Source: Synechococcus sp. LTW-R (GTDB lineage: Bacteria; Cyanobacteriota; Cyanobacteriia; PCC-6307; Cyanobiaceae). Taken from it: a stretch of DNA of 64,000 nucleotides. The stretch's first letter is position 1. Every line of letters starts with the position of its first letter. This document shows, one piece after another, positions 1 to 64,000 of this stretch. The notes below the pieces were generated by a model, which made no database searches, had not been told where the DNA came from, and was given only the letters and a program-made list of their open reading frames with translations. The stretch is from NCBI RefSeq assembly GCF_014217875.1, contig NZ_CP059060.1:62001-126000 (forward strand), read 5' to 3'. The translations under genes and the position numbers were made by a program.

Positions 1-2451
1 GACTTCGGCCATGGCCAGACGCAGTGCCCCCGCCAGTTGTTCGCGCATGCCTCCACTGAGTCGCCCAAAGTCGTAGGCCTGGTTGTCTTGCAGCAGTTGC
101 AGTTGCTGGAAGCCGTATTTGGGATTGAACTCCAGTAGGGCCCGCTCAGATCCGGCATTCAGCAACACATCGAGATAGGGGTTGAGGGCGGCGCAGAGCG
201 GTTCGCTGTAGCGATTCGCGAGCTCGGCTTGGGCCTGATGGAAATGCTCCTGCAGGAGTTGGAGGGCTTGGGCTTCCCGCTCCTGCTGGCGCCTCTCCCG
301 TTGCACGTTCTCCAAGCGGGCCTGGGCCAGCTCCAGTTGCGCGCTGGGGTTTTGGGCTCCGAGGCTGGCGCAGCGTTGTTCGTTTTGACCCCGTTCATTC
401 AGCAGGAGTTCTTTCTCCTGGTTGAGTTGCTCGAGCAGTTGTGCGGCCCCCAAGGAGCCGGGGCGCTGCCGCTGCAACTGTTGGCGTTCGGCCTCGATGG
501 CGCCCAGGGTGCCTCGGCGTTGCAGAAGCTCCTGTTCGAGTTCCTTCAGCCGCTCGGCGCTGGCTTCGGCTGGGGCCTCCTCCTGCAGCCGGGCGTTCAG
601 CATTGCCAAGGACCCCGAGAGTTGCTCGAGGCGGCTTCGTTGTTGCTCGAGCTGGCGGGCCTGAACCTGCTCCTGTTGGCGCTCCTGGTTCTGCTGTTGT
701 TGCTGCGCCTCCAGAGCGCTGCTCTGCCGCTGGATGCTCTCGCGCAGCTCCGCATCCAGCGCTTCAAGTGCCGTAGGGGCATCCGGCAGTTCTTCGGGGC
801 TGGCCTGGGCGATCGCCCGCTCGAGCTCACCCTGCCGCGGCAGCAGTGCAGCGAGTCGCTCGCTGAGTCCGGACCAGGGGATGGCCTTGGCGGCTTGGCG
901 CAGGGTGGAGAGCTCCTGCTCGAGGCTTCGCCGTCGCTGCTCGATCGCCTCCGCCGCTTCGCTGTTGGCGACTCCGAGTTGTTTCGCGAGCAGCCCGCAG
1001 TCCTGATGGCAACGCTCCAGTTGGGCCTGGGACTGGGGCAGGGCGTCGCCGCCCCCGGGACTCACCCTCAGGCGCACCCCATCGCCGACCTGGAGATCGC
1101 TGATGCTGTTGAGTTGTCTCCGCTCACCTGGCTGGATCAGCGCTCCGCCCAGCTGGATGGCTTGATCGCTTTGGAGCACCTCAATGCTGGTGGCCATGGC
1201 CTCGAGCCGCGCTTCTGCTTGGGCGATGGCTTGCTCGGCCCGCCGCAAGCTGCGCACCTGTTCGGCGGTGATCATCGGCAGGTCGGCCAGGGTCTGCTTG
1301 AGCCGCGAGGCTTCCGCCTGCAGGCGGTTCATCTCCTGCTGATGGGCCTCGAGCTGTTGGCGTTCACGCCGCACTTGCTGTAGATCCAGCCGCTGGCGAA
1401 CCCGCTCTTGCTTAGCCCGCAGGTGTTGCAGGTGCTGCTCTGCTGCTTTGCTCTGCTGGGCCTGCCGCTCCTGGTCCGCGCTCCGCTGGGCCTGCTGCGT
1501 GAGGGCTTGCTCGAGTTGCTGTTGCAGTTGGCGTTGTTCCTTCTGTTGCTCCTGCTGGGTTCGCTCGAGCTCCTGCCGTTGTTTGTGTTGCCGCTCGAGG
1601 GCCTGGTGTTGGAGCAGCACCGGCTCGAGTTCGGCTTGGAGCAGGTGTTGGCGTTGCTCGAGTTCCCGCTCCCGCAGTAAGCCTGGCCGCAGGTCCTGAT
1701 CAATGCTGTTGAGGCGTTCGGCGATGGCCCCCAGCCGCTCCATCGCCTGCTCCAGCTCCAGCAGCTGTTGCTGGGCCGCATTGCACTGCTCAATGCCCTC
1801 CTCTTCCCGCTGGATGACCTGGGCGAGGGGGGAGCCGGCCTTGATGCGGCCCGTTGCGGTGAACAACTGCCCCAGCCGTTGCTGCAGTTGCTCGACCACT
1901 TGGCGATCGAGCGGTGACTGCATCGTCCCGAGGTTGGTCTTGGCTTGCAGTTGCTGCAGCAGCCGCTCGTAGTCGTAGCTCTCCGGTTTGCCCTCCAAGG
2001 GATTGAATCCCGAGTCCCCCTGGCGCACCCAGAGGTGGGCCCAGCGCTCGGGCAGTTGGGCAATTCGCCGCCCTTCGATGGGTCCCTCGAGGCCGAGCAG
2101 GCGAGCCAGCTCCTCTTCCGCGGCGGGACCGCTATGGGCTTGGCCCTGCTGGTTGCTCAGCTGACAGGTCCCGCCGGCGCCCGCAAAGCGTTTGCGCAAG
2201 GTCCATCGCTGTCCCTGGGCGGCAAAGCAGAGCTCGATCTCCGGTAGGCCGCCATGGGTGCGCGAGCGGAGTTCTTCGACGCCACGGCCGGTGGCGGTGG
2301 AGCGCAGGAAGAGGGTTTTGTGCAGCGCCTCCACCAGGGTGCTCTTGCCGGACTCATTGACCCCACCAATCAGGGTCAGCTGACGGCCAAAGCTCAGTTG
2401 CAGATCCAGGTGTTGGCGGACCCGTTGCAGGCGGCAGGAGAGCAGGTGCAT
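1..2451 (-). CDS. Rad50/SbcC-like AAA ATPase, C-terminal end outside window
   Basis: 817 codons are open from an ATG at 2451 to the window edge, so the gene is partial at its 3' end. Residues 29-38 read GGVNESGKST, a Walker A loop, and residues 798-805 read LSGGMREQ, an ABC signature motif. Between them lies a long Gln/Glu/Leu/Arg-rich stretch expected to be coiled coil. This is the split-ATPase layout of SMC/Rad50/SbcC proteins; Walker B and D-loop must lie beyond base 1. The start is 3 bases after the stop of the upstream nuclease gene, so the two form one transcription unit. Inferred role: ATPase of an Mre11-Rad50-type DNA end-processing complex. Long opposite-strand ORFs here are shadows of the GC-rich repetitive coding. 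Confidence 0.88.
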   Translation of the reverse strand, partial: MHLLSCRLQRVRQHLDLQLSFGRQLTLIGGVNESGKSTLVEALHKTLFLRSTATGRGVEELRSRTHGGLPEIELCFAAQGQRWTLRKRFAGAGGTCQLSNQQGQAHSGPAAEEELARLLGLEGPIEGRRIAQLPERWAHLWVRQGDSGFNPLEGKPESYDYERLLQQLQAKTNLGTMQSPLDRQVVEQLQQRLGQLFTATGRIKAGSPLAQVIQREEEGIEQCNAAQQQLLELEQAMERLGAIAERLNSIDQDLRPGLLRERELEQRQHLLQAELEPVLLQHQALERQHKQRQELERTQQEQQKEQRQLQQQLEQALTQQAQRSADQERQAQQSKAAEQHLQHLRAKQERVRQRLDLQQVRRERQQLEAHQQEMNRLQAEASRLKQTLADLPMITAEQVRSLRRAEQAIAQAEARLEAMATSIEVLQSDQAIQLGGALIQPGERRQLNSISDLQVGDGVRLRVSPGGGDALPQSQAQLERCHQDCGLLAKQLGVANSEAAEAIEQRRRSLEQELSTLRQAAKAIPWSGLSERLAALLPRQGELERAIAQASPEELPDAPTALEALDAELRESIQRQSSALEAQQQQQNQERQQEQVQARQLEQQRSRLEQLSGSLAMLNARLQEEAPAEASAERLKELEQELLQRRGTLGAIEAERQQLQRQRPGSLGAAQLLEQLNQEKELLLNERGQNEQRCASLGAQNPSAQLELAQARLENVQRERRQQEREAQALQLLQEHFHQAQAELANRYSEPLCAALNPYLDVLLNAGSERALLEFNPKYGFQQLQLLQDNQAYDFGRLSGGMREQLAGALRLAMAEV

Positions 2452-2454
2452 GGC

Positions 2455-3633
2455 TCAGGTCCCCGCGCAGCGGTGCAGTTCGGCCAGGGCCAGCTGGAGG
2501 AGTTCGCGGCGTTCCTCGACCAGTGCGCTGTCACCCAGTTCGCTTTGGAGGCGCTGGGCAACGTTGGCGATCAACGGGTCGCTGGGCCGTTGGCTGAGGG
2601 CCCGGAGCTCGCTGGGGTCTGGAGCCTGGGCGCAGCGACCCCGGCGCTTCAGCCGCAGGAGTTGGGCCTCGAGGCGCTCCAGCAGGGCGTCGTAGCGGCG
2701 ATGGCCCTCGAGGCTCAAACTGCCGCTCTCCTCGAGTAGGAGGAGATGCCCTCCGGGTTCATCCCCGAGCAGGGTCTGGAGTGTCGCTTCAAAGTGCTCC
2801 AGCTCGTCGTCGCCACTCAGGTGGACCGCCGTGGTGTGCCATTGCAGGGCTGCAGTGGGGAGTGGTGAGACCTGGGGCGGCACTCCCCGTTCGACGTGGA
2901 CCGCCAGCACGACACCATCGCGGTAGGCGTCATGGCGGGGAAAGCGATCGGGCTCCGGGGTCCCGCTGTACCAGCCCCTGGCATGAACCTGTTTGAGGCC
3001 ATGCCAATCGCCGAGGGCGACGTAGTCCAGCTGCCCCATCAGTCCGTCGTCCAGGCGCAGTTGGTTCTGGCTGCTGGCGAGGTTGTCTCCATCCGCGTCC
3101 AGGTCCTCGGAGCCGAAGCCATGGATGGAGCCATGGGCCAGGAGGATTCGGGGGCGGTCGCTCGGGAGAGCCTCCCAATCGATGCTGCGCACCCAAGCGG
3201 TGGGGTCCTGGCTGTCTGTTCGGCGCAGTAGGGGGCAGGGCAGCACAATCGCCTGCTCCAGCACGAGCGGTTCGCGGTTCAGGAGCACCTGCAGGTTGGG
3301 GGCCCGTCGCTGGCACTCCTCCTGGAAAAAGCGTTGGTGCCAGACGCTGCCTGGGGCGCCGTGGTCATGGTTCCCGGGGATGACCAGCACTGGACAGCTC
3401 AGTCGCCCGAGGGCTTGGCAGACGGCGCTGATGTCGCTGCTGCTCGGGGTTGGTGAGTCGAAGAGATCCCCTGCGACAAGCAGAAAGGCGGCCTGCTGAT
3501 CCCGGGCGCACTGGCCGATGCGATCGATGGCCTCAATGCGCACCTGCCGCAACTTGGCCCGCTTGTCAGGGTCCTCGACCCGGGCGTAGGGCTTGCCGAT
3601 CTGCCAGTCGGCACTGTGCAGAAAGGACAACAT
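2455..3633 (-). CDS. SbcD/Mre11-like metallophosphoesterase (DNA repair exonuclease)
   Basis: A 392-residue calcineurin-like phosphoesterase. Visible motifs are HSADWQIGK at residues 6-14, GDLFDSPT at 55-62 and GNHDHG at 87-92, which build the two-metal site of Mre11/SbcD nucleases. The first motif is D-x-Q instead of the textbook D-x-H. The partner ATPase starts 3 bases downstream on the same strand, so they are very probably co-translated. Inferred function: nuclease subunit that opens and trims DNA ends or hairpins. The N-terminal MLSFLHSADWQIG fits the usual start of the family. The C-terminal third is less conserved and I cannot assign it. Confidence 0.88.
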   Translation of the reverse strand: MLSFLHSADWQIGKPYARVEDPDKRAKLRQVRIEAIDRIGQCARDQQAAFLLVAGDLFDSPTPSSSDISAVCQALGRLSCPVLVIPGNHDHGAPGSVWHQRFFQEECQRRAPNLQVLLNREPLVLEQAIVLPCPLLRRTDSQDPTAWVRSIDWEALPSDRPRILLAHGSIHGFGSEDLDADGDNLASSQNQLRLDDGLMGQLDYVALGDWHGLKQVHARGWYSGTPEPDRFPRHDAYRDGVVLAVHVERGVPPQVSPLPTAALQWHTTAVHLSGDDELEHFEATLQTLLGDEPGGHLLLLEESGSLSLEGHRRYDALLERLEAQLLRLKRRGRCAQAPDPSELRALSQRPSDPLIANVAQRLQSELGDSALVEERRELLQLALAELHRCAGT

Positions 3634-3691
3634 GAGACGACGAATGAGATGTCAGTAAATACCGCTGAACGGATATTCCGTTGTCGCGGAA

Positions 3692-5080
3692 TCAATTCCT
3701 TTTCAAACAAAGCACCAGTGATCTGAAATGCTCGCCCCGCGCTTCAAAGTCGCGGTATTGGTCGAAGCTGGCGCAGGCCGGTGAGAGCAGGACGGCGCGG
3801 CAGTCTCCCCCTTGGCTCAGGCGCTGGGCCGCCGCCACGGCAGCGCCCAGATCGTCGCAGCATTCGATCACCCCGTCGTACCCGCTGGCGTGCAGCAACT
3901 CCTGGAAGTGGGACTGGGCGGCACCAAACAGCACCACGGCCTTGGCTTTGCGTTGCAGGGCAGCGATCCAGGCGCCCGCATCCCCCTGCTTGGCTTCGCC
4001 GCCGGCCAGGGCCACCAGCGGGCCCTCGACGGCCCTCAGGGCCACTTCGGCCGCGTCGTAGTTCGTGGCTTTGCTGTCGTTGATCCAGGCGACCCCATCG
4101 AGGTTGCGGATCAGCTCCAGGCGGTGGGGCACACCCGGGAATGCCCGTAGGGCCGCTTCCATCGAGGGGCCGCTGAGCCCCAGCTCGAGGCCAACGGCCA
4201 CGGCCATCACCATGTTCTGGCGGTTATGGGCCCCCGGCATGGCCAGGGCATCGGCCGCCAAGAGCGCGCCGCTGCTGTGCATGACCTGATCCCCCTCGAT
4301 CCAGAGCCAGGGATCAATGCCTTTGCCGAGGGCCGCTTCCCTGGACTCCGCCGTCGTCCAGCGGACGTTGCTCCAGCTCGCGGCATGGGCGCAGAGGTCC
4401 GGGTCATCGGCGTTCAGCACTGGGATGGCCGAGCGCTCCAGCAGGCCCCGTTTGATTGCCCGGTAGTTCTCCAGGGTTCCGTGGCGCTCGAGGTGATCGG
4501 GGGTCAGGGTGGTCCAGAGGCCGATGGCCGGTGCCAACTCCAGGGCCGATTCGATCTGATAGCTGCTCAGCTCGACCACCAGGGCCTGGGGAGGCGTTTG
4601 CCCGTCTTGAAACCGTTCGAGCGCCAACTCCGCAGCGGAGTGGCCGACGTTGCCGCACATCGGCGCATCGAGGCCGCCCTGCTCCAGCAGGTGGGCCACC
4701 AGGTGGGTGACGGTTGTTTTGCCGTTCGTGCCGGTGATCCCAATCCAGGGGGTGGGCTGGCTGGCCTCCCAGGCCGTGCTGATCTCGCCGTTGGTGGGGA
4801 TCCCCCGGTCGCGCAGCCAGTCCAGGGTGGGGTGGTCCCAGCGGATGCCCGGACTGACGATCACCCGTTCGCAGGTCGCCAGGAGCGGCTCGAAACTGTC
4901 CGGCGTCAGGGGCCTGCCCAGTTCAACGGCGATGCCTTCGGCACGCAGCCCCTCGGCTTTGCGTTGATGCTCCGGCCCCTCACCGCTCTCCAAGACGAGA
5001 ACGTCGGCGCCCTGCCTGGACAAGAGTCGGGCGGCACCCAGTCCAGATCGGCCCAGCCCGAGAACCACGGTCACTGGCAT
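3692..5080 (-). CDS. murD: UDP-N-acetylmuramoylalanine--D-glutamate ligase MurD
   Basis: A 462-residue Mur ligase of normal MurD length. It adds D-glutamate to UDP-MurNAc-L-Ala in the cytoplasmic stage of peptidoglycan synthesis. The N-terminal nucleotide-binding stretch begins MPVTVVLGLGRSGLG, the ATP loop GITGTNGKTT is at residues 114-123, and the central NDSKATN motif typical of MurD is present. It lies alone between the SbcD-like gene and tRNA-Val, about 60 bases from the former. No other mur gene is in the window. Confidence 0.95.
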   Translation of the reverse strand: MPVTVVLGLGRSGLGAARLLSRQGADVLVLESGEGPEHQRKAEGLRAEGIAVELGRPLTPDSFEPLLATCERVIVSPGIRWDHPTLDWLRDRGIPTNGEISTAWEASQPTPWIGITGTNGKTTVTHLVAHLLEQGGLDAPMCGNVGHSAAELALERFQDGQTPPQALVVELSSYQIESALELAPAIGLWTTLTPDHLERHGTLENYRAIKRGLLERSAIPVLNADDPDLCAHAASWSNVRWTTAESREAALGKGIDPWLWIEGDQVMHSSGALLAADALAMPGAHNRQNMVMAVAVGLELGLSGPSMEAALRAFPGVPHRLELIRNLDGVAWINDSKATNYDAAEVALRAVEGPLVALAGGEAKQGDAGAWIAALQRKAKAVVLFGAAQSHFQELLHASGYDGVIECCDDLGAAVAAAQRLSQGGDCRAVLLSPACASFDQYRDFEARGEHFRSLVLCLKRN

Positions 5081-5103
5081 GGCCTGAAGCTGGATTGAAA
5101 AGT

Positions 5104-5174
5104 GGGCGATACTGGAATCGAACCAGTGACTCCTACCGTGTCAAGGTAGTGCTCTACCTCTGAGCTAATCGCCC
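5104..5174 (-). tRNA. tRNA-Val(GAC)
   Basis: Read on the minus strand the sequence folds as a cloverleaf: acceptor GGGCGAT pairs with ATCGCCC, the D arm contains AGCTCAGAGGTAGAGC, the anticodon stem-loop is CTACC-TTGACAC-GGTAG with anticodon GAC, and the T arm contains GGTTCGATTCC. The 3' CCA is not encoded. Confidence 0.95.
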
Positions 5175-5214
5175 TCAGAAGCCTCTCGGCTTGAGGAACT
5201 TAGCAGTCGGTGGA

Positions 5215-5997
5215 TCAGCGTCTCTGCATGGTCAGTCGCCAGCGATCCCGCTTGGTCGGCTGAATCTCCAGGATCTCCAGCTCTCCGCGGCCGTCGAGGC
5301 GAATGCGGTCGCCTTGTTTGAGCTCACGGCTGGGGCTGGTGACCACCATCCAGTTCACCCGAACCGCGCCGGAACGGATCCAGTCGGCCATCTTGTTGCG
5401 GGAGACCCCAAGGCCCGCGGAGGCCACGGCGTCCAGGCGCAGCGAGGCCTCGACACTGCTGAGCTGCTTCGGACTGCGGCTGGCGGGACGTTGCAGCCCA
5501 CTGATCTCAAGGGGTTCGGTTTGGACCTCGACGCTGCGCACCTGTGCCCTTTGCCCCTGCCAGGCGTCGGCGACCTCGTCGCGCACGATCAGCTGCGCTC
5601 CGCGGTCACCGCGCATCCAGATGTCCCCCAGATCTCCGGGTTGGGCCCCCGCAGCAATCAGGCCCGTACGGACGTCCGCGGGTTCAGCCGGGTCAAAGAG
5701 GAAGTTCCCGCTGACCACCAGCCCCCGCAGCGGTGCGGCCGGGATCTCGCCATCACTGATTTCGACCCGGCGCAGGAGCAGCCGCCGGCGTTCGGCCTGG
5801 GGCCAGCCACCGTCACTGGCCAGGCGCAGTTCGGTCAGGCTTCCGAAGCGCTGCTCGGCCTCCTCCAGCAGGTCGGCGGCGAGAAAGTCACTCCAGATCG
5901 GTTCCCAGGTGCGCAGGGCTTGCTCGGCTAGGCCAATCAGCCTCCCCATGGCCGCGGGGTTGCGGCAGCCCTGCAGCAGCTCATCGCGCGGAAGCAT
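5215..5997 (-). CDS. Photosystem II S4 domain protein (YlmH-like RNA-binding protein)
   Basis: A 260-residue protein whose last ~75 residues form an S4 RNA-binding domain (SSVEASLRLDAVASAGLGVS, then NKMADWIRSGAVRVNW, then LKQGDRIRL). The whole matches the cyanobacterial/plastid family called photosystem II S4 domain protein, related to Bacillus YlmH. A role in photosystem II assembly or RNA binding is family knowledge; the sequence only shows the S4 fold. It sits just downstream (11 bases) of a membrane protein gene on the same strand. Confidence 0.85.
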   Translation of the reverse strand: MLPRDELLQGCRNPAAMGRLIGLAEQALRTWEPIWSDFLAADLLEEAEQRFGSLTELRLASDGGWPQAERRRLLLRRVEISDGEIPAAPLRGLVVSGNFLFDPAEPADVRTGLIAAGAQPGDLGDIWMRGDRGAQLIVRDEVADAWQGQRAQVRSVEVQTEPLEISGLQRPASRSPKQLSSVEASLRLDAVASAGLGVSRNKMADWIRSGAVRVNWMVVTSPSRELKQGDRIRLDGRGELEILEIQPTKRDRWRLTMQRR

Positions 5998-6008
5998 CGG
6001 CGCCGCTC

Positions 6009-6512
6009 CTAGTTGTCGCCGAGTCGCACCACGCTTTGTGGCTTGGCCTCCTGGAGCCGGGTCCAGGGCACCTCAACACCGGTGGCGGTTTCCAGCAGCA
6101 GCAGCCAATTGCCCTCCTCGAGGCGGTTGCGTAGCGCGCGGATGCGGTCGTCGCTGTCGGAGCTGACGCTGGCTGCCGCGGCATAGCTGCCCATCAGGCC
6201 TGAACCGAGGCCGAGCAGGCCACCGATGAGATGGGAGCCCACCTCGCCGGCAAAGGCGAAGGTGTCGAGGTCGGTCATGAAGGTGAACGTCACCCCGGCG
6301 AAGAATCCGAAGGGCATCAGCCAGGTCGCCATTCCCTTCTGACGCCGCTTGCGGGCAATCGAGGGGTTGAGCTCATCCACGTCGGCCATCGCGGTTTCTC
6401 CCGCGCCGACGGCGACCAGGCGCGCCGGGGCGGGGCTTAAGGAGGCCAACTGTTCTTTGAGCTGGTGCAATCGCTTTCGCGACGAGAGCACCACCACCAC
6501 GCTGCTGCCCAC
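6009..6512 (-). CDS. Conserved hypothetical membrane protein
   Basis: A 167-residue protein with two likely membrane segments: one around WLMPFGFFAGVTFTF and a Gly/Ala-rich one around HLIGGLLGLGSGLMGSYAAA. The N-terminus (MGSSVVVVLSSRKRLHQLKEQL) is short and basic, and a soluble C-terminal tail follows the second segment. It is 11 bases upstream of the S4 gene and probably shares its transcript. I do not recognise a functional family. It diverges from serA. Confidence 0.6.
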   Translation of the reverse strand: MGSSVVVVLSSRKRLHQLKEQLASLSPAPARLVAVGAGETAMADVDELNPSIARKRRQKGMATWLMPFGFFAGVTFTFMTDLDTFAFAGEVGSHLIGGLLGLGSGLMGSYAAAASVSSDSDDRIRALRNRLEEGNWLLLLETATGVEVPWTRLQEAKPQSVVRLGDN

Positions 6513-6618
6513 GGGTCACGCTTCAGACCTGCCGATTCTCCATGCTCCGGCCGGCCGCTGTGGGGGCTTCAAGGTCCCTCTCTACACTTCACCTCCGGCC
6601 GCTCCACCCCGCCGGGTC

Positions 6619-8205
6619 ATGACGAAGGTTCTGGTATCCGATCCCATCGATCAAACAGGGATCGACATCCTGTCCCAGGTGGCTCAGGTGGATGTGCGAA
6701 CGGGCCTGCCACCGGAAGAGCTGAAGTCGATCATTGGCGACTACGACGCCTTGATGATCCGCTCCGGCACCACGGTGACCGCCGACATCATTGAGGCGGC
6801 CTCCAAGCTGCGGATCATCGGCCGGGCTGGCGTCGGCGTCGACAACGTGGACGTGCCCGCGGCGACCAAGCGCGGCGTGATTGTCGTGAATTCCCCCGAG
6901 GGGAACACGATTGCGGCGGCTGAGCATGCCTTGGCCTTGATGCTGTCGCTCTCCCGGCACGTCCCCCACGCCCATGGCAGCACCATGGCTGGCGGCTGGG
7001 ACCGCAAGAAATACGTCGGCAACGAGCTTTACAAGAAAAAGCTGGGTGTGGTCGGCCTGGGCAAGATCGGCTCCCACGTCGCCCGTGTCGCCAAGGCGAT
7101 GGGCATGGACGTGATGGCCTACGACCCCTTCGTCTCGGCTGAGCGGGCTCAACAAATGCAGGTGCGTCTCCAGGAGCTCCCCGCCCTGTTCGCTGAGGCC
7201 GACTACGTCAGCCTCCACCTGCCCCGCACCCCGGACACCGAAAACCTGGTGAACGCGGAGCTGCTGCGCACCATGAAGCCCACCGCGCGGATCGTGAACT
7301 GCGCCCGCGGCGGAATCATCGATGAAGCGGCCCTCGCCGAGGCCGTCGAGAACGGCGTCATCGCCGGTGCGGCCCTGGACGTCTACGCCAAGGAGCCCCT
7401 CGCCGCCGACAGCCCCCTGCGCAAGGTCAGCGAGCGCCTGATCTTGACCCCCCACCTGGGTGCGTCCACCGAAGAGGCCCAAGAAAACGTCGCGGTTGAC
7501 GTGGCGGAGCAGATCCGTGACGTCCTGCTGGGTCTTCCCGCCCGCAGCGCCGTGAACATCCCCGGCCTGAATGCCGAGGTGATGGAGCGCCTGAAGCCCC
7601 ACCTGCAGCTGGCCGAGATCCTGGGACAACTGGTCAGCCAGCTGGCCGGTGGTCAGATCAGCGAGCTCGAGGTGCGTCTGCAGGGTGAATTCGCCAACCA
7701 CCCCGCCCAGCCCCTGGTGATTGCGTCCCAGAAGGGTCTGCTCTCCACCGCCCTGGGCGATTCGATCAACTTCGTGAACGCCGGCCTGGAAGCCAAGGAG
7801 CGCGGCATCCACGTCGTCGAGGTCAAAGATGACGCGGCCCGTGACTTCGCCGGTGGTTCGCTGCAGCTCAGCGCCAAGGGCGCCAACGGCACCCACGTGG
7901 TGACCGGTGCCGTCTTCGCCGACGGCGAGTTGCGGGTGACCACCATCGACGAGTTCCCCGTCAGCGTGACCCCGAGTAAGCACATGCTCTTCACCCGCCA
8001 CCGCGACATGCCCGGGATCATTGGCCACATCGGCTCGGTCCTTGGCGAGCACAACGTCAACATTGCTTCGATGCAGGTGGGACGCCGGATCGTTCGCGGT
8101 GATGCCGTGATGGTGCTCAGCCTCGATGACCCCCTGCCCGCGGATCTGCTGGCCGGCATTCATGCCATTGAGGGCATTCAGCAGGCTCACCCCGTCACCC
8201 TCTGA
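6619..8205 (+). CDS. serA: D-3-phosphoglycerate dehydrogenase SerA
   Basis: A 528-residue enzyme that oxidises 3-phosphoglycerate in the first step of serine synthesis. The NAD-binding motif VGLGKIGS is at residues 145-152; catalytic-region motifs CARGGIIDE and LTPHLGAST follow; the last ~75 residues (MLFTRHRDMPGIIGHIGSVL onward) are an ACT domain, giving the long SerA form with an intervening domain. The frame is open upstream to 6349, but MTKVLVSDPID at 6619 is the natural N-terminus. prmA follows after 5 bases. Confidence 0.96.
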   Translation: MTKVLVSDPIDQTGIDILSQVAQVDVRTGLPPEELKSIIGDYDALMIRSGTTVTADIIEAASKLRIIGRAGVGVDNVDVPAATKRGVIVVNSPEGNTIAAAEHALALMLSLSRHVPHAHGSTMAGGWDRKKYVGNELYKKKLGVVGLGKIGSHVARVAKAMGMDVMAYDPFVSAERAQQMQVRLQELPALFAEADYVSLHLPRTPDTENLVNAELLRTMKPTARIVNCARGGIIDEAALAEAVENGVIAGAALDVYAKEPLAADSPLRKVSERLILTPHLGASTEEAQENVAVDVAEQIRDVLLGLPARSAVNIPGLNAEVMERLKPHLQLAEILGQLVSQLAGGQISELEVRLQGEFANHPAQPLVIASQKGLLSTALGDSINFVNAGLEAKERGIHVVEVKDDAARDFAGGSLQLSAKGANGTHVVTGAVFADGELRVTTIDEFPVSVTPSKHMLFTRHRDMPGIIGHIGSVLGEHNVNIASMQVGRRIVRGDAVMVLSLDDPLPADLLAGIHAIEGIQQAHPVTL

Positions 8206-8210
8206 TTGCG

Positions 8211-9122
8211 ATGGCCCTGGCTTGGTGGCGGCTTGAGCTGCTTGCGCTTCCAGAACTCGAGGAATCGCTGACCTGGAAGCTCAATGCCCTCGGGATTCCC
8301 CGGGTGGCGGTGCGGCACAGCCCCGAGCAGCCCCAAGATCGGAAGTTGGTGGCCTGGTTGCCGGCCTCAGATTGGCCGGAGAGCGAACGCCAGCAGCTCG
8401 AGCAGGCCCTCAAGCCCCTCGCGGACACCTTTGGGTTGGCCCTGCCGACCATCCATTGGTTCGAGCAGGACGACGAGGACTGGAGCCTGAGCTGGAAGCA
8501 GCACTGGGAACCCGATCCGGTCGGCCAGCGCCTCTTGATCCTTCCGGCCTGGCTGGAGCTGCCCCCCGAGCACGCCGACCGTCAGGTGATTCGGATGGAC
8601 CCCGGCAGTGCCTTTGGCACGGGGAGCCATCCCACGACACGGCTCTGCCTGGAGGCGATCGAGGAGCTTTCAGACGAGCGTGGCGGCAGCCTGGGCTCCA
8701 TTCACGTGGCCGATCTGGGCTGCGGCAGCGGGATTTTGGGGATCGCCGCCCTGCTTGAGGGCGCCAGCAGCGTGGCGGCCGCCGATACGGACTTTCTGGC
8801 GGTCCGCGCCACCCGAGACAACGCCGTGGTCAGCGGCTTCGAGGAGCAGTTCCAGGTTGATCTGGGCTCGATTGAACGCTTGGCCGTGCTGCTCGAGGGG
8901 CGCCCGGCGGACCTGCTGCTCTGCAACATCCTTGCCCCGGTGATTGAGGCCCTCTGCCCTGCCTTTGACACCGTCCTGGCTCCAGGCGGCCTCGGCCTCC
9001 TCAGTGGCCTGTTGGTGAGTCAGGCCCCGCGCCTGCAGGAGGTCCTCGCGGAGCAGGGCTGGAGTGCGGAACTCACCGCTCAGCAGAGCCAGTGGGGCCT
9101 GATGACCATCAGGCGCTCCTGA
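8211..9122 (+). CDS. prmA: Ribosomal protein L11 methyltransferase PrmA
   Basis: A 303-residue SAM-dependent methyltransferase. The N-terminal ~100 residues are the substrate-recognition part, and the SAM site VADLGCGSGILGIAAL lies around residue 167, followed by the NxL-type motif LLCNILAPVI. The motif DPGSAFGTGSHPTT before the SAM site is characteristic of PrmA. It trimethylates ribosomal protein L11. It is 5 bases after serA, so probably co-transcribed with it. Confidence 0.93.
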   Translation: MALAWWRLELLALPELEESLTWKLNALGIPRVAVRHSPEQPQDRKLVAWLPASDWPESERQQLEQALKPLADTFGLALPTIHWFEQDDEDWSLSWKQHWEPDPVGQRLLILPAWLELPPEHADRQVIRMDPGSAFGTGSHPTTRLCLEAIEELSDERGGSLGSIHVADLGCGSGILGIAALLEGASSVAAADTDFLAVRATRDNAVVSGFEEQFQVDLGSIERLAVLLEGRPADLLLCNILAPVIEALCPAFDTVLAPGGLGLLSGLLVSQAPRLQEVLAEQGWSAELTAQQSQWGLMTIRRS

Positions 9123-9301
9123 CAAAAATCCAAAACAGCGGCTTGTTGCATAAGTCACGCTGATGTGTGCCCTTGGTTCCCATTGGCCTTCGCCTTGGGA
9201 TCCCCTCGAAAGCCCAGGAACTGCCCTTGTCGGATGTAGGAAGGGTCCGTCCTACAGGGCCTGGGTGTTTTCTCCAGGAGCCTGTGAGCCCCATTCCTTT
9301 C

Positions 9302-9601
9302 ATGGCTTCCTACAAGGTCACCCTCATCAGCGAGGCAGAGGGCCTCAACAAGACCATCGAGGTTCCTGACGACCAGTACATCCTCGATGCCGCCGAAGAG
9401 CAGGGCATTGATCTCCCCTACTCCTGCCGTGCTGGTGCTTGCAGCACCTGCGCCGGCAAGATCACCGCTGGCACCGTCGACCAGTCCGACCAGAGCTTCC
9501 TCGACGACGACCAGATCGAAGCTGGTTTCGTTCTGACCTGCGTGGCTTACCCCACCAGCGACTGCACCATCAAGACCCACGCCGAAGAAGAGCTGTACTG
9601 A
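9302..9601 (+). CDS. petF: Plant-type [2Fe-2S] ferredoxin
   Basis: A 99-residue ferredoxin starting [14 protein letters not shown]. The cluster ligands C42, C47, C50 and C80 are in the standard C-x4-C-x2-C...C arrangement ([10 protein letters not shown] and LTC). It carries electrons from photosystem I to FNR and other reductases. The frame extends upstream, but this start gives the normal ferredoxin length. About 180 bases of non-coding DNA precede it, consistent with its own promoter, and a strong terminator follows. Confidence 0.96.
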
Positions 9602-9651
9602 GCTCGATCCGGGGCGTGCCCGTTCACGCCCCGTCTCTTTGTGCTTCCTGA

Positions 9652-9675
9652 ACCACCCCTCGGGGTGGTTTTTTT
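9652..9675 (+). terminator. Rho-independent terminator after ferredoxin
   Basis: ACCACCCC pairs with GGGGTGGT across a two-base loop and is followed by seven T residues. A second inverted repeat (GGGGCGTG and CACGCCCC, 9611-9632) lies between the stop codon and this hairpin. Confidence 0.9.
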
Positions 9676-9697
9676 GTTTTGAGTCCCCGCTGCCCTC

Positions 9698-10084
9698 GTG
9701 ACTGCCTCAACCCCTCCTCAGGTTCAAGAGGTCTATGCACCAGGCAGTGAGCACACCAGCCCCGGTGCGCAGTACAGCTTTCGTGTGATTGGCCCCTGCT
9801 GCCGTCTCTTCGACCGGGAAGAGCTGCCATGGCCCTGTTGCCGGCTCTCCTGGCGCAGCAAGGAACCCAGCTGGCGCCGTGTCGGCAAGCGCTTTGTACC
9901 CGACCTGGCGGCCCGCCGTTGCCCCTCCTATGCGGTCGAGCTGCTGCAGCCCGGCTCAAGGCCCACCCAGACGGTGCTCACGCTCTTCTCCCAGCGTTTG
10001 AGTGGCCCTCTCCAGGAGTGGTGGTACAGCAAGCAGCCAGCCTCCTGTGACCCTGGCAACGACCGACCGCCGGACGTGGCCTGA
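9698..10084 (+). CDS. Conserved hypothetical protein
   Basis: A 128-residue soluble protein from a GTG start. It is rich in Trp, Arg, Pro and Cys, including two CCR triplets (GPCCRLFDREELPWPCCRLSW). I do not recognise the family. It has no signal peptide or membrane segment and lies alone between two terminators. The start is uncertain because in-frame upstream sequence is short and no clear Shine-Dalgarno is visible. Confidence 0.55.
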   Translation: MTASTPPQVQEVYAPGSEHTSPGAQYSFRVIGPCCRLFDREELPWPCCRLSWRSKEPSWRRVGKRFVPDLAARRCPSYAVELLQPGSRPTQTVLTLFSQRLSGPLQEWWYSKQPASCDPGNDRPPDVA

Positions 10085-10094
10085 ATCCAGGCCA

Positions 10095-10124
10095 CAAAAA
10101 AGCCCCGCCGGTGAGGCGGGGCTT
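10095..10124 (-). terminator. Terminator of psbV, possibly bidirectional
   Basis: On the minus strand AAAGCCCCGCC and GGCGGGGCTTTTTT form a GC-rich stem followed by T residues. It sits 25 bases after the psbV stop. The hairpin could also stop plus-strand transcripts of the preceding gene. Confidence 0.85.
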
Positions 10125-10149
10125 TGAGCTCAGAGGCGTTGAGGCGGGA

Positions 10150-10659
10150 TCAGAAGTAGATCTTGCCGCCGCCCCACTGGGGACCAAGCACTTTCGGTGC
10201 GGTCAGGATGAAGCCGGCCATCAGGCGCAGGTCTTCATCGTTCATGTTGCGCATCTGCACGAAGACGTCGCTGCTGCGGATGCTGGGGTGCACGTCAGCA
10301 ATGCTGTACTCGCCGTCGTAGCTGGTGGGGTCCTTCATGTAGTCCACCAGGGCCTCGACGTTGTCGCGGGCCGGGCTGGCCAGGGCGAGGGTCTCGGGGT
10401 CCAGGCCAACGTTGTGGTTGGTCTTGGTGATGCCGCCGGCGTGGCAGACGCCGCAGCTGTTGTTGAAGGTCTTGCGACCGGCGTTGATTTCCTGCTCGCT
10501 GAAGGTCACCGAGGTGCCAGCGGGATCGGCTGGAACGGTGAGCTGCTCAGTGGTCCACTGGGCGGCCTGAGCAGGGCCTGCAAGACCCACCAGCAGAGCC
10601 AGGGGCAGAAGCATCAGCCGGGCCAGGGACCGGAGTGCAGAGGAGAAAACAGAGGCCAT
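10150..10659 (-). CDS. psbV: Photosystem II cytochrome c-550 PsbV
   Basis: A 169-residue precursor with a signal peptide ending near AQA (residue 32), so the mature extrinsic protein acts on the lumenal face of photosystem II, stabilising the oxygen-evolving cluster. The haem-binding CGVCH is at residues 69-73 and the distal axial ligand His is H124 in DVHPSIR, equal to H92 of the mature protein. The C-terminus LGPQWGGGKIYF is characteristic. The frame is open 22 codons further upstream, but the Met at 10659 gives a normal signal peptide. Confidence 0.96.
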   Translation of the reverse strand: MASVFSSALRSLARLMLLPLALLVGLAGPAQAAQWTTEQLTVPADPAGTSVTFSEQEINAGRKTFNNSCGVCHAGGITKTNHNVGLDPETLALASPARDNVEALVDYMKDPTSYDGEYSIADVHPSIRSSDVFVQMRNMNDEDLRLMAGFILTAPKVLGPQWGGGKIYF

Positions 10660-10765
10660 CGAAAAAGCCGGCAACGTGGCGTTTAAAACGCGCCTGAGTC
10701 CTTGTATCACGGCCACTGGGCCCACCGCTGGGCCAGGCCCAAGGCACTCACGAACTGTTGCAGGC

Positions 10766-11716
10766 TTAGGCCTCTGACGCGGCTACCTCGAGGGTCAGGA
10801 AATCCTTGGCCAGAACCGTGTTCGGAAAGATCGCCTGGGCCTCGGCCTGCAGGTCGTCCGGCGTGACCGGGTTGCCGGGGACGTAGCGCGGGCTCAAGTG
10901 GGTCAAGGCGAGTTGCTTGACCCCTGCCGCGAGCGCCGTCTGGGCGGCCATCGTGCTGGTGGAGTGCTGCTTGGCGAAGGCCATCTCGGACTCCGCATGG
11001 GCAAAGGTGCTCTCGTGGATCAGCAGGTCAGCCCCGGCAGCGAGCTCCACGGCGGCCTCGCTGAAGACGGTGTCGGTGCAGTAGACGACGCTGCAGCCCG
11101 GACGCTCCGGGCCGCACAGGGAGGCGCCATTGATGACTCGGCCGTCCTCCAAGCTGACGCTGCGGCCGGCCTTGAGCTCGGCGTAGATCGGTCCGGGTGG
11201 GATCCCGAGGGCTTTGGCCTGCTCCACATCGAAGCGCCCTGGGCGGGGTTTCTGGTCCACCCGGTAGGCGAAGGCCGGCACCCGGTGGGTCAGGGCGGTG
11301 CAGCGCACGGTGATGTCGTCGTCATCCAGCAAGACGGCGCCGCTGCGGGCGGCCTCCTTCACCCGGTGGCTGCGCAGGGGGTAGCCGATGCGCATGGAGG
11401 ACGTGCGCATCACCCCCTCGAGGTAGTCCCGCAACGGATCCGGCCCGTAGAGGTCGATGCCGCTGCAGGTGCCGGCCAGCCCCAGGCTGGCCAGGAGTCC
11501 CGGCAGGCCAAAGGTGTGGTCGCCGTGCATGTGGGTGATGAACACCCGGCGCAGCTGGCTCACCCGCAGCTCGCTGCGCAGGAATTGGTGCTGCGTCCCC
11601 TCGCCGCAATCAAACAGCCAGAGCTCCGCCCGCTGCGGGAGCCGCAGGGCCACCGCCGACACGTTGCGGGCTCGTGTTGGGACTCCCGAGCTGGTGCCGA
11701 GGAAGGTGACCTGCAC
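10766..11716 (-). CDS. rnz: Ribonuclease Z
   Basis: A 316-residue metallo-beta-lactamase-fold nuclease that cuts the 3' trailer from tRNA precursors. The zinc motif [13 protein letters not shown] puts HMHGDH at residues 62-67; later ligands lie in [15 protein letters not shown] and [11 protein letters not shown] chose the GTG at 11716 (start of [11 protein letters not shown]), which is the usual N-terminus; the longer open frame to 11833 would add an unconserved basic tail. It diverges from the SpoIID-type gene. Confidence 0.93.
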
Positions 11717-11819
11717 GGCCGGTGTTCTCCCCGGTCTCTCTGGCTTGATCGTGCCACGGCGGGGCTGGCGGGGCACGATCAGGCTCGTCACAATGGCCTG
11801 CCCGTTCCCCCTGGGGTCG

Positions 11820-13121
11820 ATGCCGCCGCGCACTTCTCTCCGAGCCGTCGCCTCGGTCGCGGGGATCTGTGCTGCCCTGGCGGTGGCGCCCCTGCGGGCG
11901 GCGGAGCCCTGGTTGCGGGTGCTTGTCCTGGAGGCCCCCAGCCTGCGCCTGCGGGCGGCTGTGCCCTCGGGCGGCCTCCGCGTTCTCGATCGACGTGGTC
12001 AGCAGCTCGGGCTGGAGCCCCCCGGGGCTGAACTGCGCTTCGAGGCCCAACGGCAAGAGAAAGAGTTGTGGTTTGAGGCGGTGCCCCAGGGGGGCGACCC
12101 CGACCCTGGGGTCTGGCTCGGCCAACGTCGCTACCGCGGTCGCCTCCAGCTGCGGCGTCAGGGGGGGCAGCTTCAGGTGGTCAATCACGTTCCCGTGGAG
12201 ACCTATCTCCCCAGCGTGGTGGGCAGCGAGATGCCGGCGAGCTGGCCCGATGCGGCCCTGAAGGCCCAGGCGGTGGCGGCTCGCACCTATGCCCTCAAGG
12301 CCCGCAAGCCCGCCTCGGCCTTTGATCTCAAGGCCACGGTGGCCAGCCAGGTCTACAAGGGGGTGGAGGCGGAGACCGCCAGCACCTTGGGCGCGGTTCA
12401 GCAGACCCGGGGACTGGTGCTGACCTTCAACGATGCCCTGATTGATGCGGTGTTCCACAGCAGCAGTGGTGGGGCGACCGAAAGCAGCGGTGACCTCTGG
12501 ACCCGCCAGATGCCCTATCTGATCAGTGTCCCGGACTTTGACCATGCCTCGCCTGTGCATCAGTGGAGCAAGCTCCTCGATGGGCCGCTGTTGCGGCGGG
12601 CGTTCCCTGAACTCAACCAGGTCCTGGCGATTGACGTGCTCTCCAGGACGGCCACGGGTCGTGTCCGTGAGGCGCGCGCGGTTGGGGCTGGCGGTCAGCA
12701 GGTCCTGCTCAGCGGTGCCCAGCTCCGCAGTCGCCTGGGCCTGCGCAGCACCTGGGTCCGCTTTGAGTTGGCCCCGACCAAGACCGCCAGCGTTGAGCCC
12801 TTCGGATTGACGGCCAGCCATGCCCCCCTGGGCTGGCCGGCGCCGCCTCCGCCCTTGCCGGCCTTCTCCTTGCCCCAGGCCCGGCCGCTTCCAGGGGCGG
12901 CCGTTCAGCTGGTGGCCGTCGGCCGCGGCTACGGCCATGGCATTGGCATGAGTCAGTGGGGGGCGATGGCGCTGGCCCAGCGGGGCGAGAGTTTCGACGC
13001 GATCCTGCGCCACTACTACCGAGGTGTTCAGCTCGAGTCCTACGGGGCCCTGGCACAACGGACCCGACCTCAGCCAGGCTCAAAGCCGGAGGCATGGCAG
13101 GCGATGGCCCCGCGGTTGTGA
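11820..13121 (+). CDS. Secreted SpoIID/LytB-domain protein
   Basis: A 433-residue protein with an N-terminal signal peptide ([20 protein letters not shown] to LRA) and a SpoIID/LytB domain. Typical stretches are [41 protein letters not shown] and, near the C-terminus, [20 protein letters not shown]. In Bacillus SpoIID this domain is a lytic transglycosylase acting on peptidoglycan; in cyanobacteria the role is unproven. An alternative start at 11793 adds nine residues. A nagB-like gene overlaps its 3' end, hinting at amino-sugar or cell-wall turnover. Confidence 0.85.
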
Positions 13122-13873
13122 GAACCCAGCTGATCAACCTGACGCTGGCCGCCGATGCCGGCGCCGTGGCGGAGCTCGTCGCCCGGCGGCTGCTGGAGGC
13201 CCTGCGCTCGCGGGGCAACCTCGGTCTGGCCACCGGGCGCACCATGCTGCCCGTCTACGGCGCGTTGGTGCGGCTGCTGCGTCAGTTGCCGCCGCAGGAG
13301 CGCCAGGCGCTCTTGGAGGATTGGTGCAGCTTCAACCTCGATGAATACGTCGGTCTCGGGGCGGAGGACCCCCGCTCCTTTGCGGCCTTCATGCAGGTCC
13401 AGCTGGGGGCACCGCTGCAGCTTCCCGGGGGTGCGCTGCGGATTCCCGATGGCCAGGCACTGGACCCCCAGATGGAGGCACTTCGCTATCGCGAGGACCT
13501 CGAGAGCGCCGGCGGCCTGGGTCTGCAGTTGCTGGGTTTGGGCAGCAACGGCCATGTGGGGTTCAACGAACCCCCGTGTGGTCCCGAGATGCCCTGCCGT
13601 GCCCTGACCTTGAGTCGAGCGACCCGGGAGCAAAACGCGGATGCCTTTGGGGGGAACCCGGACGATGTCCCGGATCAGGCCATCACCCTGGGGACGGCCG
13701 AGATCCTGGCGGCCGACTCCCTCCTGCTGGTGGTCACCGGGGCCGCGAAGGCTGAAATCCTGCGCCGGACCCTGCAGGAGCCGCCCTGCGACGCCGTGCC
13801 CGCCAGCTGGCTGCAGCGCCACCCCCGGCTGGAGGTCGTGGCGGACCGGGAGGCTGCCGCCGCCCTTAGCTGA
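13094..13873 (+). CDS. nagB: Glucosamine-6-phosphate deaminase/6-phosphogluconolactonase family protein (NagB-like)
   Basis: About 259 residues of the NagB fold. FNLDEYVGL and [16 protein letters not shown] are the signature segments of glucosamine-6-phosphate deaminase, which converts GlcN6P to fructose-6-phosphate and ammonia. The start is uncertain: ATG at 13094 overlaps the end of the SpoIID gene, while GTG at 13118 would overlap its stop as GTGA. The gene converges on yebC with an 8-base overlap of the coding ends. Confidence 0.82.
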
Positions 13874-14627
13874 GGGCCGCCTCAATCAGCGCCTCGTCCG
13901 CCTCCAGGTTGGAGGTCACCGTGCGGACGTCATCCAACTCCTCGAGGGCATCGAGCAGTTTCAGGCACCCCGCGAGGGGCTCTGGATCCTCCAGTTGGCA
14001 GGGGGTCTGGGCGATCCAGCGGTGTTCCCAGCTGCTGACCGGCAGCCCGGCGCGGCGAAGGTTGTCTTGGAGGGCCTCCAGCTGCTCAAACGGGCCGATG
14101 ATCTCCGCTCCGTCGGCATCGATCTCGTAGCTGAGGACCTGGTCCTCAAGGTTGAGCAGGTGCTCGAGCAGCACCTCCTCTTGGAGGCCGGGTTGGCTCA
14201 GTCGAACGACGCTGCGGTGCTCGAAGAGGTAGCCCACGCAGCCGGTTTCGCCGAGGTTGCCGCCGTTCTTGTTGAAGGCCAAGCGAATTTCGGCGGCGGC
14301 CCGGTTGCGGTTGTCGGTCAGCGATTCGATCAGGACAGCCACGCCTCCCGGGCCGTAGCCCTCGTAGCGGACCTCCTCAAATGGGTCGGCCCCACTGCCC
14401 CCTTGCCCGGAGCCCTTGGCGATGGCCCGCTCGATGTTGGCGTTGGGCACCCGCGCCGCCTTGGCCTTCTCGATGGCGGTGCGCAGCTGGAAATTGCCCG
14501 CCGGGTCGGCTCCAGCGCGGGCCGCCACCATGATCTCCCGGCCGAGGCGCGTGAAGACCGCCCCGCGCTTGGCATCCACCACGGCCTTGGTGCGTTTGAT
14601 TTGGGCCCATCGGCTGTGGCCGGCCAT
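13866..14627 (-). CDS. yebC: YebC/PmpR family protein
   Basis: A 253-residue protein starting [20 protein letters not shown], the hallmark N-terminus of YebC. The family was long called a transcriptional regulator; recent work assigns some members to relief of ribosome stalling, so the exact role here is open. [13 protein letters not shown] and the acidic C-terminal domain also fit. truB lies upstream on the same strand (18-base gap). Confidence 0.92.
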
Positions 14628-14645
14628 GTGTGAAGTCGAAGTGAA

Positions 14646-15557
14646 CTAGCCCGCCGCGTCGAGCACGAGCTTGGGTTGCAATTGCCCGGGGGAGGCAACC
14701 CGGGCCATACCCGCCAGGTTGCCATCTGGATCCACCACCACCACCGGGCTCTCGAGGACCCAGCTGGGGTCACAGCTCTGGATTCGACCGCAGCGCCAGC
14801 CCGTCATCCCCTCGCCATCGAGCTGATGCTGGGGCAGGTGGCCAAGCACCTCCAGGGGATTCAGGAGGGCGGGGGGCTCCCCCTCCAGCTGCTCCAACGG
14901 CACGCTTTGCTCAAGACCAAACCCCAGGGCCCGGGTTCGCCGCAAGCGCGCAAGGCTGCCGCCGCAGCCCAGGGCGTCGCCGAGGTCGCGGGCCAAGGAG
15001 CGGATGTAGGTGCCGGCGCTGCAATGCACCTCCAGTTCGAGACGGCCCTGGACTGGATCCCAATCCAGCAACGCGAGGCGGTGAATCGTGACGGGCCGGG
15101 GGGCGAGCTCCGGGCATTGGCCGGCGCGGGCCAGCTTGTAGGCCCGCTCGCCATTGACATGAACCGCGGAGACCGCCGGCGGACGTTGCTGGATGGCTCC
15201 GCGGAAGGGGGCGAGGGCGCTGACGAGGTCCGTGTCGCTGAGGCTGGGGATCGGCCGCTCCTCGAGCACCTCCCCCTCCAGGTCATCGCTGTCGGTGCGC
15301 ACCCCTAGCTGGACGATGCCCCGGTAGGTCTTGTCGCCCTCCAGGTAAGGCAGCAGCCGGGTGGCGGGGCCCAGGGCGATGGGGAGGACTCCGGTCACGG
15401 CCGGGTCCAAGGTCCCCCCATGGCCCACCCGTTTGAGCCCATAGGCCCGGCGGATGCGCGAGACACAGCTGTGGGAGCTCATCCCTGCCGGCTTGTCGAG
15501 TACGAGAAAGCCGCAGATCAACGCTGGATTGAGGCGAGCAGGTCGCAATGCTGCCAC
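14646..15557 (-). CDS. truB: tRNA pseudouridine(55) synthase TruB
   Basis: About 303 residues. GFLVLDKPAGMSSHSCVSRI opens the catalytic domain, and GHGGTLDPAVTGVLPI carries the catalytic Asp. It converts U55 of the tRNA T loop to pseudouridine. The start is not clear: no ATG precedes the conserved region closely, and I chose the GTG at 15557; TTG at 15548 is an alternative, and the open frame reaches 15674 but would overlap the divergent transporter gene. yebC follows in the same direction. Confidence 0.92.
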   Translation of the reverse strand: MAALRPARLNPALICGFLVLDKPAGMSSHSCVSRIRRAYGLKRVGHGGTLDPAVTGVLPIALGPATRLLPYLEGDKTYRGIVQLGVRTDSDDLEGEVLEERPIPSLSDTDLVSALAPFRGAIQQRPPAVSAVHVNGERAYKLARAGQCPELAPRPVTIHRLALLDWDPVQGRLELEVHCSAGTYIRSLARDLGDALGCGGSLARLRRTRALGFGLEQSVPLEQLEGEPPALLNPLEVLGHLPQHQLDGEGMTGWRCGRIQSCDPSWVLESPVVVVDPDGNLAGMARVASPGQLQPKLVLDAAG

Positions 15558-15582
15558 CGTGTGGCGCAGCTGATGGCCCCGA

Positions 15583-16317
15583 ATGCCCGTGGATGAGGCT
15601 CTGCAACAGCGCCGGGAGCTGGCCTTTCTGGTGCTCTCCGGTCTGTTCCTGGGAACGATGGGGATGTTGAACATCCTCGGGCTGACGCGCTTTCTGCAGC
15701 TCGGTCAGATCGGGTCCTGGCCGGTGGTGGTGGCCGTCGGTGCCCTCCCCTATCCGGTGACTTTTCTCTGCACGGACTTGATCAGTGAGATCTGGGGCGA
15801 GCAGCGGGCCAATCAGCTGGTTTGGGTGGGGCTGCTGCTCAATGGCTGGATCGTGCTGGTGCTCTGGCTCGGCGGCATCTTGCCGGGCCTGCCCGGGGCA
15901 CCCGATGAGACCTTTTTCGCGGTGCAGGGCTTGGCCTTTGGCGCGGTGGGCGCCTCGATGGCGGCCTATATGGCGGCGCAGTTCACCGATGTGCGTCTCT
16001 TCCATTTCTGGAAACGCCTGACGGGTGGCCGGGCGCTGTGGTTGCGCAATAACGGCTCCACCCTGGTGAGTCAGCTGGTGGATACGACGGCGGTGGTGCT
16101 GATCAGCCACTACGCCGCCCATGTCTTGCCGGTTCGAGCGGATCTCCCGGTGGCGCCCCAGCTGCTGAGCTTCATCGCCAGCGGCTATCTCTTCAAGGCC
16201 TTGGCGGCCTTGCTGGACACCTTGCCCTTCTATTGGCTGACGGCCTGGTTACGCCGTTGGTTGAAGGTGCCTGGGGCCGGGGCGGAGTTGGTCCCTGAGC
16301 AGCGACCTCTACGGTGA
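15583..16317 (+). CDS. yhhQ: Queuosine precursor transporter, YhhQ/VUT family
   Basis: A 244-residue integral membrane protein with about six hydrophobic segments. PYPVTFLCTDLISEIWGEQRA is the family's characteristic segment, and DTTAVVLISHYAA and FKALAALLDTLPFYW also match. YhhQ of E. coli imports queuosine precursors (preQ0/preQ1). A queA gene for queuosine synthesis is present elsewhere in the window (48.8 kb). It is divergent from truB and followed after 6 bases by a methyltransferase gene. Confidence 0.85.
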   Translation: MPVDEALQQRRELAFLVLSGLFLGTMGMLNILGLTRFLQLGQIGSWPVVVAVGALPYPVTFLCTDLISEIWGEQRANQLVWVGLLLNGWIVLVLWLGGILPGLPGAPDETFFAVQGLAFGAVGASMAAYMAAQFTDVRLFHFWKRLTGGRALWLRNNGSTLVSQLVDTTAVVLISHYAAHVLPVRADLPVAPQLLSFIASGYLFKALAALLDTLPFYWLTAWLRRWLKVPGAGAELVPEQRPLR

Positions 16318-16323
16318 GCAGCC

Positions 16324-17070
16324 ATGACCGTCACCGCCCCTCTCTCCCTCGATCATTTCTTCGCTGGAGGCTTTGATCTGCGCCAGCAATTGGGGGCCCA
16401 TCTCTCGCTCTCGGCGGCTGAGCTCGAGCGGCAATTGCCCTTGGCCACCGAAGCCCTCGCCGCCGCCCATCCGGGGGCCTTCAATCCCGATCAGGCCGGC
16501 AGCTTCTACGAAAACGAGGTGGGCCATGCCCATCTGCTGGAGCTCGCGGCTTGGCACCTGAGCAGCGCCGATTACATCGCGGACACCCTGCGGCTGCAGG
16601 CGATGTTTGCCAAAGGGCATGTGCTCGATTTCGGCGGCGGCATCGGCACCCACGCCTTGGCGGCAGCGGCCCTTCCCGCCGTGGAGGCGGTCTGGTTTGT
16701 CGACCTCAACCCAGCGAACCGCGCGTTCGTGACGGAGCGGGCTGAGCGCTTTGGTCTGGCCCACAAGTTGCGCTGTTTCCGCGACCTCGGGGATGCCGCA
16801 CTTCCGGCCCAGTTCGACACGGTGGTCTGTCTGGATGTGCTCGAGCACCTCAATGCCCCATCGGCGCAACTCGAGCAGTTCGCGCAGCGGATGGGGCCCG
16901 AGGCCATTGCCTTGCTCAATTGGTATTTCTTCCAGGGCTTCAACGGCGAGTACCCGTTCCACTTCGACGATCCGGCCTTAGTGGAGCGCTTCTTTCGCAC
17001 CCTCCAGGCCCGTTTCCTCGAGGTGTTTCACCCCTACCTGATCACCACCCGCGCCTATCGCCTGGCCTGA
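16324..17070 (+). CDS. Class I SAM-dependent methyltransferase
   Basis: A 248-residue protein with the SAM-binding motif HVLDFGGGIGTHALAAAA near residue 100 and the downstream motifs VWFVDLNP and FDTVVCLDVLEHL. The substrate cannot be read from the sequence. It starts 6 bases after the YhhQ-type gene and is probably in the same operon. The first ~75 residues have no motif that I recognise. Confidence 0.8.
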   Translation: MTVTAPLSLDHFFAGGFDLRQQLGAHLSLSAAELERQLPLATEALAAAHPGAFNPDQAGSFYENEVGHAHLLELAAWHLSSADYIADTLRLQAMFAKGHVLDFGGGIGTHALAAAALPAVEAVWFVDLNPANRAFVTERAERFGLAHKLRCFRDLGDAALPAQFDTVVCLDVLEHLNAPSAQLEQFAQRMGPEAIALLNWYFFQGFNGEYPFHFDDPALVERFFRTLQARFLEVFHPYLITTRAYRLA

Positions 17071-17080
17071 CGCCGGGCAC

Positions 17081-17105
17081 AAAAAAGCCGGCACCGCGGT
17101 GCCGG
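17081..17105 (-). terminator. Terminator of rplU-rpmA
   Basis: On the minus strand CCGGCACC and GGTGCCGG form a perfect hairpin followed by six T residues. It lies 25 bases past the rpmA stop. Confidence 0.9.
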
Positions 17106-17129
17106 GTCAAGCCTCAGGGGCAGTGGGCC

Positions 17130-17393
17130 TCAGCCGACGGCCACGTTGATGCGCTTGCGGGTGCGCAGGCCACGCTTGATGGTGTCGAAGCTGACCACGC
17201 CATCCACGAGGGCGAAGAGGGTGTCATCGGCACCGCGGCCGACGTTGCTGCCGGGGAGGACGGAGGTGCCGCGCTGGCGGATCAGGATCGAGCCGGCGCT
17301 GACGGATTCGCCGCCGTAGCGCTTGACGCCCAGACGCTTGGCGTTGGAGTCGCGGCCGTTACGGGTGGAGCCGGTGCCTTTCTTGTGGGCCAT
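17130..17393 (-). CDS. rpmA: 50S ribosomal protein L27
   Basis: An 87-residue L27 starting [24 protein letters not shown], with the conserved [17 protein letters not shown] and the end KRINVAVG. There is no cleavable N-terminal extension of the Firmicutes type. It is cotranscribed with rplU, 41 bases upstream. Confidence 0.97.
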
Positions 17394-17434
17394 GGGGGAG
17401 AGAGCTCAGGGATTCAGGGGAAGGATCTGGAGGA

Positions 17435-17788
17435 TCAGGCCAGTGCTTTGCCGCCGACGCTGATGGACTTGACCATCACGCGGGTGAGCTCCTGACGGTG
17501 ACCGTTCTTACGGCGGGTCTTCTTCTTCGGGCGCATCTTGTAGACGATGACCTTCTGGCCGCGGCGGTGAGCCATCACCTGCAGCTCAACGGTGGCGCCT
17601 TTCACGTAGGGCTGACCGACACTGGCGGCCTTGCCGTCGTTCACCAGCAGCACGTTCTCGAGGGTGAGGGTGCTGTCGACCTCGGCGTGGATCCGGTTGA
17701 GGTCGTAGTAACGGTTGGGCTGGACCCAGACCTGGGTGCCCGACGTTTCGACGATGGCGTAAGGGCCGGTTTGCGAATCAGTACTCAT
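17435..17788 (-). CDS. rplU: 50S ribosomal protein L21
   Basis: A 117-residue L21. [20 protein letters not shown] at the N-terminus and [20 protein letters not shown] near the C-terminus are typical. The frame is open to 17863, but [14 protein letters not shown] at 17788 fits the family. It heads the rplU-rpmA operon and diverges from kaiA, an arrangement common in marine Synechococcus. Confidence 0.96.
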
Positions 17789-17931
17789 GACAGAGGGGGC
17801 GTGGTCAGGCTGACGGGAGGACTCCGTCATTGCGGCCTGCCACGGCAATTGGAAGACAAACAACGAGTTTCACCGCTCAAGGTGACTCCCGTCAACACTG
17901 AGGTCAATCGCGAGGCCCCCAACTGCGGCCC

Positions 17932-18777
17932 ATGACCCAGCCGGCGCTCACCATTGCTTCGCTGTTGTCGGACCCGCGTTTGGTCAAGGGCGCCACCAGC
18001 TGGCTGAAGGGCGAGCGCTATCGCCTGGAGGATCTGGGCGCCCTCTCCGATCCCATCGCCGAATTGCTCCAGCGGCGGGATGCTTTCGATGTGGTGCTGC
18101 TGCAGCAGGGCGTGACCGCCGCAGAAGCCCTCGAGGGTTTGCGTCAACACGGGGTCCTGTTGCCGGCGGTCGTCGTCGGAGAAGTCAGCGGTCGCGTCGA
18201 CTATCACGACGCTGAGGTGCATCTGCCCCAGGACCAACTCGAGCAAATCGTCTACAGCCTGGATGCGGCGGTCTCCCGCTTCCTGCGTAAGGGACTGTCC
18301 CCTGGGCAGGAGTCCACCGGTGAGTCCACCTCGACCCCACAGCCGTGGCGGCTCCCCAATCGGCTCCAGGGTCGTCTGGGGTATCTGGGCGTCTTCTACA
18401 AGCGCGACCCCTCTCTGTTTTTGCGCAATCTCCCGCAGGAAGACCACGAGGAGTTGCGCCAGTCCTTGCAGCGGGGCTACCGGGATGTCCTGATCAGTTA
18501 CTTCAAGGACCCCGCGGCGGCGAACCAGGCGATTGAGAGCTTCGTGCACAGCGCGTTCTTCTGCGATCTGCCGGTCAACAGCGTTGTTGAAATCCACGTC
18601 GATCTCATGGATTCCTTCTGGAAGCAACTGCGACTGGAAGGCCATAAAAACGATTTTCTTCAGGATTACAGGCTTGCGCTCTTGGACGTCATGGCCCATT
18701 TGTGTGAGATGTACAGGCGTTCGATTCCCCCAGATACCCCGTTGGCTGAGCCACCGCCCGGTGAGGTCAGTGCGTAG
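17932..18777 (+). CDS. kaiA: Circadian clock protein KaiA
   Basis: A 281-residue full-length KaiA, which stimulates KaiC autophosphorylation. The N-terminal ~130 residues are the pseudo-receiver domain; a linker with [10 protein letters not shown] follows; the C-terminal four-helix domain begins around [19 protein letters not shown] and includes [11 protein letters not shown] and [18 protein letters not shown]. Prochlorococcus lacks an intact kaiA, so its presence argues for Synechococcus/Cyanobium. kaiB begins 38 bases downstream. Confidence 0.96.
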
Positions 18778-18815
18778 TCCTTAGTCCTTTCATTTTTTCT
18801 TCAGAGGTGATTTCC

Positions 18816-19163
18816 ATGAGTCCACGCAAGACCTACATCCTCAAGCTCTATGTGGCGGGGAATACGCCGAACTCGATGCGTGCACTCAAAACCCTGCGCA
18901 ACATCCTCGATACGGAGTTTCAAGGGGTATATGCCTTGAAGGTGATTGATGTGCTCAAAAACCCCCAACTCGCTGAAGAAGACAAGATTCTGGCGACGCC
19001 CACGCTCTCGAAAATTCTTCCGCCGCCCGTGCGCCGGATTATTGGTGACTTGTCCGACCGAGAGCGGGTTTTGATTGGTTTGGACCTCTTGTTTGAGGAA
19101 CTCAGTGATGAGGCCTTGGCTGAGTCCTTTGCCGATGAGGATGTGGTGGGAGATCTTGTGTGA
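18816..19163 (+). CDS. kaiB: Circadian clock protein KaiB
   Basis: A 115-residue KaiB starting [20 protein letters not shown]. The thioredoxin-like core includes [20 protein letters not shown] and [20 protein letters not shown]. The C-terminal tail is acidic ([10 protein letters not shown]). It binds phosphorylated KaiC and sequesters KaiA. I chose ATG 18816, which has an AGAGG-type ribosome site just upstream, over an in-frame GTG at 18807. kaiC follows after 77 bases. Confidence 0.97.
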
Positions 19164-19240
19164 AAACCCAGGTCAAACCCTTGAGAATGGCTGCCAGACC
19201 CACGAAAACTGCCTAAATTTTCAGTAGGACCACCCCTCCC

Positions 19241-20782
19241 ATGCAGGACCCCAGCCCACAATCCAAAAGTCTGTCCTCGCTGCAAAAGCTGCCGACGGGG
19301 ATTGAGGGCTTTGATGATGTTTGCCAGGGGGGCTTGCCCATTGGTCGCTCCACGCTGATTAGCGGGACATCCGGTACGGGTAAGACGGTCTTCTCGCTGA
19401 ACTTTCTCTACAACGGCATCCGTCAGTTCGACGAGCCCGGCATTTTTGTCACGTTTGAAGAGTCGCCGCTCGATATTCTTCGCAACGCCGCCAGCTTTGG
19501 CTGGAATCTGCAGGAGATGGTCGAGCAGGACAAGTTGTTTCTGCTGGATGCCTCTCCGGATCCAGAAGGGCAGGACGTTGCCGGCAGTTTTGACCTCTCC
19601 GGTCTGATCGAGCGGATCAACTACGCGATTCGCAAGTACAAGGCTCGTCGCGTGGCGATCGATTCGATCACGGCGGTCTTTCAGCAGTACGACGCCGTCT
19701 CGGTCGTCCGCCGCGAAATCTTCCGCTTGATTGCACGCCTGAAGGAGATCGGTGTCACCACGGTGATGACCACCGAGCGCATTGATGAGTACGGCCCGAT
19801 TGCTCGCTACGGAGTGGAGGAGTTTGTCAGCGACAACGTGGTGATCCTCCGCAACGTGCTGGAGGGTGAGCGGCGCCGGCGCACGGTGGAGATCCTCAAG
19901 CTACGCGGCACGACCCACATGAAGGGCGAGTTCCCCTTCACCATGGGCTCCCACGGCATCAGTGTCTTCCCGCTGGGGGCGATGCGCTTGACCCAGCGCA
20001 GCTCCAATGTGCGGGTCAGCTCCGGTGTCCCCCGCCTCGATGAGATGTGCGGTGGCGGTTTCTTCAAGGACTCGATCATCCTGGCGACCGGTGCCACCGG
20101 TACGGGTAAGACCCTGCTGGTCAGCAAATTTGTCGAAAATGCCTGCGCCAATAAGGAGCGGGCGATCCTGTTTGCCTACGAGGAATCCCGCGCCCAACTG
20201 CTGCGCAATGCCACCAGTTGGGGCATTGATTTTGAAGAGATGGAGCGCCAGGGGCTCCTCAAAATCATCTGCGCCTATCCGGAATCAACGGGCCTGGAGG
20301 ATCACCTCCAGATCATCAAAACGGAAATCAGTCAGTTCAAGCCCTCCCGGATGGCCATTGACTCCCTCTCGGCTTTGGCTCGAGGCGTGAGTCATAACGC
20401 CTTCAGGCAGTTTGTGATTGGTGTGACTGGCTACGCTAAGCAAGAAGAGATCGCTGGCTTCTTTACCAATACCTCTGAGGAGTTCATGGGGAGCCACTCC
20501 ATTACGGACTCCCATATTTCGACGATTACCGACACCATTCTCTTGCTCCAGTACGTCGAGATCCGCGGCGAAATGGCCCGTGCGCTCAACGTCTTCAAGA
20601 TGCGTGGTTCCTGGCACGACAAGGGAATCCGAGAATTCGTCATCACCAGCAACGGGCCTGAAATTAAGGATTCCTTCTCCAACTTTGAGCGGATCATCAG
20701 TGGTGTCCCGCACCGCATCAATCACGACGAGCGCAGCGAACTGTCGCGCATCGTGAAAGGGGTGGGTGAGGATCAGTTCTAG
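19241..20782 (+). CDS. kaiC: Circadian clock ATPase/kinase KaiC
   Basis: A 513-residue double RecA-like protein. The CI Walker A GTSGTGKT is at residues 42-49 with the catalytic EE pair at 73-74 (TFEESP); the CII Walker A GATGTGKT is at 284-291; the autophosphorylation pair S427-T428 lies in DSHISTITD and corresponds to S431-T432 of S. elongatus. The C-terminal tail that KaiA grips is shorter than in S. elongatus. Its stop overlaps by 4 bases the end of the convergent nblS gene. Confidence 0.98.
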   Translation: MQDPSPQSKSLSSLQKLPTGIEGFDDVCQGGLPIGRSTLISGTSGTGKTVFSLNFLYNGIRQFDEPGIFVTFEESPLDILRNAASFGWNLQEMVEQDKLFLLDASPDPEGQDVAGSFDLSGLIERINYAIRKYKARRVAIDSITAVFQQYDAVSVVRREIFRLIARLKEIGVTTVMTTERIDEYGPIARYGVEEFVSDNVVILRNVLEGERRRRTVEILKLRGTTHMKGEFPFTMGSHGISVFPLGAMRLTQRSSNVRVSSGVPRLDEMCGGGFFKDSIILATGATGTGKTLLVSKFVENACANKERAILFAYEESRAQLLRNATSWGIDFEEMERQGLLKIICAYPESTGLEDHLQIIKTEISQFKPSRMAIDSLSALARGVSHNAFRQFVIGVTGYAKQEEIAGFFTNTSEEFMGSHSITDSHISTITDTILLLQYVEIRGEMARALNVFKMRGSWHDKGIREFVITSNGPEIKDSFSNFERIISGVPHRINHDERSELSRIVKGVGEDQF

Positions 20783-22791
20783 ATCCCGTCTCCCAAATTG
20801 CTGCTGTAGCGGCGCTCGGCTTGGAGCCTCAGTTCCGTGTCGTCTGCATCCTCTAGTGGGAGGTCAAACCAGAAGGTGGTGCCCACATTGAGTTCGCTGA
20901 CCATGCGAATTGTGGCGCCGTGTTTCTCGAGGATGCCCCGCACAATCGAGAGGCCCAGGCCCGTGCCGACTTCGGTGTGAACGGCGTTCTCGACCCGGTA
21001 GAAGCGATCAAAAATCTTCTCTTGATCTTCGCGGGAGATGCCTGAGCCGGTGTCGGAGATCTCCACCCGCAGCTTCGGCAAGGGTGCGGTCAGTTCGCAG
21101 GCGGGGTTCTCCGGATTGGAGGCGGTGCTGGGGTCGATGGTGCAGGTGTCCGGCCAGGGGTAGGCCCGCAGGCCGAGGCTGCCCCCGGCGGCTGTGAATT
21201 TCAGGCCGTTGCCCACGAGGTTGTCCAAGACCTGCAGCAGCAGGTCCCAATTCCCCCGCACCCGCGGCAGCTCCTCGCTGGCATGCAGTTCGAGGGCGAC
21301 ACCTTTTTCCTTGGCGTTCAGTTTGTAGTTGCGAAGGGTTTGCTCCATCGCGGGGGCCAGCTCCACCGCCTCCATCGACCAGGCCCGATCGCTCTCCAGT
21401 CGGGAGAGATCGAGCACGTCATTCACCAGACGGGTGAGGCGATCGGTCTCGGCATTGGCGATGGCCAGGAAGTCACGCCGGTCCTCCTCGCTGAGCTGCT
21501 CCCCCATGTCATGGAGGGTTTCGACGTAGCTCTTGATGTTGAACAGCGGTGTCCGCAGCTCGTGGGAGACGTTGCTGATGAAACGGCTCTGGGCGGCGTT
21601 GAGTTCCACCTCCCGGGTGAGGTCTTGGATGGTGACTGCGATGCCCTTGAGGGTTTCGCCGCTGGCATCCCGCACCGACTGGAGAACGATGCGCAGGGTG
21701 CGGGGCGGTTCGCCGAAGCTGCAGCGCACGTCCGTGCTCTCTTTGTCGTTCTCCAGCAGGCTCTCGAGGGGGGCCTGCAGCTCGACATTGAGCCCTTCGG
21801 GCAGTTCCTCCATCAAGCGGGTGCCCTCCAGATTGCGGCCCTCCCAGCGGAAGAGGCGCCGGGCGGTGGGATTCACCAGCACCACCCGTCCTTCGGAATC
21901 CAGCAGCAAGGCCCCATCCGCCATGGTGGCGATCAGGGATTGCTGCTTCACCTGGGCCGCGGTCAGCTCCTCGATGTTGGCTTCGTTGTAGGCCTCCAGC
22001 TGGGAGGCCATGTCGTTGAAGCCGTCGAGCAATTCGCCCAATTCACCACCCACAGGGAGCGCGATCCGGGCTTCGAAATCCCCGCCCGCGATGGAGCGCA
22101 CACCCCGCAGTAATTCCTTGACCGGTTGGGTGATGGTCAGGGCGTTGAAGACGGCCCCCAGGATCACCAGGATCCAGATCGAGATGAAGACCGCCACGGT
22201 GACCTCGCGGCTTAAGGCGGCACTGGCCAGGGCGGCTTCGTTGGGGTTGATCCCCAGGGCCAGCACACCCATGTAGCGCCCGTTGGCCACGAGGGGCACA
22301 AAGACGTCGGTGACCTGGCCGTCGGGGGTCAGGTGCTGCCGGATAAGCGGGTTCTGCGGACGCTTGGAGAGCTCCTCGGGCAGCTCCAGCTTGCGACTGA
22401 GCAGCAGCTCACTGCTGCCCGTGGTGCCGCTGATCGGGATCCCGAGGTAGATGACCCCATCGGGGTCGGCGAAAAAGATGTAGCGAAGGCTTCGACTGGA
22501 TTTCCAGAACCGCTCGGCGACGGCGGCCAGCTCCCGGTCGTTGCCCTGGGCGACCAATGGGGTGACGTTGGCGGAGAGCAGCAGTCCGAGGTCGCGGGCG
22601 TAGCGGGTGTCGCTCATGCGCACATCCGCCTGAATGCCATTCAGCGCGAAAAAGGTGATCGCGGTCATCACCAGGCTGACCACCAGGGTGGCGGCCGCCA
22701 GCAACTTGGTCTGGAGGCTGAATTCCGCCCACCAGCGCACCAGGCTCTGCCACCAACGGCGAGGGGCAAGCGGGGCGTAGCTGCTGGTCAA
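20779..22791 (-). CDS. nblS: Sensor histidine kinase NblS (DspA/Hik33 type)
   Basis: A 670-residue membrane kinase. A first membrane segment (LLAAATLVVSLVMTAITFFAL) and a second (VAVFISIWILVILGAVFNAL) bracket an extracytoplasmic sensor domain; HAMP, a PAS domain (MADGALLLDSEGRVVLVNPT), HisKA with H410 in SNVSHELRTP, and a HATPase domain (DNLVGNGLKF, DTGSGIS, GTGLGLSIVRG) follow. This order matches NblS, the essential high-light and stress sensor of cyanobacteria. The start is a TTG. purD lies upstream, 24 bases away. Confidence 0.9.
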   Translation of the reverse strand: MTSSYAPLAPRRWWQSLVRWWAEFSLQTKLLAAATLVVSLVMTAITFFALNGIQADVRMSDTRYARDLGLLLSANVTPLVAQGNDRELAAVAERFWKSSRSLRYIFFADPDGVIYLGIPISGTTGSSELLLSRKLELPEELSKRPQNPLIRQHLTPDGQVTDVFVPLVANGRYMGVLALGINPNEAALASAALSREVTVAVFISIWILVILGAVFNALTITQPVKELLRGVRSIAGGDFEARIALPVGGELGELLDGFNDMASQLEAYNEANIEELTAAQVKQQSLIATMADGALLLDSEGRVVLVNPTARRLFRWEGRNLEGTRLMEELPEGLNVELQAPLESLLENDKESTDVRCSFGEPPRTLRIVLQSVRDASGETLKGIAVTIQDLTREVELNAAQSRFISNVSHELRTPLFNIKSYVETLHDMGEQLSEEDRRDFLAIANAETDRLTRLVNDVLDLSRLESDRAWSMEAVELAPAMEQTLRNYKLNAKEKGVALELHASEELPRVRGNWDLLLQVLDNLVGNGLKFTAAGGSLGLRAYPWPDTCTIDPSTASNPENPACELTAPLPKLRVEISDTGSGISREDQEKIFDRFYRVENAVHTEVGTGLGLSIVRGILEKHGATIRMVSELNVGTTFWFDLPLEDADDTELRLQAERRYSSNLGDGI

Positions 22792-22815
22792 GGCGCTGAG
22801 ATCGGCGGCGGCAGC

Positions 22816-24108
22816 TTAGTTGCTGCGGACCTGGTGGCCGATGTCCCGCCGGTAGGTGATGCCCTCAAAGTGCACCTGCTCAAGCCCGGCGTAGGCCTTG
22901 GCAAAGGCCGCATCAAAGTCACCGGCTTGGGCCACCATCGCCAGCACTCGGCCCCCATTGGTGTGGCAGACCCCGGCGTCATCCCGGCGGGTTCCGGCAT
23001 GGAAGAGCTGCAGATCGGTCCCGTTCACCACCTGGCTCGTGATGGGATCCCCCTTGCGGATCTCCCCGGGATACCCCTGGGCGGCGGCGATCACGCAGGC
23101 GCTGCACTGCAGGGCGATCGTCAAGCTGGGGGCCGTGGCCAGTTGTCCCGTGGCGCAGGCCAACAGCACCGCCGCGAACTCCGGTCCCATCAGCGGCATC
23201 AAGGTCTCGCATTCCGGATCGCCGAAGCGGCAGTTGAACTCGATCACGCTGGGTCCGGTCTCGGTGAGCATCAGCCCCGCGTAGATCACGCCGCGGTAGA
23301 TGATTCCCCGGGCCTGAAGGGCCGCCAGGGTGGGCTCGAGCACGAGCCGCTTCACCTCCTCGAGACCGGCCTGGTCCAGGAGCGGTGCCGGGGCGTAGGC
23401 CCCCATTCCGCCGGTGTTCGGGCCGACGTCGCCCTCACCGATGCGTTTGTGGTCCTGGGCGGGGGGCAGCAGCACCATCCGCTCCCCATCGCTGAGGGCA
23501 AAGACCGAGACCTCGGGGCCATGGGTGCGTTCCTCCAAGACCAGGGAGGCGTCGCCGCCGAAGCGTCCCGCAAAGATCTCTTCAATGGCGGCGCGGGCCT
23601 CGTCCACGCTCTCCGCCACGGTCACCCCCTTGCCGGCGGCCAGTCCATCGGCCTTCACCACCAGGGGCTTGCCCTGGGCCTCGAGGGCGCTGAGGGCTTC
23701 CTCGCGGCTGTTGGCTTTCCAGTAGCCGGCCGTGGGGATGCCGGCTTCCACCATCAGCGCTTTGGCCCACTGCTTGCTGGCCTCCAACTGGGCACCGTCT
23801 GCACCGGGCCCAAACACGGCAAATCCGGCGTCACGCAGCCGATCCGCGAGGCCGGCGGCGAGGGGTGCTTCGGGGCCCACCACCACCAAGTCAATGCTTT
23901 GTTCTTGGCAGGTCTTCAGCAGGGCCTCCTGATCGCCCTCGCTGATGGCCAGCTGAATGCAGCCCTCCAGTTCTGCGGTGCCGCCATTGCCGGGGGCGAC
24001 CCAGACCTGTTGGACGCCGGCGCTGCGGGCGAGGGCCCAGGCCAGGGCGTTCTCCCGTCCGCCCCCTCCGACGACCAGCACGTGTTGCGGGGCAGCGGTC
24101 GCGGTCAT
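22816..24108 (-). CDS. purD: Phosphoribosylamine--glycine ligase PurD
   Basis: A 430-residue ATP-grasp enzyme that makes GAR in purine synthesis. The N-terminus HVLVVGGGGRENALAWAL, the loop VVKADGLAAGKGV and GFGD-type segment FNCRFGDPECE are standard. It is divergent from a secreted-protein gene and sits directly upstream of nblS; purC lies 1.1 kb away on the other strand. Confidence 0.96.
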   Translation of the reverse strand: MTATAAPQHVLVVGGGGRENALAWALARSAGVQQVWVAPGNGGTAELEGCIQLAISEGDQEALLKTCQEQSIDLVVVGPEAPLAAGLADRLRDAGFAVFGPGADGAQLEASKQWAKALMVEAGIPTAGYWKANSREEALSALEAQGKPLVVKADGLAAGKGVTVAESVDEARAAIEEIFAGRFGGDASLVLEERTHGPEVSVFALSDGERMVLLPPAQDHKRIGEGDVGPNTGGMGAYAPAPLLDQAGLEEVKRLVLEPTLAALQARGIIYRGVIYAGLMLTETGPSVIEFNCRFGDPECETLMPLMGPEFAAVLLACATGQLATAPSLTIALQCSACVIAAAQGYPGEIRKGDPITSQVVNGTDLQLFHAGTRRDDAGVCHTNGGRVLAMVAQAGDFDAAFAKAYAGLEQVHFEGITYRRDIGHQVRSN

Positions 24109-24187
24109 GGGGGGCCTGAAGCGGGTGGTCGGTTCGGTGATTACAGCGGTGAGCTCCCCTAGGTTGTCCCCCAGAAGACCGCTGCCG

Positions 24188-25237
24188 GTGCCTTTCCTTC
24201 TTTACTCGCCGGTGGGGGCGCGTCGCCGGCGGCCGTGGGGCGTGGTGCTGGCGCTCCTGCCGTTTCTTCTGCTTGCGCCGCAGCCGGCCGAGGCGAAGTT
24301 GCCCTTCATCGGCGATTTGTTCCGCGCCCAACCGAAGCCAAAGGTTCAAGGGCCATCCGCCCCAGAGATTGAGGGCAGCACCCCGGAAGCCGAGTTTCAG
24401 GAGCTCCTCAAAAGCGGAGATTTGAGGACTCTCAACCTGGCCTGCCAGGAGGCCGCCAGTTTTGACTTCGTGACCCGCCTGCGCCTGCTGCAGCAGCGGT
24501 TGCTGACGGTGGCTCCGCCGCCCCAGCCCTTCCCGGTGGTGTTGATGAATGCCAATGCCCTGCTCAGCTGCCGGGCACCGGATGCGGCTCTGGACGTGCT
24601 CAACCGCTTTGGCCCCGCCCCTGGCGCGGAGCGTGAGCAGTGGTTGGTCCAGCGTTGGCGTGCCGCCCAGGCCGGCTTGCACCATGCGCTGGCGGCACGC
24701 TTGCTGGAGCAACTGACGGCGGCAGACCCGGACCGGCTGGAAACCCTGGCCCTGCCGATTCGGGTAAATGAGGACGGCACGGTGGTGACCCGGCCCGCCC
24801 TCGACCTCTATGTGGAGCACCTCTTGGTGTTGGAGCGCCGCCAGGAGGCCGCGGCATTGCTCCTGGCTGGGCGGCGTCCGGGGCAGGTGGCCGCCGAGCG
24901 GCTCAGCCAAGCGGTCGCGCTACTCGAACACCTGCCCTTGGCGGAGCGCGATCAACTGATGGAGCGGGCCCTGGATCAGGCGGCCGCCGCCCAGTCCTGG
25001 GGTTTGGCGATCGCGCTGTTGGAGCAGCAGCGCATCTTGATCGAATCCGAGACGCCCGGTGCGGTTGCGGAGCGTTCCCGTGCTCGCTTGATGCGGCTCA
25101 GCCAGCGCCTGGATGACGCCTACAGCGCGTGGGCCATCACGCGGGAAGATTCTGAACAAAGCGCCAGGGCCGACGCGTTGCAACAGCAACTGCGTTCCCC
25201 CCGCGACCCCGGAGGCCACGCCGCACCGCAACCATGA
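24188..25237 (+). CDS. Secreted or membrane-anchored hypothetical protein
   Basis: About 349 residues from a GTG at 24188. An Arg-rich N-terminus followed by [21 protein letters not shown] forms a clear signal peptide. The rest is Leu/Ala/Arg-rich helical sequence with repeat-like spacing, resembling helical repeat proteins, but I see no defined TPR consensus. Its stop overlaps the purC start (ATGA at 25234-25237), so translation is probably coupled. The open frame upstream to 23957 is antisense to purD and unlikely to be used. Function unknown. Confidence 0.7.
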
Positions 25238-25992
25238 CCGCTTACACCCTCGGATCGCTCCTCTACGAAGGCAAGGCCAAGCGGGTCTATCAGACCGATC
25301 AAACCGATTTGGTGGCGGTCGAATACAAGGACGACGCCACCGCCTTTAACGCCTTGAAGAAGGCCCAGCTGGCGGGCAAGGGGCTGATGAACTGTCAGAT
25401 CTCCGCGCGGCTGTTTGAGTTGCTCGAGCGTGAGGGGATTGCGACCCACTACCTCTCTCTGCAGGAACCCAACTGGATGTTGGTGAAGCCGGTTCAGATC
25501 GTTCCGGTGGAAGTGGTGGTGCGGAATATCGCCTTTGGCTCCCTCTGCAAGCAGATGCCGATCGAGCCCGGCACCCCGCTGGATCCCCCCCTGCTCGATC
25601 TCTATTACAAAGACGATGCCTACGGCGATCCTCTGCTGACCGACGCGCGCCTGGAGCGTCTGGGTGTGCTGACCGCGCCGCAGCGCCAGGAGCTGGAGCG
25701 CCTGGCCATGGCCGTGAACATGGCCCTACGGCGTTTCTTCGCCGAGATCGCCCTGGAGCTGGTGGACTTCAAGATCGAGCTGGGCTTCACCACGGACGGT
25801 CAACTGGTGGTGGCCGACGAGATCAGTCCCGACACCTGCCGGCTCTGGGATCGCAACGTCAGCGGTGACGCCCAGGAGCGAATTTTGGACAAAGACCGTT
25901 TCCGCCAGGATCTCGGCGGTGTGGTCGAGGCCTACGGGGAGGTTCTCAAACGGGTCCAAGCCGCCTGCCCAGCACCCCGTTCAGGCAAGTAA
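25234..25992 (+). CDS. purC: Phosphoribosylaminoimidazole-succinocarboxamide synthase PurC
   Basis: A 252-residue SAICAR synthetase. [20 protein letters not shown] and [14 protein letters not shown] are signature segments; [15 protein letters not shown] also fits. It acts in purine synthesis together with purD across the divergent region. Its ATG overlaps the stop of the secreted-protein gene by 4 bases. Confidence 0.96.
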
Positions 25993-26033
25993 GTTCGGCG
26001 GCATTTGCGGTTCGCCGCACCAGTCCCCGTTCC

Positions 26034-28295
26034 ATGGCTGCACCCCGCAACGGCAAGAACCACGCATGGAGCCTGGGGCTCGCACTGACGCTGCCTCTGG
26101 TGACTGGGGTTGGTCCGGTGTGGGGGCAGGACACAAACCCCGAGCCTGAGGATCCTGCACCGACCGAGCAACCGGCGTCTGAGACACCCAGCGTTCGGCC
26201 CTCGCTTGCCCCGAGTGCGACCGAGTCCCTCGCGCCGGCCGCCCCCGCGGAGCCGCGGGTTCTGATCAGTGAGGTGGTGGTTCAGGGGGCCGAGGGCCAC
26301 CCGGAACAGGAGCGGATGGAGATCGCGGTGTACGACGCGATGGCCATTCGCCCCGGCAGCCGCGTCACCCGCGGCGAACTGCAGACCGACCTCTCGGCGA
26401 TCTACGCCAGTGGCTGGTTCTCGGATGTCCGCATCCAGCCGGTCGATAGCCCCCTTGGGGTGCGGCTGGTGGTCACCGTCGTGCCGAACCCGGTGCTCAC
26501 CAAGGTGGAGCTCGAGGGGGTCAGCGAAACCACCAAGCTTCCCGAGAACCTTCTTCCAGACATCTTTGCCGCGGACTACGGCAAAACCCTGAATCTCAAC
26601 GCCCTGCAGGCGCGCATCGCCGCGCTGCAGAAGTGGTACGCCGATCAGGGGTATTCCTTGGCTCGGGTGACGGGGCCCACCCGCGTCAGCCCCGCTGGTG
26701 TGGTGCAGCTGTTGGTGCGTGAGGGAACCGTGGCTGGCGTTGAAGTGCAGTTCCTCAACAAGGAAGGCGACAGCACGAACGACAAGGGCCAGCCGATCCG
26801 CGGGAAAACCAAAACCTGGGTGGTCACCCGGGAGATTTCGATCAAGGCCGGCGACACCTTCAACCGCCGCCAACTGGAAGACGACATCAAGCGCCTCTAC
26901 GGCACGGGCCTGTTTGGTGACGTCAAGGTCACCCTGCGCCCCGTGGCCGGTGAGCCTGGGGCCGTCACCATCGTCCTCGGGGTGGTGGAGCAGTCCACTG
27001 GCTCCCTCTCCGGCGGTATCGGCTACAGCCAGAGCCAGGGCATCTTTGGTCAGATCCAGCTCCAGGACAGCAACCTCTTCGGACGCGCCTGGGACCTGGC
27101 CCTCAACGTCACCTACGGCCAATTCGGTGGCCTGGCGGACCTCTCCTTCACGGACCCCTGGATCAAGGGCGACAAGTACCGCACGGCCTTCCGCACCAAG
27201 GTCTTCCTGAGCCGGGAAGTCCCCCAGGTGTTCCAGAGCCAGCAGAACGGCAACTTCTACACCGTCTCTGATGTCTCCCAAGGCTTCTTCAACGCCCCGA
27301 GCACGGCCCTGGCGTATCAGAGCAACTCCACGGTCTACGCCGGCCCCTATGCCTCACCGACCGCGGCGAAGGCGGCGAACCCTCAGCTCGGGGACAACAA
27401 CAACTGGTTCCAGCTCGATGGCAACGCCGTCGCGATCCAGCGGATTGGTGGCACCGCCTCCTTCGCCCGTCCCCTGAACGGCGGTGACCCCTACAAGAAG
27501 GCCCCCTGGAACGTCGTCGTTGGTCTGAACGCGCAGCAGGTCAAGCCGATCAACTTCGCGGGGGATGCGATGCCCTATGCCACGGCCTCCAACAACTTCA
27601 CGGGCAACGGCACGACCACCGTCAGCAACGTGATTTGTGTGGCCTACAACTGCGAAAACGGCGCCACGACCAACCAACTGGTGGGCCTGCGGTTGGCGGC
27701 CTCGATGAACACCCTCAACGATCCCCGTAACCCCACGAAGGGCAACTTCCTGAGCGTTGGCACCGAGCAGTTTGTCTCCGTGGGTCAGGACTCTCCGACC
27801 TTCAACCGTTTGCGGGCGAGTGCCACCCACTACATCCCGGTGAATTGGCTGAAGTTCTACAAGGGCTGCCGTCCGAAACCCGGTCAGAAGGAGGACTGCA
27901 AGCAGGCCCTGGCCTTCCAGGCCTCCGTGGGCACCAACCTCGGCAACATGCCCGTCTACGAGGCCTTCTGCTTGGGTGGCTCGAACTCCGTTCGCGGTTA
28001 CTACGACTGCGACCTGGGCGTGGGCAAGAGCTTTGGTGAGGCGACGGTGGAATACCGCTTCCCGATCTTCAGCATCATTAGCGGCGAAGTCTTCGTTGAC
28101 GCCGGCAGCACCTTCGGCAGCCAGGCGGATGTCCCCGGCAACCCCGGCACCCTGCTGGATAAGCCCGGCGACGGTGTGTCTCCTGGTGTGGGTGTGATTG
28201 TTACCACCCCGGTGGGTCCCCTGCGTTTGGAGGTGGCCAGCCAGGACTTCACCGATGAATGGCGCTTCAACCTTGGCGTCGGTTGGAAGTTCTGA
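26034..28295 (+). CDS. bamA: Outer membrane assembly factor Omp85/BamA
   Basis: A 753-residue protein. A signal peptide is followed by a Pro/Glu/Thr-rich spacer (residues ~35-75), then three POTRA domains (starting near EPRVLISEVVVQG, with VTVVPNPVLTKVELEGV and TWVVTREISIKAGDTF), then the membrane beta-barrel, which ends GVGWKF with the terminal Phe typical of outer-membrane proteins. The barrel motif SNSVRGYYD is the conserved loop-6 VRGY/F motif. Three POTRA domains are the cyanobacterial pattern. It heads the lipid A operon. Confidence 0.95.
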   Translation: MAAPRNGKNHAWSLGLALTLPLVTGVGPVWGQDTNPEPEDPAPTEQPASETPSVRPSLAPSATESLAPAAPAEPRVLISEVVVQGAEGHPEQERMEIAVYDAMAIRPGSRVTRGELQTDLSAIYASGWFSDVRIQPVDSPLGVRLVVTVVPNPVLTKVELEGVSETTKLPENLLPDIFAADYGKTLNLNALQARIAALQKWYADQGYSLARVTGPTRVSPAGVVQLLVREGTVAGVEVQFLNKEGDSTNDKGQPIRGKTKTWVVTREISIKAGDTFNRRQLEDDIKRLYGTGLFGDVKVTLRPVAGEPGAVTIVLGVVEQSTGSLSGGIGYSQSQGIFGQIQLQDSNLFGRAWDLALNVTYGQFGGLADLSFTDPWIKGDKYRTAFRTKVFLSREVPQVFQSQQNGNFYTVSDVSQGFFNAPSTALAYQSNSTVYAGPYASPTAAKAANPQLGDNNNWFQLDGNAVAIQRIGGTASFARPLNGGDPYKKAPWNVVVGLNAQQVKPINFAGDAMPYATASNNFTGNGTTTVSNVICVAYNCENGATTNQLVGLRLAASMNTLNDPRNPTKGNFLSVGTEQFVSVGQDSPTFNRLRASATHYIPVNWLKFYKGCRPKPGQKEDCKQALAFQASVGTNLGNMPVYEAFCLGGSNSVRGYYDCDLGVGKSFGEATVEYRFPIFSIISGEVFVDAGSTFGSQADVPGNPGTLLDKPGDGVSPGVGVIVTTPVGPLRLEVASQDFTDEWRFNLGVGWKF

Positions 28296-28305
28296 GGCTG
28301 ATCCC

Positions 28306-29148
28306 GTGACGACGTGGCCCAGCGATTACAGTCAGGCGTGGACCTTGGCCCAACCCGTGGAGCGCTCCGGTGTGGGCCTCCACAGCGGCCTTCAGGCCAA
28401 GGTGCGGCTTGAACCGGCCGAGCAGACAGGCTTTTACGTCGGCTGGCTGAACGCCCTCGAGCGGCCCCACGTGCGCCTGCAGCCCTCCCAGGTCTGCGAG
28501 ACCCAGCTCTGCACGGCCCTGCAGCTCGGTGACCAGCGCCTGGCCACGGTGGAGCACCTCTTGGCAGCCCTGGTCGGTGTGGGTGTGACCGCGGCGCTGA
28601 TCCTGGTGGATGGTGAGGAGATCCCCCTGCTGGATGGCTCAGCTCAGCCCTGGGTGGATGCCTTGGCGGAAGCCGGTCTGCGTTGCTTGGGTCCCCGTGA
28701 GGACTCAGCGCCCCTGAGCGAACCGATCACCCTGCAGCAGGGCCAGAGTTTTGCCACGGCGCTCCCCAGTGACCGCCTGCTGTTGGGGGCCGCCATCGAG
28801 TTCCCCCACCCCGCCATTGGCCGGCAGCTCTTCAACCTTGAGCTCACTCCCCAGCGCTTCGTTGAGGAGATTGCCCCCGCTCGAACCTTCGGGTTCAAGG
28901 ATCAGGTGGACCAGTTGCGGGCCGCCGGCTTGATTCAGGGGGGCGCTTTGGACAACGCCCTGGTCTGCGATGGCGAGGGTTGGCTTAATCCCCCACTGCG
29001 CTTTGCCGACGAGCCCGTGCGCCATAAGCTGCTTGACCTATTGGGCGATCTCGCCTTAGCGGGACTGCCTTTGGCCCAAGTGTTCGCCTTCCGTGGCTCC
29101 CACGGACTGCACACCTCCTTGGCTGCCGCTCTGGTTTCTTCTCGCTGA
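28306..29148 (+). CDS. lpxC: UDP-3-O-acyl-N-acetylglucosamine deacetylase LpxC
   Basis: A 280-residue LpxC, the committed zinc-dependent step of lipid A synthesis. GVGLHSG near the N-terminus and TVEHLLAAL contain conserved residues, and the C-terminal segment with RGSHGLHT carries the later His. The GTG at 28306 is 10 bases after the bamA stop. The open frame upstream lies inside bamA and is a shadow. Confidence 0.93.
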
Positions 29149-29153
29149 GTCTC

Positions 29154-29612
29154 TTGTCTTCATCCGCCACCCCATCCGCCCCTGTTCTGACCAGCGAGCA
29201 GATCCAGGGACTCCTGCCCCACCGTTATCCCTTCGCCCTCGTGGACCGGGTTATTGAGCACGAGCCGGGCAAGCGTGCGGTGGCGATCAAGAACGTCACC
29301 TTTAACGAGCCCCAGTTCCAGGGCCATTTCCCCGGTCGCCCGTTAATGCCGGGGGTCCTGATCGTTGAGGCGATGGCCCAGGTGGGCGGCTTGATTGTCA
29401 CCCAAATGCCAGACCTGCCCAAGGGGTTGTTTGTCTTCGCGGGCATAGATGGCGTGCGTTTCCGCCGCCCCGTTGTCCCCGGTGATCAGCTCGTGATGAC
29501 TTGCGAACTGCTCTCCCTCAAGCGACAACGCTTCGGGAAAGTCAAGGCGGAGGCCACGGTGGACGGACAGCTGGTCTGCTCCGGTGAATTGATGTTCTCC
29601 TTGGTCGACTGA
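29154..29612 (+). CDS. fabZ: 3-hydroxyacyl-ACP dehydratase FabZ
   Basis: A 152-residue hotdog-fold dehydratase for fatty acid elongation. [14 protein letters not shown] and [20 protein letters not shown] contain the catalytic His and Glu. The start is a TTG 5 bases after lpxC. Linkage to lpxC and lpxA is the common bacterial arrangement that couples fatty acid and lipid A supply. Confidence 0.95.
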
Positions 29613-29621
29613 ATTTCCCCC

Positions 29622-30455
29622 ATGACTCAGTCCGTGATGAACGGGGACAGCACCCGAATCCACCCCACCGCCGTCGTGGATCCCAAGGCTCAGATCGATG
29701 TGGGCGTGGACATTGGTCCCTACGCCGTGGTGGGACCTGAGGTCTCGATCGGTTCGGGGACGCGCATCGGTCCCCATGTGGTGCTCGATGGCCGCGTCAG
29801 CATCGGCCAGCGCAACCGCATTTTCCCGGGCGCATCCATTGGTGCGGAACCCCAGGACCTCAAGTACAACGGTGCCCCCACCGAGGTGGTGATTGGCGAC
29901 GACAACGCCATTCGCGAATGCGTGACCATCAACCGCGCCACCCATGAGGGGGAGCAGACCCGCATCGGCAATGGCAATTTGCTGATGGCCTACAGCCACC
30001 TCGGCCACAACTGCGACCTGGGCAACCGGATCGTGATTGCTAACGGTGTGGCCGTGGCCGGCCATGTCGTGATCGGTGATCGCGCGGTGATCGGCGGCGT
30101 CCTGGGCATCCACCAATTCGTCCACATCGGCACCATGGCGATGGTGGGTGGCATGAGCCGCATCGACCGTGATGTGCCGCCTTACGCGATCGTCGAGGGG
30201 CACCCCGGTCGTCTGCGCGGCTTGAACCGGATTGGCTTGAAGCGCAGTGGTTTGACGGAACTCGATGGGGGAGCACAGACCAAGCAACTGCAGCAGGTCT
30301 GGGCGCAGCTCTACCGCGGTGATGTGGTCTTGGCTGAGGCAATCAAGGGCGTGCGGGAGCAGACCCTGCTGCCCCCGGCGGAAACCCTGGTGAGCTTCCT
30401 GGAGGCATCGATTGGACCAGGTCGCAGAGGTCCCCTGCCCGCCGGGCGTTCATGA
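29622..30455 (+). CDS. lpxA: UDP-N-acetylglucosamine O-acyltransferase LpxA
   Basis: A 277-residue left-handed beta-helix protein. Hexapeptide repeats run from [13 protein letters not shown] to about [11 protein letters not shown], and the catalytic His lies in [10 protein letters not shown]. It adds the first acyl chain to UDP-GlcNAc. Ends in an ATGA overlap with lpxB. Confidence 0.95.
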
Positions 30456-31642
30456 GGCGATTGCTGATCAGCACCGGAGAGGTCTCCGGTGACTTGCAGG
30501 GGGGGATGTTGGTCCAGGCCCTGCATGACGAAGCCCAATCCCGTGGCCTGGAGCTTGAGGTGGTTGCCCTCGGCGGTGAGCGGATGCGCAAGGCAGGGGC
30601 CACCCTGCTGGCCAACACCACGGCAATGGGGGCCATTGGTCTCTGGGAGGCCCTGCCCTTGGTCTGGCCCACCCTGCAGATCCAACGCCGGGTCAATCAG
30701 TGGTTGCGCGACTCCCCCCCCGATGGCGTCGTGCTCATCGATTACATGGGGGCCAACGTCAACCTGGGCGTGAAGGTCAAGCGTCGTCTGCCCGGTACGC
30801 CGATCCTCTATTACATCGCCCCCCAGGAGTGGGCCTTCCGCGTGGGCGAAGGCGGCACCACCCGGCTGATCGGCTTCACGGATCGGATCCTGGCGATCTT
30901 TCCGGAGGAGGCGCGGTTTTATGGCTCCCGCGGGGCCGATGTCACCTGGGTGGGCCATCCCCTGATCGATACCTTGTCCCGGCAGCCCAGCCGCGATGAG
31001 GCCCGGGCGGCGTTGGGGCTGCAGCCGGGGCAGCGTCTGCTGCTGCTGTTCCCCGCTTCGCGTCAGCAGGAATTGCAGTATTTGCTGCCGACCTTGGCCC
31101 AGGCGGCAGCGGAATTGCAGCGGCGTTGTCCCGGGCTGCAGGTCATGGTCCCCGCGGGCCAGGCCAGCTTCGAGCCGGTGCTGCGGGACCTGCTGGAGCA
31201 GGCCGGTGTCCAGGCCCGGGTGATCCCCGCGGCCGAAGCCGATGGGCTGCGTCCGGTGCTGTGTGCCGCGGCGGACTTGGCCCTGAACAAATCCGGAACG
31301 GTCAACCTCGAGTTGGCCCTGCGCGGGGTGCCCCAGGTGGTGGCTTATCGGGTGAGTCGTCCCACGGCCTGGGTGGCCAAGACGATCCTGCGCTTCCACG
31401 TCGACCACATCTCACCGGTGAATCTCGTGGTGGGCGAGCGCCTGGTGCCGGAGTTGCTGCAGGACGAGCTCACCCCGGATTCCGTGGTGGAGGCGGCTTT
31501 GCCCCTGCTGGAGGACAACGCTGCGCGCCAGCGGGTGAGCGACGGCTACCGCCGCCTGCGTGAACTCCTGGGTGAATCCGGCGTCACCCGCCGGGCGGCC
31601 TCAGCCATCCTCGATGCCTTGCCGGAGACCCCCGCGTCATGA
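30452..31642 (+). CDS. lpxB: Lipid-A-disaccharide synthase LpxB
   Basis: A 396-residue GT19 glycosyltransferase. [17 protein letters not shown] at the N-terminus, [11 protein letters not shown] in the middle and [20 protein letters not shown] toward the C-terminus are diagnostic. It joins two acylated glucosamines to form the lipid A disaccharide. Both its ends overlap neighbours by 4 bases (lpxA and msrA), so translation is probably coupled. Confidence 0.95.
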
Positions 31643-32274
31643 CCCGCCGCGTGTTGGCCGCTTGCTTGGCCGTCGCCCTACTGCTGCTCGGATCCGTTGC
31701 TCCGGCCTGGGCGGCGACGGAAGAGGCCGTTTTGGCCGGCGGTTGCTTCTGGTGCCTTGAGCACGATCTTGAGGACCTGCTGGGGGTGATCGATGCCGAG
31801 AGCGGCTACAGCGGCGGTCACCTGGAGAATCCCAGCTACGGCCAGGTCAGTTCCGGTGGAACGAGCCACCAGGAGGTGGTGCGGGTGCGCTTTGATCCCC
31901 AACGCATTAGCTATCCCACCCTGCTGCGGGTCTACTGGCGCAACGTTGACCCCCTCGATGGCGGCGGTCAGTTTTGCGATCGCGGGGGCTCCTACAAGCC
32001 CGTGATCTTCACCGAGGGGGATCAGCAGCTCAAGGACGCGAAAGCAAGTCTCCAGGCTGCTGCCCAAGAACTTGGGAAGCCGGCCTCGGCGATCCAAGTC
32101 CAGATCAAACCCCTCAAGCGCTTCTGGCCTGCGGAGGGCTATCACCAGAACTACGCGGTGAACAACGCGATCAAATACAACTACTACCGCTGGGCCTGCG
32201 GTCGTGATCGCCGTTTGGATCAGCTCTGGGGCTCCAGGGCCCGCAGCGATGCTCCCTGGATGGCTAAGCGCTGA
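31639..32274 (+). CDS. msrA: Peptide methionine sulfoxide reductase MsrA, exported
   Basis: A 211-residue MsrA with an N-terminal signal peptide ([22 protein letters not shown]). The active-site motif [17 protein letters not shown] is near residue 34 and YHQNY near the C-terminus. The signal peptide implies repair of oxidised methionines outside the cytoplasm, consistent with its position as the last gene of the envelope operon. An imperfect hairpin (GGGAAA and TTTCCC) 50 bases downstream is not followed by a T run. Confidence 0.93.
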
Positions 32275-32417
32275 CCGGTCATCGATCTGAATCCTGAGGA
32301 AAAGCTAAAGCTCTGAGGGCGGGAAATTCGGTTTTTCCCTGTGTTGATACGGCTTTTGCGACTTTTTTCTTTTGGCGGCCGGATTTACTGTGAACTGGTC
32401 TCGAATGCAGGTTTTGT

Positions 32418-32612
32418 ATGTATCTGCTGACGATTCGCGATGGTCTCGTGACACGTCATATCGGCCCCTACGCCACTCCGAAGCAAGCTTCGGACGATCT
32501 AGATCGCCTGTTGAAGCTCTTTGGTGATCGGGCCCGCTGGCAAATCCACGCCTTGGAAGAGCCCGCGTCCCTGTTGGGTGATGCCGGCGCCTCCGTGGCG
32601 ACGGCCGCTTAG
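32418..32612 (+). CDS. Small conserved hypothetical protein
   Basis: A 64-residue soluble protein (MYLLTIRDGLVTRHIGPYAT...) preceded by 140 bases of AT-richer non-coding DNA that could hold its promoter. The start at the ATG is natural. No domain recognised. Its stop overlaps by 4 bases the end of the convergent small membrane protein gene. Confidence 0.6.
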   Translation: MYLLTIRDGLVTRHIGPYATPKQASDDLDRLLKLFGDRARWQIHALEEPASLLGDAGASVATAA

Positions 32613-32851
32613 CGGCGGCCCTGTTGCTGGCCGGGGTAGCCCCGCAGCAGGCCGCTTTCCACCATCAATCCCACAGCCGCCACGATGGCCACCAGGCTGA
32701 GGGTGCCGTACCAGAACCAGGGGCCATGGGGCTGCCCCAGGGCCTGGAGCGTTCGTCGTTGCACGGCCTCGCCGAACAGGCAGAGCCCCGCCGGCAGCAG
32801 CAGGACGCTCAGCTGGGCTTTGACGTACCAGCGAAGTTTGGGCACCGCCAT
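32609..32851 (-). CDS. Small hypothetical membrane protein
   Basis: 80 residues with two predicted membrane helices (LSVLLLPAGLCLFGEAV and WFWYGTLSLVAIVAAVGLMV). The N-terminus is basic (MAVPKLRWYVKAQ). Lies directly downstream of nothing on its strand except pepA's start side: pepA begins its own unit and ends 33 bases upstream of this start. Function unknown. Confidence 0.6.
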   Translation of the reverse strand: MAVPKLRWYVKAQLSVLLLPAGLCLFGEAVQRRTLQALGQPHGPWFWYGTLSLVAIVAAVGLMVESGLLRGYPGQQQGRR

Positions 32852-32883
32852 GCTGCAGGTTGGGTCGCTCGCAGGGCTGCAGC

Positions 32884-34386
32884 CTAGGCGGCGCCCCCGG
32901 CCAGGACCCAGTTCACCAGGGTGCGCACGCCAAATCCAGTCGCGCCGGCGGGATCCAGGCCCCGACCCTTGTCGCTCCAGACGGTGCCCGCGATGTCCAT
33001 GTGGGCCCAGGGGATCTCTTTCTTGACGAAGTCCTGCAGGAAGAGGGCCGCCGTGATCGAGCCGCCCGGGCGGGGACCGGTGTTCTTCATGTCGGCCAGG
33101 CCACTCTTGAGGCCAGCGCGGTAGGAGGCCCGCAGGGGCATCCGCCAGAGGTTTTCGCCACCGTCCTCGCCGGCCTGCACCAGCGCCTCGGCCATGGTGT
33201 CGCTCGGGGACCAGAGGCCGGCGATCTCCTCGCCCAGGGCAATCACGCAGGCCCCGGTCAAGGTGGCCAGGTCCACCACGGCGTCGGGCTCCAACTTGCA
33301 GGCGTAGACCAGGGCATCGGCCAGGGTCAGGCGCCCTTCGGCATCGGTGTTGTTGATCTCGATCGTTTTGCCATTGGAGGCCGTCACGATCGCTCCGGGG
33401 TGGATCGCCCCGCCACTGATCATGTTTTCGCAGGCGGCCACGAGCATGTGGACTTCGATGCCCGCGGGCTTCAGTTCAGCGATGGCCCGCATCGCGCCCA
33501 GCACGGCGCCGCTGCCGCCCATGTCGAACTTCATCATGTCGATCTGGGAGCCGGCGGTTTTGAGGTTGTATCCGCCGGAATCGAAGGTCAGGCCTTTGCC
33601 GACCAGCACCAGTCGCCGCTTGACCTCCCCTTGGGGGCTGTAGGTGAGGTGGATGAACTTCGGGGGCAGGTCCGAGCCCTGGGCCACCGCCAGATAGGAG
33701 CCCATCCCGAGGGCTTCACAGTCCGCCCGCTCGAGCACCTTCAGCTGCAGGCCAAAGTCGCGGGCGATGGTCGCGGCGCTCTCCGCCAGGGCGGCGGGGG
33801 TGACGACGTTGGGCGGGGCGGCCACCAGTTCGCGGGCGAGCTCGACACCGCTGCAGATGGCCTGGCTGCTGCTGGCTGCGCTTTGGCAGGGGGACAGCTG
33901 GTCGGTGGGAAGACCGAGCAGCTCCACCTGGGCGGGCTGCGCTGCGGGCTCCGCCTCACCCTTAAAACGCTGGTCCCGGAACAGGATCAAGCGCACTGCT
34001 TCCGCCATGGCCGAGGTGGCCGCCACCGGCGCGAAGCCCTCGAGGGGCAGGGCGAGTCCCACGCTGCTGGCACCACTGCCGTTGGCGGCTTTGGCACCGA
34101 TGGCGGCCGCTTTGCGAAGCTGCTCGAGGTTGAACTCCGCGGCGGCACCTAGGCCCACCAGCACCAGGGTGCTTGGCTCTTGATTGAGGAGCTCCAGCAC
34201 GAGGCTTTCACCGGGTTTGGCCTTGAAGCGGCGGCGCTCCATGCGCTCCATTAGGGCGTCGCCGAAGCGGGCCTTCAGCAGCTCGCGGCTGCTGTCGCCA
34301 GGGGCATCGCTGAACAGACCCACCACCAGGGCCTCCCCCGTCCAATCGCGGGCGGTGACGCTGCTGCAGCGGATCTCCATGGCCAT
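32884..34386 (-). CDS. pepA: Leucyl aminopeptidase PepA (M17)
   Basis: A 500-residue M17 metallopeptidase. GKGLTFDSGGYNLKT supplies a metal ligand and catalytic Lys region, and NTDAEGRLTLADAL is the family signature. It removes N-terminal residues, mainly Leu, from peptides in the cytoplasm. The Met two codons downstream (34380) is an equally plausible start. Confidence 0.94.
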   Translation of the reverse strand: MAMEIRCSSVTARDWTGEALVVGLFSDAPGDSSRELLKARFGDALMERMERRRFKAKPGESLVLELLNQEPSTLVLVGLGAAAEFNLEQLRKAAAIGAKAANGSGASSVGLALPLEGFAPVAATSAMAEAVRLILFRDQRFKGEAEPAAQPAQVELLGLPTDQLSPCQSAASSSQAICSGVELARELVAAPPNVVTPAALAESAATIARDFGLQLKVLERADCEALGMGSYLAVAQGSDLPPKFIHLTYSPQGEVKRRLVLVGKGLTFDSGGYNLKTAGSQIDMMKFDMGGSGAVLGAMRAIAELKPAGIEVHMLVAACENMISGGAIHPGAIVTASNGKTIEINNTDAEGRLTLADALVYACKLEPDAVVDLATLTGACVIALGEEIAGLWSPSDTMAEALVQAGEDGGENLWRMPLRASYRAGLKSGLADMKNTGPRPGGSITAALFLQDFVKKEIPWAHMDIAGTVWSDKGRGLDPAGATGFGVRTLVNWVLAGGAA

Positions 34387-34417
34387 CTCAAGCTCAATGG
34401 GCGCGATGGTAGAGCGA

Positions 34418-35017
34418 TCAGCCCGGCTCGGCCGTGAAGGGGGTGGCCCAGCGGCCGCGGGTTTCCTTGTTGAAGGGGGGAAGCCAGTGGCGAATCAAGG
34501 CCTGCTCGAGGGCTTGCCGTGCCCGCCGCTCGCTGGGGGCGTCATGCCAGAAGCGGATGCTCAGCTGCGCCTGGAGGCCGGCCTGCTGCAGGGCCTCGCC
34601 GTAGGCCGCCAGGTAGTCCTTGCAGTCGTGCTCCCCTTTCCAGCGGCGGTCCGCCTGCTTGGTCTCCCCGACGTAGAGCAGGACGGACCCCTCGAGATGG
34701 GGCGGCCGGTCCAGGACGAAGTACAGGGCGGCGCCATCGAGCTGGCGCTCCGGCCAGCGCCAGAACTGCAGGTGCTGCGGAGCCAGTTGCAGCGGGTCTA
34801 GACGCTGGACAGCGGCGGCGCCGATGCTGCTGCCGCCAAACAGGTCCATCTGGCCCGGGGCGAGCTGACGGCCGCTGGCCACCGCCTCAAAGCGGGGGGC
34901 CTGGAAATCGAGGAGGCGTTGCTGCCAATCGATCAGCTGATGCTCCTGCAGGGGAAGGGTCTCGCCGCCGCCGCTGCCGGCCGGGGTGGAGTCAAAGAGT
35001 TCGCCTTGGCGTCCCAT
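34418..35017 (-). CDS. GIY-YIG-like nuclease domain protein
   Basis: A 199-residue protein. The segment SVLLYVGETKQADRRWKGEHD is a divergent GIY-YIG motif (with LYVGET in place of GIYYIG), followed by an ALEQALIRHWLPPFNKETR tail that resembles the Glu- and Asn-containing end of the GIY-YIG fold. The N-terminal ~90 residues are unassigned. It is 31 bases from pepA and 3 bases from the HhH protein gene on the same strand. Confidence 0.6.
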   Translation of the reverse strand: MGRQGELFDSTPAGSGGGETLPLQEHQLIDWQQRLLDFQAPRFEAVASGRQLAPGQMDLFGGSSIGAAAVQRLDPLQLAPQHLQFWRWPERQLDGAALYFVLDRPPHLEGSVLLYVGETKQADRRWKGEHDCKDYLAAYGEALQQAGLQAQLSIRFWHDAPSERRARQALEQALIRHWLPPFNKETRGRWATPFTAEPG

Positions 35018-35020
35018 CCC

Positions 35021-35698
35021 TTAGGCCGAGCGGGGGAGTTCGGGGCCCGCTGACCCCTGGCCAAAACGCACCTTGCCGATCAGGTCCTCCACGACCGCGG
35101 CGGGAAGTTGCAGCCGTTGTTGCAGGTCGGCGAGGTCCTGGAACGGGGCCCGTTGGCGTTCCCGCAGCAGCCGTTGCCGCCGCTCGGGGCTCAGCTGGGG
35201 CAGCTGCCGTTCCAAGGCTTGGGCGGGCGCGCGGTTGAGATCAATCAGGAGGGGCCGGACGGCGGTCGGGGCCCCATCGCCGTACCAACGGAATTGCAGC
35301 AGGGGTTCCCAGATCGCGACCACGGCGGCGGGCAGATCCAGCAGGCGCTGCAGATCCTCCGGGCCACTCAGTTGCACGCCCCCTTGCTGCAGCCGCAGCA
35401 GCAGGTCGACCTGATCCCGCTGGATCTGGGGCAGGCGTAACCAGTCATCGGCACTGGCCCGGTTCACATCGAGCCTCCAGCCCAGGGCGGCGGCATGGTG
35501 CACCTCCTGGGCGTTCGCGAGGCGCAGGTTGGGGTTGTGCTCGAGCTTCAGTTCAAGCAGGTCCTGCTCGACGCGCTCCTCGAGGGGGCGCGGTTCTGGC
35601 GCTGCAGGACGGGGGGCAGGCGTCTCCCGCCGGGGCAGTTGTCCGGCCGCTTCCAGCAGGCCCCGGGCCAGAGGATCCAACCAGTGGCCTCGGCCCAT
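35021..35698 (-). CDS. Helix-hairpin-helix (ComEA-like) protein
   Basis: A 225-residue protein from ATG 35698. Three stretches resemble helix-hairpin-helix DNA-binding units: WRLDVNRASADDWLRLPQI, LSGPEDLQRLLDLPAAVV and PLLIDLNRAPAQALERQLPQ. The N-terminal part (residues ~20-75) is Pro/Glu-rich. No signal peptide is visible, unlike secreted ComEA, so it is likely cytoplasmic. It starts 32 bases after the regulator gene's stop. The longer open frame to 36226 is out of phase with the real regulator gene and is a shadow. Confidence 0.65.
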   Translation of the reverse strand: MGRGHWLDPLARGLLEAAGQLPRRETPAPRPAAPEPRPLEERVEQDLLELKLEHNPNLRLANAQEVHHAAALGWRLDVNRASADDWLRLPQIQRDQVDLLLRLQQGGVQLSGPEDLQRLLDLPAAVVAIWEPLLQFRWYGDGAPTAVRPLLIDLNRAPAQALERQLPQLSPERRQRLLRERQRAPFQDLADLQQRLQLPAAVVEDLIGKVRFGQGSAGPELPRSA

Positions 35699-35730
35699 GG
35701 CGGTGTCGGGTGCGGCGGAACCGCCCGACC

Positions 35731-36441
35731 TTAACGAGGGTCTGGCCACTCGACCAAGCCGAGTCGAATTCCCTGCACCGCGGCCTGGATGCGGCTCTTG
35801 GTGTTCAGTTTGTGGAAGATGTGACGGACGTGGTCCTTCACCGTCTCGACGGAGAGGTGCAGGCTCCGGCCGATGCCCTGGTTTTCGGCTCCAGCCGCCA
35901 TCAGCTGCAGGATCTCCACCTCCCGTGGGGTGAGCTGAGCCAAGGGGTGGCCAGGGCCATCGGTAAAGGCCTCGAAATAGCTCTTGCTCAGGTTGCGGTC
36001 GAGATAGAGCCCGCCGGTTTGCATGGAGCGAATCGCGGCCAGGACGCTTCCAAACCCCAGGTTGCTCTCCAGGCACAGCCCGTCGCAGTTCTCCTGGAGG
36101 GCCTGGTGAATGGCCATCAGACGCCGGGGCTGGGTGACCACCATCAAGGTCGCGGGCGGCTTGGGTAGGGCTTTGGCTTGGGCCACCAGGCTGCCGCCGT
36201 TGCCCTGCTCGAGGCGGTCCGTGCAAATCAGCACGTCGGCTTGCTTCTCGGCCAGCTTCTGGAGACCTTCCTCTTGGGTGGTCACCGCGCCGACGATCTC
36301 GGGTCCCGGTTGCAGCGCCGCAATGAACAAGGTCAGGGCCAGCCTGGAGCCGCTGCAGACCACGACGCGGGAGTGACCTAGCAGCGCGTTGCCCGCCGCC
36401 ACGTTGTCCCGCACGGCCGTAAGGGAGGGGGTGTAGTCCAT
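35731..36441 (-). CDS. LuxR/NarL-type response regulator
   Basis: A 236-residue protein with a receiver-like N-terminal domain and a C-terminal LuxR helix-turn-helix (LTPREVEILQLMAAGAENQG, then SVETVKDHVRHIFHKLNTKS). The receiver is atypical: the stretch SRVVVCSGSRLALT lacks the acidic pair normally found after the first strand, although LICTDRLE keeps an Asp at the phospho-site position. I chose the Met at 36441; the frame stays open to 36513. Confidence 0.85.
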   Translation of the reverse strand: MDYTPSLTAVRDNVAAGNALLGHSRVVVCSGSRLALTLFIAALQPGPEIVGAVTTQEEGLQKLAEKQADVLICTDRLEQGNGGSLVAQAKALPKPPATLMVVTQPRRLMAIHQALQENCDGLCLESNLGFGSVLAAIRSMQTGGLYLDRNLSKSYFEAFTDGPGHPLAQLTPREVEILQLMAAGAENQGIGRSLHLSVETVKDHVRHIFHKLNTKSRIQAAVQGIRLGLVEWPDPR

Positions 36442-36567
36442 CGCGAAGGGGAGCCCACTGTTCACTGTGTGCACTGGGGGACGGACTTGGCAGCCCATTA
36501 CGCCTATCCGCACTCGTCAGGGCCGGCCGGTCTCAGCACAATCGTTGGGCCCACCCGGCTCAGCGTG

Positions 36568-36891
36568 ATGGCGTTCTTTGAATCCGAGATCGTTCAAGAG
36601 GAAGCCAAGCGCCTGTTCGGCGATTACCAGCAGCTGATGCAGCTGGGCGGGGAGTACGGCAAGTTCGATCGGGAAGGCAAGAAGCTCTTTATCGAGCGGA
36701 TGGAGGCGCTGATGGACCGCTACCGCGTCTTCATGAAGCGCTTTGAGCTCTCCGACGACTTCCAGGCCAAGCTCACAGTGGAGCAGCTCCGCACCCAGCT
36801 CAGCCAGTTCGGGATGACCCCCGATCAGATGTTTGAGCAGATGCAGCGCACCCTGGATCGCATGAAGGGGGAGCTGGAAGCCGAATCCTGA
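36568..36891 (+). CDS. DUF1825 family protein
   Basis: A 107-residue all-helical protein (MAFFESEIVQEEAKRLFGDY...) of the DUF1825 family, which is essentially restricted to cyanobacteria and plastid relatives. Rich in Met, Glu and Lys, no membrane segment. Function unknown. The start at 36568 is chosen because MAFF(E/D)S is the usual N-terminus. tyrS follows after 42 bases. Confidence 0.85.
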   Translation: MAFFESEIVQEEAKRLFGDYQQLMQLGGEYGKFDREGKKLFIERMEALMDRYRVFMKRFELSDDFQAKLTVEQLRTQLSQFGMTPDQMFEQMQRTLDRMKGELEAES

Positions 36892-36933
36892 GCGCCGTCT
36901 GCGTACGATCCGACCCCAGACAGCAGGGCGGAC

Positions 36934-38196
36934 ATGGCCAAGGGCGAGTGGGGACTGCCGCAGTGGTTGGAGCGCGGTGTCGCTGACCTCTTCCCCACGG
37001 GCACGGAAGCCAGTGATGCCGACCAACAGCTCGCCGCCCGCCTCGCGGAGGCTGAGCAGCAGGGGCGTCCCCTGCGGATCAAGCTCGGCATCGACCCGAC
37101 CGGCAGTGACATTCACCTGGGTCACTCGATCCTCTTCCGCAAGCTGCGGGCCTTCCAGGATGCGGGCCACACCGCGGTTCTGATCATTGGCGACTTCACC
37201 GCGCGCATCGGTGACCCCACGGGCAAAAGCGCCACCCGTGTTCAGCTGACGGCTGAGCAGGTCGAGGCCAACGCCCGCACCTATCTCCAGCAGCTGGGCC
37301 AGGGCCAGGATCCCGCCCACGCCCTGCTGGATTTCGAGACCCCGGGTCGCCTGGAGGTCCGCCGCAATAGCGAATGGCTGGCCTCCCTTGATCTGCCCAA
37401 GGTGATCGAGTTGTTGGGGATCTCCACCGTCGGTCAGATGCTGGCCAAGGAGGACTTCGCCAACCGCTACGGCTCCGGCACCCCGATCTCCCTGCACGAA
37501 TTCCTCTATCCGCTGCTGCAGGGCTACGACTCCGTGGCGGTTCAGGCCGACCTGGAGCTGGGGGGGACGGACCAGAAATTCAACGTGGCCATGGGCCGCG
37601 ACCTGCAGCGTCATTTCGGCCAGCGCACCCAGTTCGGGATGCTTCTGCCGATCCTGGCGGGCCTCGATGGCGTTCAGAAGATGAGCAAGAGCCTCGGGAA
37701 CACCGTCGGTCTGGCTGAGGATCCGCTCTCGATGTACTCGAAGCTCGAGAAGGTGCCCGATGCGGCCGTTGAGGAGTACCTCACCCTGCTGACGAACTTG
37801 GATCTGGCGGCCCTGCCGGAGAACCCGCGGGAGCGTCAGAAGGCGATGGCCCTGGAGGTGACCCGTCAGCGTCACGGTGAGGCGGCGGCCCAGCAGGCCC
37901 AGGCCGATGCGGGCAAGTTGGTGGGTGGTGCCAAGGGCAGCGGTGCGGCCGATGCCGAAGTCCCCGAGGCCTCCCTCGCCGAGGTGAACTTCCCGGCGAA
38001 GGCCTTCTACTTGCTCAGTGCCGTCGGCATCTGTGCCAGCAGTAGCGAAGCGCGCCGCCAAATCCAGGGCGGTGGCGTCAAGCTCGACGGCGAGAAATTG
38101 GCGGATCCCAACCAGGAATTTGCCGCTGCAGCCGAGCTGGAGGGCAAGGTGCTGCAGCTCGGGAAAAAGACCTTCCGGCGGCTGGTGGCGGGTTAG
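36934..38196 (+). CDS. tyrS: Tyrosyl-tRNA synthetase
   Basis: A 420-residue class I synthetase. [13 protein letters not shown] is the HIGH-type motif (residues 53-65), KMSKS is at 249-253, and an S4 RNA-binding domain fills the C-terminus ([18 protein letters not shown]). Its stop codon overlaps the end of a carbonic anhydrase remnant on the opposite strand. Confidence 0.96.
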
Positions 38197-38339
38197 ACCG
38201 CGCTCACCACACCCGATTGGATATCGAAGAAGGCCGGTTGGATGCGCACCGTCCCGCTGGCCTGGGCCTCCGCCAGGCTGGGGCTGCGCTTCACCAGTTG
38301 CCCCGCCGTCCATGGCTGTCTTTGGTTGGGTTTTGTGAT
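38193..38339 (-). pseudogene. C-terminal remnant of a beta-carbonic anhydrase
   Basis: 48 codons are open and end with TAA at 38195-38193, but there is no start. The translation includes LVKRSPSLAEAQASG and GTVRIQPAFFDIQSG, matching the last helix and strand of beta-carbonic anhydrases (the x-L-x-x-x-SP-x-L-A-E-A...-G-x-[VL]-x-I-x-x-A-[FY]-[FY]-D-I-x-[ST]-G pattern). The zinc-binding and catalytic parts are gone: the upstream neighbour on the same strand is the stop of the cupin gene. I infer a deletion that left only the 3' end. The identity rests on about 35 residues. Confidence 0.55.
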
Positions 38340-38753
38340 CTAGAGGCTGCGCAGCACCGCCAGATCTTCCGCATCCAACGGCGTCGGGATGCCGTGCTCA
38401 AGCAGGTCCGCGAAACCGCCATCGCGGCTGAGGACCGTGATCAAACAGGCCAGTCCTGGGCCTGGATTCTCCAGGTCATGGACGGCGTCGCCGGGGACGC
38501 TCACGAAGTCCCCGCCGCTGGCGGTGATGGAGGCGTCGCCCACGTGGAAGACGACCGTGCCCCGCAGCACAAAAAAGAGCTCCGCCGCCTGGTGATGGCA
38601 GTGGGCCGGGACCCGGTCGCAGGGGTCATGCACCTCCAGGAATTGGGTGCAGCCACCCGCTTCCGGCTTGCTGAGCAGGGCGAGGCGGCAATGGTCATCG
38701 CTGCCCAGCCGGTAGCCCTGGAGCTGCTCGGGATGCAGGACCCGTGGACCCAT
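38340..38753 (-). CDS. Cupin domain protein
   Basis: A 137-residue single-domain cupin. The two motifs are VPAHCHHQAAELFFVLRGTV and PGDAVHDLENPG, giving a three-His plus Glu metal site. The substrate is unknown. Its stop is directly followed, in frame, by the carbonic anhydrase remnant. Confidence 0.8.
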   Translation of the reverse strand: MGPRVLHPEQLQGYRLGSDDHCRLALLSKPEAGGCTQFLEVHDPCDRVPAHCHHQAAELFFVLRGTVVFHVGDASITASGGDFVSVPGDAVHDLENPGPGLACLITVLSRDGGFADLLEHGIPTPLDAEDLAVLRSL

Positions 38754-38848
38754 CGGCGTGGCCAGGCGTTGCCCCCATGCTGGGCCTCCTGCTGGGAACG
38801 CGCCAGGACAGTTCGTAGCCTGAGATCTCCATTGCGAGCGGATCTCCC

Positions 38849-39565
38849 GTGACCAGGCCAGCCGCCGAGCGGATCATCGTTGCCCTCGACGGGATGGCCC
38901 CCGAGCAAGCCCTGGCCTTCAGCCGCGGCGTGGAGGGCTTGCGCTGGGTGAAGGTCGGCCTGGAACTCTTTGTTCAGGCGGGTCCGGACGTGGTGGCCCA
39001 GCTGCGGGAGCAGGGCCTGCGGGTCTTCCTGGACCTGAAGTTCCACGACATCCCCGCCACCATGGCCGGCGCCTGCAGGCGCGCTGCCGGCCTTGGGGCA
39101 GAGCTGATCACCGTTCATGCCTGCGCCGGCAGTGAGGCCCTGCGGGCGGCTCAAGCTGCGGCCAGTGAGGGCGCGCAAGCGGCCGGCTTGGCTTCCCCCA
39201 CCCTGCTGGCGGTCACCGTGCTGACCAGTTGGGAGGAGCAGCGCCTGCAGCGGGAATTGGCCCTCTCTCAGACCATTGCCGAGCGGGTGCCATCCCTGGC
39301 GCAGCTGGCGGCCAGCGCCGGCATTGGCGGTTGCGTCTGCTCGCCCCTGGAGGCCGCCAGCCTGCGGGGTCAACACCCGGAGCCGTTTGCCTTGGTGACC
39401 CCAGGGATTCGCCCCAATGGCAGTGCCGTGGGGGATCAAGCCCGGGTGCTTGGCCCCGCTGAGGCCATCGCCGCCGGCGCCTCGCAGCTCGTCATCGGCC
39501 GCCCGATCACCAAGGCCGAGGACCCCTCGGCGGCCTTCGCCGCCTGCTGCGCCGAGCTGGCCTAG
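38849..39565 (+). CDS. pyrF: Orotidine 5'-phosphate decarboxylase PyrF
   Basis: A 238-residue TIM-barrel enzyme that makes [11 protein letters not shown], the catalytic [11 protein letters not shown] and VTPGIRP are the family motifs. A GTG start is used. Its end overlaps by 4 bases the end of the convergent glycosyltransferase gene. Confidence 0.95.
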
Positions 39566-40722
39566 GCGAGGACTGAACCGGCGGGACTGAGCTCGCCGTA
39601 GAGGCGCTCCAGCTGGTCGATGTTTTGGGTGAGGGTGTAGCGCTCAAGGGCACGCTGGCGGGCGCGCCGTCCCAGTTCGGCGGTGAGGACCGGTTGGTCC
39701 CGCAGCACCGGCAGCAGGGTGCGCAGCTGGGTCGTCACCCCCTGGGTGCTGATCACGATGCCGGCGCCGCCCTCCAGTACCTCCCCATCGGCGCCGGCAT
39801 CGGTGGCGACGCAGGCGGTACCGCTGGCCATGGCCTCCAGCAGGGCCAAGGAGAGACCCTCCACCAGGGAAGGCAAGAGGAAGACCTCGGCGAGCTGCAG
39901 CAGGGCCAAGCGAACGCTTTGGTCGGGTTCGTGGCCCCGCCAGAGGATCCCGGCGTCCTCGCCGTAGTTCTGCATCAGCGATTGGCGCATCGGGCCATCG
40001 CCCACCACCACCAGCCGGCAGCCGCTGGGCTGAACCAACTTCCAGGCCCGCAGCAGCGCTTCGACGTTCTTCTCCGTCGCGATCCTGCCCATGTAGAGGA
40101 ACACCCGCTGGCCGCTGAAGCGTTGGCGCAGCTCTTGGAGCCGCTCAGAGGGCTCGGCCGGATTGCCGGGAGTCCAGCGCTGGGGATCCACCCCGTTGGG
40201 GATCACCGCCAGGCGATGGCTGGGGACCCCAAGCCGCATCAGGACATCGGCCTGCAACTCCGAGAAGACCACCACCCGGTCGTACTTGGCCAGGGAGGGG
40301 GCGTAGAGCTGATAGGTCAGCTGTTGGGTGCCGGCGCTGAGGTTGCGCAGACTGGCGTCAAACGGGGGGTGGAAGGTGGCCACCAGCGGCAGTCCCAGCT
40401 GCTGGCAGAGGTCGGGGAGCCTGAAATCCAGGGGCGAGAGGGTCAAGCTGGCGTGCACCAGATCCGGCTGCAGCCGCTCCAGGGACTCCCGCAGTTCGCG
40501 CTGGGCCCCTGGCGAAGGAATCGTGTACACCTGCGACTTGACCAGATACGGCAGCACGACGTCGGGGCTGCTGGCTGTTCCTGTGCTGCTTGTACCGGAG
40601 CTGTCGAAGTGAATGAAGCTGATCTCGTGGCCGCGATCCCGCAGGGCCTCGGTGGTAGTCAGGCCGTAGGTGACGTTGCCGCAGAAGGGTGACTTTTTGC
40701 CCAGCCAGGCGATATGGGTCAC
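39562..40722 (-). CDS. Glycosyltransferase family 4
   Basis: A 386-residue GT-B protein. The N-terminus [19 protein letters not shown] holds the Gly-rich donor/acceptor loop; [26 protein letters not shown] and the E-x7-E segment [16 protein letters not shown] identify GT4. The acceptor is unknown; similar proteins build glycolipids or cell-surface sugars. The GTG at 40722 is the start; the frame open beyond it overlaps the MFS gene. The MFS transporter gene ends 28 bases upstream on the same strand. Confidence 0.88.
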
Positions 40723-40750
40723 GCAGTGGCTACTCGACCAATAGCCGAAA

Positions 40751-42100
40751 CTAGCAGCGTTTCCACGGCTGCTCGAGCAGCGCGGCGGCCACCGCCAGGC
40801 CCGCCAAGGCCCAGAGCACCGGCAGCAGTCCATAGCGGCTCACGATGGCTCCGGCCAGCACCAGCGGCAGGCTCAAGGCAATGTTGATCAGGTTGTTCTG
40901 CAGGCCAAAGACCTTGCCCCGCATCGATTCCGGGGTGTCTTCCTGGATGGTGGTCTGGGCGGGGATGGCCAGCAGGGCGGCGCCGACGCCAAGCACCGCG
41001 CAGAGGGTGAGGGTGAAGCCGAGGCTGCCGCGCAGTTGGCCGAGCAGCACCAGGCTCCAGGCGATGGTCCCGAGGCCGGCGGAGGCCAGGCGACGGCGGT
41101 TGAAGCGATGGCCGATCTGCGCCACGGCGACGGCGCCCAGGGCGAGGCCGATGCCACTCATCGCCAGCAGGGTGCCGAATTGGGTGGGACCGAGCTGACG
41201 GATCGCGGAGGCCAGGCTGATGGCGAGGACATAGAGCGCCGCCAGCAGGCTGTAGAGGAGCACCAGTTGGAGCATGGCGCTGCGCACGCTGGGGCGCTGC
41301 TTGAGCACCTCGAGGCCGTCGGAGATCTCCCGCCAGATGTTCTCGTCATGGCTGCGCCGCGGGGTTTCCTCGACGCGGATCCAGGCAATCGAGAGGGCCG
41401 CCAGGCCGTAGCAGAGGGGCAATAGCGCGAACTCGCCGTTGGCGATGCCCAGGGCCCCCAGGCCGTACTTCAGGGCCCGCAGGATCGGATCACCCAGGGC
41501 GAAGCCGACGATCGTGGCGGCCATGCTGGTGGCTTGGTAGAGCGAGTTCGCCGCCAGCAACTGGCGCGTGGGCACCAGCATCGGGATCGCGGCCTGCTCC
41601 GCCGGGGCGAAGAACTGGGTCAGCACCGACTCCAGAAAGGTGATCACCAGCAGGGCCCAATAGCCCCAGCTGAGCCCGAGCCAATGGGGACCATCCAGCA
41701 GGCAGAACGGCGTCAGCAGGGCTAGGCCGGCGCGGATGCCGTTGCTGGCCACCATCACTTCGCGTTTGCGCCAGCGATCGGCCCAAACCCCAGCCACCAG
41801 TCCGAGCACCATGGCCGGGATGGTGTTGGCCACGTAGATCCCTGTGGCGAGCAGGGTGATCCATTGGGCCCGGCCCTCGATGCTCAGGTTGAAGGCCCCG
41901 GCGGCCTCCACGAGCGCTCCGCCCTCCGGTGGTGTCGCCCCCGCCCAGTACTGGGCGATCAGGAACACCATCAAGACGATGTAGAACTTGTCCGCCAGCT
42001 GGCTGAAGATCTGCCCAAGCCAGAGCTTGCGGAATTCGGGCAGGGCCAAGACCCCTTGCAATCCCGTGTTTTCTCCTGGAGACCGCGGGTCGTCGCTCAC
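40751..42100 (-). CDS. Major facilitator superfamily transporter
   Basis: A 449-residue protein with about 12 hydrophobic segments. GVWADRWRKREVMVASNG is the loop 2-3 motif A of the MFS, and a long cytoplasmic loop (EETPRRSHDENIWREISDGL) separates the halves. It resembles MFS_3-type exporters; the substrate is not evident. The GTG at 42100 fits the family N-terminus (LPEFRKLWLGQ). recO lies 5 bases upstream. Confidence 0.88.
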   Translation of the reverse strand: MSDDPRSPGENTGLQGVLALPEFRKLWLGQIFSQLADKFYIVLMVFLIAQYWAGATPPEGGALVEAAGAFNLSIEGRAQWITLLATGIYVANTIPAMVLGLVAGVWADRWRKREVMVASNGIRAGLALLTPFCLLDGPHWLGLSWGYWALLVITFLESVLTQFFAPAEQAAIPMLVPTRQLLAANSLYQATSMAATIVGFALGDPILRALKYGLGALGIANGEFALLPLCYGLAALSIAWIRVEETPRRSHDENIWREISDGLEVLKQRPSVRSAMLQLVLLYSLLAALYVLAISLASAIRQLGPTQFGTLLAMSGIGLALGAVAVAQIGHRFNRRRLASAGLGTIAWSLVLLGQLRGSLGFTLTLCAVLGVGAALLAIPAQTTIQEDTPESMRGKVFGLQNNLINIALSLPLVLAGAIVSRYGLLPVLWALAGLAVAAALLEQPWKRC

Positions 42101-42105
42101 GTTCT

Positions 42106-42915
42106 TCAGGACCTTTCGGCTACCGATGATGCCCCATCGTTGAAGCACTGTCGCAACATCCGCCAGGAGCGGGCGCTGCGGTTGAGGTGTTCGCGGCACC
42201 AGAGCTCGAGCAGTTGCAGCAGCCGCAGCCAGACCCGCTCGGGTCCCATCAGCTCTCCATCGCGCTTCCGGGGTAAGGCCGGCCGCAGCAGTCGTTGCAG
42301 CAGGGCGAGCTCGGAGGCATTGAGCACCATCTGGGCGCCGGGTACGGCACCGATGACAAAGCCTTCACTGGGCAACAGGCTGCAGCGCCACTCCCAGTTC
42401 CCCAGGGGCGGATCCAGGGGAAGTCCGCTGCGGCAGCACTCCGCCAGGGGGAGGGCATAGCCCCCCAGGGCCAGCAGGTGGGTGAGGCCCTGAACGCTGA
42501 TGGCCAGGGCTTCGAGGTTGTCCTGTTTGTCCTTCACCACCAATTCCAACCGGGACAGCTGCACCAGCAGGTCCTCGAGGACCCCTTCAATCGCGTCACC
42601 GCTGGGGACCAGCAGCAGGGCCACCTCCGCGAGGCCCTGGGCTGCCGCCAAGGTCTCCAGTCGCTCCGCCAGGTTCGAAAAGTTACGCAGGACCCGCAGT
42701 TGGCGCACGCGCTTGAGGCCACTGCGCCCCCCCACCTGCAGGCTGAGCACCGCCAAGGGGACGGCCGCGGCCAGGGAGCTTTTGGGTTTGCGGGCCCCTG
42801 GGGCGGCCAGGCGCACCAGGCCTTCGTCGTTGCTTAGGAGCGTGATCAGCCGGTCGCTTTCCCCGAGGGGACTGCTGCGCAGCACCAGGCCCTCCAGCCG
42901 CTGTTCGGGGCTCAC
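42106..42915 (-). CDS. recO: DNA repair protein RecO
   Basis: A 269-residue RecO. An N-terminal OB fold (LEGLVLRSSPLGESDRLITL) is followed by the helical C-terminal domain. It loads RecA on SSB-coated DNA with RecR. The GTG start overlaps the deoC stop (GTGA), so the two are translationally coupled, and the MFS gene follows at once. Confidence 0.9.
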   Translation of the reverse strand: MSPEQRLEGLVLRSSPLGESDRLITLLSNDEGLVRLAAPGARKPKSSLAAAVPLAVLSLQVGGRSGLKRVRQLRVLRNFSNLAERLETLAAAQGLAEVALLLVPSGDAIEGVLEDLLVQLSRLELVVKDKQDNLEALAISVQGLTHLLALGGYALPLAECCRSGLPLDPPLGNWEWRCSLLPSEGFVIGAVPGAQMVLNASELALLQRLLRPALPRKRDGELMGPERVWLRLLQLLELWCREHLNRSARSWRMLRQCFNDGASSVAERS

Positions 42916-43583
42916 TCGTCCTTCGCCCGCAGGGCCTCCATCAAGGCCACACCTCGGCTGGTGCCCAGGCGGCTGGCGCCCGCTTCGACGAGGGCATAGG
43001 CCTGCTCCAGGCTGCTGATGCCACCCGAGGCCTTAATGGCGGCGCGCCCCCGGGCGAGTTGGCGGAGTTGTTGGACCTGTTCGATGCTCGCCGCGGGTCC
43101 AAAGCCACTGCCGGTCTTGAGCACGCTGGCGCCCACGTCGATGCTGGCTTCGACGGCCCACTCGAGGACCTCCGGAGTCAGACGCCCCACCTCCAAGATC
43201 ACCTTGAAGGGCAGCCCCAGGTCGGCGACCGGGGCGAGGTCCTCGCAGAACTGAGCGCTGTTGCCGTCGGCCAGGGCGCCAAAGTCCGGCACGACATCAA
43301 GTTCATCCGCGCCGGCGCCAGCGGCCCATTCCGCTTCCTGGCGTTTGATCTGCGCGGGAATCGCGCCAAAGGGGAAGCCGATCACGCTGATCAGCTTCGG
43401 GCCCCGTCCGCCGCTTGGACCCAGCCGCTCGCGGGCCAGATCCAACCAGCGGGAGGCCAGGCAGACCCCGGCAAAGCCGAAGTGCTTGGCCTCGTCGCAG
43501 CAGCGCAGCACTGACTCGCGGCCCTGATGGGGATCCAGCAGGGCGTGATCGATCAGGGGGGCGAGATCGGGCAGGTCGCGCAC
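42912..43583 (-). CDS. deoC: Deoxyribose-phosphate aldolase DeoC
   Basis: A 223-residue TIM-barrel aldolase. LIDHALLDPH at the N-terminus, the central VPDFGAL region and the Schiff-base lysine in LKTGSGFGP are diagnostic. It cleaves 2-deoxyribose-5-phosphate. It starts the deoC-recO-MFS-GT4 run, 34 bases after the hpf gene ends. Confidence 0.94.
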   Translation of the reverse strand: MRDLPDLAPLIDHALLDPHQGRESVLRCCDEAKHFGFAGVCLASRWLDLARERLGPSGGRGPKLISVIGFPFGAIPAQIKRQEAEWAAGAGADELDVVPDFGALADGNSAQFCEDLAPVADLGLPFKVILEVGRLTPEVLEWAVEASIDVGASVLKTGSGFGPAASIEQVQQLRQLARGRAAIKASGGISSLEQAYALVEAGASRLGTSRGVALMEALRAKDE

Positions 43584-43617
43584 GGTGGACGCCGCAGTTG
43601 GCCTTCAGTGTCTGCGA

Positions 43618-44205
43618 TCAGGCCTTGGCCTGAATCACACCAAAGCCCCCGTGGTTGCGCCGGTAGACCACCTGCAGCTCACCGCTCTCCGCGTCGCGGA
43701 ACAAATAAAAGTCGTGGTCGATCAGCTCCAGCTGGTGCAGGGCCTCATTCAGACCCATGGCGGGCATCGGGAAGTATTTGCGGCGCACCCCCCGGGGGGG
43801 GAGACCGGCTTCTTTGCCCTCCAGCAGGGAGCCGCTGACGCTGTCATCGCCGGCCATCTCCACCACGCTGGGGGTCTGGCTGGCGTGGTGACCGTGGCTG
43901 TGGTGGTGGTCGCCGTGGCGGTCCTTGTAGCGGCGCAGCTGCCGGGTCAATTTCCCAGCCACCAAATCAATGCTGGCGTAGAGGTTCTCGCTGCGTTCTT
44001 GGGCGCGGATCACGGTGCCATTGGCGAAGACCGTCACCTCCGCGGTCTGTTGCGGAACCCGGGGATTGCGGGCCACCGAGAGATGCACGTCCGCCTCTTT
44101 CACCATCCCGTCGAAATGACTGGTCGCTCGCTTCAGCTTCTCTTCGGTGTACTCGCGGATGGCTGGAGTGACCTCCAGATTGCGGCCGTGAATCACGAGC
44201 TTCAT
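43618..44205 (-). CDS. hpf: Ribosome hibernation promoting factor (LrtA type)
   Basis: A 195-residue long-form HPF. The N-terminal ~100 residues (MKLVIHGRNLEVTPAIREYT) bind the 30S decoding site and the C-terminal ~60 residues (KYFPMPAMGLNEALHQLELI onward) drive 100S dimer formation. Cyanobacterial homologues are called LrtA (light-repressed transcript). A His-rich linker (GDHHHSHGHH) joins the two domains. Confidence 0.94.
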   Translation of the reverse strand: MKLVIHGRNLEVTPAIREYTEEKLKRATSHFDGMVKEADVHLSVARNPRVPQQTAEVTVFANGTVIRAQERSENLYASIDLVAGKLTRQLRRYKDRHGDHHHSHGHHASQTPSVVEMAGDDSVSGSLLEGKEAGLPPRGVRRKYFPMPAMGLNEALHQLELIDHDFYLFRDAESGELQVVYRRNHGGFGVIQAKA

Positions 44206-44252
44206 CCCTTGCCTCCTGGGCGATGGACTCGTTTAAACGCTAGGAACGATAA

Positions 44253-44948
44253 GTGATTTCAACCACGGCCTCGCTCGCTCACGACGCAATCTGTTTCGAG
44301 CCCCCTGGCTGCGTCCCCTTTGCCCAGGGCTGGAGTTGGCAGCAGCAGTTGCAACGGCGGCTGCTGGAGAACCCCGATGGGCCCGAGGCGGTGCTGCTGC
44401 TGGAGCACGAGCCCTGCTACACCCTGGGCCGCGGCGCGGACCCGGCCTTCCTGGGCTTTGATCCGGCGGATCCCCCGGCACCGCTCTTTCGGATTGATCG
44501 GGGCGGTGAAGTGACCCACCACTGCCCGGGGCAGTTGGTGCTCTATCCGGTGCTCAACCTGCAGCGCCATGGCGCTGACCTGCACCTCTATCTGCGGGAG
44601 CTCGAGGAGGTGGTGATCGCGTTGTTGGCCGAACTGGGTCTGGAGGCCGAACGGATTGAGGGGCTGACGGGGGTCTGGTTGGAGGGCCGCAAGGTGGCCG
44701 CCATTGGGGTCGGTGCCCGCCGTTGGATCAGTCAGCACGGCTTGGCCCTCAATGTCGAGGCGGATCTCGCTGGTTTTGCCGAAGTCGTGCCCTGCGGGAT
44801 CGCCAATCGGGAGGTCGGGCGCCTGGTGGATTGGCGGCCGGAGCTCTCGGCGGCGGCCCTGCGGCCGCGGCTGCTGGAGATCTTTGCGCGTCGCTTTGGT
44901 TTGCAGTTCCGCCCGCCAACCCGGCAGGAGCAGCTCCAGGGGTGGTAA
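44253..44948 (+). CDS. lipB: Octanoyl-ACP:protein N-octanoyltransferase LipB
   Basis: A 231-residue LipB from a GTG. LYTLGRG-type segment [28 protein letters not shown] and the catalytic Cys181 in [10 protein letters not shown] are present. It attaches octanoate to lipoyl domains, one of which (pdhC, E2) is encoded 2.5 kb downstream. Divergent from hpf. Confidence 0.94.
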
Positions 44949-44975
44949 GACCGGGGCCAATTGATTGGTGCTCCC

Positions 44976-46892
44976 ATGCCCCTCGCCGAGATCAGCTGGA
45001 CGGGCAGTCGCCACGATCAGCGCGCCTTGGCCGAGAGGCACGACTGGAGTGCCCTCCGCGGCCTTGAGCAGCTCTGGGGGCAGCTGGCGGAGCTCCATGG
45101 CGAGGCTCCGGCCCTGGAGGCCCCCCATGCGAAGCCGCCGGAGCAGTTGAGCTTCCGCCGCCTGCATCAGAAGATCGAGCAGGCCGCCGCCGGTTTTGCA
45201 GCCCTCGGAGTCCGGCCGGGCGAGGTCGTCGGTTTGTTCTCGGAGAACAGCCCCCGCTGGCTGGTGGCGGACCAGGGGTTGATGCGTCTTGGGGCCGCGG
45301 ATGCGGTTCGCGGCAGCGGCGCACCGGTGGATGAGTTGCGCTACATCGCCGCCGACTGCGGCGCGGTGGCGCTGGTGCTGGAGTCCGCCGAGCTGCTCCA
45401 GCGTTTGCAGTTGAGCAGTGAGCTGCTCGGCCAGCTGCGCTTTGTGGTGCTGTTGCAGGGGGACCGCGGTTCGGTGGTGCCGGTCATCCCCTGCTTCACC
45501 TGGGAGGAACTGATGGCCAAGGGGGCCGCGAGGCCGGCTCCGGCCTGGCCCGAGGGCGGCGAGGAGCGCCTGGCCACGGTGCTCTACACCTCAGGCACCA
45601 CGGGCCGCCCCAAGGGTGTCCCCCTCAGCCACGCCAACTTGCTGCAACAGCTGCGCAGCCTCGGGGTGGCGGTGGCGCCGCGGCCAGGTGATCGGGTGCT
45701 GAGCGTTCTGCCGATCTGGCATGCCTACGAGCGCAGCGCTGAATACTTCCTGCTCTCCTGCGGTTGCAAGCAGACCTACACGACCCTCAAGCAACTGCGC
45801 CCGGATCTGCAGCGGGTTCGTCCCCACTATTTGATCAGCGTTCCTCGGCTCTGGGAGGCCCTGCTGAGCGGCTTCGAAGATGCCCTCGCGGCGATGCCCG
45901 CGAGTCGCGCCAAGTTGCTGCGCTCGGCCCTGGGCGTCAGTCGGTATCACTGCCTCGCGAGACGGGTGGCGGCCGATCGCACCCTCGCCCCCGAGCGCAA
46001 GCGTCGCCGCGTGGCCGCCGCCGCCGGAGCTCTGTTGAGCTGGCCCGTGCATGGTCTGGCCGAGAAGCTGTTTTGGCCGAAGGTGCGCACCCAGCTGATC
46101 GGTGGTCGCCTGCGCACGGCCATCAGTGGTGGTGGTGCCCTGGCGATCCATGTCGACGGCTTCTTCGAGGCCATCGGCATTGAGTTGTTAGTGGGCTACG
46201 GCCTGACGGAGACCAGCCCGGTGTTGACCTGCCGGCGCCGTTGGAACAACCGCCGCGGCAGCTCCGGCCAACCGCTCCCCGGCACGGCCATCAAGATCAC
46301 CGATCCCGAGACCGGGGCAGTGCTGGCGATCGGCGAACGGGGCAAGGTCTTGGCCAAAGGCAGCCAGGTGATGGGGGGCTATCTGGGCAAACCGGAAGCC
46401 ACCGCCAAGGTCCTCGATGCCGAGGGCTGGTTTGACACCGGTGATCTGGGCCACCTGCTGGCGGACGGCACCTTGGTGCTGACCGGCCGCGCCAAGGACA
46501 CGATCGTGCTCAGCAGCGGCGAGAACATTGAGCCGGGCCCCCTCGAGGAGTGCCTGGTGGCCTGCTCCCTGGTGGAGCAGGTGATGCTTGTGGGCCAGGA
46601 CCGCAAGGCCCTGGGTGCCCTGGTGGTGCCGAAGCTGGAGAACCTGGAGGCCTTTGCGGCAGGGCAGGGACTGACGCCCTCGGACCCGGCTCTGCTGAAG
46701 GCCCTCACCAGTCGGCTGAACCGGCGCCTGCAGGCGCGGGTGGGGGCCCGTCCGGATGAACGGCTGGCGGGGGTCGCCCTGGTGGAGCCCTTCAGCATCG
46801 ATAACGGTCTGTTGACCCAAACCCTCAAGCAGAAGCGCGATCGCATCGCCGATCGCGACACCCAGGCGATCGAGGCGATCTACGGCCGCTAG
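44976..46892 (+). CDS. aas: AMP-dependent acyl-CoA/acyl-ACP synthetase
   Basis: A 638-residue ANL-family ligase. LYTSGTTGRPKGVPLSHANL (ATP loop), GYGLTETSPVL and TGDLGHLLADGTLVLTGRAKD are the three classical motifs. In cyanobacteria the single enzyme of this type recycles free fatty acids as acyl-ACP (Aas). ATG 44976 is preferred over TTG 44961, as it is 27 bases after lipB. Confidence 0.88.
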   Translation: MPLAEISWTGSRHDQRALAERHDWSALRGLEQLWGQLAELHGEAPALEAPHAKPPEQLSFRRLHQKIEQAAAGFAALGVRPGEVVGLFSENSPRWLVADQGLMRLGAADAVRGSGAPVDELRYIAADCGAVALVLESAELLQRLQLSSELLGQLRFVVLLQGDRGSVVPVIPCFTWEELMAKGAARPAPAWPEGGEERLATVLYTSGTTGRPKGVPLSHANLLQQLRSLGVAVAPRPGDRVLSVLPIWHAYERSAEYFLLSCGCKQTYTTLKQLRPDLQRVRPHYLISVPRLWEALLSGFEDALAAMPASRAKLLRSALGVSRYHCLARRVAADRTLAPERKRRRVAAAAGALLSWPVHGLAEKLFWPKVRTQLIGGRLRTAISGGGALAIHVDGFFEAIGIELLVGYGLTETSPVLTCRRRWNNRRGSSGQPLPGTAIKITDPETGAVLAIGERGKVLAKGSQVMGGYLGKPEATAKVLDAEGWFDTGDLGHLLADGTLVLTGRAKDTIVLSSGENIEPGPLEECLVACSLVEQVMLVGQDRKALGALVVPKLENLEAFAAGQGLTPSDPALLKALTSRLNRRLQARVGARPDERLAGVALVEPFSIDNGLLTQTLKQKRDRIADRDTQAIEAIYGR

Positions 46893-46968
46893 GGCCGGGA
46901 ACCCGCCCGCACCAGACGTTGTCGGCCCTGCCCAGCCCTGACAGGCTGGGCGCCGCGATTGATCTCCC

Positions 46969-47412
46969 ATGGCCGAGGGTTCCCTCTCCGTAAAGCGCTC
47001 CATCACCGTCCGCGCGGTGGTCACCCCCCGCTGGAAAGAGGACGCTGAGCGGGAAATCAGCGCGGCGATCGCCAACAGCGATGCCCAGCTGGGGCAGCTC
47101 GAGCAAGAGGGGCAGCAACTGGTGGAGGCGATCCGCAGCCAGAGCGCCAATCCCCTCGACCCCCGTGTCCAGGAGCAGGTGGGCTCGGTCCAGGAGCAGG
47201 TGGCGGCCAAGCGCGCCGAGCTCGAGGAGCAGAAGCGTCAGCTGCTCGAGCAGCAGCGCCAGGTCCGTGATCTGGAGATGGAGCAAATCGTCGAGCAGGG
47301 TCAGCTCGACAGCTTCACGGACGTCAAGGTGGGCGACAATCTGGTCGAGAAGCTCCAGGTGGCTGTTGTTGTCCGTGATGGGGTGATCGAGGCGATCGAG
47401 GGAGCCCTCTGA
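46969..47412 (+). CDS. YlqD family protein
   Basis: A 147-residue protein with an N-terminal RSITVRAVVTPRWKEDAE segment, a long Gln/Glu-rich coiled coil (residues ~25-110) and a C-terminal DVKVGDNLVEKLQVAVVVRD strand region, the layout of YlqD proteins. Function unknown. It precedes pdhC by 67 bases. Confidence 0.8.
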   Translation: MAEGSLSVKRSITVRAVVTPRWKEDAEREISAAIANSDAQLGQLEQEGQQLVEAIRSQSANPLDPRVQEQVGSVQEQVAAKRAELEEQKRQLLEQQRQVRDLEMEQIVEQGQLDSFTDVKVGDNLVEKLQVAVVVRDGVIEAIEGAL

Positions 47413-47479
47413 GGCGTCCCAATCAGGGGGCTGCCGCTGAGCCGCGTAAAATCCGCCTCAATTGAGCGGCAGACCTCCG

Positions 47480-48808
47480 TTGGCCACCCACGAAATCTTC
47501 ATGCCCGCCCTCTCTTCCACCATGACGGAGGGCAAGATCGTGGAATGGCTGAAGAAGCCAGGTGACAAGGTCGGCCGCGGTGAGTCCGTCCTGGTTGTCG
47601 AGTCCGACAAGGCCGACATGGACGTCGAGTCCTTCAACGAGGGCTACCTGGCTGCGGTGTTGATGCCCGCAGGCAGCACCGCCCCCGTCGGCGAAACCAT
47701 CGGTCTGGTGGTGGAAACCGAGGCGGAAATTGCTGAGGCCCAGGCCAAGGCCCCCAGCGCCCCTGCAGCGGCTGCAGCACCCGCCCCCGCCGCGGCTCCC
47801 GCTCCTGCTGCTGCCCCGGCTCCGGCCCCCGCACCGGTCGCGGCTGCCCCCGCCCCCGTTGCTGCTGCCCCGGCTCCCGTCGTGAGCAATGGCCGCGTGG
47901 TGGCGAGCCCCCGTGCCAAGAAACTGGCCAGCCAGCACGGCGTGGCCCTGGAGACCCTGCGCGGCAGCGGCCCCCACGGCCGTATCCAGGCTGAAGACGT
48001 TGAGCGGGCCCTGGGCCTGACCGTCGCGGTCCCCCGTGTGGCTGAGGGTTCGGCCCCTGCGGCGAGCGGTAGCAGCAATGGCGCCGCGGCTCCGGCCTCC
48101 GCTCCGGCTGGCAATGCCTTTGGCCGCCCCGGCGAGAGCGTCGCCTTCAACACCCTCCAGGGCGCCGTCAACCGCAACATGGTCGCCAGCCTGGCGGTGC
48201 CCACCTTCCGCGTGGGCTACACGATCACCACCACCAAGCTGGACGCCTTCTACAAGCAGGTGAAGAGCAAGGGCATCACCATGACCGCCCTGCTGGCGAA
48301 GGCCGTGGGCGTGGTGCTGGCCCGTCACCCCCAGGTGAATGCCGCCACCAGCGCCGATGGTTCCGCCATGGTTTATCCGGCTTCGGTGAACGTCGCCGTG
48401 GCCGTGGCGATGGAAGACGGTGGCTTGATCACCCCGGTTCTGGCCAACGCCGACAAGACCGACATCCATTCCCTGGCCCGCAACTGGGCGGATCTGGTGT
48501 GCCGCGCTCGCAGCAAACAACTCCAGCCTGAGGAGTACAGCACCGGCACCTTCACCCTCTCCAACCTGGGGATGTTCGGTGTGGATCGCTTTGACGCGAT
48601 TCTGCCCCCGGGCACCGGCGCGATCCTGGCGGTGGCCGCCTCGCGTCCCACCGTGGTCGGCGGCAAGGACGGCTCGATCAGGGTTGCGAACCAGATGCAG
48701 GTGAATCTGACCTGCGATCACCGCGTGATCTATGGCGCCGATGCGGCGGCCTTCCTCAAGGATCTGGCCCAGCTGATCGAGACCAACCCCGAGAGCCTGG
48801 CCTTCTGA
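47480..48808 (+). CDS. pdhC: Dihydrolipoamide acetyltransferase, E2 of pyruvate dehydrogenase
   Basis: A 442-residue E2. The lipoyl domain carries K44 in [10 protein letters not shown]; an Ala/Pro-rich linker spans about residues 93-134; the peripheral subunit-binding domain follows ([20 protein letters not shown]); the catalytic domain ends with [19 protein letters not shown] at 47480 gives [13 protein letters not shown], the family N-terminus; an earlier in-frame TTG is at 47462. Its TGA overlaps the presumed start of queA. Confidence 0.95.
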
Positions 48809-49899
48809 TCAGCGACGATCAGCTGCTCTCGAGTTACGTCTTTGACCTCCCGGAGACGTTCATCGCCCAGCGCCCTGTCGAACCGCGCCATGCGGCGCGG
48901 CTGTTGGCGCTCGAGGGGCCAGAGGGCTGTCGCCATCAAACGGTCTGGGATCTGCAGGAGCTGCTGAAACCCGGCGATTTGCTGGTGGTGAACAACACCC
49001 GGGTGCTTAAGGCGCGCCTGCAGGCCCGCCGGCCCACAGGGGGGGCGGTGGAGCTGCTGGTGCTGGAGCCCGTGGGCGGCAGCGATTGGCTCTGTCTGGC
49101 CAAACCGGCCAAGCGCCTCAAGCCGGGCGAGATCCTGCAGCTGGAGCATCCCGGCCAAGCGCCCCAGCCCCTGGAGATCGTGGCCGTTGACGCGGAGACC
49201 GGTGGCCGGGTCGTGCGGTTTCCGGCGGAGTGCACCACCCCGGAAGCGATCGAGGCCCTGCTGGCCCGTTACGGCGAGATCCCCCTGCCGCCCTACATCC
49301 ACCAGCACTCCAGCGACGACGACAGCCGTTACCAGACCCGCTTTGCCTCCCGGCCCGGTGCGGTGGCGGCGCCCACGGCGGGCTTGCACCTGAGCGATGA
49401 ACTGCTGGACGCCCTCGAGGCCCTCGGGGTGCAGCGCACAACGGTGACCTTGCACGTCGGTCTGGGCACGTTCCGGCCGGTGGAAACCGAGGACCTGACC
49501 CAGTTGGAGCTGCACAGCGAGTGGGTTGAGGTGTCGGCGGCCTGTGTGGAGGCGGTGTCCCAGTGCCGCGCCCGCGGCGGCCGGGTGATTGCGGTTGGCA
49601 CCACCTCGGTTCGCAGCCTGGAGGCGGTCGCTCAGCTCCATGGCGGTGTGCTGCAACCCCATGCCGGTCCGGTGAATTTGGTGATTCAGCCCGGCTATCG
49701 CTTTGCGGTGGTTCAGGGGCTCCTGACCAACTTCCACCTGCCGAAAAGTTCCTTGTTGCTGCTGGTTAGTGCCCTGGTGGGACGGCTGCGTTTGCTGGCG
49801 CTCTACGAGGAGGCCAAGGCCGAGGGCTATCGCTTCTTCTCCTATGGCGATGCGATGTGGATCGCGCCGGAGGCGGTTCTGGAGAGCGCCCGGCCATAA
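48805..49899 (+). CDS. queA: S-adenosylmethionine:tRNA ribosyltransferase-isomerase QueA
   Basis: A ~364-residue enzyme of queuosine synthesis. The conserved N-terminus [18 protein letters not shown] and the segments [28 protein letters not shown]-type [11 protein letters not shown] and [15 protein letters not shown] are present. No ATG, GTG or TTG lies in frame before the conserved start: the first standard codon is TTG 48904, which would remove 33 conserved residues. I therefore place the start at CTG 48805, overlapping the pdhC stop as CTGA; ATC 48808 is the other possibility. Confidence 0.85.
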
Positions 49900-49925
49900 A
49901 AAAAGCCCCCGCTCCGGCGGGGGCT
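49898..49925 (-). terminator. Terminator of sodB (facing queA end)
   Basis: On the minus strand AAGCCCCCGCC and GGCGGGGGCTT-type arms (CCCCCGC, CGG, GCGGGGG) form a hairpin followed by seven T residues. It lies 18 bases after the sodB stop; the hairpin may also end queA transcripts. Confidence 0.85.
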
Positions 49926-49943
49926 TGGGTTGGATCGCTTGGA

Positions 49944-50543
49944 TCAGGCGGCGGCCAGGTTTGCGGCCACGAAGTCCCAGTTCACCAGCTTGTCGAGGTA
50001 GGTGCTGATGTAGTCGGGACGGCGGTTCTGGTAATCCAGGTAGTAGGCGTGCTCCCAGACGTCCATGGTCAGGAGGGCCTTTTGGCCGTGGGCCAGGGGC
50101 AGATCGGCGTTGCCGGTCTTGGTGACCTTCAGGGTGCCGTTGTCGAGGACGAGCCAGGCCCAGCCGCTACCGAACTGGGTGGCGCCGGCGGCCTTGAAGG
50201 CTTCGACGAACTTCTCAAAGCTGCCGAAGTCGGCGTTGATCTTGTCGAGCAGAGCGCCGCTGGGGGTGCCGCCACCGTTGGGCTTGATGCACTGCCAGTA
50301 GAAGCTGTGGTTCCAGACCTGGGCAGCGTTGTTGAACACGCCGGCTTTGCTGGCGTCACCGGCCACGGCGACGATGGTGTCTTCCAGGCTCTTGCCTTCC
50401 AGATCGGTGCCAGCCACCAGGTTGTTGAGGTTGGTCACGTAAGCGTTGTGGTGCTTGCCGTGGTGGAACTCAAGGGTTTGGCGGGAGATATGCGGCTCGA
50501 GGGCATCGAGGCCGTAGGGCAGCGCGGGCAGCGTATGAGCCAT
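49944..50543 (-). CDS. sodB: Superoxide dismutase, Fe type
   Basis: A 199-residue Fe/Mn SOD. Metal ligands lie in [19 protein letters not shown] and [11 protein letters not shown]. The segment [12 protein letters not shown], with Gln in the active-site region before FGSGW, favours the Fe form. It removes superoxide in the cytosol. Confidence 0.93.
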
Positions 50544-50666
50544 GAAACGAAGGATCGTGCTGTTGGATGCCCGGCCAAATGCCGGACGGCGGCGGCATCC
50601 TAACGATCGTTTGAAGTTTCGTAAGTCGCGAGAACCGCACTGCTGGCGCGGTCCCCGCAGCCCAGA

Positions 50667-51275
50667 TCAGCCCTTGATCTCGAGCAGTTCCACCTCAAAG
50701 ACCAAGGTGGCGTTGGGGGGGATCACACCGCCGGCACCGCGCTCGCCGTAGGCGAGATCGGGGGGGATGACCAGCTTGCGCTTACCGCCGACCTGCATGC
50801 CGGCTACACCTTCATCCCAGCCCTTGATGACGCGACCGGCGCCCAGGGGGAAGCTGAAGGGACCGCGGCCGTAGCTGCTGTCGAACTCCTTGCCGTTCTC
50901 GAGGGTGCCGCGGTAGTTGACCACTACGAGCTGACCCGAGGTGGCTTCCGGGCCGTCCCCGATCACCAGGTCGGTGATGCGCAGACCGCTGGGGGTCATC
51001 CGTTCTTTGGCCGCAACCATTTCTCCTCCGAGGGCAGAGGCCCCACTGTCGGCGATGACGTCGCTGGCCATCGTGAAGAGGCTGGGGTTGGGATCCTCTG
51101 GATCGAGCTCGATCTGGCCGCTGAAGCTGGCTTGAGCGGGGGCGCTGGCCACCGCCTGCTGCACGGCGGGTTGGCTGGGGGCGGCGTTCACAGTGGAGGG
51201 AGCCACGATCTGGCTCACCAGTGCCAGCAAGAGGCAGCCCACGCAGACGGCGGAGCTGATCAGGATGTCCCGCAT
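50667..51275 (-). CDS. FKBP-type peptidyl-prolyl cis-trans isomerase, exported
   Basis: A 202-residue protein with an N-terminal membrane/signal segment ([21 protein letters not shown]) and a single FKBP domain over the last ~105 residues ([57 protein letters not shown]). It likely folds proteins in the periplasm or thylakoid lumen. It lies 47 bases downstream of the phasin-like gene. Confidence 0.92.
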
Positions 51276-51322
51276 GTCCGGATCAAAGAGGCATCAGCGA
51301 AGGATTCTCGCCTAGTTGCCCC

Positions 51323-51664
51323 TCAGTCCGGGATTTCGAGCTGGGATTGCTTCTGCCGCAGCTGCTGTTCCAGCCGATCGATGCGGCCCCGCAGTTCATC
51401 GACCTCCCGTTGCCGGGCCAGGCCGAGATCCTGCAGCAGGTGATCCAGGTTGCGCTCCACCTGCCGCTCGGTCTGCTTCTCGAGCTCGGGGTTCTCGCCG
51501 CGCAGGCTGGCGAGGACGTCATCGACCAAGGCACTGGCCTGACTGGGATCAAGGCGGCCACTGCTCACCCAGGCCTGGGTGACGCCCCGCAGGCGCTCGG
51601 CCACCAACGAGGTGGTGCCAAGTCCGCGGAAGAGCAGTTGTTGAAGGGTCCGGCTGGGATCCAT
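51323..51664 (-). CDS. Phasin-like coiled-coil protein, target gene of the integrative element
   Basis: A 113-residue helical protein (MDPSRTLQQLLFRGLGTTSL...) with a C-terminal heptad coiled coil (REVDELRGRIDRLEQQLRQK), similar to phasin-like/PhaF-type small proteins. The first 16 bases of the gene, including the ATG, are the left copy of a 16-bp direct repeat whose other copy is at 58857. So the coding sequence is intact, but its native upstream DNA has been replaced by element DNA. The new upstream sequence on the minus strand reads AAAGAAGTGTTATG, which still offers a weak ribosome site. Confidence 0.75.
   Translation of the reverse strand: MDPSRTLQQLLFRGLGTTSLVAERLRGVTQAWVSSGRLDPSQASALVDDVLASLRGENPELEKQTERQVERNLDHLLQDLGLARQREVDELRGRIDRLEQQLRQKQSQLEIPD
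51649..51664. repeat. attL-like 16-bp direct repeat
   Basis: TCCGGCTGGGATCCAT, identical to 58857-58872. It spans the start codon and first codons of the phasin-like gene. Flanking bases differ from the right copy, so the identity ends exactly here. Confidence 0.85.
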
Positions 51665-51704
51665 AACACTTCTTTACTAGCAGGTGATTTGAGCTGCTAC
51701 GGAG

Positions 51705-51737
51705 TGGTTTGAATTGGTTTGAACAGGGTGGTTTGAA
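51705..51737. repeat. Triple TGGTTTGAA repeat, possible recombinase arm sites
   Basis: Three direct copies of TGGTTTGAA at 51705-51713, 51715-51723 and 51729-51737. The same core appears at the right end as GTTTGAACAGGTTTGAAT (58792-58809), with the stretch GTTTGAACAGG shared by both ends. Inverted copies TTCAAACC occur at 51904-51911 and 51926-51933. The pattern fits arm-type binding sites of a tyrosine recombinase or its accessory factor. Confidence 0.55.
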
Positions 51738-52429
51738 TCAGCTCTGCTCGTGCCGTCTGTCTAGCCAGAACCAAGGCTCAAGCGCATCAACAGATCGGCA
51801 GTGATCGAAACGTTTGGATTGTTTATAGCGATACAAAGCTGGGTGCGTCCCGGCTTGGACCAGAACAAGTGAATGGTTCACAGGGACACACCGTTGATCG
51901 CCGTTCAAACCTTTTCTCGGCTTTGTTCAAACCCGCACGACTGTCCCGTTGCTGTGGCTGGTTCTTGAAGGTTTCTCGTCGGACAGCTCAACCGATCTCC
52001 GCCTAGTTAGACTGATCTCGTTGGGCAACGCTGACGCGCCTTGTAGCCGCCGTCAACAGCTCAAGGCTCTATCGCTCCGGCTGCGTCGGTCAAAGCCGTT
52101 ACAGCCGGTCTCAGCTGGTGATCAGGAGTTTTTGGAGTGGGTACCCGGTACGGGGACTGTGGCGTCCATGCACCTACGTAATACGGCTTCAGAAATTTGG
52201 GCCAGGAACCTCACTCAAGCCAAGGAAGAAAAGTGAAGCAGCTTGGTGGCGCGGGTGCTTTGGGAGCAGCCGAAACGACAAGCAAAAAGCCAGTCAGTCA
52301 CTAGGTCCAGCCAGTCTCAACCGGCTTTATTAGCGACAAAGTAGCGACAACGCTCCTGCACTCACTCGATTTATCCGTGCGGAGGAGCTGCGACCACGGC
52401 AACATCACTGCAACTACCCAACAGGGCTA
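51738..52429. other. Non-coding left region of the element
   Basis: About 690 bases with no ORF that I can support. A 95-codon plus-strand frame (51949-52236) has no recognisable content. It holds two inverted TTCAAACC copies (51904, 51926) and a TAGCGACAA pair (52331-52350) before the beta-barrel gene. The region probably contains the promoter of that gene and recombinase binding sites. Confidence 0.5.
52331..52350. repeat. TAGCGACAA direct repeat upstream of the beta-barrel gene
   Basis: TAGCGACAA at 52331-52339 and 52342-52350, an 11-base period (one helical turn) about 80 bases before the start of the beta-barrel gene. A helical-turn direct repeat in a promoter region suggests an operator, but nothing else supports this. 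Confidence 0.3.
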
Positions 52430-53380
52430 ATGCTGCGTCCTTTATGGATCGGGTTGGTGGCATCTGCATTGGCAGTCACCACCCTCCCTGCAAAAGCGGA
52501 TGGGTACGGCACAGCCAGTGACCTGGGTGTGATGAGCATTCAGCTCAAGGACATCGTCAAACCTCAAGTCGGCATCCAAGGTCAAACCCAAGCCGCTGGC
52601 ACGCCCAACCAAGCAGGTCTGGGTGGCTTCCTTCCACTGGTGGTCGGCAGCAACAGCGTCTTCTTTGCTGATGTCCTGGCGAATGCCAACTTCTCGGACT
52701 GGGGTAACAGCAGCAGCATCATCAACACCACCGTTGCTGGCACCACCATCTCCACCTCATCCCGCCTGGGCTATCGCTGGCTCAATGGTGACCGCAGTTG
52801 GATGTATGGACTGAATGCGGGCTATGACACCCGACCAATGAGCACGGGTCCCTCTGACACAGGTATCCCTGTTTATGCCTCACGCACCGCTTTCTTCCAG
52901 CAGGCGGCTGTCAATGCAGAAGCGGTGAGCGATAAGTGGGCATTCAATGCTTATGCGCTCATTCCAACGGGTGACACCGAGCAACAGCTCAACACCGTCT
53001 ATCAAGGCGGTGCACTGGACACCTATGGCTTAGATGCTGGTTACAACCTGACGCCAGGACTAAGAGCCTCTGTTGGTTACTACTACCAAAACGGCGATGC
53101 AGGCGATGCCGATGGCTCTGGCGTCTTGGGTCGCCTCGCCTATGCCATCAACAACGGACTAACGGTTGGCACCAACCTCTCTTATGACAGTGCCTTCAAG
53201 TCACGGTTTTCGGCTGACATCAAGTGGCGCTTCAATACGAATGGCGGTCCTGGCAAAGAAACACCGAAAACCAATGCCGCTGTTAATGCCCTAACATCAA
53301 CGCCTAGCAATAGGGATGTGCGGGTGCACGACCGAGTTTGCCTGACCTTAATTTGGTGGCCGTGTGTGTTAAGAAATTGA
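52430..53380 (+). CDS. Secreted outer-membrane beta-barrel protein (inverse-autotransporter-like)
   Basis: A 316-residue protein. A signal peptide (MLRPLWIGLVASALAVTTLPAKA) is followed by a beta-barrel with alternating aromatic/polar strands: SVFFADVLANANFSDWG, SRLGYRWLNGDRSWMYGLNA, WAFNAYALIPTGDTEQQLN, LRASVGYYYQNGDAGD and FSADIKWRF. This resembles the intimin/invasin-type barrel of large picocyanobacterial surface proteins. After the last strand the tail changes character (NRDVRVHDRVCLTLIWWPCVLRN), as if a longer passenger had been lost by a frameshift or deletion. Carried by the element. Confidence 0.7.
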   Translation: MLRPLWIGLVASALAVTTLPAKADGYGTASDLGVMSIQLKDIVKPQVGIQGQTQAAGTPNQAGLGGFLPLVVGSNSVFFADVLANANFSDWGNSSSIINTTVAGTTISTSSRLGYRWLNGDRSWMYGLNAGYDTRPMSTGPSDTGIPVYASRTAFFQQAAVNAEAVSDKWAFNAYALIPTGDTEQQLNTVYQGGALDTYGLDAGYNLTPGLRASVGYYYQNGDAGDADGSGVLGRLAYAINNGLTVGTNLSYDSAFKSRFSADIKWRFNTNGGPGKETPKTNAAVNALTSTPSNRDVRVHDRVCLTLIWWPCVLRN

Positions 53381-53407
53381 TGGGATATTTGTGTGAGTCT
53401 AGCCACC

Positions 53408-53437
53408 TAAAGCCCCTGTAAATGCAGGGGCTTTTTA
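53408..53437 (+). terminator. Terminator of the beta-barrel gene
   Basis: AAAGCCCCTG and CAGGGGCTTT form a perfect 10-base stem with a short TAAATG-type loop, followed by a T-rich stretch, 28 bases past the stop codon. Confidence 0.88.
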
Positions 53438-53498
53438 TTTCTTCAGTCACACCCAGAAGCCAATAAATCAGGCCCTATATCTAAGATTTCTATACTCT

Positions 53499-53693
53499 TC
53501 AATGAGGACGAGTTTGAGTTTTGAGCAGCGACACCAGCTGCTGCTGGCTACGAACAAACCGCTTTCGCTGAGGACTGTCGTAGTCCCCTTCAAGCATCAG
53601 GGTGGGGACGGTTTCCACCCACCCAACACCAGTCTCGAAGCTCTTAGACCAGCACAGCGCTGACGCAGTCGCTATGAGCGCAAACCTCTGTGG
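53499..53693 (-). pseudogene. Possible gene remnant, C-terminal part only
   Basis: 64 codons are open on the minus strand, closed by TGA at 53501-53499 and with a TAG immediately upstream; no good start codon lies in the N-terminal part. The translation has protein-like composition (GVGWVETVPTLMLEGDYD, then SPQRKRFVRSQQQLVSLL). I do not recognise the family. It may be the tail of a gene lost during element evolution, or chance. Confidence 0.3.
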
Positions 53694-53884
53694 CTAGTCA
53701 TCCCATGGAGGATTTTTTTTGGCTGGTCGGTGGTGGGTCGTTGACGACTGACTGCACTGAGAACCGCAGGCCGAGTGCTCAGTCCCACACACAAGGCTTA
53801 ATGGGTGACCAAAGACACGTCACGACTTCAGGCCTGGTCGCACTATCGATGCGAGACCTTCGAATGGGTTTCAAGGGAGAAACC

Positions 53885-53913
53885 GAGGCGGGTTGGCACC
53901 CGTCTCTTTTTTT
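53885..53913 (+). terminator. Strong terminator with no obvious upstream gene
   Basis: GAGGCGGGT and ACCCGTCTC pair over 9 positions (one G-U) around a TGGC loop, followed by seven T residues. No supported plus-strand gene precedes it; the nearest is the beta-barrel gene, which has its own terminator 450 bases upstream. The interval 53694-53884 could therefore encode a small RNA. The rest of 53440-54150 shows only weak frames on both strands. Confidence 0.65.
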
Positions 53914-54154
53914 GTCCGCTTGACCGCTACTGGGTTGCATCAGCAGGCGCTGCTGCCATTCCTGTTTCAGCTGGTCCAAGCGGGTGAGCGCGGCTGGGTT
54001 CATTGGAAGGTCGCCCAGTAACCGGCTAACGCTGGCACTAGATATGAGGCGAGTGGCTGCAAATGCCAGCGAATGGACATCCGGTATGGGGTAAATGCAG
54101 TCCTTGTGGGTACGTGAAGTGGGTTCGGAAATTTGTGTCACCAAAATCAGGCCA

Positions 54155-54180
54155 ACAAAAAACCGCCCTTTCGGGCGGCT
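54155..54180 (-). terminator. Terminator of the second beta-barrel gene
   Basis: On the minus strand AGCCGCCC, GAAA loop, GGGCGGTT then a T run. It lies 35 bases after the stop of the gene at 54216. Confidence 0.88.
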
Positions 54181-54215
54181 AGGGTTGATTTGGTGTGAAG
54201 ATATAGGAGATCAGA

Positions 54216-54989
54216 TCAGCTGCCGAAGCGGAAACGCACACCAGCGCGGAGGCCGAATGCATTCAGAGGCGTGTAGCTGATGCCTTTGATGGAGACGCCG
54301 GTGGAACCCTGGTAAGTACCTTCCAGGAAAACATCAGCCTTTTCGGAGGCTGCGTAAGCCACGCCTGCTTTGGCCTGATAGCCAAAAGCACCTGCGCTAC
54401 CGCCTTCAACATTCACAGGCTGAGTCGCCGTGATGCCACTGCCAGAAAGGGTTGCATTACCGGTCTGGGTGGGAACAGACACGTTGGTGTAGCCGAGGCC
54501 ACCACCGACATAAGGCGTGAACTTCGACTTGGTGTCAATGTCGTAGTAGCCGCTGACTAAAACACTGTTGGTGCTCACCGTGCCGGTGCCAGACAGTGTG
54601 AAGTTGTAAGGGAAGTTGGTGTAAGAGATGCCGTTCAGGGTTCCCGTCTCAGAACCGCTGCCGGTAATGTCCCCAACATTTGACCCTTTGTAGATGTAGG
54701 TCAACTCTGCACGCACATCGCCGAAGTCGTAGCCGACACCAGCCTCACCGGCGAAGCCAGCACCCAGGTCAAGCTTCGGTGTGTAAGTGCCAGAGAAAGT
54801 TTCGTCAGTGGTCCAGCTACCCGTGTAGCTCTTGGCGTTGTTACCGGTGCTGCCGGTCCAGGATGCGCCAGCACCCAGGGTTGCGTAAAAACCAGTTGCC
54901 TTAGCCGCAGACTCCTCTTGGGCGCGGACAGGTGCCGCAAAGGCGACAGCGGAGGCTGCAGCTGCAGCAAACAGAAGACGAAGCTTCAT
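54216..54989 (-). CDS. Outer-membrane beta-barrel protein (Opa/OmpA-like)
   Basis: A 257-residue protein with a signal peptide (MKLRLLFAAAAASAVAFAAPVRA) and an eight-strand-type barrel: GFYATLGAGASWTG, GAGFAGEAGVGYDFGDVRAE, KFTPYVGGGLGYTNVS, AFGYQAKAGVAYAASEKADV and a last strand GLRAGVRFRFGS. It matches the general pattern of OmpA/Opa-like porin-fold surface proteins. Loops are Gly/Ser/Thr-rich. It is monocistronic, with a ribosome site GAGGAA before the ATG and its own terminator. Cargo of the element, possibly changing surface or phage-receptor properties. Confidence 0.75.
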   Translation of the reverse strand: MKLRLLFAAAAASAVAFAAPVRAQEESAAKATGFYATLGAGASWTGSTGNNAKSYTGSWTTDETFSGTYTPKLDLGAGFAGEAGVGYDFGDVRAELTYIYKGSNVGDITGSGSETGTLNGISYTNFPYNFTLSGTGTVSTNSVLVSGYYDIDTKSKFTPYVGGGLGYTNVSVPTQTGNATLSGSGITATQPVNVEGGSAGAFGYQAKAGVAYAASEKADVFLEGTYQGSTGVSIKGISYTPLNAFGLRAGVRFRFGS

Positions 54990-55297
54990 TTCCTCACAAG
55001 GAAAAGCAGATTAATTTCATCAGCTACCTAGTCGCAAACCGAGATGAGCTGGACCACTACCTTTACCGGCCTGAGTTGCGATTTCGGCATAGCCATAAGC
55101 GGATTGACTTCGGCTTGGCTATTAAGGCAGCGCCAAATCCGAGCATCTTCTTCTCAGATCCTCTGTGCTGCAGTCGATCTGAGCTATCTGGAGGTGATAG
55201 ACCTTTGCTGTTGTGGATGATCTCTGTCTGGCCTACGGCGACTTTGTGTAGCCAGCTATACAAGTGTCACTAGTTGCTTGGTGCGTATGGCGGCGGC
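54990..55297. other. Intergenic region inside the element
   Basis: About 300 bases between the Opa-like gene and the small-gene cluster. It holds the likely promoter of the Opa-like gene. A 113-codon plus-strand frame overlaps that gene's start and has no protein-like features, so I see no gene here. Confidence 0.5.
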
Positions 55298-55516
55298 TCA
55301 TTGGCGGCCTCGTCCAAACCTTGATGACGGCCTCCGGATCCTCTCCAGACTCTCCCTAACCTCATCCAGCTGCCGCTGAACTTCCTGAGCCTGTGCGTTT
55401 TCCTGCTTAAACCTGGTGATCAGCTGCTCCTTGTCCTCAAGCGTTGGTGCTCTTCGTAGCTGTTGAAGCTGGTGGTTGCTGAATTGGGAGAGTAGTGATT
55501 GTGATTGGTTGTTCAT
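55298..55516 (-). CDS. Small coiled-coil protein of the element
   Basis: A 72-residue Gln/Glu/Arg-rich helical protein (MNNQSQSLLSQFSNHQLQQL...), with a likely coiled coil over residues ~25-60 and a basic tail RRPSSRFGRGRQ. It starts 8 bases after the 53-residue protein's stop and is the last gene of the recombinase-led minus-strand run. Function unknown. Confidence 0.55.
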   Translation of the reverse strand: MNNQSQSLLSQFSNHQLQQLRRAPTLEDKEQLITRFKQENAQAQEVQRQLDEVRESLERIRRPSSRFGRGRQ

Positions 55517-55524
55517 TTGTCTGA

Positions 55525-55686
55525 TTAATGGTTGTCGGATGTTGATTGGTTGAAATCAAGTTCAAGCTGAATTGGTTCTGTTGGAGCCGGTGAGGCTTGT
55601 GGTTCTTCGACCCATCCAACGTGGATGCTTCCGTTTTTGCTGATGAGGGTGAGTCGTTGGTTTGGTGTTGTTGTGTTGTTGTTCAT
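55525..55686 (-). CDS. 53-residue hypothetical protein of the element
   Basis: MNNNTTTPNQRLTLISKNGS begins a 53-residue protein whose core LTLISKNGSIHVGWVEE looks like short beta strands, followed by a Pro-rich and acidic end (PTEPIQLELDFNQSTSD). It fits exactly between neighbours with 10-base and 8-base gaps and ends at TAA 55527-55525, which supports it as real despite its size. Function unknown. Confidence 0.5.
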   Translation of the reverse strand: MNNNTTTPNQRLTLISKNGSIHVGWVEEPQASPAPTEPIQLELDFNQSTSDNH

Positions 55687-55696
55687 CTATTCGCAA

Positions 55697-56149
55697 TCAG
55701 TATTTGTTTTCAGGTTCAAAGCTCAGTGCGTTCTTGAATGCTGGTTCCACAATGTGAAAGGACAGGAAGCAATTGCCATACTCTTGGACTTGGACATGCC
55801 CGACAACCTGCACAAACTCAGGGATAAAAAGATCATCTCTGTCTATTCGCCCAAGTAGACCCTCCAGCTTTGGCTTGAATAAGGATTCAAAAAGCAGGCA
55901 GTCATCCTTGATCAACCGGTCTTTGAAACCTTTAGATCGGGTCTCAAAATCAAAGTCTGGGTTTGAGGTGAACTGTTGAGCATGAAGCTCTTTGGCTTGT
56001 CTCGCCTCCCCCTCAATCTCATCAAAGACTGATGGAGATTCCGGCATCAAGCTGAGCCTGTAGATCTTGTTACCGGTCAGCTTTTCTGTCATTGGGTCAA
56101 TGACGCTGGCATCAAGGATGTACCCCTTAGTTCTTATTGGTGTTTTCAT
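55697..56149 (-). CDS. 150-residue hypothetical protein of the element
   Basis: A soluble protein beginning MKTPIRTKGYILDASVIDPM. It is rich in beta-strand-like and acidic segments (KIYRLSLMPESPSVFDEIEG; FVQVVGHVQVQEYGNCFLSF). The beta-rich ends around a helical middle would suit an OB-like nucleic acid-binding fold, but this is a weak inference. ATG 56149 is preferred over GTG 56152. Its start overlaps the end of the upstream small gene by 23 bases. Confidence 0.6.
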   Translation of the reverse strand: MKTPIRTKGYILDASVIDPMTEKLTGNKIYRLSLMPESPSVFDEIEGEARQAKELHAQQFTSNPDFDFETRSKGFKDRLIKDDCLLFESLFKPKLEGLLGRIDRDDLFIPEFVQVVGHVQVQEYGNCFLSFHIVEPAFKNALSFEPENKY

Positions 56150-56345
56150 CACTTAAGCCAGGGTGCATTGGATCTTTCGGTAGACCCGCGTGGTGGAACT
56201 GTCTGAATGCATAGACACCAAGCATGTACAGCTCGTGCCGTAGGAACCGTTCTTTGACACCATGACGCTCCAGCTTTGCGATGGAACGACACTTAGTGTT
56301 AATCCAGCTCTGATCTTTTGGAGTTAATCCGTTGTAGGTGTGCAT
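56127..56345 (-). CDS. 72-residue hypothetical protein of the element
   Basis: A small basic protein (MHTYNGLTPKDQSWINTKCR...) with a helical middle (SIAKLERHGVKERFLRHELY) and a polar tail. It is preceded by 194 bases with no gene, which could contain a promoter. Overlaps the next gene by 23 bases. Size and position would suit an excisionase or regulator, but no motif proves this. Confidence 0.5.
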   Translation of the reverse strand: MHTYNGLTPKDQSWINTKCRSIAKLERHGVKERFLRHELYMLGVYAFRQFHHAGLPKDPMHPGLSDENTNKN

Positions 56346-56539
56346 ATGTCTGATGTGAGAGTATTCATGATTAAGGGTTCAACGCCTGTTATTACCGGTT
56401 GATACTGTTTCAGCTGTCGTTGAATCCTTTAGTAGTTCGACTATCCAATCGTTCGCTGCGCTCACTCTTGGAGTCTCACTACTGTCTGAGGGAGGCTTTC
56501 TCCCTGTGTACGTGAGGGATTGCTAGTGAGTTGTTGTCT

Positions 56540-57343
56540 TTAAATAGATTCTGCGTCGTTTTGTGGTAGGCGACCTAATGCCTCAGTTGTGGTCTCCAGC
56601 ATCCGTGTCCAGATCTCCCACTCTTGTGTGTTCTGCTTTTCAGCTTCTTCCAATCGAGCCAGCTTGTTCAGGCATTTACGCCTGTAGAGCTGCTCAATTT
56701 CGTTCAGCTCCTCTTCATCCCACATCTCTTCGGGGATTCCTTTGATGTGGATAAAGCGATCACCAACATCCAAGAACTTTCCACTTGGTTTCCAGCGGCT
56801 AGTTCGGATGACCTTTTGAGCTGAATCCTCAGCTGCTTGGTTCTGAGCAGCTTCCTTAGCTTTCGCCAGCTGAGTCTGGGTAAGAGGCGTGTATCGAAGG
56901 ATCAGAAACTGGATGATCCGAGCTTTTGACTGGCCAATGGCGGTCTTGTGGCACTCAAGCTTTTTCCATGCAGTGCTTGTGATCGAGTAATTGATCTGCC
57001 TGGAACCTGTCTCGCCTTTGTATTTGACCGTTCGTTCTTCAGGCTCAAGCAGGTGAGAGGGCCAGTGGTACCTCTCCGTTCTGCTCATGCTTGAGCTGCA
57101 GCTGGCATAGCCAGGGATGCCTTGGATGATCATCCGGGTCAGCATTTCCCACCGGGTTATTCCGGCTTGAATGGCTAGCTGAGCTAGTCGGTCAAATGCT
57201 TCTTGACTGACATTGACCTTCAGTGGCTTCCTTGTTGCGCGAACGCCTGGATCTTTGCCTTCACGGGGAACAAGCCTAAAGTCCTTTTCTGAATCCTTTT
57301 TACGTTTTAGGTATTGACGCTGGTGTTTGGAATGTTTCCGCAT
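56540..57343 (-). CDS. Tandem ribbon-helix-helix-like DNA-binding protein of the element
   Basis: A 267-residue protein. The basic N-terminus (MRKHSKHQRQYLKRKKDSEK) is followed by two similar strand-helix-helix segments: KPLKVNVSQEAFDRLAQLAI with GITRWEMLTRMIIQGI, and SRQINYSITSTAWKKLECHK with GQSKARIIQFLILRY. Each resembles the ribbon-helix-helix pattern (short strand, helix, turn, helix), so one chain may form a pseudodimer. The C-terminal ~60 residues are acidic and helical (WDEEELNEIEQLYRR). It lies 30 bases after the recombinase gene and is probably coexpressed with it. A regulator or recombination directionality role is inference. Confidence 0.6.
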   Translation of the reverse strand: MRKHSKHQRQYLKRKKDSEKDFRLVPREGKDPGVRATRKPLKVNVSQEAFDRLAQLAIQAGITRWEMLTRMIIQGIPGYASCSSSMSRTERYHWPSHLLEPEERTVKYKGETGSRQINYSITSTAWKKLECHKTAIGQSKARIIQFLILRYTPLTQTQLAKAKEAAQNQAAEDSAQKVIRTSRWKPSGKFLDVGDRFIHIKGIPEEMWDEEELNEIEQLYRRKCLNKLARLEEAEKQNTQEWEIWTRMLETTTEALGRLPQNDAESI

Positions 57344-57373
57344 GACAGTTAATGATTGTGGATTGATCCGGCT

Positions 57374-58774
57374 TTACTCATCTGCGAATGTGTGTGTTCT
57401 GATTCTTAATTGAGAGTTCGTTTTTGTGTGCTCTCTATTGAAGATCGGAACTCGTTTCTGCTTTTCATCTGGAAGCTCAAGGATTGTCAGCTCACGGCTC
57501 CTGCTTCGTACGTCGGATCTGTCGTAATACCTATTCATGGTCTTAATGTCATGTCCGCTGATACGTGCGACCAAGTAAGCATCGACGCCTCTAGATAAAT
57601 GATTCTCGATGAATGTTGATCGCAGTGAGTAGATGGTGTATGGCTTTTCGCTAAAGCGGTTGCCGACCAACCTTTCTTGAGCTGCATCAATAGTCTTGCG
57701 CCACATGTAGTAGTAGCTGGCTGATGAATAAGGCAGCTTGTCGGCTTCAGGCTTTCCGAAAACGTAGTCATTGGGTCCGTATCTCGGGATGCCATGTTTG
57801 TCGCAGTAGGTGTCCTGAAAAGCTTTCCAGTGCAGCAGACGTGTGCTTGTTCGGCTCCAGCACGGGACTTCTCTGGGTGTTCCAGTTTTTGTTTCACGTA
57901 TGAACAGGTAGCAGATGTATCGGGATTCATTGCCGTCGGTAACTTCGACAAGGTCAACGTCTTTCCACTTCAGTTTCCGCAGTTCAATCGGTCTGCAGCC
58001 GCTCGACTTCGCGACATAGGTAAAGCACCACCAAAGCTGGCGCCAGTAGTGGTGGCGATGGTTGTCAAAGGTTGTTGATTCTTTTACTTGCTTTCTGATC
58101 TCCCTGTTGATTGTGAGCCAGTCAGCAGCGTTGATGGACGGGTTCGCGTTCAGATCGCCCATCGAGATCTTGATCTTGGGGACGAAGTCGGTGTCGAACA
58201 GGACTTCTGCGTCCACAAGCTTTCGCCTTCCAAGCCAGTTCTTGATGAACTGTGAAATTGCCTTGAGTTCCTTTTTGATCGTTTGCTTTGACTTGCCGCG
58301 CCTGTAGTACGGGTACCGCTCCAGGAAGGTGTTGTTGATCTGGTCGCAGAAGGTCACCTCTTGGAAATCGAGGTATCCAATGAAGTCCTTGCGTAGCGAC
58401 CTGGCTTTACGGCTGAAGCTTTCTTCTCCTATCCGGTTGGTGAGGACCTTCTCCTTTTCGCCCTGGAGGAATCGTTCCAGTTCTTCACGGACTGGAACGC
58501 GCTGCCGTTTGGCCGGTTTGTAGCTGTCTTGGGTGGCTGCTCTGCGCGGTTTGCTGGCTGCTGGAGGGTTGGCGATGCCATCGACGGCTGCGACGTACGC
58601 ATCCAGGCAACTGGCTTCAGCTTCCGCCTGGTTGGTCGCCCCGGGAACCAGTCGAACTACGTATGACTTAGTTCCTGGCTTCAGGACCCTGATGAACCAC
58701 TTGGTTGGATCCTTGCCGTAGCAGTAGATGGTTGCCTTGCCTCCAAGCACCTTTGCCTTGGTGTGGATGGTCAT
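57374..58774 (-). CDS. int: Tyrosine recombinase (phage-type integrase)
   Basis: A 466-residue site-specific recombinase. The catalytic set is R261 in GCRPIELRKLKW, K296 in RETKTGTPR, R385 in YSLRSTFIE, H408 in SGHDIKTMN and nucleophile Y417 in RYYDR. The usual HxxR box has Tyr382 in place of His. An N-terminal arm-binding domain (residues ~1-70) and a core-binding domain (~90-220) precede the catalytic part. It reads inward from the right end, 83 bases from the right 16-bp repeat, and has lower GC than its flanks. It should catalyse integration of this element. Confidence 0.9.
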   Translation of the reverse strand: MTIHTKAKVLGGKATIYCYGKDPTKWFIRVLKPGTKSYVVRLVPGATNQAEAEASCLDAYVAAVDGIANPPAASKPRRAATQDSYKPAKRQRVPVREELERFLQGEKEKVLTNRIGEESFSRKARSLRKDFIGYLDFQEVTFCDQINNTFLERYPYYRRGKSKQTIKKELKAISQFIKNWLGRRKLVDAEVLFDTDFVPKIKISMGDLNANPSINAADWLTINREIRKQVKESTTFDNHRHHYWRQLWWCFTYVAKSSGCRPIELRKLKWKDVDLVEVTDGNESRYICYLFIRETKTGTPREVPCWSRTSTRLLHWKAFQDTYCDKHGIPRYGPNDYVFGKPEADKLPYSSASYYYMWRKTIDAAQERLVGNRFSEKPYTIYSLRSTFIENHLSRGVDAYLVARISGHDIKTMNRYYDRSDVRSRSRELTILELPDEKQKRVPIFNREHTKTNSQLRIRTHTFADE

Positions 58775-58791
58775 GGCTCGGTGGTCTAAGA

Positions 58792-58809
58792 GTTTGAACA
58801 GGTTTGAAT
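58792..58809. repeat. GTTTGAACAGGTTTGAAT, possible right arm sites
   Basis: Two GTTTGAA copies in direct orientation between the recombinase start and the right 16-bp repeat. GTTTGAACAGG occurs identically at the left end (51717-51727). A match at both ends of the element supports a recombinase-binding role. Confidence 0.5.
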
Positions 58810-58856
58810 GCCTGTTGCAACCATCCTAAAAGCGTGTGAGAGCTAGTGATAGGAGA

Positions 58857-58872
58857 TCCGGCTGGGATCCAT
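58857..58872. repeat. attR-like 16-bp direct repeat
   Basis: TCCGGCTGGGATCCAT, identical to 51649-51664. It marks the right boundary of the element; the following DNA returns to the high GC of the core genome and runs into lnt. Confidence 0.85.
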
Positions 58873-58925
58873 GAACCCGCGAAGGTGCGCTGTCTGCACC
58901 ATGACGCTCTTTAGGGTCGGTGGCC

Positions 58926-60386
58926 ATGGCAGAGAACCGGCGACTGGTCTGGATTGGCGCCCTGCTGGCAGGGCTGCTCGCCGGTGCGGCCTTGCCTCCT
59001 TTGGGCGCGCCGCCCCTGCTCTGGCTCGCGCTGGTGCCGCTTTGGGCCTTGGGGCCAGGGCCGGCGGCCCTTTGGGCTGGTGCCGCGGTCTTGCTCAGCC
59101 ATCGCTGGTTGCTCTGGTTGCACCCCCTCGATTGGATCGGGGTGCCCCTTCCCTGGAGCCTGCCGCTCTGTCTCCTGCTCTACGTGGCCTTGGGGCTACT
59201 GGGTGCGGGCTTGGTCTCCCTCTGGCGGGGCCTTGTCGGGCGTCTGGGGGCCGGCCGTTGGTCCGTGGCGCTGTTGGGCTCTGCGCTCTGGGGCCTGGGC
59301 GAGGTCTGGATGGCCAAGGGGCCGTTGTTTTGGCTGGGGCTGGGTTCGGTGGCCCTGCCCGGTGACCGCGCCTTGGCGGGCCTGGCCCAGTGGGTCGGTG
59401 CTGGCGGGCTGGCGGCCGTGCAGTTGTTGCTGGCCTGGGGGCTCTGGCGCCTGCTGGCCGCTTGGTGGGAGGGCCGGCGGGGGCTCTGGCGCGGTGGTCT
59501 GGCTTGGCTGTTGGCGGTGGCGTTGCTCCATGGCCTCGGCTGGCAGCAGCTCCAGCGCAGCGCCCTGGCTGATCCGGCGGCTCCCTGGTTGTCGGTGCTG
59601 GTGCTTCAGCCCGATATCCCGACCCGGGAGAAGTTCAGTTGGACCCAGCAGCGGGCCCTGGAGCGCCGCTTGCGGCAGGCCCAGGCGGAGGCGGAGGCCC
59701 GGGGCGCGGAGCTGTTGGTGTTGCCGGAGGGTGCGTTGGCCCTAGGGCAGGGGCTGCCTGCGCCAGGGGCGGTCGAGGTACTCAGCGGTGGCTTCCGCCA
59801 GGAGGAGATTGTGCTGCGCAGCAGTGTTCTGCGCTTTCCCCCGGGGCAGCTGGAGGCGAACGGTGCGATCGATAAGCACCGGCTGGTGCCTCTGGGGGAA
59901 TGGGTCCCCGGTGGCTCCCTGTTGCGTTGGGCGGGATTGTCCGCGGTCGGCGGCGTGGAGCCTGGGCCGGAGTCGCGGTTGCTGCGGCGCCCGGCGGGTG
60001 ATCTGGCCGTCGCCATTTGCTACGAGATCGCCGATGGGGCGGGCCTGATCGGTGCGGCGCAGGCTGGGGCCGGCTGGATCCTGGCTAGCGCCAACCTGGA
60101 CCCCTATCCGCGGCTGTTGCAGCAACAGTTCCAGGCCCTCTCCCAGTTGCGGGCAATCGAGGCCAGTCGCTGGTTGGTGAGTGCGGCCAACAGTGGGCCG
60201 AGCTTGGTGGTGCAGCCCGATGGGGCGCTGGGGGTATCCCTCGCCCCGATGCAGCCGGGGACGCTGCTGGTGCGACTGCAACTCCGTTCAGGCGGGACCC
60301 CGTATGGCCGCCTCGGGGAATGGCCGCTGCTGCTCGCCGCCGCCGGGGGCTTCGTCGCAAGCCGGTCTCGCATGAGACAATCTTGA
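58926..60386 (+). CDS. lnt: Apolipoprotein N-acyltransferase Lnt
   Basis: A 486-residue inner-membrane enzyme that adds the third acyl chain to lipoproteins. The N-terminal half has about six hydrophobic helices; the C-terminal half is a nitrilase domain with the Glu in VLPEGALAL, the Lys in DKHRLVPLGEWVP and the catalytic Cys in AICYEIADG. ATG 58926 is preferred over GTG 58920. Without the element its start would be divergent from and close to the phasin-like gene. Confidence 0.92.
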   Translation: MAENRRLVWIGALLAGLLAGAALPPLGAPPLLWLALVPLWALGPGPAALWAGAAVLLSHRWLLWLHPLDWIGVPLPWSLPLCLLLYVALGLLGAGLVSLWRGLVGRLGAGRWSVALLGSALWGLGEVWMAKGPLFWLGLGSVALPGDRALAGLAQWVGAGGLAAVQLLLAWGLWRLLAAWWEGRRGLWRGGLAWLLAVALLHGLGWQQLQRSALADPAAPWLSVLVLQPDIPTREKFSWTQQRALERRLRQAQAEAEARGAELLVLPEGALALGQGLPAPGAVEVLSGGFRQEEIVLRSSVLRFPPGQLEANGAIDKHRLVPLGEWVPGGSLLRWAGLSAVGGVEPGPESRLLRRPAGDLAVAICYEIADGAGLIGAAQAGAGWILASANLDPYPRLLQQQFQALSQLRAIEASRWLVSAANSGPSLVVQPDGALGVSLAPMQPGTLLVRLQLRSGGTPYGRLGEWPLLLAAAGGFVASRSRMRQS

Positions 60387-60405
60387 GACTTGCTTAAGGC
60401 GCCTT

Positions 60406-60936
60406 TTGCTTTCCTTCCGCTCTGGTCTCCTGGGTCTGGGCTTGGTGGCCGCCGCCGCGCTGCTTCCTGCGCCTGGACGGGGAGCCGATCAGGCGGATGC
60501 GGCCCTGGAGGCCGTGCAGGCCTTGGGGGTTGTGGTGATCGAGCGGGCTGAGTGCGGCGGGCCGCGCCATCTCGCCACCTACAACATGGGCGCCAATGTC
60601 CTCTGTCTCTCGACGGCCCTCGAGCGGGACCCGCAGAAGCGGGCCAAGGTGATCCAGCACGAGTTGGTGCATGTGGTGCAGGACTGCCTGGATGGCTTGG
60701 GCACGCCTACGTCCCTGACCTTGGCGGAGGGTCTGCGCTCCAGCGGTCAGCTGAGCGGCGAGCAGGTGAATGGATTCTTCCTGCAGCACCTGCGCAAGCA
60801 GGGCAACTTGAATCACGTGGTGGCTTCAACGGCGCAGTTGCCCCTGGAGAGCCGTCAGCGTGAATTTGAGGCCTATGCCCTGCAGGCGGATCCGGCCATG
60901 GTGGCTCACCTGTTGAAGGCAACCTGCAAGCCTTAA
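60406..60936 (+). CDS. Secreted HExxH protein
   Basis: A 176-residue protein from a TTG, with signal peptide (SGLLGLGLVAAAALLPAPGRGA). IQHELVHVVQDC contains HELVH, a zinc-metallopeptidase-type HExxH. Cys residues flank it (ERAECGG, LCLST, VQDC, ATCKP), suggesting disulphides. It closely resembles the gene at 61548 in the pattern C...VLC...DP(Q)R/K...HExxHV. Peptidase activity is inference from the motif. Follows lnt after 19 bases; a terminator follows. Confidence 0.7.
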   Translation: MLSFRSGLLGLGLVAAAALLPAPGRGADQADAALEAVQALGVVVIERAECGGPRHLATYNMGANVLCLSTALERDPQKRAKVIQHELVHVVQDCLDGLGTPTSLTLAEGLRSSGQLSGEQVNGFFLQHLRKQGNLNHVVASTAQLPLESRQREFEAYALQADPAMVAHLLKATCKP

Positions 60937-60941
60937 AGGCG

Positions 60942-60972
60942 CCCCCAAGCGTCGGTCTTCTCTTGGGGGTTT
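60942..60972 (+). terminator. Hairpin after the HExxH gene
   Basis: CCCCCAAG (60942-60949) pairs with CTTGGGGG (60962-60969), followed by a short TTTG. Loop of 12 bases. Probable terminator. Confidence 0.7.
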
Positions 60973-61030
60973 GTGCTGCTCTCCCCGTAGGTATTCAGCC
61001 GCAGGTTGTTGTGCCTAAATCGCCAAAAGT

Positions 61031-61270
61031 GTGGCATTTATACCTGGAAGAAAAGCGGTCACCAGGGCTAGGACCAAAGGAGTTGCCGCTTTCGCTGTGA
61101 CCGCTTATCCCTGTTGCGCTGCCTGTAAGAACTTCATCATCGCTGGCGGCATGGGGGTCTGCCGCTGCTGGCGAATGACGATGAGTTTGAAGGATGCTGA
61201 GGCGCAGGTCCGTTGTCCCTATTGGGTGCGCGCTGAAGCGGTGGAGGATCCCTACGAGACGTTCGATTGA
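61031..61270 (+). CDS. Possible small cysteine-rich protein
   Basis: A 79-codon frame from a GTG. The second half reads AYPCCAACKNFIIAGG, then GVCRCWRM and VRCPYWVRAE, with paired Cys residues as in a small metal-binding protein; the acidic end VEDPYETFD is protein-like. The first ~25 residues are less convincing and the real start may be inside. No homologue recognised. Confidence 0.4.
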   Translation: MAFIPGRKAVTRARTKGVAAFAVTAYPCCAACKNFIIAGGMGVCRCWRMTMSLKDAEAQVRCPYWVRAEAVEDPYETFD

Positions 61271-61278
61271 GTCCTGCG

Positions 61279-61449
61279 TCACAGCTTGAGGTCGCCTGCT
61301 TGCTCTTGATCGGGCACCTGTCGACTCAGAGTTGAGACGCATTCGTCGCAAGCGCGATGCCGGACCTTGTGTCTCTGACGGCGATCCTTCTGTATCTGAC
61401 GGCCAAGGGGGTGCATGCCTTCTGGTTGAGTGACGCCGCATCGGCTCAT
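61279..61449 (-). CDS. Possible 56-residue His/Cys protein
   Basis: From an ATG at 61449: MSRCGVTQPEGMHPLGRQIQ, then KDRRQRHKVRHRACDECVST. It is basic with His and a CDEC pair, and converges on the preceding small ORF. The frame continues upstream without clear protein character. The remaining bases to 61547 hold nothing I can support. Confidence 0.35.
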   Translation of the reverse strand: MSRCGVTQPEGMHPLGRQIQKDRRQRHKVRHRACDECVSTLSRQVPDQEQAGDLKL

Positions 61450-61547
61450 CGCCCTGGGCGGGGCTGAAATCTGTAGAGGTTTGTCCTGAAAAGACCCGCA
61501 ACCACCTGTCTTGGGTCTGCTGAGACCAGGAATGAGAGTGGCGGCGT

Positions 61548-62043
61548 TTGCGGGTCTCTGGCGCAAGTCGTTGGCTGGCCGCAGCGGATGTGCTGCTGGG
61601 GTTTGCTCTCGTGGCGTCTCCTGCGCGGGCGGAGCGCCTCAGGTCGATTGCGCTGCTTCAGGGACTGCTGCGTCGGGCGGGAACCGAGACATTGGTGGCG
61701 CGGGATTGCCCCAAGCAATTGATGGGTGCGTTTGTCTTCGCCCGCAATGCCGTCGTCCTCTGCGCGAACAACCTCAAAGGTGATCCCCAGCGGGTCTGGG
61801 AGACCTTGGCCCACGAGTCGGCCCATGTGATGCAGCACTGGGCGTCAGCCGATCTTTGAGAGGGATCACTTGGGCTTGGATTTTTTGCTCGCCCATCACC
61901 GCTCACCGGAGTTGTTCAAGGCGGTCGGCCACTACCACCCCAGTCAGCACCTCACGGAGATCGAGGCGCGCATCGTCCAGGGGTTGCCCGCCGAGGAGGT
62001 GATGAATCTCTTCCGCCGCTCCTGCGCGGATCGCCTGCTCTAG
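61548..62043 (+). pseudogene. Second HExxH secreted protein, broken by a frameshift
   Basis: A TTG start gives signal peptide WLAAADVLLGFALVASPARA and then LRRAGTETLVARDCPKQLMG, VVLCANNLKGDPQRVWETLA and HESAHVMQHW, ending at TGA 61857-61859. The adjacent frame continues at once with QPIFERDHLGLDFLLAHHRS, then FKAVGHYHPSQHLTEIEARI, to TAG 62041-62043. Removing one G from the GGG run at 61840-61842 joins the halves as HVMQHWRQPIFERD. The joined protein (~164 residues) parallels the neighbour at 60406. Could be a real mutation or a sequencing error in the G run. Its end overlaps the selO stop. Confidence 0.7.
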
Positions 62044-63719
62044 GACGAGCAGCTGTAGTGGGAGAGGCCGCCGGCGTTGAAGAACTCGCGGGGCTTGAGT
62101 TGGCCGTAGGTGGCGGCGAGTTTGGCGGGCGGGGAGACGTAGGGATCGCGGAAGACCGCCTGCAGTTCTCGGATCAAGCTCAGGTCGCCTCCTGCGGCGC
62201 GCTCGTAGGCCGGCGCCACGAGCCATTCGCGCCAGGTGATCTGCGGATTGGCGCGCCGCATCGTCGCCTTGGCATCGCCGCTGGTCTGCCCATGCCAGCG
62301 CTCGAGCCAGGCCGACCAGCGTTGCTCCAGCTCAGCGTCAATGGGTAGGTAGAAGGCGGCCTTGAGGGGCTCGATCTGTTCGGGGAGGTCCGAGAGCGCG
62401 CGGAAGGTCGCGGTGTAATCAGCCCTCGAGCTGGCCAGCAATTGCAGCAGGTCCTTGAGCAGGACGTCGTCGTATCGGGGTAGCCCGAGCTTGCGGCACC
62501 ACATCGCTTCGAGAGCCGTCCCCATCGCTTCGCTGAAGCCCTCACGCAGGGCATCGAGCTGCGCCAGGGCCTCCGCATCTCCCTCGAGCAGTGGTCGCAG
62601 GGCGGACCAGAACATCTGGTAGTTGGCTTCCGCTGCCGCCGGTTGATTGAGGAAGCAGAAGTGCTCGCCGCCGCCGGTCCACGGCTGGAAGCGGGGATCG
62701 AAGAGCTCGCAGAAACCGAAGGGGCCGTAGTCGAGGGTGTAGCCGCCGGCGGCGCAGTTGTCGCTGTTGAAGTTCCCCTGGCAGTAGCCGACGCGGATCC
62801 AGTCCGCCACCAGTGACGTCAGGCGCTCCCTGAACAGCCGGGCCAACTCGAGGACCTGCTGCGGGAAGGGCAGGCCTGCGTTGATCTCGCCGCGGTAATT
62901 CCGCTCGATCAGGTGAGCTGTGATCTGCTGCAGTTCACGTAGGGCGCCTGGGTGGGCGTTGCTTCGCGCCCGGCGGGCAAACAGTTCCAGTTGCCCCACC
63001 CGCAGGAAGGACGGCGCGACCCGGGTCGTGATCGCCGCCGGGTTGTTGACCATGACGTCCGGCTCAAACGAGCGGGACTGAGGCGAGTACCAGGGCCGCC
63101 TGACGCCTTCGGCTTGGGACACGTAGAGGGTGAGGGAGCGGGTTGTGGGCACCCCCAGGGCGTGCATGAACTCCTGGGCGAGGAACTCGCGCACGCTTGA
63201 GCGCAGCACGGCCCGGCCGTCCGCGCCGCGGCAGTAGGGGGTCGGGCCGCCCCCCTTGAGTTGCATCTCCCAGCGCTGGCCTTCAAAGAGGCCTTCGAAG
63301 ATCGAGATCGCCCGGCCGTCGCCGTAGCCATTGCCAGTGCCGAAGGGGCACTGCTGGATGTACTCGGTGCCGTAGATCGACAGGGCGTAGCCCGTCGCCC
63401 AGCCATAGGGGCGCATGGCACCGTGGGCAACGCTGCTGTCGCCGGAGAAGAGTCGGCGGAAATCCTCGTCCTGGGCGAGTTCGTCGCTGAGGCCGAGCTC
63501 GGCAAAGAGGCTGGCGCTGTGGGCGACGTACTCCGGCTCCGGCAGTGGGGTCGGCGTGACGGGGACGTAGTGCCCGGAATAGACCTGACGTGGCCGGTGG
63601 TCCTCGCCATCGCTACTGGCCTCGGGGTCCGCTTGGAGGGACTCCAGCAGGGAGTAGTCGACCTGACCTGCGAAGGCCTTAAAGCTCTCGATGACCCGGG
63701 CGTTCTCGCTGCTGTTCAT
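62040..63719 (-). CDS. selO: Protein adenylyltransferase SelO (YdiU family)
   Basis: A 559-residue pseudokinase-fold protein. [20 protein letters not shown] and [20 protein letters not shown] are signature segments, with [16 protein letters not shown] in the middle of the active-site region. The family transfers AMP to proteins in redox stress. It ends with a C-S-S tail; in some eukaryotes the corresponding position near the C-terminus is selenocysteine. Met at 63719 is the natural start. The stop overlaps that of the broken gene. Confidence 0.93.
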
Positions 63720-63732
63720 GGGGGTTGGGCAC

Positions 63733-63760
63733 AAAAAAGCCCAGGACAAGCCTGGGCTTT
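63733..63760 (-). terminator. Terminator of the tRNA-Ala locus
   Basis: On the minus strand AAAGCCCAGG and CCTGGGCTTTTTT form a hairpin with a T run, 8 bases after the tRNA 3' end and just before selO. It is the native terminator of the interrupted tRNA gene. Confidence 0.85.
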
Positions 63761-63767
63761 CGGTAAG

Positions 63768-63810
63768 TGGAGCCAAGGAGACTCGAACTCCTGACCCCCT
63801 GCATGCCATT
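63768..63810 (-). other. Attachment site: 3' half of tRNA-Ala(GGC)
   Basis: On the minus strand the sequence begins at the anticodon loop (ATGGCAT, anticodon GGC), and continues GCAGG-GGGTC, the T arm AGGAGTTCGAGTCTCCT, acceptor TGGCTCC and A73. The 5' half (acceptor, D arm, 5' anticodon stem) is absent: upstream is AT-rich foreign-looking DNA. This is the signature left when an element integrates at a tRNA anticodon loop and duplicates the 3' half; the complete tRNA should sit at the element's far end, outside the window. Confidence 0.75.
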
Positions 63811-63872
63811 TAGGCGTTTTAAGGGGCAAGAATCCTTTCCTGTACTCAATTCTAACCAAATTATCACAAATT

Positions 63873-63896
63873 ATGTGCGCAGATATGTGCGCACAT
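63873..63896. repeat. ATGTGCGCA repeat and palindrome near the tRNA attachment site
   Basis: ATGTGCGCA occurs at 63873-63881 and 63885-63893; the second copy extends to the perfect 12-base palindrome ATGTGCGCACAT (63885-63896). It lies 60 bases inside the presumed element, a place where recombinase or regulator binding sites are expected. Confidence 0.45.
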
Positions 63897-63910
63897 CTGT
63901 CCTGCCTTGA

Positions 63911-64000
63911 TCACTGCCCCAACAGCTTCGCTTTGGCTGCCGAGAACTCTTCTTCGGTAAGTAGCCCCTGGTCTTTCATCGCGCCGAAGCCCAAAAAGCA
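63911..64000 (-). CDS. SHOCT-domain protein, C-terminal end only
   Basis: The last 29 codons of a gene entering from beyond the window, ending at TGA 63913-63911. The translation CFLGFGAMKDQGLLTEEEFS then AAKAKLLGQ matches the SHOCT (short C-terminal) domain pattern L-x-x-x-G-[LI]-[IL]-T-x-x-E-[FY]-x-x-K-K-x-x-[LI]-L. SHOCT tails occur on diverse proteins, often secreted, membrane or phage-related. It is the nearest gene to the tRNA-Ala boundary in the second insertion. Confidence 0.7.
   Translation of the reverse strand, partial: CFLGFGAMKDQGLLTEEEFSAAKAKLLGQ

Follow-up and report, generated by a model that had tools for sequence, protein, structure and literature searches.

In the window (the whole 64-kb stretch of DNA analysed here, from the genome with the handle G000, presumably that of a Cyanobium-like picocyanobacterium), a gene for a phasin-like protein and an lnt-like gene flank an element bounded by two exact copies of a 16-bp sequence, TCCGGCTGGGATCCAT, which lie 7208 bp apart from start to start (Table 1); the only other site like it in the window has three mismatches. 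The left copy carries the start of the phasin-like gene, and an intact tyrosine recombinase gene (PF00589) sits at the other end of the element. This recombinase gene, the directly repeated cores and a relative whose site is uninterrupted together point to a tyrosine-recombinase integrative element.

Table 1. Features of the element and its surroundings, in window coordinates
Feature	Position	Strand	Evidence and remarks
Phasin-like protein, target gene, 113 aa	51323..51664	-	PF05597 27.3 bits, just under the cut-off of 28.8; orthologues
Left attachment core	51649..51664	-	ATGGATCCCAGCCGGA, the phasin-like gene from its ATG through codon 5; exact match and reading frame
Integrated element, 7192 bp	51665..58856	.	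Between the two cores
Element-supplied leader of the phasin-like gene	51665..51700	-	Ends CTAGTAAAGAAGTGTT before the ATG; in G020, CCACTAAAGAAGTGAT
Three TTCAAACC repeats, left end	51706..51737	-	Candidate arm-type recombinase sites
Two more TTCAAACC repeats	51904..51933	+	
316-aa protein (cargo)	52430..53380	+	No family match; by eye, the N terminus is signal-like
Outer-membrane beta-barrel protein (cargo)	54216..54989	-	PF01617 8.1e-9
72-aa protein, coiled-coil-like by eye	55298..55516	-	Close homologue in the second element (L073) of the same genome; translations compared by eye
267-aa protein	56540..57343	-	Weakly like RepA/RepB copy-number regulators, below cut-off (PF10723 0.0061; NF010256 0.00041)
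Tyrosine recombinase, 466 aa	57374..58774	-	PF00589 2.2e-8, 34.5 bits (cut-off 27.1); phrog_1 1.6e-26
Right-end TTCAAAC (58792) and TTCAAACC (58801)	58792..58808	-	Between core and integrase start
Right attachment core	58857..58872	-	Same 16-bp sequence; the displaced native 5' region precedes it on the minus strand; outer flank matches the empty site of G018
Native intergenic DNA of the phasin-like gene and lnt	58873..58919	.	On the minus strand it now precedes the integrase; matches G018
lnt-like gene (apolipoprotein N-acyltransferase)	58920..60386	+	PF00795 6.9e-9; LNT_N below cut-off only; synteny

Element, empty site and start of the phasin-like gene

The GC content (1-kb windows) is 0.46-0.57 between the cores and 0.61-0.72 outside them, and AAAGAAGTGTTATG gives one match, at 51675-51662 on the minus strand, where 0.06 is expected with up to two mismatches. 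An exact 16-bp repeat alone proves little here, because sixteen 16-mers, several of them overlapping and the core among them, recur on the plus strand of this GC-rich window; the same recurrence speaks for the reading that the repeat arose by chance, or as the target duplication of a transposon, with no site-specific element involved. What lifts the core pair above chance is the drop in GC content, the nearby integrase ATG, the uninterrupted empty site and the clustering of TTCAAACC words, of which there are six in the 64 kb, 6/6 within about 270 bp of the element ends, a placement that would fit arm-type sites of tyrosine recombinases. A random transposon is further contradicted by the recurrence of such cores at other targets, and we regard an accidental or transposon-made repeat as extremely improbable.

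The residues R261, K296, YxxR385, H408 and Y417 of the window recombinase, which we take to be catalytic, are all present in alignments, and the protein forms a long isolated branch with no firm place in a tree of 18 integrases. No virion or packaging genes were found inside the element; the PHROGs scan, which took in eight element proteins and set the smaller open reading frames aside, assigned a family of known function to the integrase only. A search of viral contigs for relatives of this integrase yielded one stretch that fitted a pattern and none that was confirmed.

The insertion site is uninterrupted in G018, one of the nearest relatives: the joined window flanks match it over 416 bp at 95% identity and with 0 gaps. 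When window and G018 are compared directly, the two blocks that match share 20 bp, which fall on the core. In the window, the 90 bases that precede the phasin-like ATG in G018 lie beyond the right core. Integration thus keeps the coding sequence from the ATG and replaces all DNA upstream of it, so that the G018 comparison bears out the earlier note both in placing the core on the ATG and first codons with the frame kept and in proposing that native upstream DNA, here displaced to the far end, gives way to element DNA. Insertion at a start codon with replacement of the leader, by a 7.2-kb element with its own tyrosine recombinase, is very likely. In element-free strains lnt is the divergent neighbour of the phasin-like gene (in G018 the phasin ATG and the lnt start are about 47 bp apart), and it is found close on the other side in 25 of 27 genus and family loci, the exceptions being the window's genome and G020. 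Since its start lies so close to the phasin ATG, lnt also loses its own upstream DNA beyond the core. Between the two genes, a CCATGG-containing stretch (TAGGAAGCGCCATGGTTTG-like) appears by eye to be conserved in most of the genus (L002, L005-L024); it is possibly a regulatory site of the divergent pair and would then have been displaced by the element.

The phasin-like gene is present in 51 of the 60 genomes searched (the window's own counted), including 23 of 24 other members of the genus. Alignments with orthologues begin at residue 1 in 17 cases and at residues 2-5 in 6 of 23 (other families of the class, where 23 of 23 match). Among 25 element-free loci, 8 are without any other in-frame start codon between this Met and the upstream stop and 11 without another ATG in that stretch, while an upstream in-frame ATG occurs, at varying places, in 14. 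In both inserted strains (the window's and G020) an in-frame stop lies four codons upstream of the Met. From the orthologue alignments and the scan for start codons we therefore take the shared Met as the start of the gene. The earlier note had placed the start at this ATG, and the orthologues support it; the placement is less secure in G018 and G023, the nearest relatives, where an in-frame ATG occurs 10 codons upstream and a slightly longer native protein is possible in their clade, as judged from sequence.

At the same phasin ATG, G020 carries about 3 kb of unrelated DNA; its junction with the gene reads ATATCACTTCTTTAGT, against ATAACACTTCTTTACT in the window. This insert yielded no integrase, and the 20 kb read yielded no second core within three mismatches; the insert appears to be what remains of a further element with this specificity. 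With up to two mismatches, the attL pattern occurs in 5 of 400 family genomes (exactly in G000 and G020, with two mismatches in three others), and the reversed-pattern control gave two matches. The G020 insert (L031 8340-11330) also encodes a psbA-type protein (TIGR01151, 630.6 bits) reading SEGMPLG, where D1 usually reads SDGMPLG, and a 260-aa membrane protein that is sterol desaturase-like by eye and has no NCBIfam match.

Start codons and other targets of related integrases

The genome of the window contains a second element, whose recombinase is 32% identical to that of the first and whose 20-bp core, ATGGCCTACTTCACCTGGAA, begins at the ATG of a gene for an 80-aa protein, downstream of an mraY-like gene (named by eye). 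The site is uninterrupted in G018 and has a native-type leader in G012, and element-type leaders precede this ATG in 4 of the 23 genomes that have the gene (G000, G020, G023 and G003). Judged by coordinates, the inserts measure roughly 1.9 kb in G020, 1.2 kb in G023 and 0.5 kb in G003, and in these three no integrase of the window's family was found. The word ATACCAAC occurs five times in 20 kb, 5/5 inside the second element (L073), as candidate arm sites, and similar words were seen by eye beside the integrase starts of related elements.

A further target is dapF, which is needed for cell-wall synthesis. G028 and G244 belong to another genus, and their integrases, which share 37 and 36% identity with the window integrase, stand beside the host 5' region of dapF. 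A core, ATGCTGCAGTTCAGCAAA, adjoins the integrase in both; its 18 bases recur unchanged at the dapF end of G028 and with one mismatch at that of G244. A pattern for dapF matched in 31 of 34 genomes, and loci were taken from 30. The distance from the hfq match to the dapF match is 33-34 bp in 20 of these 30 loci (hand count), 254 bp in G336 and 4-14 kb in five (G252, G225, G260, G316 and G311); the loci of G028 and G244 are split between contigs, and those of G306 and G296 do not lend themselves to judgement. The new leaders bring ATG, GTG or TTG starts to dapF and alter codons 2-3 in several cases. In that genus the dapF start is an insertion hotspot (L198, L202, L204, L206, L210, L211, L214, L223 and L225). 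The recombinases at dapF in G252 and G260 are of a different type (PF00589, with a DUF6538 match below cut-off), and the matches listed in the search with the window integrase include none at these two places; at least two recombinase types thus use the dapF start codon.

In G209 an element lies at the start of a GST gene, for which G197 has the empty site. Here the identity begins two bases before the ATG, and the element version (ATGACACTAACC) and the native version (ATGACTCTCACC) differ in codons 2-3 only synonymously. The weakest case is a hydrolase gene in G020 (L081), since the longest word common to both ends has nine bases, the integrase has no Pfam match at E 0.001, yet matches the window integrase at 4.9e-57, and the near-core, TGTGTCGRGYTT at a GTG start, was read by eye. 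Relatives of the integrase also occur at 3' ends: they adjoin the 3' end of rpsD in at least five genomes (by the orientation of the neighbour), and other apparent 3'-end targets are a DUF3611-like gene and a gene convergent to a moeB-like gene (both named by eye). The evidence for these 3'-end assignments is the direction in which the neighbouring gene points, joined in G156 by a 23-of-24 repeat, and the integrase loci of G189, G197, G166, G163, G321 and G225 have targets that stand outside this tally of 5' and 3' ends. Targets at 5' ends are therefore part of what this integrase group uses and not its rule. That the start-codon target, which the earlier note set against the usual tRNA and 3'-end targets, is a one-off oddity finds no support: such a target recurs at the 80-aa gene, dapF, GST and, more weakly, the hydrolase, and has published counterparts in SXT/prfC, the dusA islands and SpyCI/mutL.

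Seven recombinases read GMSPEE where the other readable members have G-x-R-P: those of the second element of G000 and of G028, G244, G189, G197, G321 and G225 (L073, L070, L071, L074, L075, L079 and L086, respectively). They form a supported clade of seven in the 18-member tree. The Arg of the G-x-R-P motif is presumably the first catalytic Arg, and, if the alignment holds, this clade would be without it and have Ser in its place. Three of the seven sit at sharp cores and so may be active.

How the cores come to coincide with start codons can be read in two ways. The recombinase may simply recognise a sequence, the match to the start codon having no adaptive meaning; any attB within a gene has to lie at some position, and this group of integrases also has apparent 3'-end targets. 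Such indifference sits poorly with an identity that begins exactly at the A of the ATG in three targets (the phasin-like gene, the 80-aa gene and dapF in G028) and two bases before it in GST, with the restriction of the changes in element GST codons 2-3 to synonymous ones, and with the other dapF leaders, which alter codons 2-3 but keep a start codon; we consider it improbable. The reading we prefer is that an attP carrying the ATG and first codons of the target recombined with the start of the phasin-like gene, and that the stretch of identity begins at the ATG or directly beside it since a working start has to be restored by the element, while the DNA upstream would be free to diverge.

Leaders and a possible exchange of promoters

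At the phasin-like, 80-aa and dapF (G028 and G244) sites the order is the same: host 5' region, core ATG, integrase, with the body of the host gene at the other end, behind the element leader. The core ATG precedes the integrase start by 98 nt at the phasin-like gene, 94 nt at the 80-aa gene, and 102 and 101 nt at dapF in G028 and G244; the corresponding distance is 82 nt in G252, while in G260 it comes to 63 nt with one choice of start and 144 nt with the other. A displaced host 5' region 94-102 nt before the integrases at the phasin, 80-aa and dapF sites suggests a two-way exchange of promoters between host gene and integrase, which we put forward tentatively, as somewhat short of an even chance. 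The GST and hydrolase elements have the reverse orientation, with the gene body beside the integrase, so that promoter capture by the integrase is not general. In the proposed exchange, the phasin-like gene would be transcribed and translated from the element leader, integrase expression would draw in part on the displaced host 5' region that now lies 98 nt ahead of it, and in the excised circle the element leader would come to precede the integrase.

A consensus scan found no sigma-70-like promoter in 51600-52450 (the element leader) or 58700-59000 (the displaced region). As to translation, the anti-SD energies of the window and G020 leaders are -1.4 kcal/mol each, within the range of +1.2 to -6.3 of 25 native phasin loci; at the 80-aa gene four element leaders give -5.8 to -6.1 vs -6.3 to +2.2 for 20 native ones, and at GST the element leader gives -9.3 vs -2.4 for the native one. 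Random 20-mers of the window average -3.2, with the lowest 5% under -8.2, and against this distribution only the GST leader stands out. That the element supplies a strong ribosome site as a general rule is rejected by these energies. An effect of the insertion on expression of the host gene, as the earlier note suggested, is conjectural.

The lack of a promoter-like site in the scanned leader and the weak SD are what would be expected if insertion were an off switch, the gene being cut from its promoter by an element that brings none and remaining silent or weakly expressed until excision, in the manner of SpyCI at mutL, which provides a precedent. Several observations run counter to this: the frame and start are intact, two strains have a similar element end at the gene, and several genomes carry such insertions at dapF, where, the gene being needed for the cell wall, leaders of this general kind must presumably work. 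The promoter scan itself carries less weight because cyanobacterial promoters often escape the strict sigma-70 consensus. We consider an off switch unlikely and prefer the reading in which the replaced leader would leave the gene working.

Taken to its full extent, leader replacement would define a whole class of picocyanobacterial elements at start codons, each bringing the opening codons of its target gene and trading promoters with it. The element leader would run the host gene (dapF included) and the host promoter region the integrase, which would couple the element's mobility to how its host gene is regulated; two or more unlike types of recombinase would have converged on the dapF start, and one clade would be functional despite having Ser at the position of the first catalytic Arg. 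As a whole, this proposition is rather doubtful. The inserted sites form, at defined genes of what are presumably picocyanobacteria, a natural set of replaced leaders for which there are related strains both carrying and lacking the element, and, if the exchange runs both ways, mobile elements would plug into host regulation while leaving the protein unchanged. Start-codon attB sites could also serve as natural landing pads that place genes under chosen leaders; PMC12884075 describes engineering with an integrase whose attB is native to Synechococcus elongatus.

Comparison with known systems

Small integrase-bearing islands of picocyanobacteria include the tycheposons of Prochlorococcus, which lie at tRNA genes. 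The window element differs from these in its position at the start of a protein gene, and the only tRNA of the window is at 5102-5174. SXT is a conjugative element that resembles the window element in having a 5'-end target, but alters the N terminus there. As cited in PMC8409611, SXT in prfC brings the gene a new promoter and N terminus. In the dusA islands and prophages, integrases drive insertion at the 5' end of the gene, the native 5' region is displaced and the frame is restored (PMC4482086; PMC8409611), and for IMEVchUSA3 the new promoter was shown by a lacZ fusion (PMC8409611). SpyCI, a phage-like island in mutL of Streptococcus pyogenes, sits at the 5' end of the gene and controls its expression (PMC3430984; PMC4689407; PMC4129442); growth-phase excision has been shown and one variant supplies a promoter (PMC3430984). 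Among the helper-embedded PICIs (PMC10111431), one clade of integrases returns repeatedly to a single class of sites in protein genes, late genes of prophages, whereas the window element uses the start codon of a host gene.

Targeting of 5' ends is itself already known, with SXT/prfC, the dusA islands and SpyCI/mutL as precedents; in the titles and abstract openings of the open-access literature, which were partially covered, we found no report of a start-codon target in cyanobacteria or of dapF as a target. With SpyCI the window element shares a site at the 5' end of a gene, but its target is phasin-like rather than mutL. Like the dusA islands, it has its core where a protein gene begins, restores the reading frame and displaces the native 5' region. 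Those islands occupy other hosts and another target, to which they give a new, altered N terminus, whereas the window element lies in neither dusA nor prfC and leaves the phasin-like protein unchanged from its ATG, and its recombinase group, unlike the dusA islands, uses several different genes.
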